A stretch of 51,875 bases of DNA, taken from NCBI RefSeq assembly GCF_002980595.1, contig NZ_PVLQ01000022.1, positions 1 to 51,875 of the forward strand, read 5' to 3'. The position numbers and the translations under genes are program-made. Source of the stretch: Malikia granosa. GTDB lineage: Bacteria > Pseudomonadota > Gammaproteobacteria > Burkholderiales > Burkholderiaceae_C. Below, piece by piece: positions 1 to 51,875 of the stretch (positions are counted from its first letter, which is position 1; each line of letters starts with the position of its first letter). Below the pieces are notes generated by a model. It did no database searches, was not told where the DNA came from, and worked only from the letters and a program-made list of their open reading frames with translations.

Positions 1-81
1 GGGTTTTTCAACGGCCTGCTAATGTAGCCTATCGCTGAAACAGAAAATCTGAACCTGTCGCAATCTGCCAAGGAGAATTCG

Positions 82-546
82 ATGAAAACCCTGTCCATCG
101 TCTGGCAACGCCTGGTCAACGACCAGGGCAAGACCTGCCCCCGCTGCCAGGGCACGGGAGACGCGGTCCGGCGGGCGCTCGAGCGGCTCAGGACCGTGCT
201 CGAGCCGCTGGGCGTGCAGCCGGTGCTCGAATGCCGCACGCTCGACATGCAGGCGTTCCAGCACCAGCCCGCGGAATCGAACCGGATCTGGGTCGATGGC
301 CAGCCGCTCGAGGCCTGGCTCGGGGGCCAGACCGGCGCCAGCCGCTGCTGCGATGCATGCGGCGAGCAGGACTGCCGCACGCTCGAGCTCGAAGGCCGCT
401 GCTACGAGGTGATCCCGGAGGAGCTGCTGGTGCGCGCCGGACTCAAGGCCGGCATCCGCCTGCTCGAGCCGGCACCCGCCAGCCAGGCGGCGGCCGGCAG
501 CGGCAAGCCCGCGAGCTGCTGCGGCTCGGGCGGCTGCTGCTACTGA
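82..546 (+). CDS. DUF2703-like cysteine-rich protein
   Basis: A 154-residue protein with no signal peptide or membrane segment. The N-terminal half (TCPRC at about 18-22, then a PAESNRIWVDGQPLEAWL stretch at about 64-81) looks like the small DUF2703 family, whose function is not established. A cysteine cluster follows (CCDACGEQDC), and the tail after an Ala/Gly linker is CCGSGGCCY, which suggests binding of a metal or metalloid. AAGGAG lies 6-11 nt before the ATG, so the start is well supported. It converges on the cation ATPase with 3 bp between the stop codons. The arsC-like gene nearby makes a heavy-metal or arsenic role tempting, but that is inference. Upstream there are only 81 bp of window, so operon partners to the left cannot be seen. 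Confidence 0.72.
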   Translation: MKTLSIVWQRLVNDQGKTCPRCQGTGDAVRRALERLRTVLEPLGVQPVLECRTLDMQAFQHQPAESNRIWVDGQPLEAWLGGQTGASRCCDACGEQDCRTLELEGRCYEVIPEELLVRAGLKAGIRLLEPAPASQAAAGSGKPASCCGSGGCCY

Positions 547-549
547 ATC

Positions 550-3366
550 TCAGGGGCGGCGCTGGCCATCCTGGCGCCGCAGCCAGAGCTTGCGCAGCTC
601 GCTGGACCACAGCACGCTGCTGGCCATCGCGACGCACAGCATCCATTGGCCGGGCGTCAGCGGCAGGGTGCCGAAGGCCCGGTTCAGCCAGTCCCATTCC
701 ACCACCGCGACCTGCAGGCCCAGGCCCAGCAGCACGGCGGCCCAGAGCAGGCGGTTGCCGAACAGACCGCGAAATGCGCTGGCCGACTCGGAGCGGGCAT
801 TGAAGGCGTTGAACAGCTGCGCCAGCACCAGCACGGTGAAGGCGGCGGTGCGCGCGGTCTCGAGCGATTGCCCGCCCTCGATCAGGCCGCCGGGCAGCAG
901 CCAGTCGAGCGTGAGCAGGGTGGCCAGCGCCATCACCAGGCCGGTCTGCAGCACGCCCCAGCCCATGCGTGCGTCGATGATGCGTTCGTCCGGGCGGCGC
1001 GGCCGGCGCTCCATCACATCGGTGCCCTGCGGATCGACCCCCATCGCCAGCGCCGGCGCCGAATCGGTGACCAGGTTAATCCACAGGATCTGCGTCGCCA
1101 GCAGCGGCAGCACCACGGCGCCGCCCGCATCGATCAACCCGAGCGCGCGCGCGCCGAGCACGCCGAGGAACACCGTCAGCACCTCGCCCATGTTCGACGA
1201 CAGCAGGTAGCGCAGGAACTTGCGGATGTTGTCGAGGATGGCGCGGCCCTCGCGCACCGCCGCGACGATGGTGGCGAAGTTGTCGTCGGCCAGGATCATC
1301 TGGCCGGCTTCCTTGGTGACCTCGGTGCCGGTGATGCCCATCGCCACGCCGATGTCGGCCGACCGGAGCGCCGGCGCGTCGTTGACACCGTCGCCGGTCA
1401 TCGCGACCACATGGCCCTGTGCCTGCAGCGCATCGACGATGCGCAGCTTGTGCGCGGGATCGACCCGGGCATAGACCGAGGTCGACCGCACCGCCTCGGC
1501 CAGCCCGGCCGCGTCGAGCGCGTCCAGCTCGGCCCCGGTCAGCGCGCTGCCGCCGGCCTCGATGATGCCGAGGTCGGACGCGATGCGCGCGGCCGTGCGC
1601 GGGTGGTCGCCGGTGATCATGATGATGCGGATGCCGGCGCGCTGCGCCTCCTGGATCGCGACCGCCGCCTCGGCGCGCGGCGGGTCGATGATGCCGACCG
1701 TGCCGACGAAGACCAGCTCCTGCTCGAGCGCCGCGCCGGCCTGTTCGTCCTCGTCGGCACGCAGCGGCCGATAGGCCACCGACAGGGTGCGCAGCGCCGC
1801 ATCCGACAGCTCGTCCACATCGGCCAGGGCGCGGGCGCGGATGGCCTCGCTCATCGGCACCACGTCCATGCCGACCCGGGCCGCGCTGCAGCGCTGCAGC
1901 AGCAGGTCGGGCGCGCCCTTGACGATGATGACGCGCTGGTCGCCCTGCTCGTGGTCGATCGCCAGCACCGACATCCGCTTGCGCTCGGAGGTGAACGGGA
2001 TCTCGGCGATGCGCTCGAAGCGCTCGCGCCGGCGCTCGTGCACGCCCAGCTTGCGCTCGGCGACCAGGAAGGCAGCCTCGGTCGGGTCGCCCTGGATCAC
2101 CCAGCTGCCGTCGGCCTGCTGACGCAGGTCGGCATTGCCGGCCAGGCTGCCGCCGCTGAGCATCAGCACCAGCTCGCTGTGCAGGGGCCCGGGCTCGATC
2201 AGGCGGCCCTGATGCCGGATGTCGCCGACCGGCTCGTAGCCCACGCCCTCGGGGTAGCTGGAGCCGGAAGCGGTCATGACGCGCTCGATCGCCATCTCGG
2301 CGCGGGTCAGGGTGCCGGTCTTGTCGGTGCAGATCACCGAGGCCGAGCCCAGGGTCTCGACCGACGACAGCTGCTTGACGATGGCCGACCGGCTCGCCAT
2401 GCGCTGGACCCCGATCGCCAGCACCAGCGACAGGATCGCCGGCAGGCCCTCGGGCACCGCCGCCACCGCCAGCGACACCCCCAGCAGCAGCACCGCCTCG
2501 ACATCGGCCAGGCTGCGCACCTCGGTCAGCAGCAGCACCGTGACCACCACCACCAGCGCGATCAGCAGCACGGCGCGCCCGAGCATGAGGCCGATCTGGC
2601 GCACCTCCTTCTGCAGCGGCGTGGCCTGCTCGGGCGTGGTGGCGAGCAGATGGGCGATGCGGCCCATCTCGGTGCTCATGCCGGTGGCGGTGACCAGCGC
2701 CAGCCCCGTGCCCTGGACCACCGCCGTGCCCTTGAACACCATGTTGGCGCGCTCGGCCAGGGGAGTGTCTGGCGGCAGGATGGCGGCGTCTTTCAGCACC
2801 GCCTCGCTCTCGCCGGTCAGCGAGGCCTCCTGCACGCGCAGCGCATGGGCCTGCAGCAGGCGCGCGTCGGCGCCGACGCGGTCACCCTCGGCCAGCTGCA
2901 GCAGGTCGCCCGGCACCAGCTCGGTGCTCGGCACCCGCAGCGGCACACCGTCGCGCAGCACGGCCGAGGTGACGGCGGTCAGCCGGGCCAGGGCGGCGGC
3001 GGCACGCTGCGAGCGAAGCTCCTGCAGGAAGCCGATCAGCGCGTTGAGCAGCACGATGACCAGGATCACCAGCGCGTCGATCGGCCAGCCGCCCGCCCCC
3101 TCCACGCGCCAGACCAGCAGCGTGATGCCGACCGCCGCCAGCAGCAGATAGACCAGCGGATCGTGGAACTGGGCCAGCAGGTGGCGCCAGGCCGGCACCG
3201 GCGCCTCGACCCGCAATTCGTTCGGACCGAAGCGCTCCAGCCTGCTGAGCGCCTCGGCGGCGGCAAGCCCCAGGCCGGGCTCGACACCCAGCTGGTCCGC
3301 CAGCGGCTGGGCCGGCTGGCTCCAGGCTGCCTGGACCAGGCCGGGCTCCGACGTCATGGTTGGCAT
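550..3366 (-). CDS. Cation-translocating P2-type ATPase
   Basis: 938 residues, normal length for a bacterial P2 (Ca2+/cation) ATPase of the inner membrane. It has an N-terminal cation-ATPase segment (FGPNEL), the actuator motif SLTGES, and the M4 motif VPEGLP typical of P2 rather than heavy-metal P1B pumps. The phosphorylation motif is CTDKTGTLT with the acceptor Asp at residue 348, followed by KGAPD in the nucleotide domain and TGDGVND in the hinge. Six helices at the C-terminus complete the fold. There is no CPC motif and no N-terminal heavy-metal domain, so Cu/Zn/Cd export is unlikely; Ca2+, Mn2+ or Mg2+ are possible substrates. It lies 61 bp downstream of the arsC-like gene on the same strand, so cotranscription is likely. 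Confidence 0.92.
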   Translation of the reverse strand: MPTMTSEPGLVQAAWSQPAQPLADQLGVEPGLGLAAAEALSRLERFGPNELRVEAPVPAWRHLLAQFHDPLVYLLLAAVGITLLVWRVEGAGGWPIDALVILVIVLLNALIGFLQELRSQRAAAALARLTAVTSAVLRDGVPLRVPSTELVPGDLLQLAEGDRVGADARLLQAHALRVQEASLTGESEAVLKDAAILPPDTPLAERANMVFKGTAVVQGTGLALVTATGMSTEMGRIAHLLATTPEQATPLQKEVRQIGLMLGRAVLLIALVVVVTVLLLTEVRSLADVEAVLLLGVSLAVAAVPEGLPAILSLVLAIGVQRMASRSAIVKQLSSVETLGSASVICTDKTGTLTRAEMAIERVMTASGSSYPEGVGYEPVGDIRHQGRLIEPGPLHSELVLMLSGGSLAGNADLRQQADGSWVIQGDPTEAAFLVAERKLGVHERRRERFERIAEIPFTSERKRMSVLAIDHEQGDQRVIIVKGAPDLLLQRCSAARVGMDVVPMSEAIRARALADVDELSDAALRTLSVAYRPLRADEDEQAGAALEQELVFVGTVGIIDPPRAEAAVAIQEAQRAGIRIIMITGDHPRTAARIASDLGIIEAGGSALTGAELDALDAAGLAEAVRSTSVYARVDPAHKLRIVDALQAQGHVVAMTGDGVNDAPALRSADIGVAMGITGTEVTKEAGQMILADDNFATIVAAVREGRAILDNIRKFLRYLLSSNMGEVLTVFLGVLGARALGLIDAGGAVVLPLLATQILWINLVTDSAPALAMGVDPQGTDVMERRPRRPDERIIDARMGWGVLQTGLVMALATLLTLDWLLPGGLIEGGQSLETARTAAFTVLVLAQLFNAFNARSESASAFRGLFGNRLLWAAVLLGLGLQVAVVEWDWLNRAFGTLPLTPGQWMLCVAMASSVLWSSELRKLWLRRQDGQRRP

Positions 3367-3427
3367 CTGCTTTCCCCTGGCTCGTGGAGCGTCCGGCCTC
3401 AGGATGCCGGCTGGCCGACGCGCGGCA

Positions 3428-3883
3428 TCAGCGCTGCGGCAGGCTGCCGGACTGGGAGGCGATGACCCGGCGCCCCTCGGCGTCGATCACGGCCTCGCCG
3501 TCCTCCTTGCTGAAGGCGCCGCGCTGCGCATCGGGCAGGATGTCGAGCACCAGCTCGGACGGCCGGCACAGCCGCACGCCCAGTGGCGTCACGACGATCG
3601 GGCGCTGGATCAGCACCGGATGCTGGCCGATGAAGTCGAGCAGCTGCTCGTCGCTCCACTTCGGGTTGCCCAGGTCCAAGGCCTCGTAGGGCGTGCCCTT
3701 CTGGCGCAGCAGCTCGCGCACGGTCATTCCCAGGCGCAGCAGCAGCACCTTGAGCTCGTCGCGGCTCGGCGGGGTCTTGAGGTACTCGACCACCTGCGGC
3801 TCGACGCCGCTGTTGCGGATCAGGGCCAGCGTGTTGCGCGAGGTGCCGCAAGCGGGGTTGTGATAGATGGTGATCGGGCTCAT
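3428..3883 (-). CDS. arsC: Arsenate reductase, glutaredoxin-dependent ArsC family
   Basis: 151 residues with a thioredoxin-like fold. The start MSPITIYHNPACGTSRN places the catalytic cysteine at residue 12, as in E. coli ArsC, which reduces arsenate to arsenite using glutathione and glutaredoxin. The later stretches RPIVVTPLGVRLCRPSE and the LGNPKWSDEQLLDFI region match the family. The frame is open about 70 residues further upstream, but that extension has no family similarity, so I use the ATG at 3883. No arsR, arsB or acr3 gene is visible, so this may be a stand-alone ArsC/Spx-family reductase rather than part of an ars operon. The 240 bp between this gene and phoD hold no gene I can support. 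Confidence 0.83.
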   Translation of the reverse strand: MSPITIYHNPACGTSRNTLALIRNSGVEPQVVEYLKTPPSRDELKVLLLRLGMTVRELLRQKGTPYEALDLGNPKWSDEQLLDFIGQHPVLIQRPIVVTPLGVRLCRPSELVLDILPDAQRGAFSKEDGEAVIDAEGRRVIASQSGSLPQR

Positions 3884-4123
3884 GCGGCTTCTCCGGTCGG
3901 GGTGTTGGCTGTCCAGGCATTGACGCTGGCCAGCGGTGACGGCCTCACCGGCCTCACCGACAGCTCTCGGCGCGATCAGGTCCGGCAGCTCGACGATGAC
4001 CGGGCCTGGACCAGCGGGCAGCTGGCATTGCCCCTGCCCCGCTGTCGCATGGAGGAGCCCCTGGCCTGGCTTCAATGTCGCTTGATTATTGCGTGAATCC
4101 ATGGCCAGGCGGTGTCTGCCGGA

Positions 4124-5815
4124 TCAGCCCAGGCCAGGGGTGTAGACCAGGGTCTTGCCGGCCGCCGTATCGACGGCATAGCTGCGGCTGTCGATGCGGT
4201 CGACGAACACCCATTCGCCCTTGGCCGCGCTGGCCGTGAAGCTCATCTTGAGGAAGCCGCGCCGCTTGGGGTCCATCCAGTCGAGGTCGTCGATCACGTT
4301 CTCGAAGATGGACTTGACCTGCTCCGGCGGCAGCGCGGCCAGGTAGCTCTCGAGACCGGGCGAGCTCACGCTCGAGGTCGCGAACTCCTCGCCGACCTTG
4401 CTGCCATTCATCAGCGTCAGGCTGCTGTGCCAGGCATTGTGGGTGTCGCCGGCCAACACGACCAGCTTCTTGCCGAGCTGGGCGACGGTCCCAAGCAGAA
4501 TCTCGCGCGCGACCGGATAGCCGTCCCAGGCGTCGAGGTTGTAGCCGAGCTCGGGGTTCTTGGCCGGATCGAGCAGGTCCTGCTGGGCCTGGGTGCGCAG
4601 CGCCACGGGAGTCGCCTTGGCAGTCAGGTAGTCGGTCACGGCCTTGGCGCCATCCGCCACGGCGGTCGGCGAGGTATTGGCCGGGTTCAGGGCGTTCAGG
4701 ATCGAGACCGGCACCGTCATGCGCGCCATCAGCACCTGCTGGCCCAGCACCTGCCAGCTCGCCTTCGAGGCGCTCATCTGGCCCTGCAGCCATTGCAGCT
4801 GCTCGGCGCCCAGCAGCTGGCGCGTGGGCGAAGCCAACGTGGCCAGCGCGCTGGCCTGGGTCGCCGGGTTGAACAGCTGCTCGGTCGTGACCTGCTGGTC
4901 GCGCCCGACCAGGCGGGTGTCGAGCATGTGCAGCGACAGCAGGTTGCCGAAGTCGAAGCTGCGGTAGATCTTGCCCTGGTCGGCGCCGCTGCGCACCGGC
5001 ATCCATTCATGCCAGGCCTGCAGGGCGGCCGCGCGGCGGGCGGCAAAGCTGCCCTCCTTGGCCGGGTCGTGGTTCTCGGCGCCATCCTTGTAGGCATCGT
5101 TGGCGATCTCGTGATCGTCCCAGACCGCGATCATCGGCAGCCGCGCATGCAGGTCCTTGGCGTCCGGGTCGCTGCGGTACTGGGCATGGCGCTGGCGGTA
5201 GTCGGCCAGCGTCAGCAGTTCGTTGGCGGGCTGGACCACGCGGCCGAGCTTGTCCGCGTTCGCGGAGGCATAGCCGCCAGCCGCGTACTCGTAGATGTAG
5301 TCGCCCAGATGCAGCGCGAACTGTGCGTCGGACTTGGCGACCTCGGCATAGACGTTGAAGAAGCCGGCCGGGTAGTTGGCGCAGGACAGCACCGCCAGCC
5401 TGACCTCGCTGACCGAGCCGGTCGGCAGGGTGCGGGCCCGGCCGACCGCGGAGACATGGCGGCCCTGGCGGAAGCGGTAGAAATATTCGGTGTTGGCAAC
5501 CAGTCCGGTCGCATCGACCTTGGCGGTGAAGCCGGTCGCCGCAGTTGCGGTCACGCTGCCGCTCTTGACGATGTCGGCAAAGCCCTTGTCGCTCGCGACC
5601 TCCCAGCTCAACTCGACCGCGGCCTCGCTGTCGGGATAGCGCGCATGGGTCCAGAGGATCACGCGGTCGGCCAGCGGGTCGCCGCTGGCGACGCCATACA
5701 GGAACTGGGGCACGGCATCGTCACCGCCGCAGGCGCTCAGGGCGGCGCCGGCCGACAGGGCGGCGGCCACGGTGGACAGACGGATGACGAAATCGCGGCG
5801 ATGGATCGGGTTCAT
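4124..5815 (-). CDS. phoD: Alkaline phosphatase D family protein
   Basis: 563 residues. The N-terminus has a twin-arginine motif (RRDF at residues 6-9), a hydrophobic stretch and LSACGG, so it is probably a Tat-exported lipoprotein with Cys29 as the lipid site. The PhoD-like N-terminal domain begins at GVASGDPLADRVILWTH. The metallophosphoesterase part carries LHLGDYIYEY, AVWDDHEIAND and LAGDTHNAWH, the metal ligands expected of PhoD. These enzymes hydrolyse phosphodiesters and monoesters outside the cytoplasm with Ca2+/Fe3+ and are usually induced by phosphate starvation. It is divergent from a second secreted phosphatase at 6003 with 187 bp between them, which supports a shared phosphorus-scavenging role. 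The fold is clear; the physiological substrate is not. Confidence 0.93.
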   Translation of the reverse strand: MNPIHRRDFVIRLSTVAAALSAGAALSACGGDDAVPQFLYGVASGDPLADRVILWTHARYPDSEAAVELSWEVASDKGFADIVKSGSVTATAATGFTAKVDATGLVANTEYFYRFRQGRHVSAVGRARTLPTGSVSEVRLAVLSCANYPAGFFNVYAEVAKSDAQFALHLGDYIYEYAAGGYASANADKLGRVVQPANELLTLADYRQRHAQYRSDPDAKDLHARLPMIAVWDDHEIANDAYKDGAENHDPAKEGSFAARRAAALQAWHEWMPVRSGADQGKIYRSFDFGNLLSLHMLDTRLVGRDQQVTTEQLFNPATQASALATLASPTRQLLGAEQLQWLQGQMSASKASWQVLGQQVLMARMTVPVSILNALNPANTSPTAVADGAKAVTDYLTAKATPVALRTQAQQDLLDPAKNPELGYNLDAWDGYPVAREILLGTVAQLGKKLVVLAGDTHNAWHSSLTLMNGSKVGEEFATSSVSSPGLESYLAALPPEQVKSIFENVIDDLDWMDPKRRGFLKMSFTASAAKGEWVFVDRIDSRSYAVDTAAGKTLVYTPGLG

Positions 5816-5849
5816 GGGCAGGTGCAGGGAGTGGGAATCCTCTTCACCT

Positions 5850-5868
5850 TAGACAGCGTTTGTGAAAG
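5850..5868 (-). promoter_or_regulatory. Possible Pho-box-like site upstream of phoD
   Basis: Read on the minus strand, this holds CTTTCAC, five bases, then CTGTCTA, upstream of the phoD start. The PhoB consensus is two CTGTCAT-like heptamers separated by four bases. Here the spacer is one base too long and the match is imperfect, so it is a suggestion only. Confidence 0.22.
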
Positions 5869-5969
5869 CCTGTTGAAGGCGCGGATCAGGATGGAAAGCG
5901 ATGCCCCGGATTGACCACCGGCGCCTGCCACGAAGAATTAATCGTTCCGTCACAGGGCAGCGTTAGGCT

Positions 5970-6002
5970 TTGTGCCATCTGTTTTCAATTGGATATTGAA
6001 CC
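5970..6002 (+). promoter_or_regulatory. Promoter-like segment abutting the 5'-nucleotidase start
   Basis: TTGTGC at 5970-5975 and GATATT at 5992-5997 are separated by 16 bp, a weak sigma70-like pair. Only five bases separate the -10-like hexamer from the ATG, and no Shine-Dalgarno sequence is present. An inverted repeat TTCAAT-N5-ATTGAA spans 5984-6000. A leaderless or nearly leaderless transcript would fit. Confidence 0.35.
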
Positions 6003-7895
6003 ATGTCACGCATCGACCTCGATTTCACCCCGCTGCGCCCGGCGGCCATGGCGGCGCTGGCCGCCCTCACCTTCGGCCTGGCCGCCTGCGGCAGCGACGA
6101 CATCAGCTACAAGGCGATCGACATCAACATCGCCCACATCAACGACCACCACTCGCAGCTCGACCCGATCGCGGCACAGACCCTCAAGCTCGACGGCGTC
6201 GACACCCAGGTCGACCTCGGCGGCTTCGCGCGCCAGACCGCCGTCTTCAAGTCGCTCGCCAGCACGCCCAACCTGCTCAAGCTGCACGCCGGCGACGCCA
6301 ACACCGGCACTCTCTACTACACCTTCTTCAAGGGCGAGGCCGACGCCAAGCTCATGAACAGCATCTGCTTCGACGCCTTCGTGCCCGGCAACCACGAGTT
6401 CGACGACGGCGATGCCCAGCTCAAGACCTTCCTCGACGCGCTGGCCAACCCCGCGCTCGGCGGGGCCTGCGGCACCCAGACCGTCGCGGCCAACATCCTG
6501 CCCAAGGCCGGCACCGCGCTGGCACCGGCTGGCGGCAAGGCCTACCTGAAGCCCTATGTGATCAAGAAGATCGACGGCGTCGATGTCGGCATCGTCGGCC
6601 TGACGGTCTCGGCCAAGACCGTCAACTCCTCGCGCCCCCTGTCCACCACCGAGTTCAAGGACGAGGCCAGCTCGGCCCAGCAGGCGATCGACGAGCTGCG
6701 CGGCCAGGGCGTGCGTCACATCGTGCTGCTGTCCCACCTGGGCTACGAGGCCGACAAGAAGATCGCGCCGCAGCTGACCGATGTCGACGTGATCATCGGC
6801 GGCGACTCGCACAGCCTGCTGGGCTACTTCAGCGCCGTCGGCGTGAGCGCCTCGTCGGGCAGCTACCCGACCCTGGTCAAGAACAAGTCGGGCGACACGG
6901 TCTGCATCGGCCAGGCTTGGGAATACGCCAAGGCCTATGGCCTGATGAACGTCAAGTTCGACGACCAGGCGCGCGTGCAGAGCTGCGGCGGCCAGGCCAG
7001 GCTGGTGATCGGCGACAGCTTCAAGCGCAAGGACGGCGCCGGTGCCTGGCAGACCCTGGCTGACGCCGACAAGCAGGCGCTGTTGACCAAGCTGGCATCG
7101 GTGCCGCAGGTCCAGGTCGTCACGCCCGACGCGGCCACCGCTGCCGCGCTCAAGACCGACTACTCGGACAAGGTCGCGGCGCAGAAGGCGATCAAGATCG
7201 GCGCAGCCAGCGAGGCGCTGTGCCTGGTCCGCATGCCGGGCGAAAGCACCAACCGCAGCGGCAGCACCGCCGGTTGCGAGACCGCCAACACCCTGGCGCG
7301 CGGCAGCGACGCGGCCCAGGTCGTCGCCGAGGCCTTCCTGAACGCGAGCAAGCGCGCCGACTTCGCGCTGCAGAACGCCGGTGGCGTGCGCATCGCGATC
7401 CCGGCCGGCGACCTCAGCATGGACACCGCCTTCACGGTGCTGCCCTTCACCAACGTGCTGGTCGAGATGAGCCTGACAGGCGAGCAGATCGTCGCGGCGC
7501 TGGAAGACGGCGTGGCCAACTACGACGCCAGCAGCTCGACCGGCTCCCACCCCTACGCGGCCGGCCTGCGCTGGGACCTGGACCTGAGCAAGGCCAAGGG
7601 CCAGCGCTTTGGCAACGTGCAGGTGCGCAACAAGACCACCGGCGCCTGGAGCGCGATCGACAAGAGCAAGACCTATGTGCTGGTGACCAACGACTTCGTC
7701 GCGGCCGGCGGTGACGGCTACGCGACCCTGGGCACGCAGTACAAGGCCGGCAACTATGTCAACACCTACCTGCTCTACACCCAGAGCTTCGTCGACTATG
7801 TCAAGGCCAAGGGCAGCATCGCCCGCCCGGCCCGCGCCGACTACTCGCACCAGAAGGTGATCTCGAAGGCGGGCGTGACCCTGGCCGCCAACTGA
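6003..7895 (+). CDS. UshA-type 5'-nucleotidase / bifunctional metallophosphatase
   Basis: 630 residues. The N-terminus is a lipoprotein signal ending LAAC, with Cys29 as the lipid site. The metallophosphoesterase domain has HINDHHSQLD, LHAGD, PGNHEFDDGD, LLSHLGYEAD and IIGGDSH, the five metal and catalytic motifs of the 5'-nucleotidase family. The C-terminal substrate domain (about residues 390-600) includes FALQNAGGVR and the DGYATLG region. These enzymes strip phosphate from extracellular nucleotides, and some act on cyclic nucleotides or UDP-sugars. Divergent from phoD and followed by a good terminator, so probably monocistronic. I leave the symbol blank because UshA, NucA and CpdB-type activities cannot be separated by eye. 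The start lacks a ribosome binding site. Confidence 0.9.
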   Translation: MSRIDLDFTPLRPAAMAALAALTFGLAACGSDDISYKAIDINIAHINDHHSQLDPIAAQTLKLDGVDTQVDLGGFARQTAVFKSLASTPNLLKLHAGDANTGTLYYTFFKGEADAKLMNSICFDAFVPGNHEFDDGDAQLKTFLDALANPALGGACGTQTVAANILPKAGTALAPAGGKAYLKPYVIKKIDGVDVGIVGLTVSAKTVNSSRPLSTTEFKDEASSAQQAIDELRGQGVRHIVLLSHLGYEADKKIAPQLTDVDVIIGGDSHSLLGYFSAVGVSASSGSYPTLVKNKSGDTVCIGQAWEYAKAYGLMNVKFDDQARVQSCGGQARLVIGDSFKRKDGAGAWQTLADADKQALLTKLASVPQVQVVTPDAATAAALKTDYSDKVAAQKAIKIGAASEALCLVRMPGESTNRSGSTAGCETANTLARGSDAAQVVAEAFLNASKRADFALQNAGGVRIAIPAGDLSMDTAFTVLPFTNVLVEMSLTGEQIVAALEDGVANYDASSSTGSHPYAAGLRWDLDLSKAKGQRFGNVQVRNKTTGAWSAIDKSKTYVLVTNDFVAAGGDGYATLGTQYKAGNYVNTYLLYTQSFVDYVKAKGSIARPARADYSHQKVISKAGVTLAAN

Positions 7896-7916
7896 CGCCG
7901 CAGCGCGCATGAACAG

Positions 7917-7947
7917 GAAAGCCGGCAATGCCGGCTTTCTGCTTTTT
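7917..7947 (+). terminator. Rho-independent terminator after the 5'-nucleotidase
   Basis: A 10-bp perfect stem (GAAAGCCGGC at 7917-7926 with GCCGGCTTTC at 7930-7939) and a 3-nt loop, followed by TGCTTTTT. The T-run lies on the plus side only, so it ends the nucleotidase transcript; queC converges from the right and stops 50 bp away. Confidence 0.82.
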
Positions 7948-7996
7948 GGCTGGCCGGCGACGGACTCCCCGCGATCCCGACGGCCGATCAGCCGGA

Positions 7997-8746
7997 CTAG
8001 GTCGCAGGGCCACCCATGGCGTTCGACAGGCCGGCGCGCCAGCGCTGCCAGCCGCGCGCGCGCAGCTCGCAGGCCGGACAGCTGCCGCAGCCCCAGCCCC
8101 AGTCGTGGCGGTGCTCGCGGTCGCCAAGGTAGCAGGTGTGGCTGTGCTCGACGATCAGGTCGACCAGCGCCTGACCGCCGCCCGCCACGCCCGACTCGGC
8201 GCCGAGTTGCTCGGCCAGGGCCCAGGTCTGCGCCTTGTCGATCCACATCAGCGGCGTCTCGAGCAGCAGGCGCCGGTCCAGCCCGAGCGAGAGCGCGACC
8301 TGCAGCGCCTTGATCGTGTCGTCGCGGCAATCGGGGTAGCCCGAGAAATCGGTCTCGCAGACCCCGGTCACGACCACCTGCAGACCGCGGCGGTAGGCCA
8401 GTGCCGCTGCCAGCGTCAGGAACACCAGGTTGCGCCCCGGCACGAAGGTGTTCGGCAGGCCGCTGGCCTCGATCTGGAACGCCATCTCGCGCGTCAGCGA
8501 GGTCTCGCTGACCTGGCCCAGCACGCCGACATCGAGCACATGGTCATCGCCCAGCCGCCCGGCCCAGGCCGGGAACTGGCGCCGCAGCTCGGCCAGCACG
8601 CTCAGGCGCGCCTCCATCTCGACCGCATGGCGCTGGCCGTAATGGAAACCCAGGGTTTCGACGCGCTGGTAGCGCTGCAGGGCATGGGCCAGGCAGGTGG
8701 TGGAATCCTGCCCGCCCGAGAACAGGACGAGAGCGGTGGTATGCAT
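7997..8746 (-). CDS. queC: 7-cyano-7-deazaguanine synthase QueC
   Basis: 249 residues, a little longer than the usual 220-235. The PP-loop ATP-binding motif SGGQDSTTC lies at residues 10-18. The middle has [11 protein letters not shown] and a zinc site near the C-terminus ([10 protein letters not shown]), as in QueC. It makes preQ0 from 7-carboxy-7-deazaguanine, ammonia and ATP in the queuosine pathway in the cytoplasm. No other queuosine gene is in the window. It lies 39 bp downstream of the hybrid kinase on the same strand and could be read from it, although the functions are unrelated. Confidence 0.97.
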
Positions 8747-8785
8747 GGCCGCTATGGTAAGCGCCTTGCCGACCCAACGGCGAGA

Positions 8786-11700
8786 TCAGGCGGCGACAGG
8801 ACCGGATGCCCCGGCACGGTCCGCGAGGGCGGCGGCGATCGCCGCCAGCACCGCTTCGAGCGCCTCGCTGAAGGCAGCCAGCTGGCTGGCGTCCCGATGC
8901 CCGAGCGCCGCCTCGAAGCTTTTCGCCACCTGGTGCAAGGTGGCAGCGCCCAGGGTCGGTGCCAGCCCCTTGACGGTGTGCACCAGGCGGACGGCATCGG
9001 CGAACTGCTGCTGCTCCAGCGCCTGGGTCAGCTGCGCGACCGCCGGCGTGAACTGCTGCGCGAAGCTGGCCAGCACCGCCTGCAGCAAGTCCTCGTCATC
9101 GCCGAGTTCCTGCAAGGCCAGCTCGAGGTCGAGCACGACCGGCTGGGCCTGCGGGGCTGGCTGTACCGGCTCGGGCGGGACAGCGACCGGCGGCGCGGAC
9201 GGTTGGGCGGCGGGCACGATCCACTTGACCAGCGTGTCGGCCAGCTGCAACGGATCGATAGGCTTGCCGATATGGTCATCCATGCCGGCGGCCTCGGCGG
9301 CCTGGCGGTCGGACAGCCGCACCGCCGCCGTCAGCGCGATGATCGGCACCTGCCGGACCGAGTCGAGCGCACGGATGGCGCGTGCGGTCGCAAAGCCGTC
9401 GAGTCCGGGCATCTGCAGATCGAGCAGGATGGCGTCGTACTGCTGCTGCCGGAACTTTTCGAGCGCGGACCGTCCGCAGTTGACGGTCTCGGCCAGCAGG
9501 CCCATCTTGCGCAGATAGGCGCTGGCCACCAGCAGGTTGACATCGTTGTCGTCGACCACCAGCACCCTGGCCCCCCGGATCGGCGCCGCCCGCTCGGCCA
9601 GCGGGGACAGGCTGCTGCGGGCATCGCTGGCTGCGAAGGACGATCGCGGGCCATCGGCCGGCACCACCGCCTCCTCGGTCTTGCGCGGCCAGCCGAGCTT
9701 GATCGTGAACCAGAACTGGCTGCCCTCGCCCGGCTGGCTGCTGGCACCGATCTCGCCCTCCATCAGCTCGACCAAGGCCTTGCTGATGCTCAGGCCCAGT
9801 CCGGTACCGCCATACTGGCGCGTGGTCGAGGCATCGGCCTGCTGGAAGGCCGAGAACAGCCTTTGCATGTGGGCCGGCAGGATGCCGACCCCGGTGTCGA
9901 TCACCGAGACCTTGAGCTTGACCGCGTCCTGCCCGCGTTCCAGGCATTCGGCCTTGACGTGGATCGAGCCGCGCTCGGTGAACTTCAAGGCGTTGCCGAT
10001 CAGGTTGTTGAGCACCTGCAGCAGGCGCAGCGGGTCGCCCAGCAACAGCTCAGGCACCTCGGGGTCGCATTCGACCGTCAGCTCCAGCTGCTTCTGCTGA
10101 GCCTGGATCGCGAACAGGGCCTCGCTCTTGCGCAGCACCTCGGCCACGCACATCGGGATCGACTCGACCTGCAGCAGGCGCGACTCGATCTTGGAATGGT
10201 CCAGGATGTCGTTGAGCACCCCGAGCAGGGCCGTGCTGGCGGTCTGGATCTTTTCCAGGTAGTCGCGCTGCTCGGGCTGGAGATCGGTATCGAGCAGCAG
10301 GTTGGACAGGCCGATCACCACCCCCATCGGGGTACGGATCTCGTGGCTCATGTTGGCCAGGAACTCGTTCTTGGCCTCGTTGGCCGCCGCCAGCTCCAGG
10401 GTCCGCTGCTCCAGGCTGCGGCGCGAGTTCTCGAGCTCGGCCTCGGCCGCCTTGCGCCCGGAAATGTCACGCAGCAAGGCCAGCACGAAGGTCTGGCCGG
10501 CCCATTGCGCCCGGCTCAGCGACACCTCGGCGAAATAGCGGCTGCCGTCGCGGCGCTGGTGCTGGGTCTCGTAGGAACTGCCCGCCGCATCGACCTGCGC
10601 GAGCAGCTGGCGGATCTCGGCGCTGCGGGCCGGCATCTCCCATTCATGGAGGTAATGCCCGATCAGCTCCAGCCGGTCATAGCCGAGCAGGGAGGCGGCC
10701 TTGGCATTGCATTCGACCACGCAGCCATGGGCATCGCAGATCAGGATGCCGTCGCTTGCATGGCTGAACAGCGCATGCCGGCGCGCGGCTTCGTAGGCAA
10801 TCACTTCCTGGCTGCGGCGCTGGCGCGCGTCCTGCTCGGCGATGGTGTCGAGCAACTCGTTGAAGGCCAGCCCGAGCTGCGCCAGCTCGTCCCGGGTCTG
10901 CGGCAAGGCGACGCGGGCCTGGCGATCCCCCTGGTGGACCGCCTTCATCGTGTCGCCCATGCGCTCGAGCCGCAGGGTCAGGTTGCGGCCGAAGCGCAGG
11001 AACAGCAGCGAAATCGTCAACATCATCAGCGCCAGCAGCAGCGCGCTCGATCCCAGCACCCAGCGCAGGACGCGCTGGTAGGGCGCGCGCGGAAAGCTGG
11101 CACTGATCATGCCGACCCGCTGCCCGTTGCCGTCCTGCAGCGCCTCGTAGCCGGCCATGTAGCTCCAGCCCTGGTAGTCCAGCTCGCCGACCCAGACCTG
11201 CCCCTGCTCCATGACGGCCTGGAGGACCTGAGGCGGAGCGGGCTTGCCGAACAGGCGCGGGCCTTCGTTGCGCTGGATGCTGACCGCAATGCTGATGTCG
11301 TCGAGATAGATCGCCGTCATGCCCTCGGCGTTGTCGAGCAGGGTGCCGATCGGAAAGATGATTTCCTGCATGTGATCGATCAGGGAATGATTCCGGTTCA
11401 GCAGGGTGCCACCCACCAGGATCACATCCGACATGCTCATCGACAGCGGAAAATGCGCCGCCGCATTGATCAGCAGGCCATGCTGGGACACCACGGCATC
11501 GGCCTCGGTCTCGCTGGCGGGCAATTGCAGCTGCGCCGGGAAACTGGGCGAAAAAGCGTACAGCTGCTCGGCCGTGAAGCGCTCGTAGGCGGCGCTGCTG
11601 ACGCCGATCTGGGCCTGCCTGATCACATAGGAGTCGGGCAGGCGCTGGCCTGCCGGGGCACCGGTGCTGCTGCCCAGGATCTCGCGCTCCGACGTGACCA

Positions 11701-12127
11701 CCAGCAGGTAGTCGAGCCCGCTGTTCTCGGCGGCGGTCTGCAAGGCCTTGTTGAGCGCCTCCCCGTCCGGCGCCTGGCCGGTCGCCTGCCTGACCTCCTG
11801 CTGCAGCCGTCCCGAGCGCACCAACTGCTCGATGCGCTTGCTGTTCTGGGTCTTGACCAGCTCGAGGTAGTTGCGCGCCCCCGCCAGGTTGCCGTGCAGA
11901 TTGGCCTTCAGCAAGGTCTGCTTGTCCGCCACCACGATCAGGACTGCGATCACGATCGGGAATGCCACCACCATGGGCATCAGTCCCAGCATCAGCATGC
12001 GCACGCGCAGCGACTGGCGCCAGTCCGAACATCCGGACTGGCCGCGGCGCCATTCCGTCAGGACCTTGTTGCACAAGGCCGTCCAGCGCCGCAGTGCCGG
12101 CTTGCCCGGTGATCCACTCGAGGTCAT
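8786..12127 (-). CDS. Membrane hybrid sensor histidine kinase (sensor-HAMP-PAS-HisKA-HATPase-REC-HPt)
   Basis: 1113 residues. A short cytoplasmic tail leads to a membrane segment at about 45-68, a roughly 290-residue periplasmic sensor region, a second membrane segment at about 360-382, HAMP and a PAS domain (about 455-575). HisKA has NMSHEIRTP with the phospho-His at 595. The ATPase has NALKFTE, DTGVGI and GGTGLGLSI. The receiver has the phospho-Asp at 903 ([11 protein letters not shown]), and a C-terminal HPt domain has His1050 in VHTVKG. A phosphorelay ending in HPt needs a separate receiver, not found here. The divergent binding lipoprotein starts 18 bp away and is the obvious candidate partner. 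Met44 is an alternative start that would leave more room for a promoter. Confidence 0.95.
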
Positions 12128-12145
12128 CTTAGATAAAATTAACTA
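12128..12145. promoter_or_regulatory. 18-bp AT-rich divergent spacer
   Basis: Only 18 bases, 15 of them A or T, separate two opposing ATG codons. TAAAAT at 12134-12139 could be the -10 of the plus-strand gene and would start its transcript at the A of the ATG. The minus strand has only poor -10 matches. Any -35 element must lie inside the opposite coding sequence, so the two promoters would overlap. A short inverted repeat (AATAAAA-N6-TTTTATT, 12149-12168) lies directly after the plus-strand start codon. Confidence 0.4.
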
Positions 12146-13252
12146 ATGAATAAAACAATGATTTTATTATTAACAGTCGCAGGCGTGCTACTGTCTGGTT
12201 GCACAAACAAGGAACCGATCAAGATCGGATTCATCGGTGGCTTGACGGATCGCAACTCCGACAACGGCCAGGCCGGGCTCAATGGCGTCACCCTGGCGGT
12301 GGAACAATTCAATCGCCAGGGCGGCCTGAACGGGCAGATGGTCGAACTGCTGGCCAAGGATGATGCGCAAAGCCCCGAGAAGGCGCAGCAATCCAGCCAT
12401 GAGCTCGTGGCGGCCAAGGCCGAGGCGGTGATCGGCCCCTTCACCAGCGGCATGGCCAAGGTCATCGTCCCGGTCACCGGACAGGCCGGCGTCTTCCAGA
12501 TCAGCCCGACCATCACCTCGATGGACTTCTACGGCAAGGACGACAACCTGTTCCGCATCAACCGGACCACGCGCGACTATGCCGAGGACTACGCCAAGAC
12601 CCTGCTGAGCCAGGGCCTGCAGCGCACGGCCGTGGCCTACGACACGCGCAACCTCAACTTCACCACGTCCTGGCTCAAGGAGTTCCGCACGGCGGAACAG
12701 GCCGCCGGCCATACCCTGGCGGCCGAGATCCCCTATGCCTCGTCGGATGAGACCGACTTTGCCGAAGTGGTGCGCCTGATGCTGGCCAGCAAGCCAGACA
12801 GCCTGGTCTTCATCTCGGGCGCGCTCGACGTGGCCCGGCTGGCCCAGCAGGCGCGCAAGCAGGCACCCAAGCTGCCGATCGCGGCAGCCGAATGGGCCGC
12901 CACCGAGCAGCTGATCGAACTCGGGGGCGAGGTGGTCGAGGGCCTGCTGATCATGCAGAACTACGACCGCGACGACCAGTCGCAGCGCTACCGCGACTTT
13001 GCCGAAGCCTTCTACAAGCGCTTCCAGCGCCAGCCGGGCTACAGCACGGTGGCCGCCTATGACGCGGCAACCGTGGTGCTGAGCTCGCTCAAGAACCGCC
13101 AGCGCGGTGAAACGCTCAAGCAGGCAGCGCTGCGCAGCGGTCCCTTCCAGGGGCTGCAGCAGACCATTGTGTTCGATGCCAACGGCGACACACGGCGCAA
13201 GGCCTTCATGACGACGATCCAGAACGGACGCTACGTCAGGCTGAAGGATTGA
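12146..13252 (+). CDS. Periplasmic binding lipoprotein, branched-chain amino acid (Peripla_BP_6) type
   Basis: 368 residues with a lipobox LLSGC (Cys19). The mature protein begins KIGFIGGLTDRNSDNGQAG and continues with GVTLAVEQFNRQGG and GPFTSGM, typical of the LivK-like type I binding fold. Such proteins normally feed ABC importers of amino acids, amides or urea. No permease or ATPase gene is near, and the gene is divergent from a large membrane kinase. I infer that it may present a ligand to the kinase sensor domain instead of a transporter. No Shine-Dalgarno sequence is present. Downstream, yqjK converges with a 48-bp gap lacking a clear terminator. Confidence 0.9.
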   Translation: MNKTMILLLTVAGVLLSGCTNKEPIKIGFIGGLTDRNSDNGQAGLNGVTLAVEQFNRQGGLNGQMVELLAKDDAQSPEKAQQSSHELVAAKAEAVIGPFTSGMAKVIVPVTGQAGVFQISPTITSMDFYGKDDNLFRINRTTRDYAEDYAKTLLSQGLQRTAVAYDTRNLNFTTSWLKEFRTAEQAAGHTLAAEIPYASSDETDFAEVVRLMLASKPDSLVFISGALDVARLAQQARKQAPKLPIAAAEWAATEQLIELGGEVVEGLLIMQNYDRDDQSQRYRDFAEAFYKRFQRQPGYSTVAAYDAATVVLSSLKNRQRGETLKQAALRSGPFQGLQQTIVFDANGDTRRKAFMTTIQNGRYVRLKD

Positions 13253-13300
13253 GAGGCAGTTGGGTGGGGGCGAACTGGCCAGCTCGCGCCCTGCCCGGCT

Positions 13301-13621
13301 TCAGCGCCGGAACAGGCCGCCCAGTTCGCTGGCGCGCTCCGTCCAGGCGGCACGCAGGCGCTGCAGCAGCTGCCAGGCCGACCAGCCGCGCCGGCCCCAG
13401 CGCAGCAAGCGGCGCGGACGACGCCAGGCCAGCAGCAGCAGGGCCGCGGCCGGGACCAGCGGATGGTCGCGCAGCCAGAGACCGGCGCTCCAGGCACGGT
13501 CGGCACCGCGCAGCACGGGCGCCAGGCCTTCGGCATGGCGCTGCAGGCGGTCGCGCAGCTCGGATGACTGCTGCAGCAGTTCCTGCCGACGGATCCAGAG
13601 CAGCTGCTGGCGCGGCGTCAT
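13301..13621 (-). CDS. YqjK-like protein
   Basis: 106 residues, very rich in Arg and Leu, with one hydrophobic stretch (HPLVPAAALLLLAW, about residues 53-66). The N-terminus MTPRQQLLWIRRQELLQQSS resembles the small YqjK family. It begins 4 bp after the yqjE-like stop codon and is third in an order matching E. coli yqjD-yqjE-yqjK. That position carries most of the weight of the call, because the sequence is short and of low complexity. Function is unknown; a peripheral inner-membrane protein is likely. Confidence 0.62.
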   Translation of the reverse strand: MTPRQQLLWIRRQELLQQSSELRDRLQRHAEGLAPVLRGADRAWSAGLWLRDHPLVPAAALLLLAWRRPRRLLRWGRRGWSAWQLLQRLRAAWTERASELGGLFRR

Positions 13622-13625
13622 GGCT

Positions 13626-14024
13626 TCAGCGCGAAAGACGCTGCTCGTCGCGCCCGAGTTCCTGCAGGCTGGCGTCGAACCAGCGCTGGGTCGCCTGCCA
13701 GCGCTGACGCAGCAGCCACAGGGCGAGCAGCCCCAGGGTCAGGAACAGGGTGGTGAAGATGGCCAGTGCGAGCAGACGATGGCTGTCCCAGAGCAGCACG
13801 GTCAGCAGCACGGCCAGGAAGCCCAGCCCCAGGCCGAGGAAGAGCAGCGCCGCAAGTCCGGCGAGCAGCAGCTCGACGCTGGCCAACGCATGCTCGCGCG
13901 CCTCGACCCCGAACAGCTCGAGGCGCACGCGCAGCAGGGCGACCCCGTCCTGCAGCCAGCCGCGCAGCGCCTGGGTCACGCGCTCGGGGGCCGGATCGGC
14001 GTGCGGGCGGTCCTGCTCAGCCAT
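13626..14024 (-). CDS. YqjE-like phage-holin family membrane protein
   Basis: 132 residues from the ATG at 14024 (GTG at 14033 is an alternative adding three residues). An amphipathic N-terminal region is followed by two adjacent transmembrane helices (LLLAGLAALLFLGLGLGFLA and a second at about residues 85-105) and a charged tail. This is the architecture of the YqjE / holin-X superfamily. It sits between the DUF883 gene and the yqjK-like gene with very short gaps, so the three are surely one transcript. The family is usually tied to envelope or ribosome-associated stress functions. No lysis genes are nearby, so a phage role is unlikely. Confidence 0.75.
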   Translation of the reverse strand: MAEQDRPHADPAPERVTQALRGWLQDGVALLRVRLELFGVEAREHALASVELLLAGLAALLFLGLGLGFLAVLLTVLLWDSHRLLALAIFTTLFLTLGLLALWLLRQRWQATQRWFDASLQELGRDEQRLSR

Positions 14025-14046
14025 CACGCGCACGCCGGGACGGACA

Positions 14047-14364
14047 TCAACGGCGGCCGATCAGCATGCCGACCAGCAGGCCGGCGCCAGCGGCGATGCC
14101 GATCGCCTTCCAGGGGTTCTCGTGCACATAGTGGTCGGTGGCCTTGGCCATCTGGCGGGTCGACTCGCGCACCGCTGCCTCGGCGTCGGCCAGCTTGAGG
14201 CGGGCCAGGCGCAGGTTGGTGTGCATGCGCTCGCGCAGCTCGGCGATCTTCTCGCCGGTCTGGGAGGCCGTGGCAGCCAGCAGCTCTTCGGCGTCGGAGA
14301 CGACCACCTTGAGGTCAGCGACCAGTTTTTCCTTCGGGGCGATGGAGGTATCGAGTGCGTTCAT
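14047..14364 (-). CDS. DUF883 protein, ElaB/YqjD family
   Basis: 105 residues. A long predicted helix (about residues 12-75, with SDAEELLAATASQTGEKI and many Arg/Glu) leads to HENPWKAIGIAAGAGLLVGM and an arginine tail. That is the C-tail-anchored layout of E. coli ElaB, YgaM and YqjD, inner-membrane proteins that can associate with ribosomes in stationary phase. GGAG lies 8-11 nt before the ATG. On the minus strand an extended -10-like TGATATAGT lies just after the aspS stop codon. This supports independent transcription of the yqjDEK-like trio, probably growth-phase or stress controlled, although that control is inference. Confidence 0.9.
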   Translation of the reverse strand: MNALDTSIAPKEKLVADLKVVVSDAEELLAATASQTGEKIAELRERMHTNLRLARLKLADAEAAVRESTRQMAKATDHYVHENPWKAIGIAAGAGLLVGMLIGRR

Positions 14365-14404
14365 GGTGTTTCTCCGTCAAAATGACTACAGGTGACTCAC
14401 TATA

Positions 14405-16198
14405 TCAGGCCGCTTGCACATTGCGCAAACGGATGTGCAGCTCGCGCAGCTGCTTCTCGTCGACCGGGCTCGGGGCCTGGGTCAGCAGGCACTGGGCACG
14501 CTGGGTCTTGGGGAAGGCGATCACGTCGCGGATCGACTCGGCCTTGGTCATCAGCGTGATCAGGCGGTCCAGGCCGAAGGCCAGGCCACCATGCGGCGGC
14601 GCGCCGTACTGCAGCGCGTCGAGCAGGAAGCCGAACTTGAGCTGGGCATCCTCGGGCGAGATGTTGAGCGCGGAGAAGACCTTGCTCTGCACGTCGGCGC
14701 GGTGGATGCGGATCGAGCCGCCGCCGAGCTCCCAGCCGTTGAGCACCATGTCGTAGGCCTTGGCGATGCACTTGCCCGGATCGGTGTCCATGTAGTCCTC
14801 GTGGCCATCCTTCGGTGCGGTGAAGGGATGGTGGACCGCGTTCCAGCGCTGGGACTCGTCGTCGTACTCGAACATCGGGAAGTCGACCACCCACAGCGGC
14901 GCCCAGCGGTCCTCGAAGAAGCCCTGCTTCTTGGCCAGCTCGCCGTGGCCGATCTTCAGGCGCAGCGCGCCGATGGCGTCGTTGACGACCTTGGCCTTGT
15001 CGGCACCGAAGAACAGGATGTCGCCGTTCTGTGCGCCCGAGCGCTCGAGGATGGCCTTGATCGCGGCATCGTGCAGGTTCTTGACGATCGGGCTCTGCAG
15101 GCCGTCACGGCCGGCGGCGACATCGTTGACCTTGATCCAGGCCAGGCCCTTGGCGCCATAGATCTTGACGAAGTCGGTGTAGGCGTCGATCTCGCTGCGG
15201 CTGATCTCGGCGCCGCCCGGCACGCGCAGCGCGACCACGCGGCCCTTCTTGTCCTGGGCCGGCGCGCTGAAGACCTTGAAGTCGACATCGGCCATGACGT
15301 CGGTCAGCTCGGTGAACTCGAGCTTGACGCGCAGGTCCGGCTTGTCCGAGCCGTAGCGGTGCATCGCTTCGGCATAGGGCATGCAGGGGAACTCGCCCAG
15401 GTCGACGCCCATGGTGTGCTGGAACACGCTCTTGATCATGCCCTGGAACATCGAGCGGATGTCTTCCTCGGTCAGGAAGCTGGTCTCGATATCGATCTGG
15501 GTGAATTCCGGCTGGCGGTCGGCGCGCAGGTCCTCGTCGCGGAAGCACTTGGTGATCTGGTAGTAGCGGTCGTAGCCCGCGACCATCAGCAGCTGCTTGA
15601 ACAACTGGGGCGATTGCGGCAGCGCGAAGAAGTTGCCGTCGTGGACGCGGCTGGGCACCAGGTAGTCGCGCGCGCCTTCGGGCGTGGACTTGGTCAGCAT
15701 CGGCGTCTCGATGTCGATGAAGCCATTGGCGTCCAGGAACTTGCGCACCTCCATCGCCACCTTGTAGCGCAGCATCAGGTTCTTCTGCATGTAGGGGCGA
15801 CGCAGGTCGAGCACGCGGTGCGTCAGGCGGGTGGTCTCGGACAGGTTCTCGTCGTCGATCTGGAACGGCGGCGTGACCGAGGCGTTGAGCACCACGATCT
15901 CGTGGCACAGCACCTCGATCTGGCCGCTCTTGAGGCTGTCGTTGCCCGTGCCCTCGGGGCGCGCGCGCACCAGGCCCTTGACCTGGATGCAGAACTCGTT
16001 GCGCAGGCCTTCGGCGATCGCGAACATCTCGGGGCGGTCCGGGTCGCAGACGACCTGGACATAGCCCTCGCGGTCGCGCAGGTCGACGAAGATCACGCCG
16101 CCATGGTCGCGGCGGCGGTTGACCCAGCCGCACAGGGTCACGGTTTGACCCAGCAGGGCCTCGGTCACCAGACCGCAGTATTCGGAACGCATTGCCAT
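14405..16198 (-). CDS. aspS: Aspartyl-tRNA synthetase
   Basis: 597 residues, the normal bacterial AspRS length. The N-terminal OB-fold anticodon-binding domain has [20 protein letters not shown]. Class II motifs follow: RFLD-type motif 1 at [36 protein letters not shown] as motif 2 and AFGLDRL as motif 3 near the C-terminus. A GAD insertion domain lies between motifs 2 and 3. Like other proteobacterial enzymes that coexist with AsnRS or GatCAB, it may or may not be discriminating; this cannot be read here. The start is the ATG at 16198; the frame runs 28 codons further upstream without family similarity. Last gene of the fmdB-DUF502-aspS run. Confidence 0.98.
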
Positions 16199-16232
16199 AT
16201 TCAGCTTTCTAGAAATGTCGGGAGATGGGGCT

Positions 16233-16877
16233 TCAGGCCTGGCTGGCCGGCGCATCGGCCGGCTGCAGCGACTTGGGGCCACCGGGCACGATCACGCCCA
16301 TCGAAATCACGTAGGTCAGCGCCTCGTCGACGCTCATGGTGAGCTCGACGCAATCGCGCTTGTGCACCATCACGAAGTAGCCGCCGGTCGGGTTGGGCGC
16401 GGTCGGCACGAAGACGCTGACATAGTCCTGGCCGTTGAGGTGGCGCGCGACGTCACCGCCGGGCGCGCCGGTCAGGAAGGCGACGGTCCACATGCCCTCG
16501 CGCGGCCACTGCACCAGCAGCGCCTTGCGAAAGGCATTGCCCTTCTCGGAGAACAGGGTGTCGGAGACCTGCTTGACGCCCGAATAGATCGAGCGCACGA
16601 CCGGAATCCGGTGCAGCAGCGCATGCCACCAGTTGACCAGCTTGTTGCCGATGAAGTTGGACGCCAGCGCGCCGATCGTGAGCACGATCAGCAGCGCAAA
16701 CAGCACGCCCAGGCCCGGGACATGCACCCCGAACAGCTGCTGCGGCTGCCAGTGCTCGGGCAGGATCCTGAGCGTCTGGTCCAGCGTCGAGACCACCCAG
16801 TCGAGCACCCAGAGGGTGATGACCAGCGGCACCAGGGTCAACAGGCCGGACAACAGCCATTTGCGCAATGCGGACAT
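16233..16877 (-). CDS. DUF502 family inner-membrane protein
   Basis: 214 residues. Two N-terminal transmembrane helices (residues about 8-28 and 58-78) are followed by a soluble domain with the conserved FLTGAP and [12 protein letters not shown] motifs of DUF502. Function is unknown. In Burkholderiales it almost always sits between fmdB and aspS, as it does here, with gaps of 15 bp to fmdB and 34 bp to aspS. The C-terminal PADAPASQA tail is low complexity. Confidence 0.92.
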
Positions 16878-16892
16878 GTCTGGGCCTTCGCT

Positions 16893-17195
16893 TCAGTGGC
16901 AGGCACAGGAGCCGCCACAGCCAGCGGCGGGTGCCGGGCTGTCGCTGGCTGGCGTGGCCGCCGATTCAGCCGGCACGCTGGCCGGCGCGCTGGTGCCGCC
17001 GGCACCGCTGGTGCTGCCGCGGAAATCGGTCGCATACCAGCCCGAACCCTTGAGCTGGAATCCGGCTGCGGTCAGCTGCTTGCTGAAGGTCGCCGCACCG
17101 CAGGCGGGGCAATCGGTCAGGGGTGCGGCGGAGATCTTTTGCAGGACGTCCTTGGCATGGCCGCAGGACTCGCACTTGTAGGCGTAGATGGGCAT
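16893..17195 (-). CDS. FmdB-family zinc ribbon protein
   Basis: 100 residues. It begins MPIYAYKCESCGH and has a second pair CPACG at about residues 34-38, a CxxC-CxxC zinc ribbon typical of the FmdB/CxxC_CxxC_SSSS family. The second half is a Ser/Ala/Gly-rich tail ending GCGGSCACH, which could bind metal. Function is poorly defined; members are named from the formamidase regulator FmdB. First gene of the run leading to aspS, with a -10 TATAAT about 39 bp upstream. Confidence 0.92.
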   Translation of the reverse strand: MPIYAYKCESCGHAKDVLQKISAAPLTDCPACGAATFSKQLTAAGFQLKGSGWYATDFRGSTSGAGGTSAPASVPAESAATPASDSPAPAAGCGGSCACH

Positions 17196-17233
17196 GGCGT
17201 TACCGTTCGGGTCGGAGGGATGAAAAACCCTTG

Positions 17234-17239
17234 ATTATA
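17234..17239 (-). promoter_or_regulatory. -10 element for fmdB-DUF502-aspS
   Basis: A perfect TATAAT on the minus strand in a short AT-rich patch between ubiB and fmdB, about 39 bases before the fmdB ATG. No good -35 is seen at 17 bp, so the promoter may be weak or activated. Confidence 0.5.
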
Positions 17240-17260
17240 AATTGGGGGTGGCAGTCGCGT

Positions 17261-18814
17261 TTACCAGAGGCGCACGCGCACCAGCAACTGCATCGCGAGC
17301 AGACCGAGCACGAAGCCCAGGCCGCCGTAGATCAGCCCCTGCAGCAGGCGGTTGGTGCGGCGCTGCTCGGCCAGCAGGGCCCTGAGTTCGCGCGCCTCGT
17401 CGCCCTTGCGCTGGCGCAGGAAGTCGTGCAGCAGGCGCGGCAGCTCGGGGATCAGCTTGGCGTACTGCGGCGCTTCGGCCTTGAGCTGCTGCCAGAACAT
17501 CTTGGGGCCGAGCTGGTCGATCATCCACTTCTCGAGGAAGGGCTTGGCGGTGCTCCAGAGGTCGAGCTCGGGGTCGAGCTCGCGGCCCAGGCCCTCGATG
17601 TTGAGCAGGGTCTTCTGCAGCAGCACCAGCTGGGGCTGGATCTCGACGTTGAAGCGGCGCGAGATCTGGAACAGCCGCATCAGCACCATGCCAAGCGAGA
17701 TCTCCTTGAGCGGACGGTCGAAATAGGGTTCGCAGACCGAGCGGATGCCGGCCTCGAGCTCGTCGACCCGGGTATCAGACGGCACCCAGCCGGACTCGAC
17801 ATGCAGCTCGGCGACGCGCTTGTAGTCGCGCCGGAAGAAGGCGGTGAAGTTCTGCGCCAGGTATTCCTTGTCGACCTGGGTCAGCGTGCCGACGATGCCG
17901 AAGTCGAGCGAGATGTAGCGCCCGAAGCTCGCCGGGTCCAGGCTGACCTGGATATTGCCCGGGTGCATGTCGGCATGGAAGAAGCCGTCGCGGAACACCT
18001 GGGTGAAGAAGATCGTGACGCCGTCGCGCGCGAGCTTGGGGATGTCGACGCCGGCCTCGCGCAGGCGAGCGACCTGGCTGATCGGCACGCCCTTCATGCG
18101 CTCCATCACCAGCACCTCGGTGCGGCAGTAATCCCAGTACATCTCGGGGATCAGCACCAGCTCGAGGTCGGCCATGTTGCGCCGCAGCTGGGCGGCATTC
18201 GACGCCTCGCGCACCAGGTCGAGCTCGTCGTGCAGGTACTTGTCGAATTCGGCCACCACCTCGCGCGGCTTCAGGCGCTTGCCATCGACCGACAGCTTCT
18301 CGACCCAGCCGGCCATCAGGCGCATCAGGCCCAGGTCCTTGTCGATCACCGGCAGCATGCCGGGACGCAGCACCTTGACCGCGACCTCGCGGCCATCGTG
18401 CAGCACGGCGAAGTGCACCTGGGCGATCGAGGCGCTGGCGACCGGCTGCTGATCGAAGCTGGCGAACACCTGGTCGAGCTGCTGGCCGAAGGCGCGCTCG
18501 ATGGTCGCGACCGCGACCTGGCTCGGGAACGGCGGCACCCGGTCCTGCAGCCGCGCGAGCTCCTCGGCGATGTCGGGCGGCATCAGGTCGCGCCGGGTCG
18601 ACAGCACCTGGCCGAACTTGACGAAGATGGGCCCGAGCGACTCGAGCGCCTCGCGCAGGCGCTGGCCGCGCGGCGCCTTCAGGTTGCGCCCGACCGTGAT
18701 GACGCGGCGCAAGGCACGCAGCAGCGGATTCGGAAAACCGGACAGCAGCAGCTCGTCGAGGCCGTAGCGCAGCACGACCCAGACAATGAAGAAGCCGCGC
18801 AGGTAGCGGCTCAT
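17261..18814 (-). CDS. ubiB: Ubiquinone biosynthesis kinase-like protein UbiB
   Basis: 517 residues of the ADCK/UbiB atypical kinase family. The signature [15 protein letters not shown] lies at about residues 71-85. The Ala-rich loop appears as [11 protein letters not shown], the VAIK-equivalent lysine as VAVKVLRP, and the metal site as LDFGIVG. Two hydrophobic segments at the C-terminus (about 480-514) anchor it to the inner membrane. UbiB is an ATPase needed for aerobic ubiquinone synthesis, probably acting on lipid precursors within the Ubi complex. Its start overlaps the ubiJ stop by 4 bp (ATGA), indicating translational coupling. Confidence 0.97.
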
Positions 18815-19359
18815 GGCGCGGCCTTGCTGCGGCGTTCGGCGAGCTGCAGCAGGAAGCCACGCAGGCCCTGCACCAGGGTGCGGCCGGCGGCGGCCAGCTG
18901 GTGCGCGACCGGGTCGCCCAGCAGGCGCGCCAGGTCCTCCTCGACATCCCAGCGCAGGTTGTCGACCAGCCAGGCGACCTCGGCCGCCAGCTGCACGTCG
19001 CCCTGGATCTCGACCGGCGGCTTGGCGCCGGCCAGCAGCTGCTGCGCCAGCGCCAGCGGCGAGGCTTCGGCCACGCGCAGCTGCAGGTCGGACGGCGCAC
19101 CGGGCTCGGACAGCGCCAGCAGGCCGGCCGGGGTCGGCTGCAGTACCAGCTCGATGCTGCCCCAGCTCAGCTGCAGCCGCTTGCCCTGCTGGCGCCGCAG
19201 CCGGTCCATGGCCTGGGGCTCCTGCTGCAGCACATGGTTGAGCAGCAGCACGAGGCGGTTGTGCAGTTCGGCGCGCAGCCAGGCCGGCGGTACCGGCAGC
19301 TTGGAGGCGAGCTGCTGCAGCAGCTCAACCGGCGGCAAGGGGAGTGGGGGCTTGTTCAT
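18811..19359 (-). CDS. ubiJ: Ubiquinone accessory factor UbiJ (SCP2 domain)
   Basis: 182 residues. An SCP2-like lipid-binding domain spans about 25-130 (with [14 protein letters not shown]), and the C-terminal helix has [15 protein letters not shown]. UbiJ with UbiK forms an accessory lipid-binding part of the soluble Ubi complex. Identification rests on the fold pattern plus its place between ubiE and ubiB, the same as ubiE-ubiJ-ubiB in E. coli, with one extra gene here. The stop overlaps the ubiB start. Confidence 0.86.
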
Positions 19360-19394
19360 AGATCCCCCGATTTTGACGGATAAAGCCCGCCCTT

Positions 19395-20039
19395 TTATTG
19401 CATGGCCTGAACGCCGGCGACCAGCCAGCCCTCGGCGCCGCCCTTGGGTCGGATGATGCTCCAGACCTCGCGGAAGGGGTTGGGACCGGCAGCGGCCGCA
19501 TCGCGGATCAGGCCCGAGAACTCGACGCTGGCCAGATAGCCGGCCGGCTGCTCCTCGATGCCGAGCAGCTGGGCATCTAGCATCACCACCTCGGAACCGT
19601 GGGCCGCGGGCTGGCGCTCATGCTCGGCCAGCTGGGACTGGATCTGGGCCAGCATTTCCTCGGTCATCATCGCGCGCAGCGCCGGGATGTCGGCTCGGTC
19701 CCAGGCCGCCTGCAGCTGGATGAAGTGGCGCTTGGAGGCCTCGAGGAAGGCCGCCGTATCAAAAGCTGGCGACTCGGACCCGCCCGGCTGCGAGACGGCC
19801 GGGGCGTCGCCCAGCACCGGCTCGATCTTGGCATCGAAGCCGCCGACCTGCTGCTCCCAGGGCCGGGCCGAGGCGTCATTGCCGACGTTCTTCGCGCTGT
19901 AGCCCGCCAGCGGCGGCACGGTATCGGGCGGGACGGCATCCGCAAAGGGCTGCTGCGCCCCACCCTTGTGGCGACCCAGCCAGCGGCTCAGCAGCCAAGC
20001 CAGCAGGACCAAGCCCAGGATCGCTAACCACCATTCCAT
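19395..20039 (-). CDS. Tim44-domain membrane-anchored protein
   Basis: 214 residues. It starts with one transmembrane helix (WLAILGLVLLAWLLSRWL, residues 3-20), continues with a low-complexity linker, and ends in a Tim44-like alpha+beta domain from about 85, with HFIQLQAAWDRADIPALRAM and REVWSIIRPKGG. In bacteria the function is unclear; mitochondrial Tim44 is an import-motor subunit. It is embedded between ubiE and ubiJ with gaps of 41 and 35 bp, an order seen in many Burkholderiales, so it is probably cotranscribed. Confidence 0.86.
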   Translation of the reverse strand: MEWWLAILGLVLLAWLLSRWLGRHKGGAQQPFADAVPPDTVPPLAGYSAKNVGNDASARPWEQQVGGFDAKIEPVLGDAPAVSQPGGSESPAFDTAAFLEASKRHFIQLQAAWDRADIPALRAMMTEEMLAQIQSQLAEHERQPAAHGSEVVMLDAQLLGIEEQPAGYLASVEFSGLIRDAAAAGPNPFREVWSIIRPKGGAEGWLVAGVQAMQ

Positions 20040-20080
20040 TTCAGTCCTCTCCCGTCTTCAGGTGACGTTTGCCTGCCGAT

Positions 20081-20812
20081 TCAACACTTGATGCCCAGGT
20101 GCAGCGCCGCGATGCCGGCGGTCAGATTGTGCACGTCCACATGGCCGAAGCCGGCCTCGCGCATCATGCCGCGCAAGGTCTCCTGGTCCGGGTGCATGCG
20201 GATCGATTCGGCCAGGTAGCGGTAGCTGTCCTCGTCCTTGGCGATCCACTTGCCGAGCTTGGGCAAGATGTTAAAACTATACCAGTCATAGGCCTTCTCG
20301 AGCGGCGCCGCGACCTTGGAGAATTCCAGCACCAGCAGCTTGCCGCCCGGACGCAGCACCCGGTTCATCTCGCGCAACGCGATGTCCTTGTGCGTCATGT
20401 TGCGCAGGCCGAAGGCGACGGTGACGATGTCGAAATGGCCGTCCGGGAACGGCAGCTTCTCGGCATCGCAGACCAGGGTCGGCAGCACATGGCCGTGGTT
20501 GAGCAGGCGGTTGCGGCCCTCGCGCAGCATGGCCTCGTTGATGTCGGTGTGCACCACCTGGCCATTGGGCGCGACCTTGGGCGCGAAGGCCAGGTCGAGA
20601 TCGCCGGTGCCGCCCGCGATGTCGAGCACCCGGTCGCCCGGGCGCGGATTGGCGACCTGGATCGTGTAGGCCTTCCAGACCCGGTGCAGCCCGGCCGACA
20701 TCAGGTCGTTCATGATGTCGTAGTTGGAGGCGACCGAGTCGAACACGCTGCGCACATGGCGCGCCTTGTCCTGCTCGTCGACGGTCTTGAATCCGAAATG
20801 GGTCTGGCTCAT
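20081..20812 (-). CDS. ubiE: Demethylmenaquinone/ubiquinone C-methyltransferase UbiE
   Basis: 243 residues starting [20 protein letters not shown], the typical UbiE N-terminus. Further motifs are [28 protein letters not shown] (SAM-binding motif I) and [10 protein letters not shown]. It transfers the C2 methyl group in ubiquinone synthesis (and menaquinone where present). The start at 20812 is chosen over an in-frame codon 15 residues upstream because of family length. Second gene of the DUF971-ubiE-Tim44-ubiJ-ubiB run. Confidence 0.98.
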
Positions 20813-20853
20813 GGCTTCAGTTCCTGCCTGTTGCTTGCCGTCGCTGCGGCGGT

Positions 20854-21270
20854 TCAATGGGAGTGGCCGCAGGCCGATCCGGCCTTTGCGGCCATCGGTG
20901 CATCGCGGTCGAGGCCGGCGGCCTGCAGGCGGGCCAGGTAGTCGGTCCAGCGCTGCTCCTGCTCGAGGCCGAGCCGGTACAGGTAGTCCCAGCTGTAGAG
21001 GCCGGAGTCATGGCCGTCCGAGAAGGTCGGCTTGATCGCATAGTGGCCGACCGGCTCGAGCGCAGTGATGTCGACCTCGCGCTTGCCGGTCTGCAGCGTC
21101 TCCTGGCCCGGGCCATGGCCCTGGACCTCGGCCGAGGGCGAGAGCACGCGCAGCAGCTCGAACGGCAGGCGAAAGCGCGCGCCGTCGTCGAAGGCGATCT
21201 CGAGCAGGCGCGACTTGGCGTGCAGCGTCAGCTCGACGGGATGGGGGGTGTCGGGGTTCAGGCCAGCCAT
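20854..21270 (-). CDS. DUF971 (GBBH-like N-terminal domain) protein
   Basis: 138 residues. The single domain has [38 protein letters not shown] and the [13 protein letters not shown] signature of DUF971, related to the N-terminal domain of gamma-butyrobetaine hydroxylase. The C-terminus ends GSACGHSH, a possible metal-binding tail. Function is unproven; in other bacteria related proteins are linked to iron-sulfur or Mrp functions. It is first in the ubiE run, 41 bp from the ubiE start. Confidence 0.9.
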
Positions 21271-21361
21271 GTTGTCTCGCAGAAGGCTAGTGAGGTCAAA
21301 ACGCTATCGTAACGCGCGCGGCAGGCGGATCGGAAGCGGGCGGCATGCCGCCCGGACCGGC

Positions 21362-21814
21362 TCAGGCCAGCCGGGCCGCCGCGGCGGCGATCGCGGCGTC
21401 GCAGCCGGCCAAGCGCGCACGCAGCGCTTGCAGGCGCTGCGGATCGGCTTCGCGCTGCGGCCCGGCCCAGACCGGCGCCGGCCAGCGGCTGTCCCAGTCG
21501 AAGCGCGCGATCACATGCCAGTGCAGGTGCGGCACCATGTTGCCGAGCGCCGCCAGGTTGACCTTGGTCGGCGCCAGCTGCTCGCGCAGCACGCGCTCGA
21601 CCATGCTGACGGCGCGCAGGCAGAGCAGCTGGTCGGCCTCGGCCAGGTCCGAGAACTCGGCCACATGGTCGTTCCAGACCACGCGGTAGAAGCCGGGACA
21701 ATCCGCCGCATCCGGGCCGGTGGCGCGGATGAGGCGGAACCTGTCGTGCCGCGCGATCAGCAGCCCGCCGTCCTCGCGGCAGAGCGGGCAGCCGGGCTCA
21801 GGGCTGGCAGCCAT
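21362..21814 (-). CDS. HIT family nucleotide-binding protein
   Basis: 150 residues. The histidine triad is HLHWHVIARF, with one N-terminal pair of cysteines (CPLC) that is common in bacterial HIT hydrolases. Substrates are typically nucleoside phosphoramidates or dinucleotides, but none can be named here. Its ATG shares one base with the TGA of the upstream oxidoreductase (TGATG), so translation is coupled to that gene. Confidence 0.9.
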   Translation of the reverse strand: MAASPEPGCPLCREDGGLLIARHDRFRLIRATGPDAADCPGFYRVVWNDHVAEFSDLAEADQLLCLRAVSMVERVLREQLAPTKVNLAALGNMVPHLHWHVIARFDWDSRWPAPVWAGPQREADPQRLQALRARLAGCDAAIAAAAARLA

Positions 21815-24800
21815 CAGACCAGCACGCGCTCGATGCCGCCGGCGTTGGCCTTGGCGACATAGTCGGGCAGCCAGTTCTCGCCCAGGATATGGCGCGCCAT
21901 CTCGACCACGACATAGTCGGCTTCGAGCAGGCCGTTCTGCAGGTCTTCGCCATAGCGGCTCAGGCCCTGGAAGCAGCTCGGGCAGCTGGTCAGGATCTTG
22001 GTCTTGCCCGGCTGCAGCGCGGCCCCGTTCTTCTCGGCCAGCGCGGCCAGTTCCTGCGCGTTCTTGTTGAGCTCCTCTTCCTTGCGGAAGCGGACCTGGG
22101 TCGAGATGTCGGGCCGGGTCACGCCCAGCGTGCCGGACTCGCCGCAGCAGCGGTCGCTCTGTACCACGGTGTCGCCGACCAGGGCCTTGACGGTCTTGAT
22201 CGGTGCCTGCAGCTTCATCGGGCTGTGGCAGGGATCGTGGAACAGGTAGGCGCCCTTGGCATCGAGCGTGATGCCCTTCTCGAGCAGATACTCGTGGATG
22301 TCGATGATGCGGCAGCCCGGGAAGATCTTGTCGAACTGGTAGCCCGACAGCTGGTCGTAGCAGGTGCCGCAGGAGACGACCACGGTCTTGATGTCGAGGT
22401 AGTTGAGCGTGTTGGCGACGCGGTGGAACAGCACCCGGTTGTCGGTGATCATCTGCTCGGCCTTCTCGAACTGGCCCGAGCCGCGCTGCGGATAGCCGCA
22501 GCACAGATAGCCCGGCGGCAGCACGGTCTGCACGCCGGCATGCCAGAGCATGGCCTGGGTCGCGAGGCCGACCTGGCTGAACAGGCGCTCGGAGCCGCAA
22601 CCCGGGAAGTAGAACACCGCCTCGCTGTCGCTGCTGGTGCCCTGCGGGTTGCGGATGATCGGGACGTAGTCCTTGTTCTCGATGTCGAGCAGCGCGCGCG
22701 CGGTCTTGGTCGGCAGGCCGCCCGGCAGCTTCTTGTTGATGAAGTGGATCACCTGCTCCTTGACCGTGGCCGGACCGACCGAGGCCGGCGGCGCGCTGGT
22801 CTGCTTCTTGGCCAGGCCGTGCAGCACGGTGTTGGCCAGGCGCTGGGCCTTGAAGCCGACGCCGACCATGGCGCTGCGCGCGAGCTTGATGGTCTCGGGG
22901 TTGGTCGCGTTGAGCATGAACATCGCGGCGGCGTTGCCGGGACGGAAGCTCTTCTTGTCCATCTTGCGCAGCAGGTTGCGCATGTTCATCGAGACATCGC
23001 CGAAGTCGATCTTGACCGGGCAAGGCGACAGGCACTTGTGGCAGACCGTGCAGTGGTCGGCGACGTCCTCGAACTCCTCCCAGTGCTTGAGGCTGATGCC
23101 GCGCCGGGTCTGCTCCTCGTAGAGGAAGGCCTCGACCAGCAAGCTGGTGGCCAGGATCTTGTTGCGCGGCGAGTACAGCAGGTTGGAGCGCGGCACATGG
23201 GTCGAGCAGACCGGCTTGCACTTGCCGCAGCGCAGGCAGTTCTTGACCGAGTCGGCGATGGCGCCGATGTCGCTCTGCTGCATGATCAGCGACTCGTAGC
23301 CCATCAGGCCGAAGCTCGGCGTGTAGGCCATGCTGAGGTCGGCGCGGCGCATGTCGGCGGCGTCGAACAGCTGGCCGCCGCGCAGCAGCTTGCCCTTGTT
23401 GAAGCGGCCCTCGGGGTCGACGCGCTGCTTGTAGCCGGCAAACGGCGCGAGCTCTGCGTCGCTCAGGTATTCGAGCTTGGTGATGCCGATGCCATGCTCG
23501 CCCGAGATCACGCCGTCGAGGCTGCGCGCCAGCACCATGATGCGGTCGACCGCCTCGTGCGCGGTCTGCAGCATCTCGTAGTCGTCGCTGTTGACCGGGA
23601 TGTTGGTGTGCACGTTGCCGTCGCCGGCATGCATGTGCAGCGCGACCCAGACCCGGCCCTTGAGCACGCGCTTGTGGATCGCCTTGCACTCCTCGAGCAC
23701 CGGCGCGAACACCGAGCCGGTGAAGATGGCGCGCAGCGCCTCGCGGATCTGGGTCTTCCAGCTCGCGCGCAGGGAATAGTCCTGCAGCTGGTCGAAGAAG
23801 CTGCGGCCGCTGTCGGCCTGCACGGTATCGAGGCCGTCCATCCACTGCTGCCACTGGGCGCGCACGTTGCGAATCACGGCCAGCGCGCGCTCGCCATGCT
23901 CCTGCAGCGTCTCGGCGCTCGGCATGTCGGCGGCCTCGTCGGCCTTGCCCAGCGGCAGCTTGCCGCACTGGAAGAAGGCCTCCAGCTCGTTGGCCAGCTT
24001 GATCTTGTTGCGCAGGCTCAGTTCGATGTTGATGCGCTCGATGCCCAGCGTGTACTCGCCCATGCGCGGCAGCGGGATCACCACGTCCTCGTTGACCTTG
24101 AAGGCGTTGGTGTGGCGGCTGATGGCGGCGGTCTTCTTGCGGTCGGCCCAGAACTGCTTGCGCGCATCGGCGCTGACGGCCGTGAAGCCCTCGCCGGCGC
24201 GACCGTTGGCCAGCCGCACCACCTCGCTGGCGGCGCGCGCGACCGCGTCCGGATCGTCACCGACGATGTCGCCGATCAGCACCATCTTGGGGAAGCCGCC
24301 GCGCTTGCTCTTGGTCGAGTAGCCGACCGCCCGCAGGTAGCGGTCGTCGAGGTGCTCGAGGCCGGCCAGCAGCGTGCCACTGCGCTTCTGCTCGGCGAAC
24401 ATGAAGTCCTTGATCTCGACGATGCTGGGCACGCCGTCCTTCGGGTTGCCGAAGAACTCGAGGCAGACGGTGCGGGTGTGCTCGGGCATGCGATGCAGCA
24501 CCCAGCGCGCGCTGGTGATCAGGCCATCGCAGCCCTCCTTCTGCACGCCAGGCAGGCCGGCGAGGAACTTGTCGGTCACGTCCTTGCCCAGGCCTTCCTT
24601 ACGGAAGGTCTTGCCCGGGATGTCGAGCCGCTCGGTGCGGATCGGCGTCTTGCCGTCGGCCTCGAAGTAGTGCAGCTCGAAGCTGGCGATCTCGGCGTCG
24701 TGGATCTTGCCCAGGTTGTGGTCGACCCGCACCACCTCGAGCCATTGCGCGTCGGGGGTGACCATGCGCCAGCTCGCCAGGTTGTCGAGCGCGGTGCCCC

Positions 24801-25725
24801 ACAGCACGGCCTTCTTGCCGCCAGCGTTCATCGCGATGTTGCCGCCGACGCAGGACGCCTCGGCGCTGGTCGGATCGACCGCGAACACGAAGCCGGCGCG
24901 CTCGGCCGCATCGGCCACGCGCTGGGTCACGACGCCGGCCTCGGTCCAGAGGGTGGGCACCTTGTGGTTGACGCCAGGCAGGTCGATCAGCTCGACCTCG
25001 GTCATGCCGAGCAGCTTCTCGGTGTTGATGACCGCGCTCTTCCAGGTCAGCGGGATCGCGCCGCCGGTGTAGCCGGTGCCGCCACCACGCGGCACGATGG
25101 TCAGGCCGAGCTCGATGCAGGCCTTGACCAGGCCGGCCATCTCGGCCTCGGTGTCGGGCGTCAGCACGACGAAGGGGTACTCGACCCGCCAGTCGGTCGC
25201 GTCGGTCACATGGCTGACGCGGCTCAGGCCGTCGAACTTGATGTTGTCCTTGCCCGTGTGGCGGCGCAGCACCTTGGCGGCCTGCTGGCGCAGCGCGCCC
25301 ACCTGGTCGAAGGCGGCGGCGAACTCGCGCACGGCCTGGCTGGCGGCAGCCAGCAGCTCGCCGACCAGCGCGTCGCGCTCGCCGTCTTCCTGCGGGCGGC
25401 GGCGCTTCTCGACCTCGCCCAGGCGGTGGTTCATCGCATCGACCAGGGCCTGGCGGCGCTTGGGGTTGTCGAGCAGGTCGTCCTGCAGATAGGGGTTGCG
25501 CTGCACCACCCAGATGTCGCCCAGCACTTCATACAGCATGCGCGCCGAGCGGCCGGTGTGGCGCTCCTGGCGCAGCTGGTTCAGCACCTCCCAGGCGCGG
25601 GAGCCGAGCAGGCGAACGACGATTTCCCGATCCGAAAACGAGGTGTAGTTGTAGGGAATCTCGCGCAGGCGGGGGGTATCGCCGGCGGCGTCGAGCAGGT
25701 GCTGGATCGGGGTGGGTGCGTTCAT
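21814..25725 (-). CDS. FAD-linked and Fe-S oxidoreductase (GlcD-GlpC fusion type)
   Basis: 1303 residues. An N-terminal region of about 150 residues (DUF3683-like) precedes a FAD-binding PCMH domain ([15 protein letters not shown]) and a FAD-oxidase C-terminal domain ([23 protein letters not shown]). Two 4Fe-4S motifs follow at about residue 828 ([11 protein letters not shown]) and 890 ([11 protein letters not shown]). Two CCG domains end the protein, with CCG at about 1074 and 1191. This is the layout of membrane-associated D-2-hydroxyacid dehydrogenases (D-lactate, D-2-hydroxyglutarate or glycolate), which pass electrons to quinone. The substrate cannot be told from sequence. No transporter or regulator for such an acid is next to it. 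Confidence 0.92.
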
Positions 25726-25882
25726 ATCCGGAGCAAATTTCGCCGTGGTGCGGGGGGGACGATGTTACCGCAGCCCCGCTGGCGGCGGGCGAGGCAGGCG
25801 GCAAGGCAATATCGCGAACGTGGATACGGCTAGCCTGGACTGGCGGCTTGCCGCCCGCGAGCGGGGAAGCGCCCGGCGCCAG

Positions 25883-26230
25883 TCAGCGCCGCCGCGGCGC
25901 GCGCGCGATGACCATGCGCTCGGGCGGACGCGCGGCCATGCGGCCCTGCAGCCAGCAAGCCAGACTGGCGGCCACCAGGACCAGGGCGGCATAGGTCGCC
26001 ATGCGCCCGTCGCGACCCAGGCCGACCAGCCCGGCGACGAGCACCAGCAGGCCGGCGCCCGCGAGCGGCCACCAGGCTTGCCAGAGCCGCTGCGGCGTCA
26101 GGCCACGCCAGCCGGCCACGGCCGGCGCCAGCAGGGTCGCGAGGCCGAGCGCCGGCAGAGCGAAATTGCCCAGGTGCAGCAGCCAGCCCCAGAGCGCCAG
26201 GATGAGCGAATGGCTATCGTTCAAGGACAT
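25883..26230 (-). CDS. Small hypothetical membrane protein
   Basis: 115 residues from the ATG at 26230 (MSLNDSHSL). Three hydrophobic helices at about 7-32, 52-70 and 76-94 and a basic C-terminal tail ([11 protein letters not shown]) predict an inner-membrane protein with a cytoplasmic tail. I do not recognise a family. It is divergent from hemA and shares with it the AT-rich patch at 26250-26262, where TATAAA can be read on the minus strand. No Shine-Dalgarno sequence is visible. The 157 bp between it and the oxidoreductase gene contain nothing recognisable. Confidence 0.6.
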
Positions 26231-26256
26231 GCGGAAACAATCAAAGATGAAAATTT

Positions 26257-26272
26257 TATAATGTGCCCACAT
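26257..26272 (+). promoter_or_regulatory. -10 TATAAT placed at the hemA start
   Basis: A perfect TATAAT (26257-26262) in the run AATTTTATAAT, ten bases before the hemA ATG at 26273. The -35 region is poor (GAAACA at 26234). The bases between form a small palindrome, ATGTGCCCACAT. The expected transcript would carry about four leader bases. Confidence 0.5.
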
Positions 26273-27559
26273 ATGGCTGTCTGGGCGCTAGGAATCAATC
26301 ACCACACCGCTCCGCTCGACTTGCGCGGGCGGTTCGCGTTCGCGCTCGACCAGCTGCCGGAAACCCTGCAGCGCTTCCGGGCCTCGCTGGCGCGCCAGCC
26401 CGAGGCCGCGCTGCTGTCGACCTGCAACCGCACCGAGATCTACTGCGCGGCCGACGAGCTCGAGCTCGACTCGACCGTGCAATGGCTGGCCAGCACTGGC
26501 GGCGTGAGCCCGCAGGAGCTGCTCGACCATGCCTATGTGCTCAAGGGCGACGAGGCGGCGCGCCACGCCTTCCGCGTCGCCAGCGGGCTCGACAGCATGG
26601 TGCTCGGCGAGGCGCAGATCCTGGGCCAGCTCAAGCACGCGGTGCGCGCCGCCGACGAGGCCGGTGCGCTCGGCAGCACGCTGCACCAGATGTTCCAGCG
26701 CAGCTTCGCAGTCGCCAAGCAGGTGCGCAGCCATACCGAGATCGGCGCGCACTCGATCAGCATGACCGCGGCCGCGGTGCGGCTGGCCGGCCAGCTGTTC
26801 GAGGACCTGAAGGACATCAAGGTGCTGTTCGTCGGCGCCGGCGAGATGATCGAGCTGGCAGCGACCCATTTCGCCGCCAAGGCGCCCAAGGGCATGGCGA
26901 TCGCCAACCGCACGCTCGAGCGCGGCGAGAAGCTCGCGAGCCGCTTCGGCGCCGAGGTGCTGCGCCTGTCCGACCTGCCCGAGCGCCTGCATGAGTTCGA
27001 CGCCGTCATCAGCTGCACCGCGTCGACCCTGCCGCTGATCGGCCTGGGCGCGGTCGAGCGCGCACTCAAGAAGCGCCGCCACCGGCCGATCTTCATGGTC
27101 GACCTCGCAGTGCCGCGCGACATCGAGGTCGAGGTCCAGCAGCTGTCCGATGTCTACCTCTACACCGTCGATGACCTCGCCGCGGTGGTGCAGAGCGGCA
27201 AGGAAAACCGCCAGGCCGCCGTCGCCGAGGCCGAGATCATCATCGATGCCGGCGTGCAGAGCTTCATGCACTGGATCGGGCAGCGCGATCCGCGCGGCGG
27301 CGTGGTCGAGCTGATCCGCGACCTGCACGCGCAGACCGACGAATGGCGCGCGGCCGAACTGGCGCGGGCGCGCAAGCTGCTGGCGCGCGGCGACGACGTG
27401 GACAGCGTGCTCGAGGCACTGGCGCGCGGCCTGACGCAGAAGATGCTGCACGGCGCCCTGGCCGAGCTGCACACCGGCGACGCCGCCACGCGCCAGGCCA
27501 CCGCGCAGACGGTCGAGCGGCTGTTCCTGCGCGGCCAGAACAAGCGCAACGCCGGCTGA
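26273..27559 (+). CDS. hemA: Glutamyl-tRNA reductase
   Basis: 428 residues. The N-terminus [20 protein letters not shown] is typical of Burkholderiales HemA. The catalytic Cys51 is in [10 protein letters not shown], and the NADPH domain has VLFVGAGEM. It makes glutamate-1-semialdehyde from Glu-tRNA, the first committed step of tetrapyrrole synthesis. An in-frame ATG at 26261 would add MCPH but overlaps the -10 box, so I prefer 26273. Neither ATG has a Shine-Dalgarno sequence. In most relatives prfA follows directly; here a complete ugp operon intervenes. Confidence 0.97.
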
Positions 27560-27686
27560 ACCAGCCCGCGCGCGGCAGGGCGCGCCAGCCGGTCGCCGCC
27601 CAGTCCGCCAGCACAGATCCTTGCCACAAGGCTGACATATCTGACGACTATGCTGCCGAAAATTCATTTTTCAGCAGGAGTCCGGG

Positions 27687-29003
27687 ATGAAGCTTCAATC
27701 GTTGCGTGGTCCGATCGCGCTGGCACTGGCGCTGGCCTTTGCATCCGGTGCGCAGGCGCAGACTGAAATCCAGTGGTGGCACTCGATGTCGGGCGCGCTG
27801 GGCGACTGGGTCGGCGACATCGCCAAGGACTACAACAGCAAGCAGCGCGACTACAAGATCGTTCCGGTCTTCAAGGGCAGCTACGACGAGTCGATGACTG
27901 CGGCCGTCGCCGCCTTCCGTGCCGGCAATGCGCCCCATATCCTGCAGGTGTTCGAGGTCGGCACCGCGACCATGATGGCATCCAAGGGCGTGGTGGTGCC
28001 GGTCGAGCAGGTCATGCGCGAGGCCGGCTACAAGTTCGACCCCAAGGCCTATGTGCCGGCGGTGGCGGGCTACTACACCGCGCCCAGCGGTCAGATGATG
28101 TCCTTCCCGTTCAACAGCTCGACCACCGTGATGTGGGTCAACCTCGATGCCTTCAAGGCCGCCGGGCTGCCGACCGACAAGCTGCCGCGCACCTGGCCGG
28201 AAGTCACGCTGGCCGCCGCCAAGCTCAAGGCCAGCGGCCACCAGTGCCCGTTCACGACCGCCTGGCAGGGCTGGACCCAGCTCGAGAGCTTCTCGACCTG
28301 GCACGACACCGAGCTCGCGACCCAGGGCAACGGCATGAAGGGCCTCAATGCGCGCCTGGTCGTCAACTCGCCGCTGCATGTGCGCCATATCGAAAACCTC
28401 GGCAACATGGCCAAGCAGGGCCTGTTCGTCTACAAGGGCCGCGGCAGCGCGGCCGGCGCCCCGTTCGAGTCGGGCGAATGCGCGATCAGCATCAACTCCT
28501 CGGCCGCCTACGCGGGCGTGAGCAAGAACGCCAAGTTTAAGTTCGCCGTCGGCACCCTGCCCTACTACCCGGACGTGCCCAACGCACCGCAGAACACCGT
28601 GATCGGCGGCGCCAGCCTGTGGGTGATGTCGGGCAAGAAGCCGGCCGAGTACAAGGGCATCGCGTCCTTCTTCAACTACCTGTCCGACCCGGCCGTCCAG
28701 GCCGCCAACCACAAGCGCACCGGCTACCTGCCGGTCACCATGGCCGCCTTCAGGCTGACCGAGCAGTCGGGCTTCTACCAGCAGAACCCGGGCACCGATG
28801 TCTCGGTCAACCAGATGATCCGCAAGACGACCGAGAAGTCGCGCGGCATCCGCCTGGGCAACTATGTGCAGATCCGCACCATCGAGGACGAGGAACTCGA
28901 GCAGGTCTGGGCCGGCAAGAAGTCGGCCAAGGCAGCGCTCGACAGCATCGTCCAGCGCGGCAACGAGCTGCTGGTGAAATTCGAGAAGGCCAACAAGTCC
29001 TGA
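27687..29003 (+). CDS. ugpB: sn-Glycerol-3-phosphate ABC transporter, binding protein UgpB
   Basis: 438 residues with a Sec signal peptide ending ASGAQA (about residue 24). The mature protein begins TEIQWWHSMSGALGDWV, a UgpB hallmark, with the family motifs FPFNSSTTVMWVN and RTGYLPVT. It binds glycerol-3-phosphate or glycerophosphodiesters in the periplasm. CAGGAG lies about 9 nt before the ATG. Upstream, two CTGAC repeats 9 bp apart (27632 and 27641) vaguely resemble a Pho box but have the wrong spacing. First gene of ugpBAECQ, in the same order as in E. coli. Confidence 0.94.
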   Translation: MKLQSLRGPIALALALAFASGAQAQTEIQWWHSMSGALGDWVGDIAKDYNSKQRDYKIVPVFKGSYDESMTAAVAAFRAGNAPHILQVFEVGTATMMASKGVVVPVEQVMREAGYKFDPKAYVPAVAGYYTAPSGQMMSFPFNSSTTVMWVNLDAFKAAGLPTDKLPRTWPEVTLAAAKLKASGHQCPFTTAWQGWTQLESFSTWHDTELATQGNGMKGLNARLVVNSPLHVRHIENLGNMAKQGLFVYKGRGSAAGAPFESGECAISINSSAAYAGVSKNAKFKFAVGTLPYYPDVPNAPQNTVIGGASLWVMSGKKPAEYKGIASFFNYLSDPAVQAANHKRTGYLPVTMAAFRLTEQSGFYQQNPGTDVSVNQMIRKTTEKSRGIRLGNYVQIRTIEDEELEQVWAGKKSAKAALDSIVQRGNELLVKFEKANKS

Positions 29004-29019
29004 TCCGGACTTCTTCCTC

Positions 29020-29057
29020 ATCGACCTGAAGGACGGCCCCGCCTAGGCGGGGTCGAT
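29020..29057 (+). promoter_or_regulatory. Intercistronic hairpin between ugpB and ugpA
   Basis: A strong GC palindrome (CCCCGCC-TA-GGCGGGG, 29037-29052), with an alternative outer pairing ATCGACC/GGTCGAT (29020-29026 with 29051-29057). There is no T-run, so it is not a simple terminator. Such hairpins after binding-protein genes commonly stabilise the upstream message, giving more binding protein than permease. Confidence 0.5.
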
Positions 29058-29062
29058 GCATC

Positions 29063-29950
29063 TTGAGCAGTGACAAGAGAGTCGTGTTTGCCTCGGGCTA
29101 CCTGCCCTGGCTGCTGATCGCCCCGCAGGGGCTGATCATCCTGGCCTTCTTCTTCTGGCCGGCCGGGCAGGCCCTGCTGCAGTCGGTCCAGCAGTCGGAC
29201 GCCTTCGGCATCTCGACCGAATGGGTCGGGCTGGACAACTTCCGGGCCCTGTGGGCGGACCCGACCTACCTGGCCTCGTTCCAGACCACGGCCCTGTTCT
29301 CGGCCCTGGTCGCGCTGCTGGGCATAGTCATCTCGCTGTTGCTGGCCTTCTTTGCCGACCGGGTGCGCCAGGGTGCCTGGTTCTACCGCACCCTGCTGAT
29401 CCTGCCCTACGCGGTGGCGCCGGCGGTGGCGGGCGTGCTGTGGCTGTTCCTGTTCTCGCCCTCGGTCGGACTGGCGGCGCAGGCGCTGCAGTCGATCGGC
29501 ATCGCCTGGAACTCGCTGCTCGACAGCCAGCACGCGATGGCGCTGATCGTGATCGCGGCGGTCTGGAAGCAGATCGCCTACAACTTCCTGTTCTTCCTGG
29601 CCGGCTTGCAGAGCATCCCGAAGTCGCTGATCGAGGCCGCCGCGATCGACGGCGCCGGGGTCTGGCGCCGCTTCTGGAACATCCAGTTCCCGCTGCTGTC
29701 GCCGACCACCTTCTTCCTGCTGGTGGTCAACACGGTCTACGCCTTCTTCGACACCTTCGGCATCGTCGATGCGACCACCCAGGGCGGTCCCGGCAAGGAC
29801 ACCGCGATCCTGGTCTACAAGGTCTATTTCGACGGTTTCAAGGCGATGGACCTGGGCGGCTCGGCGGCCCAGTCGGTGGTGCTGATGCTGATCGTGGTCG
29901 CGCTGACGGTGTTCCAGTTCCGCTATATCGAACGCAAGGTCAACTACTGA
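29063..29950 (+). CDS. ugpA: Glycerol-3-phosphate ABC transporter permease UgpA
   Basis: 295 residues with six hydrophobic helices. The start [18 protein letters not shown] and the EAA loop ([20 protein letters not shown]) are typical of UgpA. The best start is TTG at 29063; the nearby ATG at 29056 is out of frame and stops after five codons, and a GTG seven codons downstream is the other option. It pairs with UgpE to form the membrane channel. The gene follows a 59-bp gap containing a hairpin. Confidence 0.93.
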
Positions 29951-29951
29951 G

Positions 29952-30803
29952 ATGATCGAACGCAACCGCCTGCTCGACTGGCTGTCGCACGGGGTGCTGT
30001 GGATAGGCCTGTGCCTGATCGTGTTCCCGCTCTACATCGCGCTGGTGGCGTCGACCCATACGGCGCAGACGCTGGCGCAGTCGCCGCTGCCGATCTGGCC
30101 GGGCGACCAGGGCTGGGCCAACTACCGCGCCATCCTGGGCGGCGACGGCAGCGGGTTCGCGGCCCAGCTGCCGGTGGCCCGGATGCTGTCGGTCAGCCTG
30201 GTCATGGCGCTGCTGATCTCGGTCGGCAAGATCGTGATCTCGCTCCTGAGCGCGTTCGCGATCGTGTATTTCCGCTTCCGCTTGCGCCTGCTCTGTTTCT
30301 GGGCCATCTTCGTCACGCTGATGCTGCCGGTCGAGGTGCGCATCGTGCCGACCTACCAGGTGATCGCCGATTTCGGCCTGATCAACAGCTATGCCGGCCT
30401 GACGGTGCCGCTGATCGCCTCGGCCACCGCCACCTTCCTGTTCCGGCAGTTCTTCCTGACCGTGCCCGACGAGCTGGTCGAGGCGGCCAAGGTCGACGGC
30501 GCCTCGCCGCTGCGCTTCCTGTGGGACATCCTGCTGCCGCTGTCGCGCACCAGCATCGCGGCCTTGTTCGTGATCCAGTTCATCTACGGCTGGAACCAGT
30601 ACCTGTGGCCGCTGCTGGTCAGCACCGACGAGAGCATGTACCCGATCGTGATGGGCATCAAGCGCATGATCTCGGGCGGCGATGCGCGCATCGAGTGGAA
30701 CCTGGTCATGGCCACCGCCATGCTGGCCATGCTGCCGCCGGCGGCGGTGGTGATCCTGATGCAGAAATGGTTCGTCAAGGGCCTGGTCGACAGCGAGAAA
30801 TAA
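29952..30803 (+). CDS. ugpE: Glycerol-3-phosphate ABC transporter permease UgpE
   Basis: 283 residues with six predicted helices. The EAA loop is [20 protein letters not shown], and [11 protein letters not shown] is characteristic of UgpE. The start lies one base after the ugpA stop, so translation is coupled. It is the second permease subunit of the UgpBAEC importer in the inner membrane. Confidence 0.95.
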
Positions 30804-30816
30804 ACCCGATTCCCGC

Positions 30817-31820
<1,004 letters not shown>

Positions 31821-31824
<4 letters not shown>

Positions 31825-32588
31825 AGCCCATGACCCCCTGGCCCTACCCGTGCTGGATCGCGCACCGGGGCGCCGGCCAGCTGGCGCCCGAGAACACCCT
31901 GGCCGCCTTCCGGCTCGGCGCCCGGCATGGCTACCGCATGTTCGAATGCGATGCCAAGCTCAGCGCCGACGGCGTGGCCTTCCTGCTGCACGACGCGACG
32001 CTGGAGCGGACCACCAACGGTCAGGGCCAGGCCGGCGACCAGCCCTGGGCCGCGCTGGCCCGGCTCGATGCCGGCAGCTGGCATTCCGGCCCCTACGCTG
32101 GCGAGCCGCTGCCGACGCTGCAGGACCTGGCCCGCTTCTGCCTGCGCCAGGGTCATGCGCTCAACATCGAGATCAAGCCCACGCCGGGCCAGGAAAGCCT
32201 GACCGGCCGGCTGGTCGCCGAGCAGGCCGCGCGCTGGTGGGCCGAGCAGGCCGCCAGCCAGCCGGAGCAGCCGACCCCGCTGCCGCCGCTGCTGACCTCG
32301 TTCCAGGTCGCGGCGCTGGCGGCAGCCCAGGCGGCGGCACCGGCCCTGCCGCGCGGCCTGCTGCTGCACGAGTTCTGGGATGGCTGGCAGGAGGCGGCGC
32401 AGGCGCTCGGCTGCACCGCGCTGGTCTGCCATCACCCGCTCTGGACCCAGGAGCGCATCGCCCAGGCCCACGAACAGGGCTGGCGGGCGCTGGCCTATAC
32501 CGTCAACCAGGCCGAGCGGGCACAGCAGCTGCTGGACTGGGGGCTGGACTGCGTCATCACCGACCGGGTCGACCAGCTCGGTCCCTGA
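31821..32588 (+). CDS. ugpQ: Glycerophosphodiester phosphodiesterase UgpQ
   Basis: 255 residues, cytoplasmic, without signal peptide. The GDPD motifs are [25 protein letters not shown] and [12 protein letters not shown] near the N-terminus and NIEIKP in the middle. It hydrolyses imported glycerophosphodiesters to glycerol-3-phosphate and an alcohol. Its ATG overlaps the ugpC TGA, so the operon is ugpBAECQ with coupled final genes. Downstream, a small TGCGG/CCGCA hairpin followed by AATTTTAT (32631-32652) may act as a weak terminator before prfA. Confidence 0.95.
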
Positions 32589-32662
32589 GGCGCAAGCCGG
32601 CAGCAGGCCACCAGCCAGCAGGCGGTCAGCTGCGGTTTCGTCCGCAATTTTATAATCCGCGG

Positions 32663-33774
<1,112 letters not shown>

Positions 33775-33778
<4 letters not shown>

Positions 33779-34719
33779 GCGCGGTCGAACCGACCGGACC
33801 GGCCGCGACTGGACCCGATGCCGACCGGGACAGCGCCCTGCCCGCCACCGTGCAGCAGGCCTTGCTGCAAGCCCGCCAGGCCGGACTCGACAAGCTCGAC
33901 GCCCAGGTGCTGCTGCTGCACCGGCTCGGCCGCTCGCCGCACGACCGGGCCTGGCTGATCGGGCACGACACCGACCCGCTGCCCGCCGCCGCGGCGCGGG
34001 AGTACCTGGCGCTGTGCCGGCGCCGGCTGGCCGGCGAGCCGGTGGCCTACCTGGTCGGCAAGCGCGAATTCCACGGCCTCGAGCTGCAGGTCGACGCGCG
34101 CGTGCTCGATCCGCGCCCCGACACCGAGACCCTGGTCGACTGGGCGCTCGAGCTGCTGGCCCCGCTCAGGAACCCCAGCCTGCTCGACCTTGGCACCGGC
34201 AGCGGCGCGATCGCGCTGGCGCTGCAGCAGCGCCGGCCCGATGCCCGGGTCTGGGCGCTCGATGCCAGCCGCGATGCGCTGGAAGTGGCCAGCGCCAACG
34301 CCAGCCGGCTCGGCCTGCCGGTACGCTTCCTGCTGGGCAGCTGGCTGTCCGACTGGGACCAGCGCCAGGCCGAAGCCGCCGCCCAGCAGCCCGCAGGCCA
34401 GGCGCTGCCCGAGCGCTTCGAGCTGATCGTCAGCAACCCGCCCTATATCCGCGCCGACGACCCGCACCTGGCCGCGCTCAGGCACGAGCCGCTGTCGGCG
34501 TTGGCCAGCGGCGCCGACGGGCTGGACGACATCCGCGTCATCGCCGCCCAGGCCAGGCTGCATCTGCAGCCTGGCGGCTGGCTGCTGCTCGAGCATGGCT
34601 GGGACCAGGCCCAGGATGTGGCCAGGCTGCTGGCCGAGCAGGACTATGCCGGCATAGCGCACCGGAAGGATCTGGCCGGCCATCTGCGCTGCACCGGCGG
34701 ATATTGCGAATCCAGCTAG
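33775..34719 (+). CDS. prmC: Release factor glutamine methyltransferase PrmC
   Basis: 314 residues, about 35 longer than E. coli PrmC because of an N-terminal Ala/Asp-rich extension. The N-terminal helical domain has [13 protein letters not shown]. The SAM motif is [15 protein letters not shown] and the catalytic NPPY is in [12 protein letters not shown]. It methylates the GGQ glutamine of RF1 and RF2. The ATG overlaps the prfA stop (ATGA), so it is translationally coupled to its substrate gene. Confidence 0.97.
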
Positions 34720-34756
34720 GCCAGCCCCGCTGAAAGGCTGAAACAACCAGCTCGAA

Positions 34757-34777
34757 ATGGTGATAATGAAACACCAT
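34757..34777 (+). promoter_or_regulatory. -10-like box and inverted repeat at the hybrid kinase start
   Basis: GATAAT (34762-34767) lies eight bases before the ATG at 34776, with a -35-like CTGAAA at 34738-34743. An inverted repeat ATGGTG-N9-CACCAT (34757-34777) encloses the -10 and reaches into the start codon. No Shine-Dalgarno sequence is present. Confidence 0.42.
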
Positions 34778-37700
34778 GAACGAAGTCAAGATCAGCCTGT
34801 TGCGGAACGCGCACTGGTCGGTGCTCTCGGCCAGCGCGGACATCCTGCCGCTGCTGGGCCATGCCGCCGCTGACTTCATCAGCGGTCGCCTGTCGCTGCA
34901 GGAACTGATCCACCCGGATGACGGCGACCTGGCCGCCCAGCTGTTCGCGCCCGATGGCAGCCAGTCGTCCGGGGTCCTGAGCTTGCGTCTGCGCCAGGCC
35001 GACGGCCGGATACGCTGCATCCGGGCCAGCTACGACAGGACAGCGGCGCCCACTGGCGAGGTGCGGCTGGAACTGCTGCTGCAGGATGCCAAGAGCCTGC
35101 CTCGGACGCTGGACGATGCCTCGCTGACGGCCAATTTCCGCGCCATGATGGAGAACACCGACGACTTCATCTACTTCAAGGACCGCCACCATGTCTTCAC
35201 TGGCGCCAGCCAGACCCTGGTGACGATCTGCAGTCCGGCCGAGCACTGGACCGACCTGCTCGGGCAGACCGACTATGATGTCTTCCCCGAAGCCCTGGCC
35301 GACCATTACTACCGGCTGGAAAAGCAGGTCTTTGCCGGCCTGCCGGTGGCGCACGAGGTCCAGCCCATCCTGCACAACGACGGCCGCCCGGGCTGGGTCG
35401 ACAACCGCAAGTACCCGATCCGCAATGCCCAGGGCCAGATCGTCGGCCTGTTCGGCGTGGCGCGCGACATCACGCGCAACATCGAGGCCGAGCAGTCCGA
35501 GCACAAGGTGCAGCGCGCGTTGCGGCTGCTGAGCGACTGCAACTTCGCGATGGCCCGCGCCGACTCCGAGACCGAACTGCTGAGCGAGATCTGCCGCGTC
35601 GTGGTCGATGCCGGCGGCTACCGCATGGCCTGGATCGGCAGCGCCGAACAGGATGCCGGCAAGACGGTGCGGCCGCTGGTGTCCTGGGGGTCGAACGACG
35701 GCTACCTGGCGGACATCAGGATCAGCTGGGATGCCGATTCGCCCTGGGGCCGCGGCCCGACCGGCGAAGCCATCCGCAGCGGCCGGCCGCAGGTCAACCA
35801 GGACTACCTGAGCAACCCCAGGATGGAACCCTGGCGCCAGCTCGCGCTCAGGCATGGCTACCAGTCCAGCATCGCGCTGCCGATGGTCCTGCCGGCCGTC
35901 GGCACCTTTGGCGCGATGATGGTCTATGCCCGCGAGGCCGATGCCTTCGCCCCCGAAGAGGTCAGCCTGCTGATGGAGCTGGCGTACAACGTGACCTTCG
36001 GCGTCGAGCGCCTGCGCGAGAGGGTACGCCGCTTCGCCGCCGAGTCCGCCAGCGAAGCCAAGAGCGCCTTCCTGGCGAACATGTCGCACGAGATCCGCAC
36101 GCCGATGAATGCCGTCATGGGCATGACGCTGCTTGCGCTCCGGGCCGACCCGCCGCCCAAGGTGCGCGACTACCTGCAGAAGATCCAGTCCTCCGGCCGC
36201 CATCTGCTCGGCGTGATCAACGACATCCTCGACATCAGCAAGCTCGAGGCCGGCAAGGTAGCGCTGGAGCAGGTCGAGTTCGACCTCGAGCAGGTGCTCG
36301 AAGACGTGCTGTCGGTCATCGCGGAAAAAGCCGCCAGCAAGGGGCTCAAGCTCGGCATCGAACTCGCCAGCGACCTGCCGCTGCAACTGCTCGGCGACCC
36401 GCTGCGGCTCGAGCAGGTGCTGATCAACCTGGCCGACAACGCCGTCAAGTTCACGGCCCGGGGCGAGATCGGGATCAGCGTCTCGCTGCAGGAACGTCGC
36501 GCGGAGCAGGTGCTGCTGCATTTCGCCGTGCGCGACACCGGCATCGGGCTGTCGCTGGAGCAGCGCGAGCGCCTGTTCCAGAGCTTCCAGCAGGCCGACA
36601 GCTCGATCACGCGCAAGTACGGCGGCAGCGGGCTGGGCCTGTCGATCTCGAAGCGGCTGGCCGAACTGATGGGAGGCCAGATCGGCGTCGACAGTCGCCC
36701 CGGCGCCGGATCGACCTTCTGGTTCACCGCCCGCCTAGGCCTGGGCCATGCCAGCCAAGGACAGCACGGGAGCAGGCTGGGACTGCAGGACCCTCTCGCG
36801 CCGGCCGCCACGGACCGCGAGAGAGCCACGCAGGCCTTGGCGCCAGCGGCCGACCTGCGCGGCGCGCGCGCGCTGGTGGTGGAAGACAATCCGCTCAACC
36901 AGGAAGTGGCGACCGAGTTCCTGGAGGCGCTCGGACTGCAGGTGGAACTGGCCGAGGACGGTGCGGTGGCGTTGCAGAAGGTCCAGCGCCAGCCCTACGA
37001 CATCGTGCTGATGGACATGCAGATGCCGGTAATGGATGGCCTGAGCGCGACGCGCGAGATCCGCAAGCTGCCCGGACGACAGGCGCTGCCCATCCTCGCG
37101 ATGACCGCCAATGCGATGGCCGCCGACCGCAAGCGCTGCCTCGAGGCCGGCATGAACGACCATATCGCCAAGCCGATCGACCCGGAACAGCTGCTGGCCA
37201 AGCTGCGGCGCTGGATCAAGCCGGCGCCCCGGCCTGCCGCTGACGCGGCACCCAGCCCGGCCGATGCGGCGCCCAAGCCCAGGCCGGGCGTGGATGCTGC
37301 CTGCTGGCAGGCGCTGGCCCAGGTGGCAGGGCTCGACAGCCGGCTTGGACTGAGACAGGCGGCCGGGCGCGAATCGCTCTACCTCGGCCTGCTGGCCCGC
37401 TTCGTCGCCAGCCAGGCCGATGCGCAGGACCAGCTGGCACAGGCCATCGCGCGCGCGGACTGGGAGCAGGCCGAACGCGCGGCGCATACGCTCAAGGGGG
37501 TCGCGGCCCAGATCGGTGCCCAGGCCCTGAGCGAGGCGGCACGGCGCCTCGAGCAGGCCTTGCGACAACGCCAACCCGCCAGCGAGCTGGAGTCGCTGCG
37601 CGCGGCCGTGGCAAGCCAGCTGCTGCCGCTGAACCAGGCGATTGCCGCCTGCCTGCCCAGGCCAGCCGACACCGGCCCGGCCGCGGGACCGGACAGCAGG

Positions 37701-37892
37701 CAATGGCCGCCCTTGCGCGCCCGGCTGCAGGGCCTGCTCGAGAGCTGCGACACGGAATGCCTGCAGCTGTTCGAGGACCATGCCGGCCAGATCCAGGCGG
37801 CGCTGGGCCCCGAGCGCTACGCCCGGGTGGCACAGGCGATCCGGGACTTCGACTTCGCGCTCGCGCTGGTCGAACTGAAGCAGCAGCCCTGA
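34776..37892 (+). CDS. Soluble hybrid sensor histidine kinase (PAS-PAS-GAF-HisKA-HATPase-REC-HPt)
   Basis: 1038 residues with no membrane segment, so a cytoplasmic sensor. A PAS-like region (about 1-105) precedes a clear PAS domain (about 120-235, with FIYFKDRHHVF and VFGVARD-type strands). A GAF domain follows (about 250-410, ISWDADSPWGRGPTG). HisKA has NMSHEIRTP with His438; the ATPase has NLADNAVKFT and GGSGLGLSI. The receiver has phospho-Asp747 (LMDMQMPVMDG), and HPt has His904 (HTLKG). It has the same kinase-REC-HPt order as the membrane kinase at 8786 but a different sensor half. It separates prmC from grxD. No cognate output regulator is in the window, and the signal is unknown. Confidence 0.95.
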   Translation: MNEVKISLLRNAHWSVLSASADILPLLGHAAADFISGRLSLQELIHPDDGDLAAQLFAPDGSQSSGVLSLRLRQADGRIRCIRASYDRTAAPTGEVRLELLLQDAKSLPRTLDDASLTANFRAMMENTDDFIYFKDRHHVFTGASQTLVTICSPAEHWTDLLGQTDYDVFPEALADHYYRLEKQVFAGLPVAHEVQPILHNDGRPGWVDNRKYPIRNAQGQIVGLFGVARDITRNIEAEQSEHKVQRALRLLSDCNFAMARADSETELLSEICRVVVDAGGYRMAWIGSAEQDAGKTVRPLVSWGSNDGYLADIRISWDADSPWGRGPTGEAIRSGRPQVNQDYLSNPRMEPWRQLALRHGYQSSIALPMVLPAVGTFGAMMVYAREADAFAPEEVSLLMELAYNVTFGVERLRERVRRFAAESASEAKSAFLANMSHEIRTPMNAVMGMTLLALRADPPPKVRDYLQKIQSSGRHLLGVINDILDISKLEAGKVALEQVEFDLEQVLEDVLSVIAEKAASKGLKLGIELASDLPLQLLGDPLRLEQVLINLADNAVKFTARGEIGISVSLQERRAEQVLLHFAVRDTGIGLSLEQRERLFQSFQQADSSITRKYGGSGLGLSISKRLAELMGGQIGVDSRPGAGSTFWFTARLGLGHASQGQHGSRLGLQDPLAPAATDRERATQALAPAADLRGARALVVEDNPLNQEVATEFLEALGLQVELAEDGAVALQKVQRQPYDIVLMDMQMPVMDGLSATREIRKLPGRQALPILAMTANAMAADRKRCLEAGMNDHIAKPIDPEQLLAKLRRWIKPAPRPAADAAPSPADAAPKPRPGVDAACWQALAQVAGLDSRLGLRQAAGRESLYLGLLARFVASQADAQDQLAQAIARADWEQAERAAHTLKGVAAQIGAQALSEAARRLEQALRQRQPASELESLRAAVASQLLPLNQAIAACLPRPADTGPAAGPDSRQWPPLRARLQGLLESCDTECLQLFEDHAGQIQAALGPERYARVAQAIRDFDFALALVELKQQP

Positions 37893-38258
37893 TACAGCCG
37901 CCGCGGCAGCGCCCGACCAGTGCCATCGCACCACGGCTACACTGCCGCGATTCCCCTGCCTTGCCCCTGCAGCGCCGGCTTGCTATCATGCGACACATGC
38001 AACGCTTGGCAGGCTCCCGCTCCGGTATGTCCTTCCGCTTTCCTGCTGTCGCCCTGATGGATGACCTCGCCGGAAAGCGCGCTTTTGCGCGCGTGCAGTG
38101 GCTGCACAAGCCCGTCGCACATTCCTGAGCCCGGCGATTCCCCACCCCCTCACCCCTGTCAGCGCAGACCATCGATCGCCGGGCCCCATCACAGCGCATT
38201 GGCGTGCCACCGGCCTGCGGGCCGGCCGCGGCACGCCGCTTCACGATGGAACCGCGAC
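37893..38258 (+). other. 366-bp leader region upstream of rnk
   Basis: No conserved gene is seen here. A promoter-like pair at 37961-37989 would give a leader of about 260 nt before rnk. Within it lie a GCGCGC-TTTT-GCGCGC hairpin (about 38078-38094, no T-run) and a 46-codon frame (37988-38128) lacking a Shine-Dalgarno sequence or recognisable similarity. The length of the leader is worth noting for a 133-residue housekeeping-type gene. Confidence 0.45.
37961..37989 (+). promoter_or_regulatory. Sigma70-like promoter for rnk
   Basis: TTGCCC (37961-37966), a 17-bp spacer and TATCAT (37984-37989) give a good sigma70 match in otherwise GC-rich sequence. The predicted start is near 37996. Confidence 0.55.
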
Positions 38259-38660
38259 ATGCAAACCCCGTTTTTCCCCGAGCGCGTGCTCACCGAACTT
38301 GACCACGCCCGCCTGAACAAGCTCGGCAGTGCGCAACTGCCGCAGGACCTGGCCGACGAGCTGCAAGCCGTCGACCTGGTCAGCTCGCAAGAGATCGCGC
38401 CCGATGTCGTCACCATGAACTCCGAGCTGGAACTGGTGCTGCCGGGCCAGGCGCGACGCCAGCGCCTGACACTGTGCTATCCGCGCGATGCCCAGCCCAG
38501 TGCCGGGCGCATCTCGGTGCTGTCGCCGATCGGCATGGCGCTGCTCGGGCGGCGCGTGGGCGACACCATCAGCTGGTCGATGCCCAATGGCGAGGCATGC
38601 CAGGCAGAACTGGCCGCCCTGCTGTTCCAGCCCGAAGCCTCGGGCGACTACACCCGCTGA
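38259..38660 (+). CDS. rnk: Nucleoside diphosphate kinase regulator Rnk
   Basis: 133 residues, matching E. coli Rnk (136). A short N-terminal coiled-coil leads to a GreA/GreB-type C-terminal domain with VVTMNSELELV, LTLCYPRDA, ISVLSPIGMALLGRRVGDTI and W-x-MPNG. Rnk-family proteins bind RNA polymerase and influence nucleotide-pool enzymes. The start at 38259 fits the family; longer upstream frames do not. It is 11 bp from the next gene, so the two are probably cotranscribed. Confidence 0.93.
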   Translation: MQTPFFPERVLTELDHARLNKLGSAQLPQDLADELQAVDLVSSQEIAPDVVTMNSELELVLPGQARRQRLTLCYPRDAQPSAGRISVLSPIGMALLGRRVGDTISWSMPNGEACQAELAALLFQPEASGDYTR

Positions 38661-38671
38661 GGGCCAGTGCC

Positions 38672-39631
38672 ATGTCACAAGCCCTGGTCCGACATCCCGC
38701 CCCAGGCGCCGCCGACCTCGGTGCCATGGAACTGACGAAACGCTTCCTGCGCGCCAAGAACCCCTGTGCCAACGGTTTCCGCTGGTTCGTGCGCCACATC
38801 GAGGACGGCGCCAGCTACCAGCAGGCGCTCGACACCCTGGTGCAGGCCGGCCGGGTGGAGGACGCCTGCTGGCTGCTGCAGCAGTTCGGCCCCACCGACG
38901 CGGTGCTGACCCTGGAGCACCTGGAGGCCGACGCCGTCGTGTTCGCGGGCAGCCTGCAGGTCAAGGGCAATATCGAGGTCGGCAGCCTGCTGCGGACCGG
39001 CCACCATGTCCGCGCCGGCGGCAGCGTGCGCGTGGGCCAGCAGCTGCTGGTCGGCGGCGACCTCTGGAGCGAGGGCGGCCTGCGCAGCGAGGGCCGCCTG
39101 CAGGTCAACGGCGACATCCGCGTGCGCTGGGGCGTACAGGCCGACGAGGCCATCCACTGCGGCGGCGAGCTGCGCGTGGGCTGGGACATCGTGGCTGGCA
39201 GCAGCCTGCAGGTCCAGGGCCCGGCCAGCGTGGGTCAGGACCTGCTGGTCCAGCAAGGCATCAGCTGCCAGCGAGGCCTGCGCGTGGGCGGCCTGCTGCA
39301 CAGCGGCCACAGCGTGCAGGCGGAACAAGGCATCCTGGTCGGGCAGGACATCTGGTGCGGCATGCACCTGGAGGCGGGCTGGGGCATCCGGGCCGGCGGT
39401 GGCATCAGCGCCCAGGGCTCGATCAAGGCCGGGGAAAGCCTGCAGGCCGGCGGCGAGATCTGCGCCGGCCCTGGCTACGGCATCTATGCCGGACTCAGCG
39501 TGCCGATGGACACCTGGGGCAGCAGCGGGCATGTGGTGGCGGCGCGCAAGCCCGACAGCCTGCTCAGCGGCCACTGGACCGGGACCGAACAAGGCTCGCC
39601 CGACCTTGTGGACATGGCAAGGCTGGGATAA
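38672..39631 (+). CDS. Hexapeptide-repeat beta-helix protein, bactofilin-like, unknown function
   Basis: 319 residues. Residues 1-85 form a globular N-terminal domain with KRFLRAKNPCANGFRWFVRH and LVQAGRVEDACWLLQQFG, which I do not recognise as a named family. From residue 89 to 268 the chain is an unbroken run of about 30 hexads of the form [L/I/V]-x-[A/V/S]-G-x-x (for example IRVGWD-like units LRVGWD, IVAGSS, LQVQGP, ILVGQD). This predicts a regular beta-helix of roughly ten turns. The tail has YGIYAGLSVPMD and an acidic end. There is no signal peptide or membrane segment. Bactofilins and acyltransferase hexapeptide proteins are alternatives, but the catalytic His of acyltransferases is not apparent. 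It lies between rnk and grxD. Confidence 0.85.
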   Translation: MSQALVRHPAPGAADLGAMELTKRFLRAKNPCANGFRWFVRHIEDGASYQQALDTLVQAGRVEDACWLLQQFGPTDAVLTLEHLEADAVVFAGSLQVKGNIEVGSLLRTGHHVRAGGSVRVGQQLLVGGDLWSEGGLRSEGRLQVNGDIRVRWGVQADEAIHCGGELRVGWDIVAGSSLQVQGPASVGQDLLVQQGISCQRGLRVGGLLHSGHSVQAEQGILVGQDIWCGMHLEAGWGIRAGGGISAQGSIKAGESLQAGGEICAGPGYGIYAGLSVPMDTWGSSGHVVAARKPDSLLSGHWTGTEQGSPDLVDMARLG

Positions 39632-39681
39632 TGGATGCCTTTGCATCTAACCGGCCCGTCGGCCACCCACGGAGTACCCCC

Positions 39682-40008
39682 ATGAACGACACCCAGCAAC
39701 GCATCGACCAACTGGTCAAGAACAACGAGATCGTGCTCTTCATGAAGGGCAGCGCCAGCTTCCCGATGTGCGGCTTCTCGGGTCGCGCGATCCAGATCCT
39801 CAAGGCCTGCGGCGTCGACACCAAGACGGTCCAGACCGTCAACGTGCTGGAAGACCCGGAAATCCGCCAGGGCATCAAGGAATACAGCAACTGGCCGACC
39901 ATCCCGCAGCTCTACGTCAAGGGCGAGTTCATCGGCGGCTCGGACATCATGATGGAGATGTACGAGTCCGGCGAGCTGCAGAAGGTCATCGCTGGCGAGG
40001 CAGCCTGA
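39682..40008 (+). CDS. grxD: Monothiol glutaredoxin GrxD
   Basis: 108 residues. The CGFS active site is in [11 protein letters not shown], followed by WPTIPQLYV (cis-Pro) and GGSDIMMEM, the glutathione-binding set of monothiol class II glutaredoxins. It binds a glutathione-ligated [2Fe-2S] cluster and delivers it to other proteins. ACGGAG lies about 9 nt before the ATG at 39682; an ATG 17 codons upstream is disfavoured. One base separates its stop from the next gene. Confidence 0.97.
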
Positions 40009-40009
40009 G

Positions 40010-40348
40010 ATGGCTGACGAGCTGCAACTGCCGGCGACCGAGGAGCTGCAGGTGCTCGGCACCGAGCAGGTGCGCCAGCAGCTGGCCGAGCTGGAGCTGG
40101 AGAACTGGGAGTACGACGAGGAGGAGCAGTCGATCACGCGCTGGCTCGCCTTCCGCGACTTCGGCCAGGCCTTCGGCTTCATGACCCGGGTCGCGCTCGA
40201 GGCCGAGCGGCGCCAGCACCACCCCGAGTGGTTCAACCTCTACAACCGGGTCGAGATCAGCTTCACGACCCACGACGCCGGCGGCGTGACCGCGCGCGAT
40301 CTCGAATTCGCGCGCTGGGTCGAGGACCGGGCGGATTCGGCCGCCTAA
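40010..40348 (+). CDS. phhB: Pterin-4a-carbinolamine dehydratase
   Basis: 112 residues. [20 protein letters not shown] and [12 protein letters not shown] carry the catalytic histidines and the conserved Gly-Thr-Asp ending of the PCD/DCoH fold. It dehydrates the carbinolamine formed by aromatic amino-acid hydroxylases; in genomes without phhA it may serve molybdopterin chemistry. It is translationally coupled to grxD (gap of one base). No phhA is visible. Confidence 0.92.
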
Positions 40349-40355
40349 ACGATCA

Positions 40356-40979
40356 TCAAGCCAGGCGCCAGTTTTTCTGCGCCGCGAACACCGCATTGGG
40401 GTACTCGGGGCGGCCCCGGCTGCCGTTGTAGCGGCCCAGCGCCAGGAACAGGTCGCCGCGCTCGCGCTCGAGGTAATGGCGCAGGATCACGCAGCCGAAG
40501 CGGATATTGGCCTGCATCAGGAACAGCTTGGACGGGTCGCCGTCGCCGATCAGCCGGGCCCAGAACGGCATCACCTGCATGTAGCCGCGCGCGCCGACCG
40601 GCGAGACCGCGAACTTGCGGAACGCGCTCTCGACCTGGATCAGCCCCAGCACCAGCGACTCGTCGAGCCCGGCGCGCCGGCTCTCGTACCAGACCGTCTG
40701 CAGGAATTCGACCCGGGTCTGCAACTCGGGCTTGCGCCGCACCAGCCGCGGGCTCATCGCGCCGAGCCAGCGCAGATAGGCCAGTTTGGCCTCGGGATGG
40801 GAAAACTCGGGCTCGGGCGGCGCGGGCTGCTCGATCGCGGCGCGCAGCGCGAGCCGGACCGGATCGGCCAGCGGCTCCTCGAGCTGGCCCCCTGCCCTGG
40901 CCAGCACCGGCAGGCTGACCGGCAACAGGCTGGCCAGGCCTGCCTTGGCAATCCAGCCCAGACAGTCCCGGCGGCTCAT
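40356..40979 (-). CDS. Lytic transglycosylase (SLT domain)
   Basis: 207 residues. The N-terminus MSRRDCLGWIAKAGL followed by a hydrophobic stretch and VLARA suggests export, possibly by Tat because of the RR pair. The SLT domain has LVLGLIQVESAFRKFAVSPVGARG, with the catalytic Glu in QVES, then GYMQVMPFW and ALGRYNGSRGRPEYP. It cleaves peptidoglycan to 1,6-anhydromuropeptides. The gene begins one base beyond the proS stop on the same strand, so it is probably read together with proS, a pairing common in this group. It converges with phhB, 7 bp apart. Confidence 0.88.
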   Translation of the reverse strand: MSRRDCLGWIAKAGLASLLPVSLPVLARAGGQLEEPLADPVRLALRAAIEQPAPPEPEFSHPEAKLAYLRWLGAMSPRLVRRKPELQTRVEFLQTVWYESRRAGLDESLVLGLIQVESAFRKFAVSPVGARGYMQVMPFWARLIGDGDPSKLFLMQANIRFGCVILRHYLERERGDLFLALGRYNGSRGRPEYPNAVFAAQKNWRLA

Positions 40980-40980
40980 C

Positions 40981-42726
40981 TCAGAGCCCCAGCTTGCCCT
41001 TGAGCAGGGCCAGCAGCTCGGCCACGGCCACCTTGGTCGCGGCCTCGTCGCGGCGGTGCTGGTACTCGACCTGGCCTTCCTTCAAGCCCTTGTCGCCGAT
41101 GGTCACACGGTGCGGCACGCCGATCAGCTCCCAGTCGGCGAACATCGCACCCGGGCGCTCGCCACGGTCGTCGAGCAGCACGTCGACGCCGAGCGCGGCC
41201 AGCTCGTCGTGCAGCTGCTCGGCAGCGGCGCGCACGGCCTCGCTGCGGTCCATGCCGATCGGGCAGATCACGAGCGTGAAGGGCGCGATCGCATCCGGCC
41301 AGATGATGCCGCGCGCGTCATGGTTCTGCTCGACTGCTGCCGCCGGCAGCCGGGTCACGCCGATGCCGTAGCAGCCCATCTCGAAATGGCGCGGCTTGCC
41401 GTCCTCGGCCAGGAAAGTGGCGTTCATGGCCTGGGAATACTTGGTGCCGAGGTAGAACACATGGCCGACCTCGATGCCACGCTCGATCGCGAGCGGGCCC
41501 TTGCCGTCCGGCGACGGGTCGCCCGCGACCACGTTGCGTAGGTCGGCGACCAGGTCGGGCTCGGGCAGGTCGCGGCCCCAGTTGACGCCGGTCAGGTGGT
41601 AGTCGATCTCGTTGGCGCCGCAGACCCAGTCGGCCATCAGCGCGACCTCGCGGTCGGCGATCACGGTGACCGGGCGCTTGAGACCGATCGGGCCCAGATA
41701 GCCCGGCTTGCAGCCGAAATGCTCGGCGATCTCGAGTTCGGTCGCCAGGCGGAAGCCAAGCTCCAGGCCCGGCAGCTTGCCGACCTTGACCTCGTTCATC
41801 TCGTGGTCGCCGCGCAGCAGCAGCAGGAAGACCCGGGTCTTGGTGACTTCATCGTAGTCGTTGACCTCGTCGGTCGCCAGCACCATGGACTTGACCGTCG
41901 CCGACAGCGGCAGGCCGAGGAAGTCGGCCAGCGCAGTGCAGCTCGAGGTACCGGGGGTCGACACCTTGGCCAGCTCCTGAGTCGCCACCGGGCGCGGGCC
42001 CTGCGGCGCCAGCGCCTCGGCCTTCTCGATGTTGGCGGCGTAGTCGCTGTTCGGGCAGTAGACGATCGCGTCCTCGCCGGTGGCGGCGATGACCTGGAAC
42101 TCCTCGCTCAGGTCGCCACCGATGGCGCCGCTGTCGGCCGCCACCGCGCGGTAGGTCAGTCCGAAGCGGTCGAAGATGCGGCGGTAGGCCGCTGCCATCA
42201 CCTGGTAGCTGGCCTGAGCGCTGTCGCGGTCGCGGTCGAAGCTGTAGGCGTCCTTCATCACGAACTCGCGCCCGCGCATCAGGCCGAAGCGCGGCCGGCG
42301 CTCATCGCGGAACTTGGTCTGGATCTGGTAGAAGTTCTTCGGCAGCTGCTTGTAGCTGCGCAGCTCCTGGCGCGCGATGTCGGTGACGACTTCCTCCGAG
42401 GTCGGCTGCAGCACGAAGTCGCGCTCGTGGCGGTCCTTGATGCGCAGCATCTCGGGGCCCATCTTGTCGAAGCGGCCGGTTTCCTGCCACAGCTCGGCCG
42501 GCTGCACCACCGGCATGGTCAGCTCGATCGCGCCGGCGCGGTTCATCTCCTCGCGCACGATCTTCTCGACCTTCTGGATCACGCGCAGGCCCATCGGCAT
42601 GTAGGTGTAGATGCCGGCGCCCAGCTTCTTGATCATGCCGGCGCGCGTCATGAGCTGGTGGCTGACCACCTCGGCGTCGGCCGGGGCTTCTTTGAGGGTG
42701 GAAATCAGGAACTGGGAGGCTTTCAT
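40981..42726 (-). CDS. proS: Prolyl-tRNA synthetase
   Basis: 581 residues, the bacterial ProRS form with an editing (INS) domain between class II motifs 2 and 3. The N-terminus [19 protein letters not shown] and [17 protein letters not shown] are typical. The INS domain begins near [19 protein letters not shown], motif 3 is [11 protein letters not shown], and the anticodon domain follows. The start at 42726 matches the family; the frame runs 30 codons further upstream without similarity. It is divergent from rppH, as in many Burkholderiales. Confidence 0.98.
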
Positions 42727-42824
42727 GTCTGGCTTTGGCTGGCGCCCCGCATGCCCCGCGGAGCCAGCCCGGGTAGGGCCAGGGTTTGCCCCGGCAGCCC
42801 CTGCCAAGCCGCCCACTAGCGGTG

Positions 42825-42847
42825 CATAATGAACGCAGTTTTAAAAT
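42825..42847 (+). promoter_or_regulatory. AT-rich promoter region of rppH
   Basis: CATAAT (42825-42830) and TAAAAT (42842-42847) are both -10-like in the 133-bp proS-rppH gap. The first would give a leader of about 23 nt. The second would start transcription nearer the ATG at 42860. GGGG at 42850-42853 is the only Shine-Dalgarno candidate. Confidence 0.4.
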
Positions 42848-42859
42848 TTGGGGTTGATT

Positions 42860-43486
42860 ATGCTTGACAGAGAAGGCTTCAGGCCCAATGTCGGCATCAT
42901 TCTGCTCAACCAGAAGAACCAGGTGTTCTGGGGCAAGCGCATCCGCACCCATTCCTGGCAGTTTCCACAGGGCGGCATAGACCGGGGCGAGACACCCGAG
43001 CAGGCCATGTACCGTGAACTGCACGAGGAAATCGGATTGCTGCCCGAACATGTGGCTATCGTCGCCCGCACGCGGGACTGGTTGCGCTATGAAGTGCCGG
43101 ACCGCTACATCCGCCGGGATGCACGCGGCCACTACCGGGGACAGAAACAGATCTGGTTCCTGCTGCGCCTGACCGGCGGCGACTGGAACCTGAACCTGCG
43201 CGCGACCAGCCATCCGGAATTCGATGCCTGGCGCTGGAACGACTATTGGGTGCCGCTCGAGATGGTGGTCGAGTTCAAGCGTGGCGTCTACGAGATGGCG
43301 CTCAATGAGCTCGCGCGCTACCTGCCGCGGCAGGAGAGCCGCAACCGCTACCTGCGCGGCAATGCGCGGCCGCGCCAGTCACATGGCGAGATGCCGCTGG
43401 GCATGCTGCAGCTGCCGGCGATGCCGGTGCACATGGAGCTGCCGGCCGGCGCCAGCTTCGATCCCGACCCACAGCATCCGTGCTAG
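42860..43486 (+). CDS. rppH: RNA pyrophosphohydrolase RppH
   Basis: 208 residues, longer than E. coli RppH (176) by a C-terminal tail. The N-terminus [17 protein letters not shown] is characteristic. The Nudix box is [23 protein letters not shown]. It removes pyrophosphate or phosphate from the 5' ends of mRNAs and so starts RNase E decay. A TTG four codons upstream is in frame, but the ATG fits the family. The tail after about residue 160 (with [20 protein letters not shown]) is low complexity and likely disordered. Confidence 0.95.
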
Positions 43487-43546
43487 GTTGGCAGGTCGCC
43501 TGGGACGGGCGGGCGTGATCGCCCGGCAAGGCTGGCCGGCAGCGGC

Positions 43547-44716
43547 TCAGCCGCGCAACACCAGGTTGTCGCGGTGGATCATCTCGGGCTCGGCGGCATA
43601 GCCGAGCAGGCCCTCGACCGCGTTCGACGACTTGCGGCACAGCAGCCGCGCCTCGCCGGCCGAGTAGTTGGCCAGCCCGCGCGCGAGCTCCTGGCCCTGC
43701 GCGTCGCGGATCGCGATCACGTCGCCGCGGCTGAACTCGCCGCTGACGGCGACCATGCCGATCGGCAGCAGGCTCTTGCCCTCGGCGACGATCTTGGCAG
43801 CGGCGCCGTCGTCCACCGTCACGTAGCCGCGCAGCTGCAGATGGTCGGCCATCCACTGCTTACGTGCCTGCTGCTTGGCCGTCTGCGCGACCAGCAGGGT
43901 GCCGATCGGCTCGCCGTTGCTCAGGCGCAGCAGCGCGTCGGGCTCGCGGCCCCAGGCGATCACGGTCGAGGCGCCGGAGCCGGCCGCGCGCCGGGCGGCC
44001 AGGATCTTGGTGATCATGCCGCCGGTGCCGACGCGCGAACCGGCGCCGCCGGCCATCTCCTCGAGGCGCGGGTCGCCCGCGCGCGCGACATGGATGAACT
44101 CGGCGTCCGGGTTCTTGCGCGGGTCGGCGCTGTAGAGCCCCTTCTGGTCGGTCAGGATCACCAGCAGGTCGGCATCGACCAGGTTGGCGACCAGCGCGCC
44201 CAGGGTGTCGTTGTCGCCGAACTTGATCTCGTCGTTGACGACGGTGTCGTTCTCGTTGATCACCGGCACCACGCCATGCTCGAGCAGGGTCAGCAGGGTC
44301 GAGCGGGCGTTGAGGTAGCGCTCGCGGTCGGCCAGGTCGGCATGGGTCAGCAGCACCTGGGCGCTGCCGACTTCCTGCTCGCGCAGCTTGGTCTCGTACA
44401 TCTGGACCAGGCCCATCTGGCCGACGGCGGCAGCGGCCTGCAGCTCGTTGATCATCTTGGGGCGGGTCTTCCAACCCAGCCGCTTCATGCCCTCGGCGAT
44501 CGCGCCGCTGCTGACCATGATCAGCTCGCGGCCCGACTTGACCAGCGCGGCGAGCTGGGCGCTCCATTGCTCGATCGCGGCCTCGTCGAGGCCGCGGCCC
44601 TCGTTGGTCACCAGGCTGGAGCCGACCTTGACGACGATGCGGCGCGCGCCGCGCAGCAGCTCGGAGGAATCGACGGAAAGGGAGACGCCTGGGTCGGCTT
44701 GCAAGTCGGTGCTCAT
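43547..44716 (-). CDS. proB: Glutamate 5-kinase
   Basis: 389 residues with kinase and PUA domains. The N-terminus after about 20 extra residues is [30 protein letters not shown] and [18 protein letters not shown] are substrate and ATP motifs, and [12 protein letters not shown] is the phosphate-binding loop. The C-terminal PUA domain begins near [14 protein letters not shown]. It performs the first step of proline synthesis and is normally feedback-inhibited by proline. It lies 73 bp downstream of obgE on the same strand, a conserved neighbour. Confidence 0.97.
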
Positions 44717-44789
44717 GTCTGGGCTCAGGTTGTCGTCACGGAAACGGCTGGCACATCCCCCGGACCCGGGCAGGCGTCCAGCCCGGGTA

Positions 44790-45983
<1,194 letters not shown>

Positions 45984-45997
45984 TCAAACAGGCAACA

Positions 45998-46255
45998 TCA
46001 CACCGGGGTGACGTTGATGGTCTTGCGGTTGAACTCGCCCTTGACGGTGAAGTTCACGATGCCGTCGCAGGTCGCGAAGATGGTGTGGTCCTTGCCGCAG
46101 CCGGTGCCCACGCCAGCGTGGAAACGGGTGCCGCGCTGACGCACGATGATCGCGCCGGCGCTGATGGCCTGGCCGCCGAACACCTTGACGCCCAGCATCT
46201 TCGGCTTGGAGTCGCGACCGTTGCGGGTTGAGCCGCCGCCTTTTTTCTGTGCCAT
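45998..46255 (-). CDS. rpmA: 50S ribosomal protein L27
   Basis: 85 residues. [16 protein letters not shown] at the N-terminus, then GVKVFGGQ and [13 protein letters not shown], match bacterial L27, whose N-terminal tail reaches the peptidyl-transferase centre. There is no Firmicute-type cleaved N-terminal extension. AAGGAG lies about 11 nt before the ATG, 13 bp after rplU. Confidence 0.99.
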
Positions 46256-46268
46256 GGTGCTTTACTCC

Positions 46269-46580
46269 TTAGCCGTTGATCGAGCTGATTTGCAGCTCGG
46301 TGAAATTCTGACGATGGCCCTGGCGCTTCTGGTAGTGCTTGCGACGGCGCATCTTGAAGATGCGGACCTTGTCGCCACGACCGTGGGAAACCACCGTGAC
46401 CGTGACCGTTGCGCCGGAGACCAAGGGCGTGCCGACCTTGATGTCTGCGCCGTTACCCACGGCGAGCACCTGATCGATCACGATCTCTTGACCCACATCC
46501 GCAGCAATCTGTTCTACTTTAAGTTTTTCGCCAACGGCAACGCGATACTGCTTGCCGCCGGTTTTTATGACCGCGTACAT
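46269..46580 (-). CDS. rplU: 50S ribosomal protein L21
   Basis: 103 residues, the normal length. [20 protein letters not shown], the VLAVGNG segment and [16 protein letters not shown] are diagnostic of L21. The start at 46580 has AGAGGT upstream; the frame runs 31 codons further into the promoter region without meaning. First gene of rplU-rpmA, driven by the sigma70 promoter at 46645-46673. Confidence 0.99.
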
Positions 46581-46644
46581 ATGAACCTCTGAAATTGTCC
46601 GTCTTTCGACGTGCTTCGGCGAACGGATTTTCACCGAATCAAGG

Positions 46645-46673
46645 ATTATAGCCATGCCTCGATAGTTGTGCAA
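46645..46673 (-). promoter_or_regulatory. Strong sigma70 promoter of rplU-rpmA
   Basis: On the minus strand TTGCAC (46668-46673), a 17-bp spacer and a perfect TATAAT (46645-46650). The predicted start near 46638 gives a leader of about 58 nt. This is the best consensus promoter in the window. Confidence 0.82.
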
Positions 46674-46693
46674 GCCCTTGCTAACATGGGGGA

Positions 46694-47917
46694 ATGAGCC
46701 ACAGCCCCCTGCATGACCTGCCGCCCCGGCAAGCCCGACTCGGCCTCGCCAGCATCTTCGGATCGACCTTCCTCGAACTGACGGGCTATTTCATGCTCGC
46801 GCCCTGGCTGCTGCTGAAGCTCAAGGATGCGGATCTGCCGACCTGGCTGGCCGGGCTGTTCGCGGCCACGGCCTGGGCCGGCATCTTCCTGGTGACGCCG
46901 TTCGCCTCGGCCGTGACGCGCCGGCTCGGACGCCGGCCCACGCTCTGGCTGTCGGGCCTGCTGCCGGTGCTCGCGGGACTGGTGTTCAGCCTGACGGACG
47001 CACTCTGGCTCTGGTTCGGCATGCAGCTGCTGGCCGGCATGGCGTCGGGCCTGCGCTGGGTGCTGTCCGAGGCGGTGGTGGCCGAATGCGCACCGCCGCC
47101 GCAGCGCGGACGCTGGATCGGCATCTTCGAGACCATGGTCGGCAGCACCTTCGTCGCCGGTCCGATGCTGCTGGCCTGGATCGGACCGGCCCGACCCGAG
47201 GCGCTCTGGGCGGCGCTGCTGCTGATGACGCTGGGCCTGCTCTGGAGCCTGCTGATCCCGCCGCTGCCGTCGGAGGCCGACGCGCAGCAGGCCGAGGTCG
47301 GGCTGCGCGGGGTCTGGCGCGCGCTGCGCGAGCACCCGGTGATCATGCTGGCGGGCTTCGTCGGCGGCTTCTTCGAGAGCGGGCTGACCGCCATCCTGCC
47401 GCTGTACGGCCTGGCGCTGGGACTGGGCGCGGCGGCGGCTGCCCTGCTGGTGTCGGCCAGCGGGCTGGGCAGTTCGCTGCTGATGCTGCCGGCCGGGCTG
47501 CTGGCCGACCGCCTGGGGCGCGCCGCGCCAGGCAGCTTCTGGGGCGGCGCGCGCCAGACCCGGCTGCAGCTGATGCGGATCTTCGCCGCCATCACGCTGC
47601 TGGGCTCGGGGCTGCTGCCCTGGGTGGCGGACCAGCCGGCGCTGGCCTGGCCGCTGGCCTTCGTCTGGGGCGGCGCCGGCGGCTGCCTCTACACCCTGTC
47701 GATGATAGACATCGGCTCGCGCGAGCGCGGCATCACCCTGGTCAACAGCACCTCGGTGCTGGTGCTGGCCTACACGCTGGGCGGCGTGCTGGCGCCGGCG
47801 CTGGGCGCGGCCGCGCTGCAATGGTCGCCCCGGCTGGGTTTCCCGGCGCTGCTGATCGCGGTCGCGGCCGCCGGGCTGGCGATGCTGCTGCGGGCCAGGC
47901 TGGGCACGCGGATCTGA
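46694..47917 (+). CDS. MFS transporter
   Basis: 407 residues with about twelve hydrophobic helices. The loop 2-3 motif appears as [11 protein letters not shown] and is repeated in the second half as [10 protein letters not shown], typical of the major facilitator superfamily. A central loop ([18 protein letters not shown]) separates the halves. Substrate unknown; drug or sugar efflux proteins share this layout. GGGGGA lies a few bases before the ATG. It is divergent from rplU with 113 bp between starts, so regulatory elements may overlap. Confidence 0.93.
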
Positions 47918-48078
47918 GGCCGCGGCCGGGCACGGCAGAGCCGAGCCCCTGCTTTCGGACGAGGAAGCGTCGCGGCGCTCCTCATTCGGGAGGATGGGCA
48001 GCGGCCAGGGCTTGCGGCACAGTGAGCGGCAAACACATGACCCAGGCGGCGCAGAGCCGGCGCCGGAAAGCAGACCCG

Positions 48079-48552
48079 ATGGCCCATTCCCAGCAGACCC
48101 AGGCGGCTCCGGCCGCAGCCAAGCCGGCCCAGGCCGCGCTGCGCGAGACCCAGCAACGCTATGCGCAGCTGCCGCTGGTCTATGCCTGCTCGGGCTGCTC
48201 GAGCTCGGCCCAGCTGGCCAACCAGCTCGCGCTGCGGCTCGACCACCAGGGGCTGGCCGAGATGTCCTGCATCGCCGGCGTGGCCTCGGACGTCAAGCCG
48301 CTGGTACGCACCGCCAGGTCGGGGCGGCCGATCCTGGCGCTGGACGGCTGCGCGCTGCATTGCGTGCGCCATGCGCTGGCCAGGCAGGAGGTGAGGCCCC
48401 AGGTCCATGTGGACTTCTCGCGCCACGCGGTGGCCAAGGACCTGCACCGCCTGCCCAGCGCCGAGGAATGCGAGGCGAGCTGGAACGGCGTCGTGCTGCC
48501 GGCGCTGGACGCCTTGCTGCAGGACAGCACGGCAACAGCCAGGCCGGCCTGA
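48079..48552 (+). CDS. DGC-domain putative zinc-binding protein
   Basis: 157 residues from the ATG at 48079 (GGAAAG about 9 nt upstream); an ATG at 48037 would add 14 residues. An Ala/Gln-rich N-terminus leads to YACSGCSSSAQLANQLALRL and AEMSCIAGV, then ILALDGCALHCVRHAL. These are the three cysteine motifs of the DGC (putative zinc-binding) family; the DGC signature itself is present. Function is unknown; some members neighbour metal or redox genes. The upstream 161 bp contain only an imperfect GAGGAAGCG/CGCTCCTC hairpin. It ends 8 bp from the uvrA stop, convergently. Confidence 0.82.
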   Translation: MAHSQQTQAAPAAAKPAQAALRETQQRYAQLPLVYACSGCSSSAQLANQLALRLDHQGLAEMSCIAGVASDVKPLVRTARSGRPILALDGCALHCVRHALARQEVRPQVHVDFSRHAVAKDLHRLPSAEECEASWNGVVLPALDALLQDSTATARPA

Positions 48553-48560
48553 ACGCGGAC

Positions 48561-51500
48561 TCAGCCGCGTGCCAGCACCGGCGCCAGCGCGCGACCGGTG
48601 TGGCTGCCCAGCCGCACCAGCTCCTCGGGCGTGGCCGCCGCGACGACTCGGCCACCGCCATCGCCGCCCTCGGGTCCCAGGTCCAGCACCCAGTCGGCCT
48701 CGGCGATCAGGTCGAGGTCATGCTCGATCACGACCACGCTGTGGCCGCCATCGACCAGGCGGTGCAGCACGCGGATCAGCTTGTCGACATCGGCCATGTG
48801 CAGGCCGACCGTCGGCTCGTCGAGCACATAGAGGGTATGCGGCGCCTTCTGGCCGCGCCGCCCGACCTCGTCGCGCACCTTGGACAGTTCGGTCACCAGC
48901 TTGATGCGCTGCGCCTCGCCGCCCGACAGGGTCGGCGAGGGCTGGCCCAGCGTCAGGTAGCCGAGGCCGACATCCTTGAGCAGTTGCAAGGGCTGCGCGA
49001 TCGAGGGCATGGAGGCGAAGAAGCCGACCGCCTCGTCGACCTCCATCTGCAGCACCTCGCCGATGCTTTTTCCCCGCCAGCTGACCGCCAGTGTCTCGGG
49101 ATTGAAGCGGGCGCCATGGCAGGCCTCGCAGGGCACCTTGACGTCGGGCAGGAAGCTCATCGCGATGGTGCGCACGCCCTGCCCTTCGCAGCTGTGGCAG
49201 CGGCCCTCGCCGGTGTTGAAGCTGAAGCGGCCCGGGCCGTAGCCACGCGCCTTGGCCTCGAGCGTCTCGGCGTAGAGCTTGCGGATCTGGTCCCAGAAAC
49301 CGATGTAGGTGGCGGGACAGCTGCGCGGGGTCTTGCCGATCGGGGTCTGGTCGACCTCGAGCACGCGCTCGACATGGCCGTGGCCGCTCAAGCCGGCACA
49401 ACCCTGCCAGACCGGCAGCTGGCCGGCGGCCAGCGCCTCGCGCCCGGCCTTGGTCGAGCTCTGGGTCACGGCGGTGGCGACGTTGGCCAGCAGCACCTCG
49501 CGCGCGAAGGTCGACTTGCCCGAGCCGCTGACGCCCGTGACCGCGACCAGGCGCTTGAGCGGGATCGCCGCCGTCACGTCCTTGAGGTTGTGCAGGTTCG
49601 CGCGCTCGACGGTCAGCCAGTGCAGCTTGTCGGGCAGCGAAGTGGTGGCGGGTTCCAGCTGCTTTTTCTTGCGGGTGGATTTCTTGGCGGCGGGCCGCGA
49701 GGCGGCGGCGGCTTCCTCATGCTGCGAGCAGAAATCGTCAGCCGCCGCCCCCTCGCGCCCCTGTGGCGCTGTGCTTTCGGCATGAATGCTGAAATCGCTG
49801 GATGCCGATGCTGCAACCGTGACACCGCCACTCGCCTTCCCCCGAGTCGTCGAGTCGGGCGGGGTGCCGGGCGACGATTTCTGCTCGCAGCATGAGGAGC
49901 CCGGCACCCCGCCCGGCTCGGCGACGAGCGCCTGAGCCTGAGCCTGAGCCTGAGCTGCGGCTGCCGCGAAAGCTTCCTCGGTGACGGGCCGGCGCGGCTG
50001 CAGCGGATGCCGCATCGCGTGCAGCAGGTAGCGGCCGGTCTGCGAATCCTGCGCCGCCATCACGTCATCGACCGTGCCCTCGGCCACCAGCCGGCCGCCA
50101 CGGATGCCCGCGCTCGGGCCGATGTCGATCACATGGTCGGCGCGGCGTATCGTGTCCTCATCATGCTCGACCACCACCAGCGTGTTGCCCTTGCTGCCCA
50201 GCTTGTGCAGCGCATCGAGCAGGATCTGGTTGTCGCGCGCATGCAGGCCGATGGTCGGCTCGTCGAGCACATAGCAGACCCCCTGCAGATTGCTGCCGAG
50301 CTGGGCCGCCAGCCGGATGCGCTGGGCCTCGCCGCCGCTCAGCGTCGGCGCGCCGCGATCCAGCGTCAAATAGCCCAGGCCGACTTCCTCCAGGAACTCG
50401 AGCCGGCCCTGGATCTCGGGCAGCAGGTCGCGCGCGATCTCGGCCTCGCGCGGGCTCAGGGACGCATCGGCCTGCAGCTGCTGCAACCAGCCACGCAGGT
50501 CGAGCACGCTGCGATGCGCCAGCTCGGCGATGCCGAGGCCCTGGAAACGCACTGCGCGCGCGGTCGGGTTCAGCCGCGTGCCGCCGCAGCTGGAACAGGC
50601 CTGGTCGGCGACCTCCTCGAGTTCGGGCTCGGCGAAGCTCTGCTCGCGGCCCTTCTCCTTGTCGTCGCGCACCGAGTCGTCCATCAGCTGGCGCTGCGCC
50701 TTGGTCAGGGCGACTCCGGTACCGACGCAGTCCGGGCACCAGCCATGCTTGCTGTTGTAGGAGAACAGTCTCGGGTCGAGCTCGGCATAGCTGCTCGCGC
50801 AGACCGGGCAGGCGCGCAAGGTCGAATAGACCTGCAGCCGGCCGATGCCCAGCGTCGAGCGGCCATCAGCCAGCGCTTGCTCCAGGCCATCGACCCCGGC
50901 CAGCAGATGCAACACCCCCTTGCCGAGCTCGAGCGCCTGGGTCATGGCGCGGCGCAGTTCGGACTCGGCGCCGGGCTCGACGCGCAGGCGAGCCAGCGGC
51001 AGCTCGATGGTGTGCTCCTTGAAGCGGTCGATGCGCGGGAAGCCGGTGGTCGGCAGGAATTCGCCATCGACCCGCAGATGAGTGTGGCCGCGCGGCCGGG
51101 CCCAGTCGGCCAGCTCGGTGTAGACGCCCTTGCGGTTGAGCACCAGCGGCGCCAGGAACTGCACCTGCTGGCCGCGGCACTGGGTCATGATCTGGGCCAG
51201 GATGCTGTCGGGCTGCTGCGGCTGGACCGGGGTACCGTCATACACACAATGCTGGGTGCCGAGCTTGACGTAGAGCAGGCGCAGGAAATGCCAGACCTCG
51301 GTCGTGGTGCCGACGGTGGACTTGCGCCCGCCGCGGGAGAGGCGCTGCTCGATCGCGACCGTCGGCGGGATGCCGTAGACCGCATCGACCTCGGGCCGGC
51401 CCGCCGGCTGCACGATCGAGCGCGCATAGGCGTTGAGGCTCTCGAGGTAGCGCCGCTGTCCCTCGTTGAACAGGATGTCGAAGGCGAGCGTGGACTTGCC

Positions 51501-51770
51501 GGAGCCGCTGACGCCGGTGATGACGTTGAACCTGCCGCGCGGAATGTCGACGCTCAGTCCCTTGAGGTTGTGCTCGCGGGCGTTGACGATGCGGATGGCA
51601 TTGGCGTGCGGGCTGGCCTTTGCTGTCACTTTGTCGGGGCCAGCGGATACGGCGGCCTCATGCTGCGAGCAGGACTCAGCACCCGCGCCGTCGGGCCGAA
51701 CGGGGCTGGCGGACTCCTCATGCTGCGAGCAGAAATCGTCGCCCGCCAGGCCCGCTCGACCCTCCTCCAT
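48561..51770 (-). CDS. uvrA: UvrA-family excinuclease ATPase with repeat-derived insertions
   Basis: At least 1069 residues, against about 940 for E. coli UvrA. ABC half 1 has Walker A GVSGSGKS (86-93), the UvrB-contact region, a zinc motif CPVCASSY...[17 protein letters not shown] and [12 protein letters not shown]. Half 2 has [16 protein letters not shown]...[14 protein letters not shown] and a second LSGGEAQRI. It recognises damaged DNA. Extra sequence comes from a 47-residue N-terminal extension with DDFCSQHE and CSQHE and a linker at about 600-715 with [18 protein letters not shown] and DDFCSQHE. All of these coincide with copies of one DNA repeat. The zinc-hook insertion domain is shorter than usual. 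No stop codon occurs upstream of 51770 to the window end, so the true start may lie beyond it; GTG at 51629 is another option. Confidence 0.9.
49692..49761 (-). repeat. Palindromic element copy C (in uvrA)
   Basis: The 26-nt core at 49714-49739 reads GACGATTTCTGCTCGCAGCA then TGAGGA on the minus strand. Arms at 49692-49713 and 49740-49761 pair at 20 of 22 positions. In uvrA it encodes DDFCSQHEE. Confidence 0.8.
49777..49808 (-). repeat. Degenerate palindromic element copy F (in uvrA)
   Basis: Arms TCGGCAT (49777-49783) and ATGCCGA (49802-49808) flank a shortened core in which CGATTTC joins AGCAT directly, as if the inner hairpin were deleted. It encodes SDFSIHAES, aligned with [10 protein letters not shown] of the full copies. 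Confidence 0.5.
49846..49925 (+). repeat. Palindromic element copy B (in uvrA, opposite orientation)
   Basis: The 26-nt core at 49873-49898 is identical to copies C and E but on the plus strand, antisense to uvrA. Arms of 27 nt (49846-49872, 49899-49925) pair throughout with two G-T wobbles; the inner 17 bp are perfect. Read through by uvrA as SSCCEQKSS. Confidence 0.88.
49931..49954. repeat. Hexanucleotide tandem repeat in uvrA
   Basis: CCTGAG repeated four times, encoding alternating Ala-Gln in the UvrA central linker. It lies 5 bp from the arm of element copy B. Unit length keeps the frame if the number changes. Confidence 0.85.
51655..51680 (-). repeat. Diverged element core copy D (uvrA N-terminal extension)
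   Basis: A core with about five differences from the common 26 nt; the inner CTGC-TC-GCAG hairpin and CATGAGG are kept. Arms are not convincingly complementary. Encodes AESCSQHEA. Confidence 0.6.
51693..51762 (-). repeat. Palindromic element copy E (uvrA N-terminal extension)
   Basis: The 26-nt core at 51715-51740 is identical to copy C. Flanking arms (51693-51714, 51741-51762) pair at about 17 of 22 positions, so the stem is decayed. Encodes DDFCSQHEE just after the ATG at 51770. Confidence 0.7.
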
Positions 51771-51807
51771 CCGGTTGGCAGTCGCAGCGTCAGTGCCAGA
51801 GCTCGCC

Positions 51808-51875
51808 GGGGCCAGGGGCTGGCCGGGTGACGATTTTGGCTTGCCGTATGAGGAACCCGGCCAGCCCCTGGCCCC
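51808..51875 (+). repeat. Palindromic element copy A (upstream of uvrA ATG, at window end)
   Basis: A perfect 21-bp inverted repeat (51808-51828 with 51855-51875) encloses a 26-nt variant core, GACGATTTTGGCTTGCCGTA then TGAGGA. The right arm ends at the last base of the window and may continue. Read in the uvrA frame it is open and gives SSYGKPKSSPG, parallel to [11 protein letters not shown] of copy B. Confidence 0.88.

Follow-up and report, generated by a model that had tools for sequence, protein, structure and literature searches.

Hairpins with a constant internal loop lie in frame in uvrA and other genes of Malikia and related Comamonadaceae

The uvrA reading frame of a Malikia contig carries four hairpins, each with a 26-nt core between arms of about 24 bp, arranged as two inverted pairs. 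Copies of these hairpins are found in Malikia and in other Comamonadaceae and hardly occur beyond them. Judged from sequence comparison, they are probably non-autonomous miniature palindromic elements of this family that work like REPs/REPINs and Rickettsia palindromic elements.

Hairpins in the uvrA Reading Frame

The window, meaning the whole 51,875-nt stretch of DNA analysed here, corresponds to contig C78 in a draft genome of 3.83 Mb (lineage Malikia, Comamonadaceae). Its uvrA frame is open at the window end (Table 1). Another UvrA frame, which carries hairpins too, is cut off by the end of contig C141, and the window end and the C141 end both fall inside a hairpin with an identical variant core. 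Most of the best UvrA matches in the family lie within open frames of about 1,800–2,200 aa. Because of this frame length and the variant-core hairpin shared by the two contig ends, the two frames are probably one double-length gene cut by assembly, with C141 holding the N-terminal half. The hairpins seem to break assemblies, since several contigs end or start within a copy (window 51805–51875 and the starts of G004:C93 and G001:C32).

Table 1. Features of the uvrA reading frame (window coordinates; strand of the core for hairpins)
Feature	Position	Strand	Remarks
uvrA reading frame	48561..51875	-	open at window end; probably the C-terminal half of a UvrA of double length
Hairpin, forward relative to uvrA	49690..49763	-	core 49714-49739; peptide DDFCSQHEE
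Hairpin, reverse relative to uvrA	49849..49922	+	core 49873-49898; peptide SSCCEQKSS
Hairpin, forward relative to uvrA	51691..51764	-	core 51715-51740
Hairpin, reverse relative to uvrA	51805..51875	+	variant core 51829-51854 (apical TGG/CCG); right arm cut by window end
Inverted pair	49690..49922		in the linker that joins the two ATPase modules of this half of UvrA; 159 nt from one core start to the other
Inverted pair	51691..51875		in the inferred linker joining the UvrA halves; 114 nt from one core start to the other
Diverged core fragment, no paired arms	51656..51677	-	located by covariance model and local score

The cores at 49714, 49873 and 51715 are identical, and 100 dinucleotide shuffles of the window gave none. 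Watson–Crick pairs in the fitted arms numbered 21/21 for the hairpin at 51829, 25/27 plus two T-G pairs at 49873, 20/22 at 49714, and 18/22 at 51715. DNA folding gave z-scores of -7.4, -6.0, -2.7, and -7.3 for the four hairpins. The covariance model found all four with E values from 1.5e-18 to 5.2e-15, three of them being members of its own training set (A1). A sequence-only reading of this DNA had reported the three identical cores, the variant core at 51829, complementary arms (21/21, 27/27 with two wobbles, and 20/22), and copies in both orientations within an open frame, all of which held on analysis. It had also listed a diverged core near 51655. This is a real core fragment, with a local score of 18 against a maximum of 11.8 in 400 random window segments and a model score of 21.3 bits (E 0.013), but it has no proper arms. 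An "internally deleted" copy near 49784 was dropped, as its score of 9.0 lay below the 95% point of the null (9.8).

Anatomy and Covariation

Searching the collected loci for the core with at most 3 mismatches gave 137 distinct copies. We kept the 124 with at least 12 Watson–Crick arm pairs and dropped the 13 whose fitted arms had fewer. The unit is a hairpin, mostly of 74–83 nt, built of three parts: a roughly 24-bp outer stem, an internal loop that stays constant, and an exchangeable apical stem-loop. Fitted arm length peaked at 24 (58 of the 137 copies). The arms share a G-rich 5′ and C-rich 3′ consensus, with conserved pairs beside the core and at the 24-bp end, so the earlier description of arms of unrelated sequence was too strong.

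Covariation was scored on 58 copies (set A1, hand-picked for spread from 120 windows), in which 95.5% of cells were paired and 25 of 27 pairs had changes on both sides. The covariation score was 0.772, compared with 0.193 for shuffled and at most 0.129 for slid alignments. Across 119 unique windows, covariation is seen at core pairs 9-18 and 10-17, GA stands at 4-23 in 113 windows and AC in the other 6, and 3-24, 5-22, 6-21, 11-16, and 12-15 are invariant, a constancy partly built in since most of these positions, though not 11-16, belong to the search pattern. The internal loop is non-Watson–Crick, opposing CGATTT to YATGAGG between two covarying helices; tandem G.A pairs flanking a C-G pair are possible there. 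The covariance model also found relatives whose apical stem-loop was replaced. In 173 hairpins with the loop motif, the apical part measured 10 nt in 113, 12 nt in 36, 19 nt in 10, 15 nt in 9, and another length in 5. What stays constant is therefore the internal loop, and the apical hairpin is exchangeable. Neighbours less than 400 nt apart stood reverse-then-forward in 24 of 24 cases after the arm filter, which had removed two tandem neighbours with poorly paired arms.

Distribution

The core recurs, and the earlier reading's own refuting condition, a core confined to this place and orthologous UvrA proteins with the same peptides, does not apply: the window's genome holds it in 7 places with at most 3 mismatches, and it is found in other Comamonadaceae and in four unrelated gene families. 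The covariance model gave 14 matches in the same genome and 9–19 in each of five Malikia genomes; two loci (L229 and L234) were left out of the judged model matches. A degenerate core with at most 2 mismatches was present in 18 of 299 family genomes and 12 of 141 genera, its matches in G042 and G212 being chance when judged by their arms, while the reversed core, used as a control, matched in three genomes. At E ≤ 1e-4 the covariance model reached 28 of 150 family genomes and 27 of 141 genera, partly through other types such as the second core described below. At order level (E 1e-5) it matched 5 of 300 genomes, and at class level 2 of 274, both within the family. The only order-level match outside the family, G360, is a GTAG..CTAC palindrome and not this hairpin. 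That genome has three near-identical palindromes of this kind (L284, L286, and L288), whose loop CGATTTCGCTCGCGGCATG recalls the core.

A scan of named records returned 72 stretches, whose titles give Comamonadaceae names, Burkholderiales-type names or unspecific bins, the exceptions being one Streptomyces record and one bin labelled Chitinophaga pinensis, which is evidently mislabelled. A blastn search of phages and plasmids with one 111-nt copy gave no match, and neither did the strict core pattern in viral contigs. A looser pattern hit 106 viral stretches; the 80 examined had at most 14 of 24 Watson–Crick arm pairs, and the hits were taken as chance.

Host Genes and Reading Frame

The 124 well-paired copies of the reported type were divided among UvrA (78), formate dehydrogenase alpha (14), the error-prone polymerase DnaE2 (9), LeuS (6), and other places (17), counts that do not equal independent insertions, as many in-gene sites are common to several species or genera. 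In all four proteins the copies sit in linkers or loops. A single core reading frame was used in 107 of 107 in-gene copies, which for about seven independent sites would arise by chance an estimated once in 700. The proposal of an RPE-like repeat of this lineage, inserted in frame in genes, agrees with this shared frame across four unrelated gene families. Of the 17 copies outside these families, those at the loci viewed were intergenic, mostly after a 3′ end. The sister type with a 12-nt apical part, to which most of the 23 matches of G099 belong, looked mostly intergenic in the loci viewed, and inverted pairs lie between genes in G099. The bias towards UvrA is therefore a feature of the reported core type. 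The spacer of one DnaE2 pair (L049) consists of many CCAAAA-type repeats in a row, which encode QN repeats.

Occupied and Empty Sites

Comparison of occupied and empty orthologous sites points to insertion of whole hairpins. LeuS and UvrA orthologues without a copy have short loops at these places and lack the peptides, and we infer from this that whole hairpins were inserted there. The LeuS loop measured 138–144 nt in six carriers, whereas among 30 family loci it measured 57–63 nt in 22 and was longer in 8; the occupied loop thus exceeds the empty one by about one whole hairpin. In five of the 8 longer loops a palindrome stood well above those of 30 codon shuffles, and one loop was marginal; against this, the carrier L077 does not exceed its own codon shuffles by the same gapless measure. 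UvrA linker 1 could be parsed in 26 of 30 loci; six had a strong palindrome, four of these belonging to the present hairpin family. The suggestion that the arms arose by inverted duplication of the target was rejected: the protein sites differ by about a whole hairpin, and the arms partly follow a consensus. Two intergenic sites of Malikia, one behind ppsR and one before htpG, were too diverged to give a clean nucleotide-level empty site or target duplication, the G000 gene-end stretch in the first alignment being evidently misplaced.

Hairpin pairs were also copied as a whole. UvrA L058 and DnaE2 L115, from different genomes, share hairpins, spacer, and tails at 80–81% identity over 318–328 nt, and within genome G228 a UvrA copy matches two DnaE2 copies at 89.5% and 91.1% over 124 nt. 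With all these parts shared between UvrA and DnaE2, the pair is a composite unit that was copied between unrelated genes.

Other palindromes were seen at the same places. The LeuS loop of G005, G049, and G012 holds them in L152, L153 (marginal), and L162, as if it were a landing place for several palindrome families. A second core, GACGAATCGGAGC..GACTGAGGA, lies in paired arms in LeuS of the window's own genome and of G058 (L148 and L149), with a related core in L232. UvrA of G064 (L184) has an unrelated long palindrome in linker 1.

Change in Place

We compared six orthologous UvrA sites across up to five Malikia species. Stem pairs were doubly changed and still paired in 95 cases, singly changed and paired in 57, and broken in 33, all counted over overlapping pairwise comparisons. 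The earlier reading had held that arms which differ between copies and pair within each copy mean that the structure, and not the arm sequence, is kept or created at insertion. The differences between copies come at least partly from in-step change after insertion. Between species, all six sites differ in the apical 9-18 pair; at one of them the species have identical arms and differ in core positions alone. Among core matches, this pair is G-C in 15 of 15 from G001 and G002 and in 0 of 27 from G000, G003, and G004, counts in which a few matches may be one element at two contig ends. Conversion among the copies would account for such a pattern, and so would their co-evolution with a factor. 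The 12-nt-apical type is off this rule: G000 has G-C there at C24, which argues against genome-wide homogenisation.

Candidate Mechanism and Alternatives

Under the preferred reading as miniature palindromic elements, a putative trans-acting enzyme, perhaps an HuH-type transposase, would recognise the internal loop in the single-stranded hairpin form. The analogy is with the TnpA-REP of E. coli, which depends on mispaired bases within the stem of the REP (PMC8266576). Insertions would persist where they lie in frame in a disordered linker or in intergenic DNA at 3′ gene ends. The arms may be kept complementary by template switching between them during replication, by selection for the fold, or by both; template switching can maintain stems (PMC8794818). 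Y1_Tnp genes were present in 12 of 12 carriers searched, and no copy lay near any of their 16 genes. The low copy number in Malikia and the many in-gene sites common to species and genera count against an element. Given this sharing of sites, most in-gene copies may be old. The apical change at all UvrA sites with unchanged arms is not explained by simple transposition. A bolder version, which we consider rather doubtful, would make the constant mispaired loop a recognition module co-evolving with a trans-acting factor in each lineage, with the UvrA, DnaE2, and LeuS copies retained and rewritten in place. The hairpins would then form a novel class of DNA elements that are recognised by their structure, evolve in concert, are linked to repair genes and have an enzyme of their own.

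The species-specific 9-18 pair is also what would be expected if a host protein bound the internal loop, as cruciform, single-stranded DNA, or RNA, and the uvrA, dnaE2, and leuS copies were kept by selection, for example to couple the repair genes with DNA structure. An excess of repair genes among the hosts is seen for these hairpins as well as for other REP families (PMC3733652). Yet most family genomes have these orthologues without copies, copies stand in both orientations, the 12-nt-apical copies break the 9-18 rule, and linkers tolerate anything, so we think host function unlikely. Compensated changes and the occupation of the same UvrA sites in several genera would equally suit relics of ancient palindrome insertions, inherited vertically and paired only through correction of one arm from the other by template switching. 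The internal loop, however, is also a quasipalindrome and has not been corrected into perfect pairs, and spacer and tails are common to UvrA and DnaE2 copies. This origin appears improbable.

Strong covariation and the frequent position of intergenic copies after 3′ ends would fit a structured cis-regulatory RNA, whereas both orientations occur within the same genes. Over the hairpins of six loci, Rfam returned only microRNA models far below gathering score, and such an RNA is very improbable. A DUF805 RNA match just at gathering score lies beside one copy (L013:1350-1418). Ordinary protein evolution or local duplication in UvrA could account for the one reading frame of all in-gene copies, but the peptide core varies (FCSQ, LCSH, FGSP, and LRSR, from translated apical variants) with pairing kept, intergenic copies and copies in unrelated proteins occur as well, and copy-free orthologues lack the peptides. 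We give this explanation almost no weight.

Comparison with Known Systems

In-frame palindromes in some of these genes are already known. GTAG and CGTC REPs/REPINs of other bacteria are small palindromes, mostly inverted dimers, found near 3′ gene ends and in frame in uvrA, DnaE2, and tRNA-synthetase genes (PMC3733652), and our close neighbours that passed the arm filter are likewise all inverted. Their stems, though, are 5–13 bp with a GTAG or CGTC tag (PMC3733652), as against a variable 24-bp outer stem around a constant internal loop here. No conserved GTAG was found in flanks or stem of the Comamonadaceae hairpins, and none of the 16 RAYT/Y1_Tnp loci from 12 carriers had a copy beside it. 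The main text of PMC3733652 does not mention "Comamonad" or "Rhodoferax", and we found no earlier description of these hairpins, their core letters, or their peptides in the open-access literature.

The other strand of the core, CCTCAT..AAATCGTC, resembles CGTC REPs, which may begin with CCTC followed by AT pairs, have 4–5-nt loops, and have no known transposase (PMC3733652). Here there is no 8–9-bp stem and no conserved CCA tail, the tag only resembles CGTC, the apical stem has 3 bp with a 4-nt loop, and a 24-bp outer stem is added; the likeness may be chance. With the E. coli REP, the hairpins share an imperfect palindrome in which, for that REP, mispaired bases matter for recognition (PMC8266576), and they differ in a consensus without the GTAG tag and in having no transposase gene beside a copy. 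Rickettsia palindromic elements likewise insert in frame in unrelated protein genes (PMC10969869), a likeness in mode; those elements are about 150 bp (PMC10969869) and belong to another class of the phylum.

What sets the Comamonadaceae hairpins apart is their unusual build, a constant internal loop between drifting arms. Unrelated palindromic repeats of distant bacteria have come to lie in frame in a shared set of genes, namely those for uvrA, DnaE2, and tRNA synthetases (PMC3733652). With occupied and empty sites at orthologous positions, an inverted anatomy, and changes that run in step within a genome, the present hairpins make it testable what recognises such structures, how palindrome arms are kept complementary, and why such elements accumulate in repair genes.
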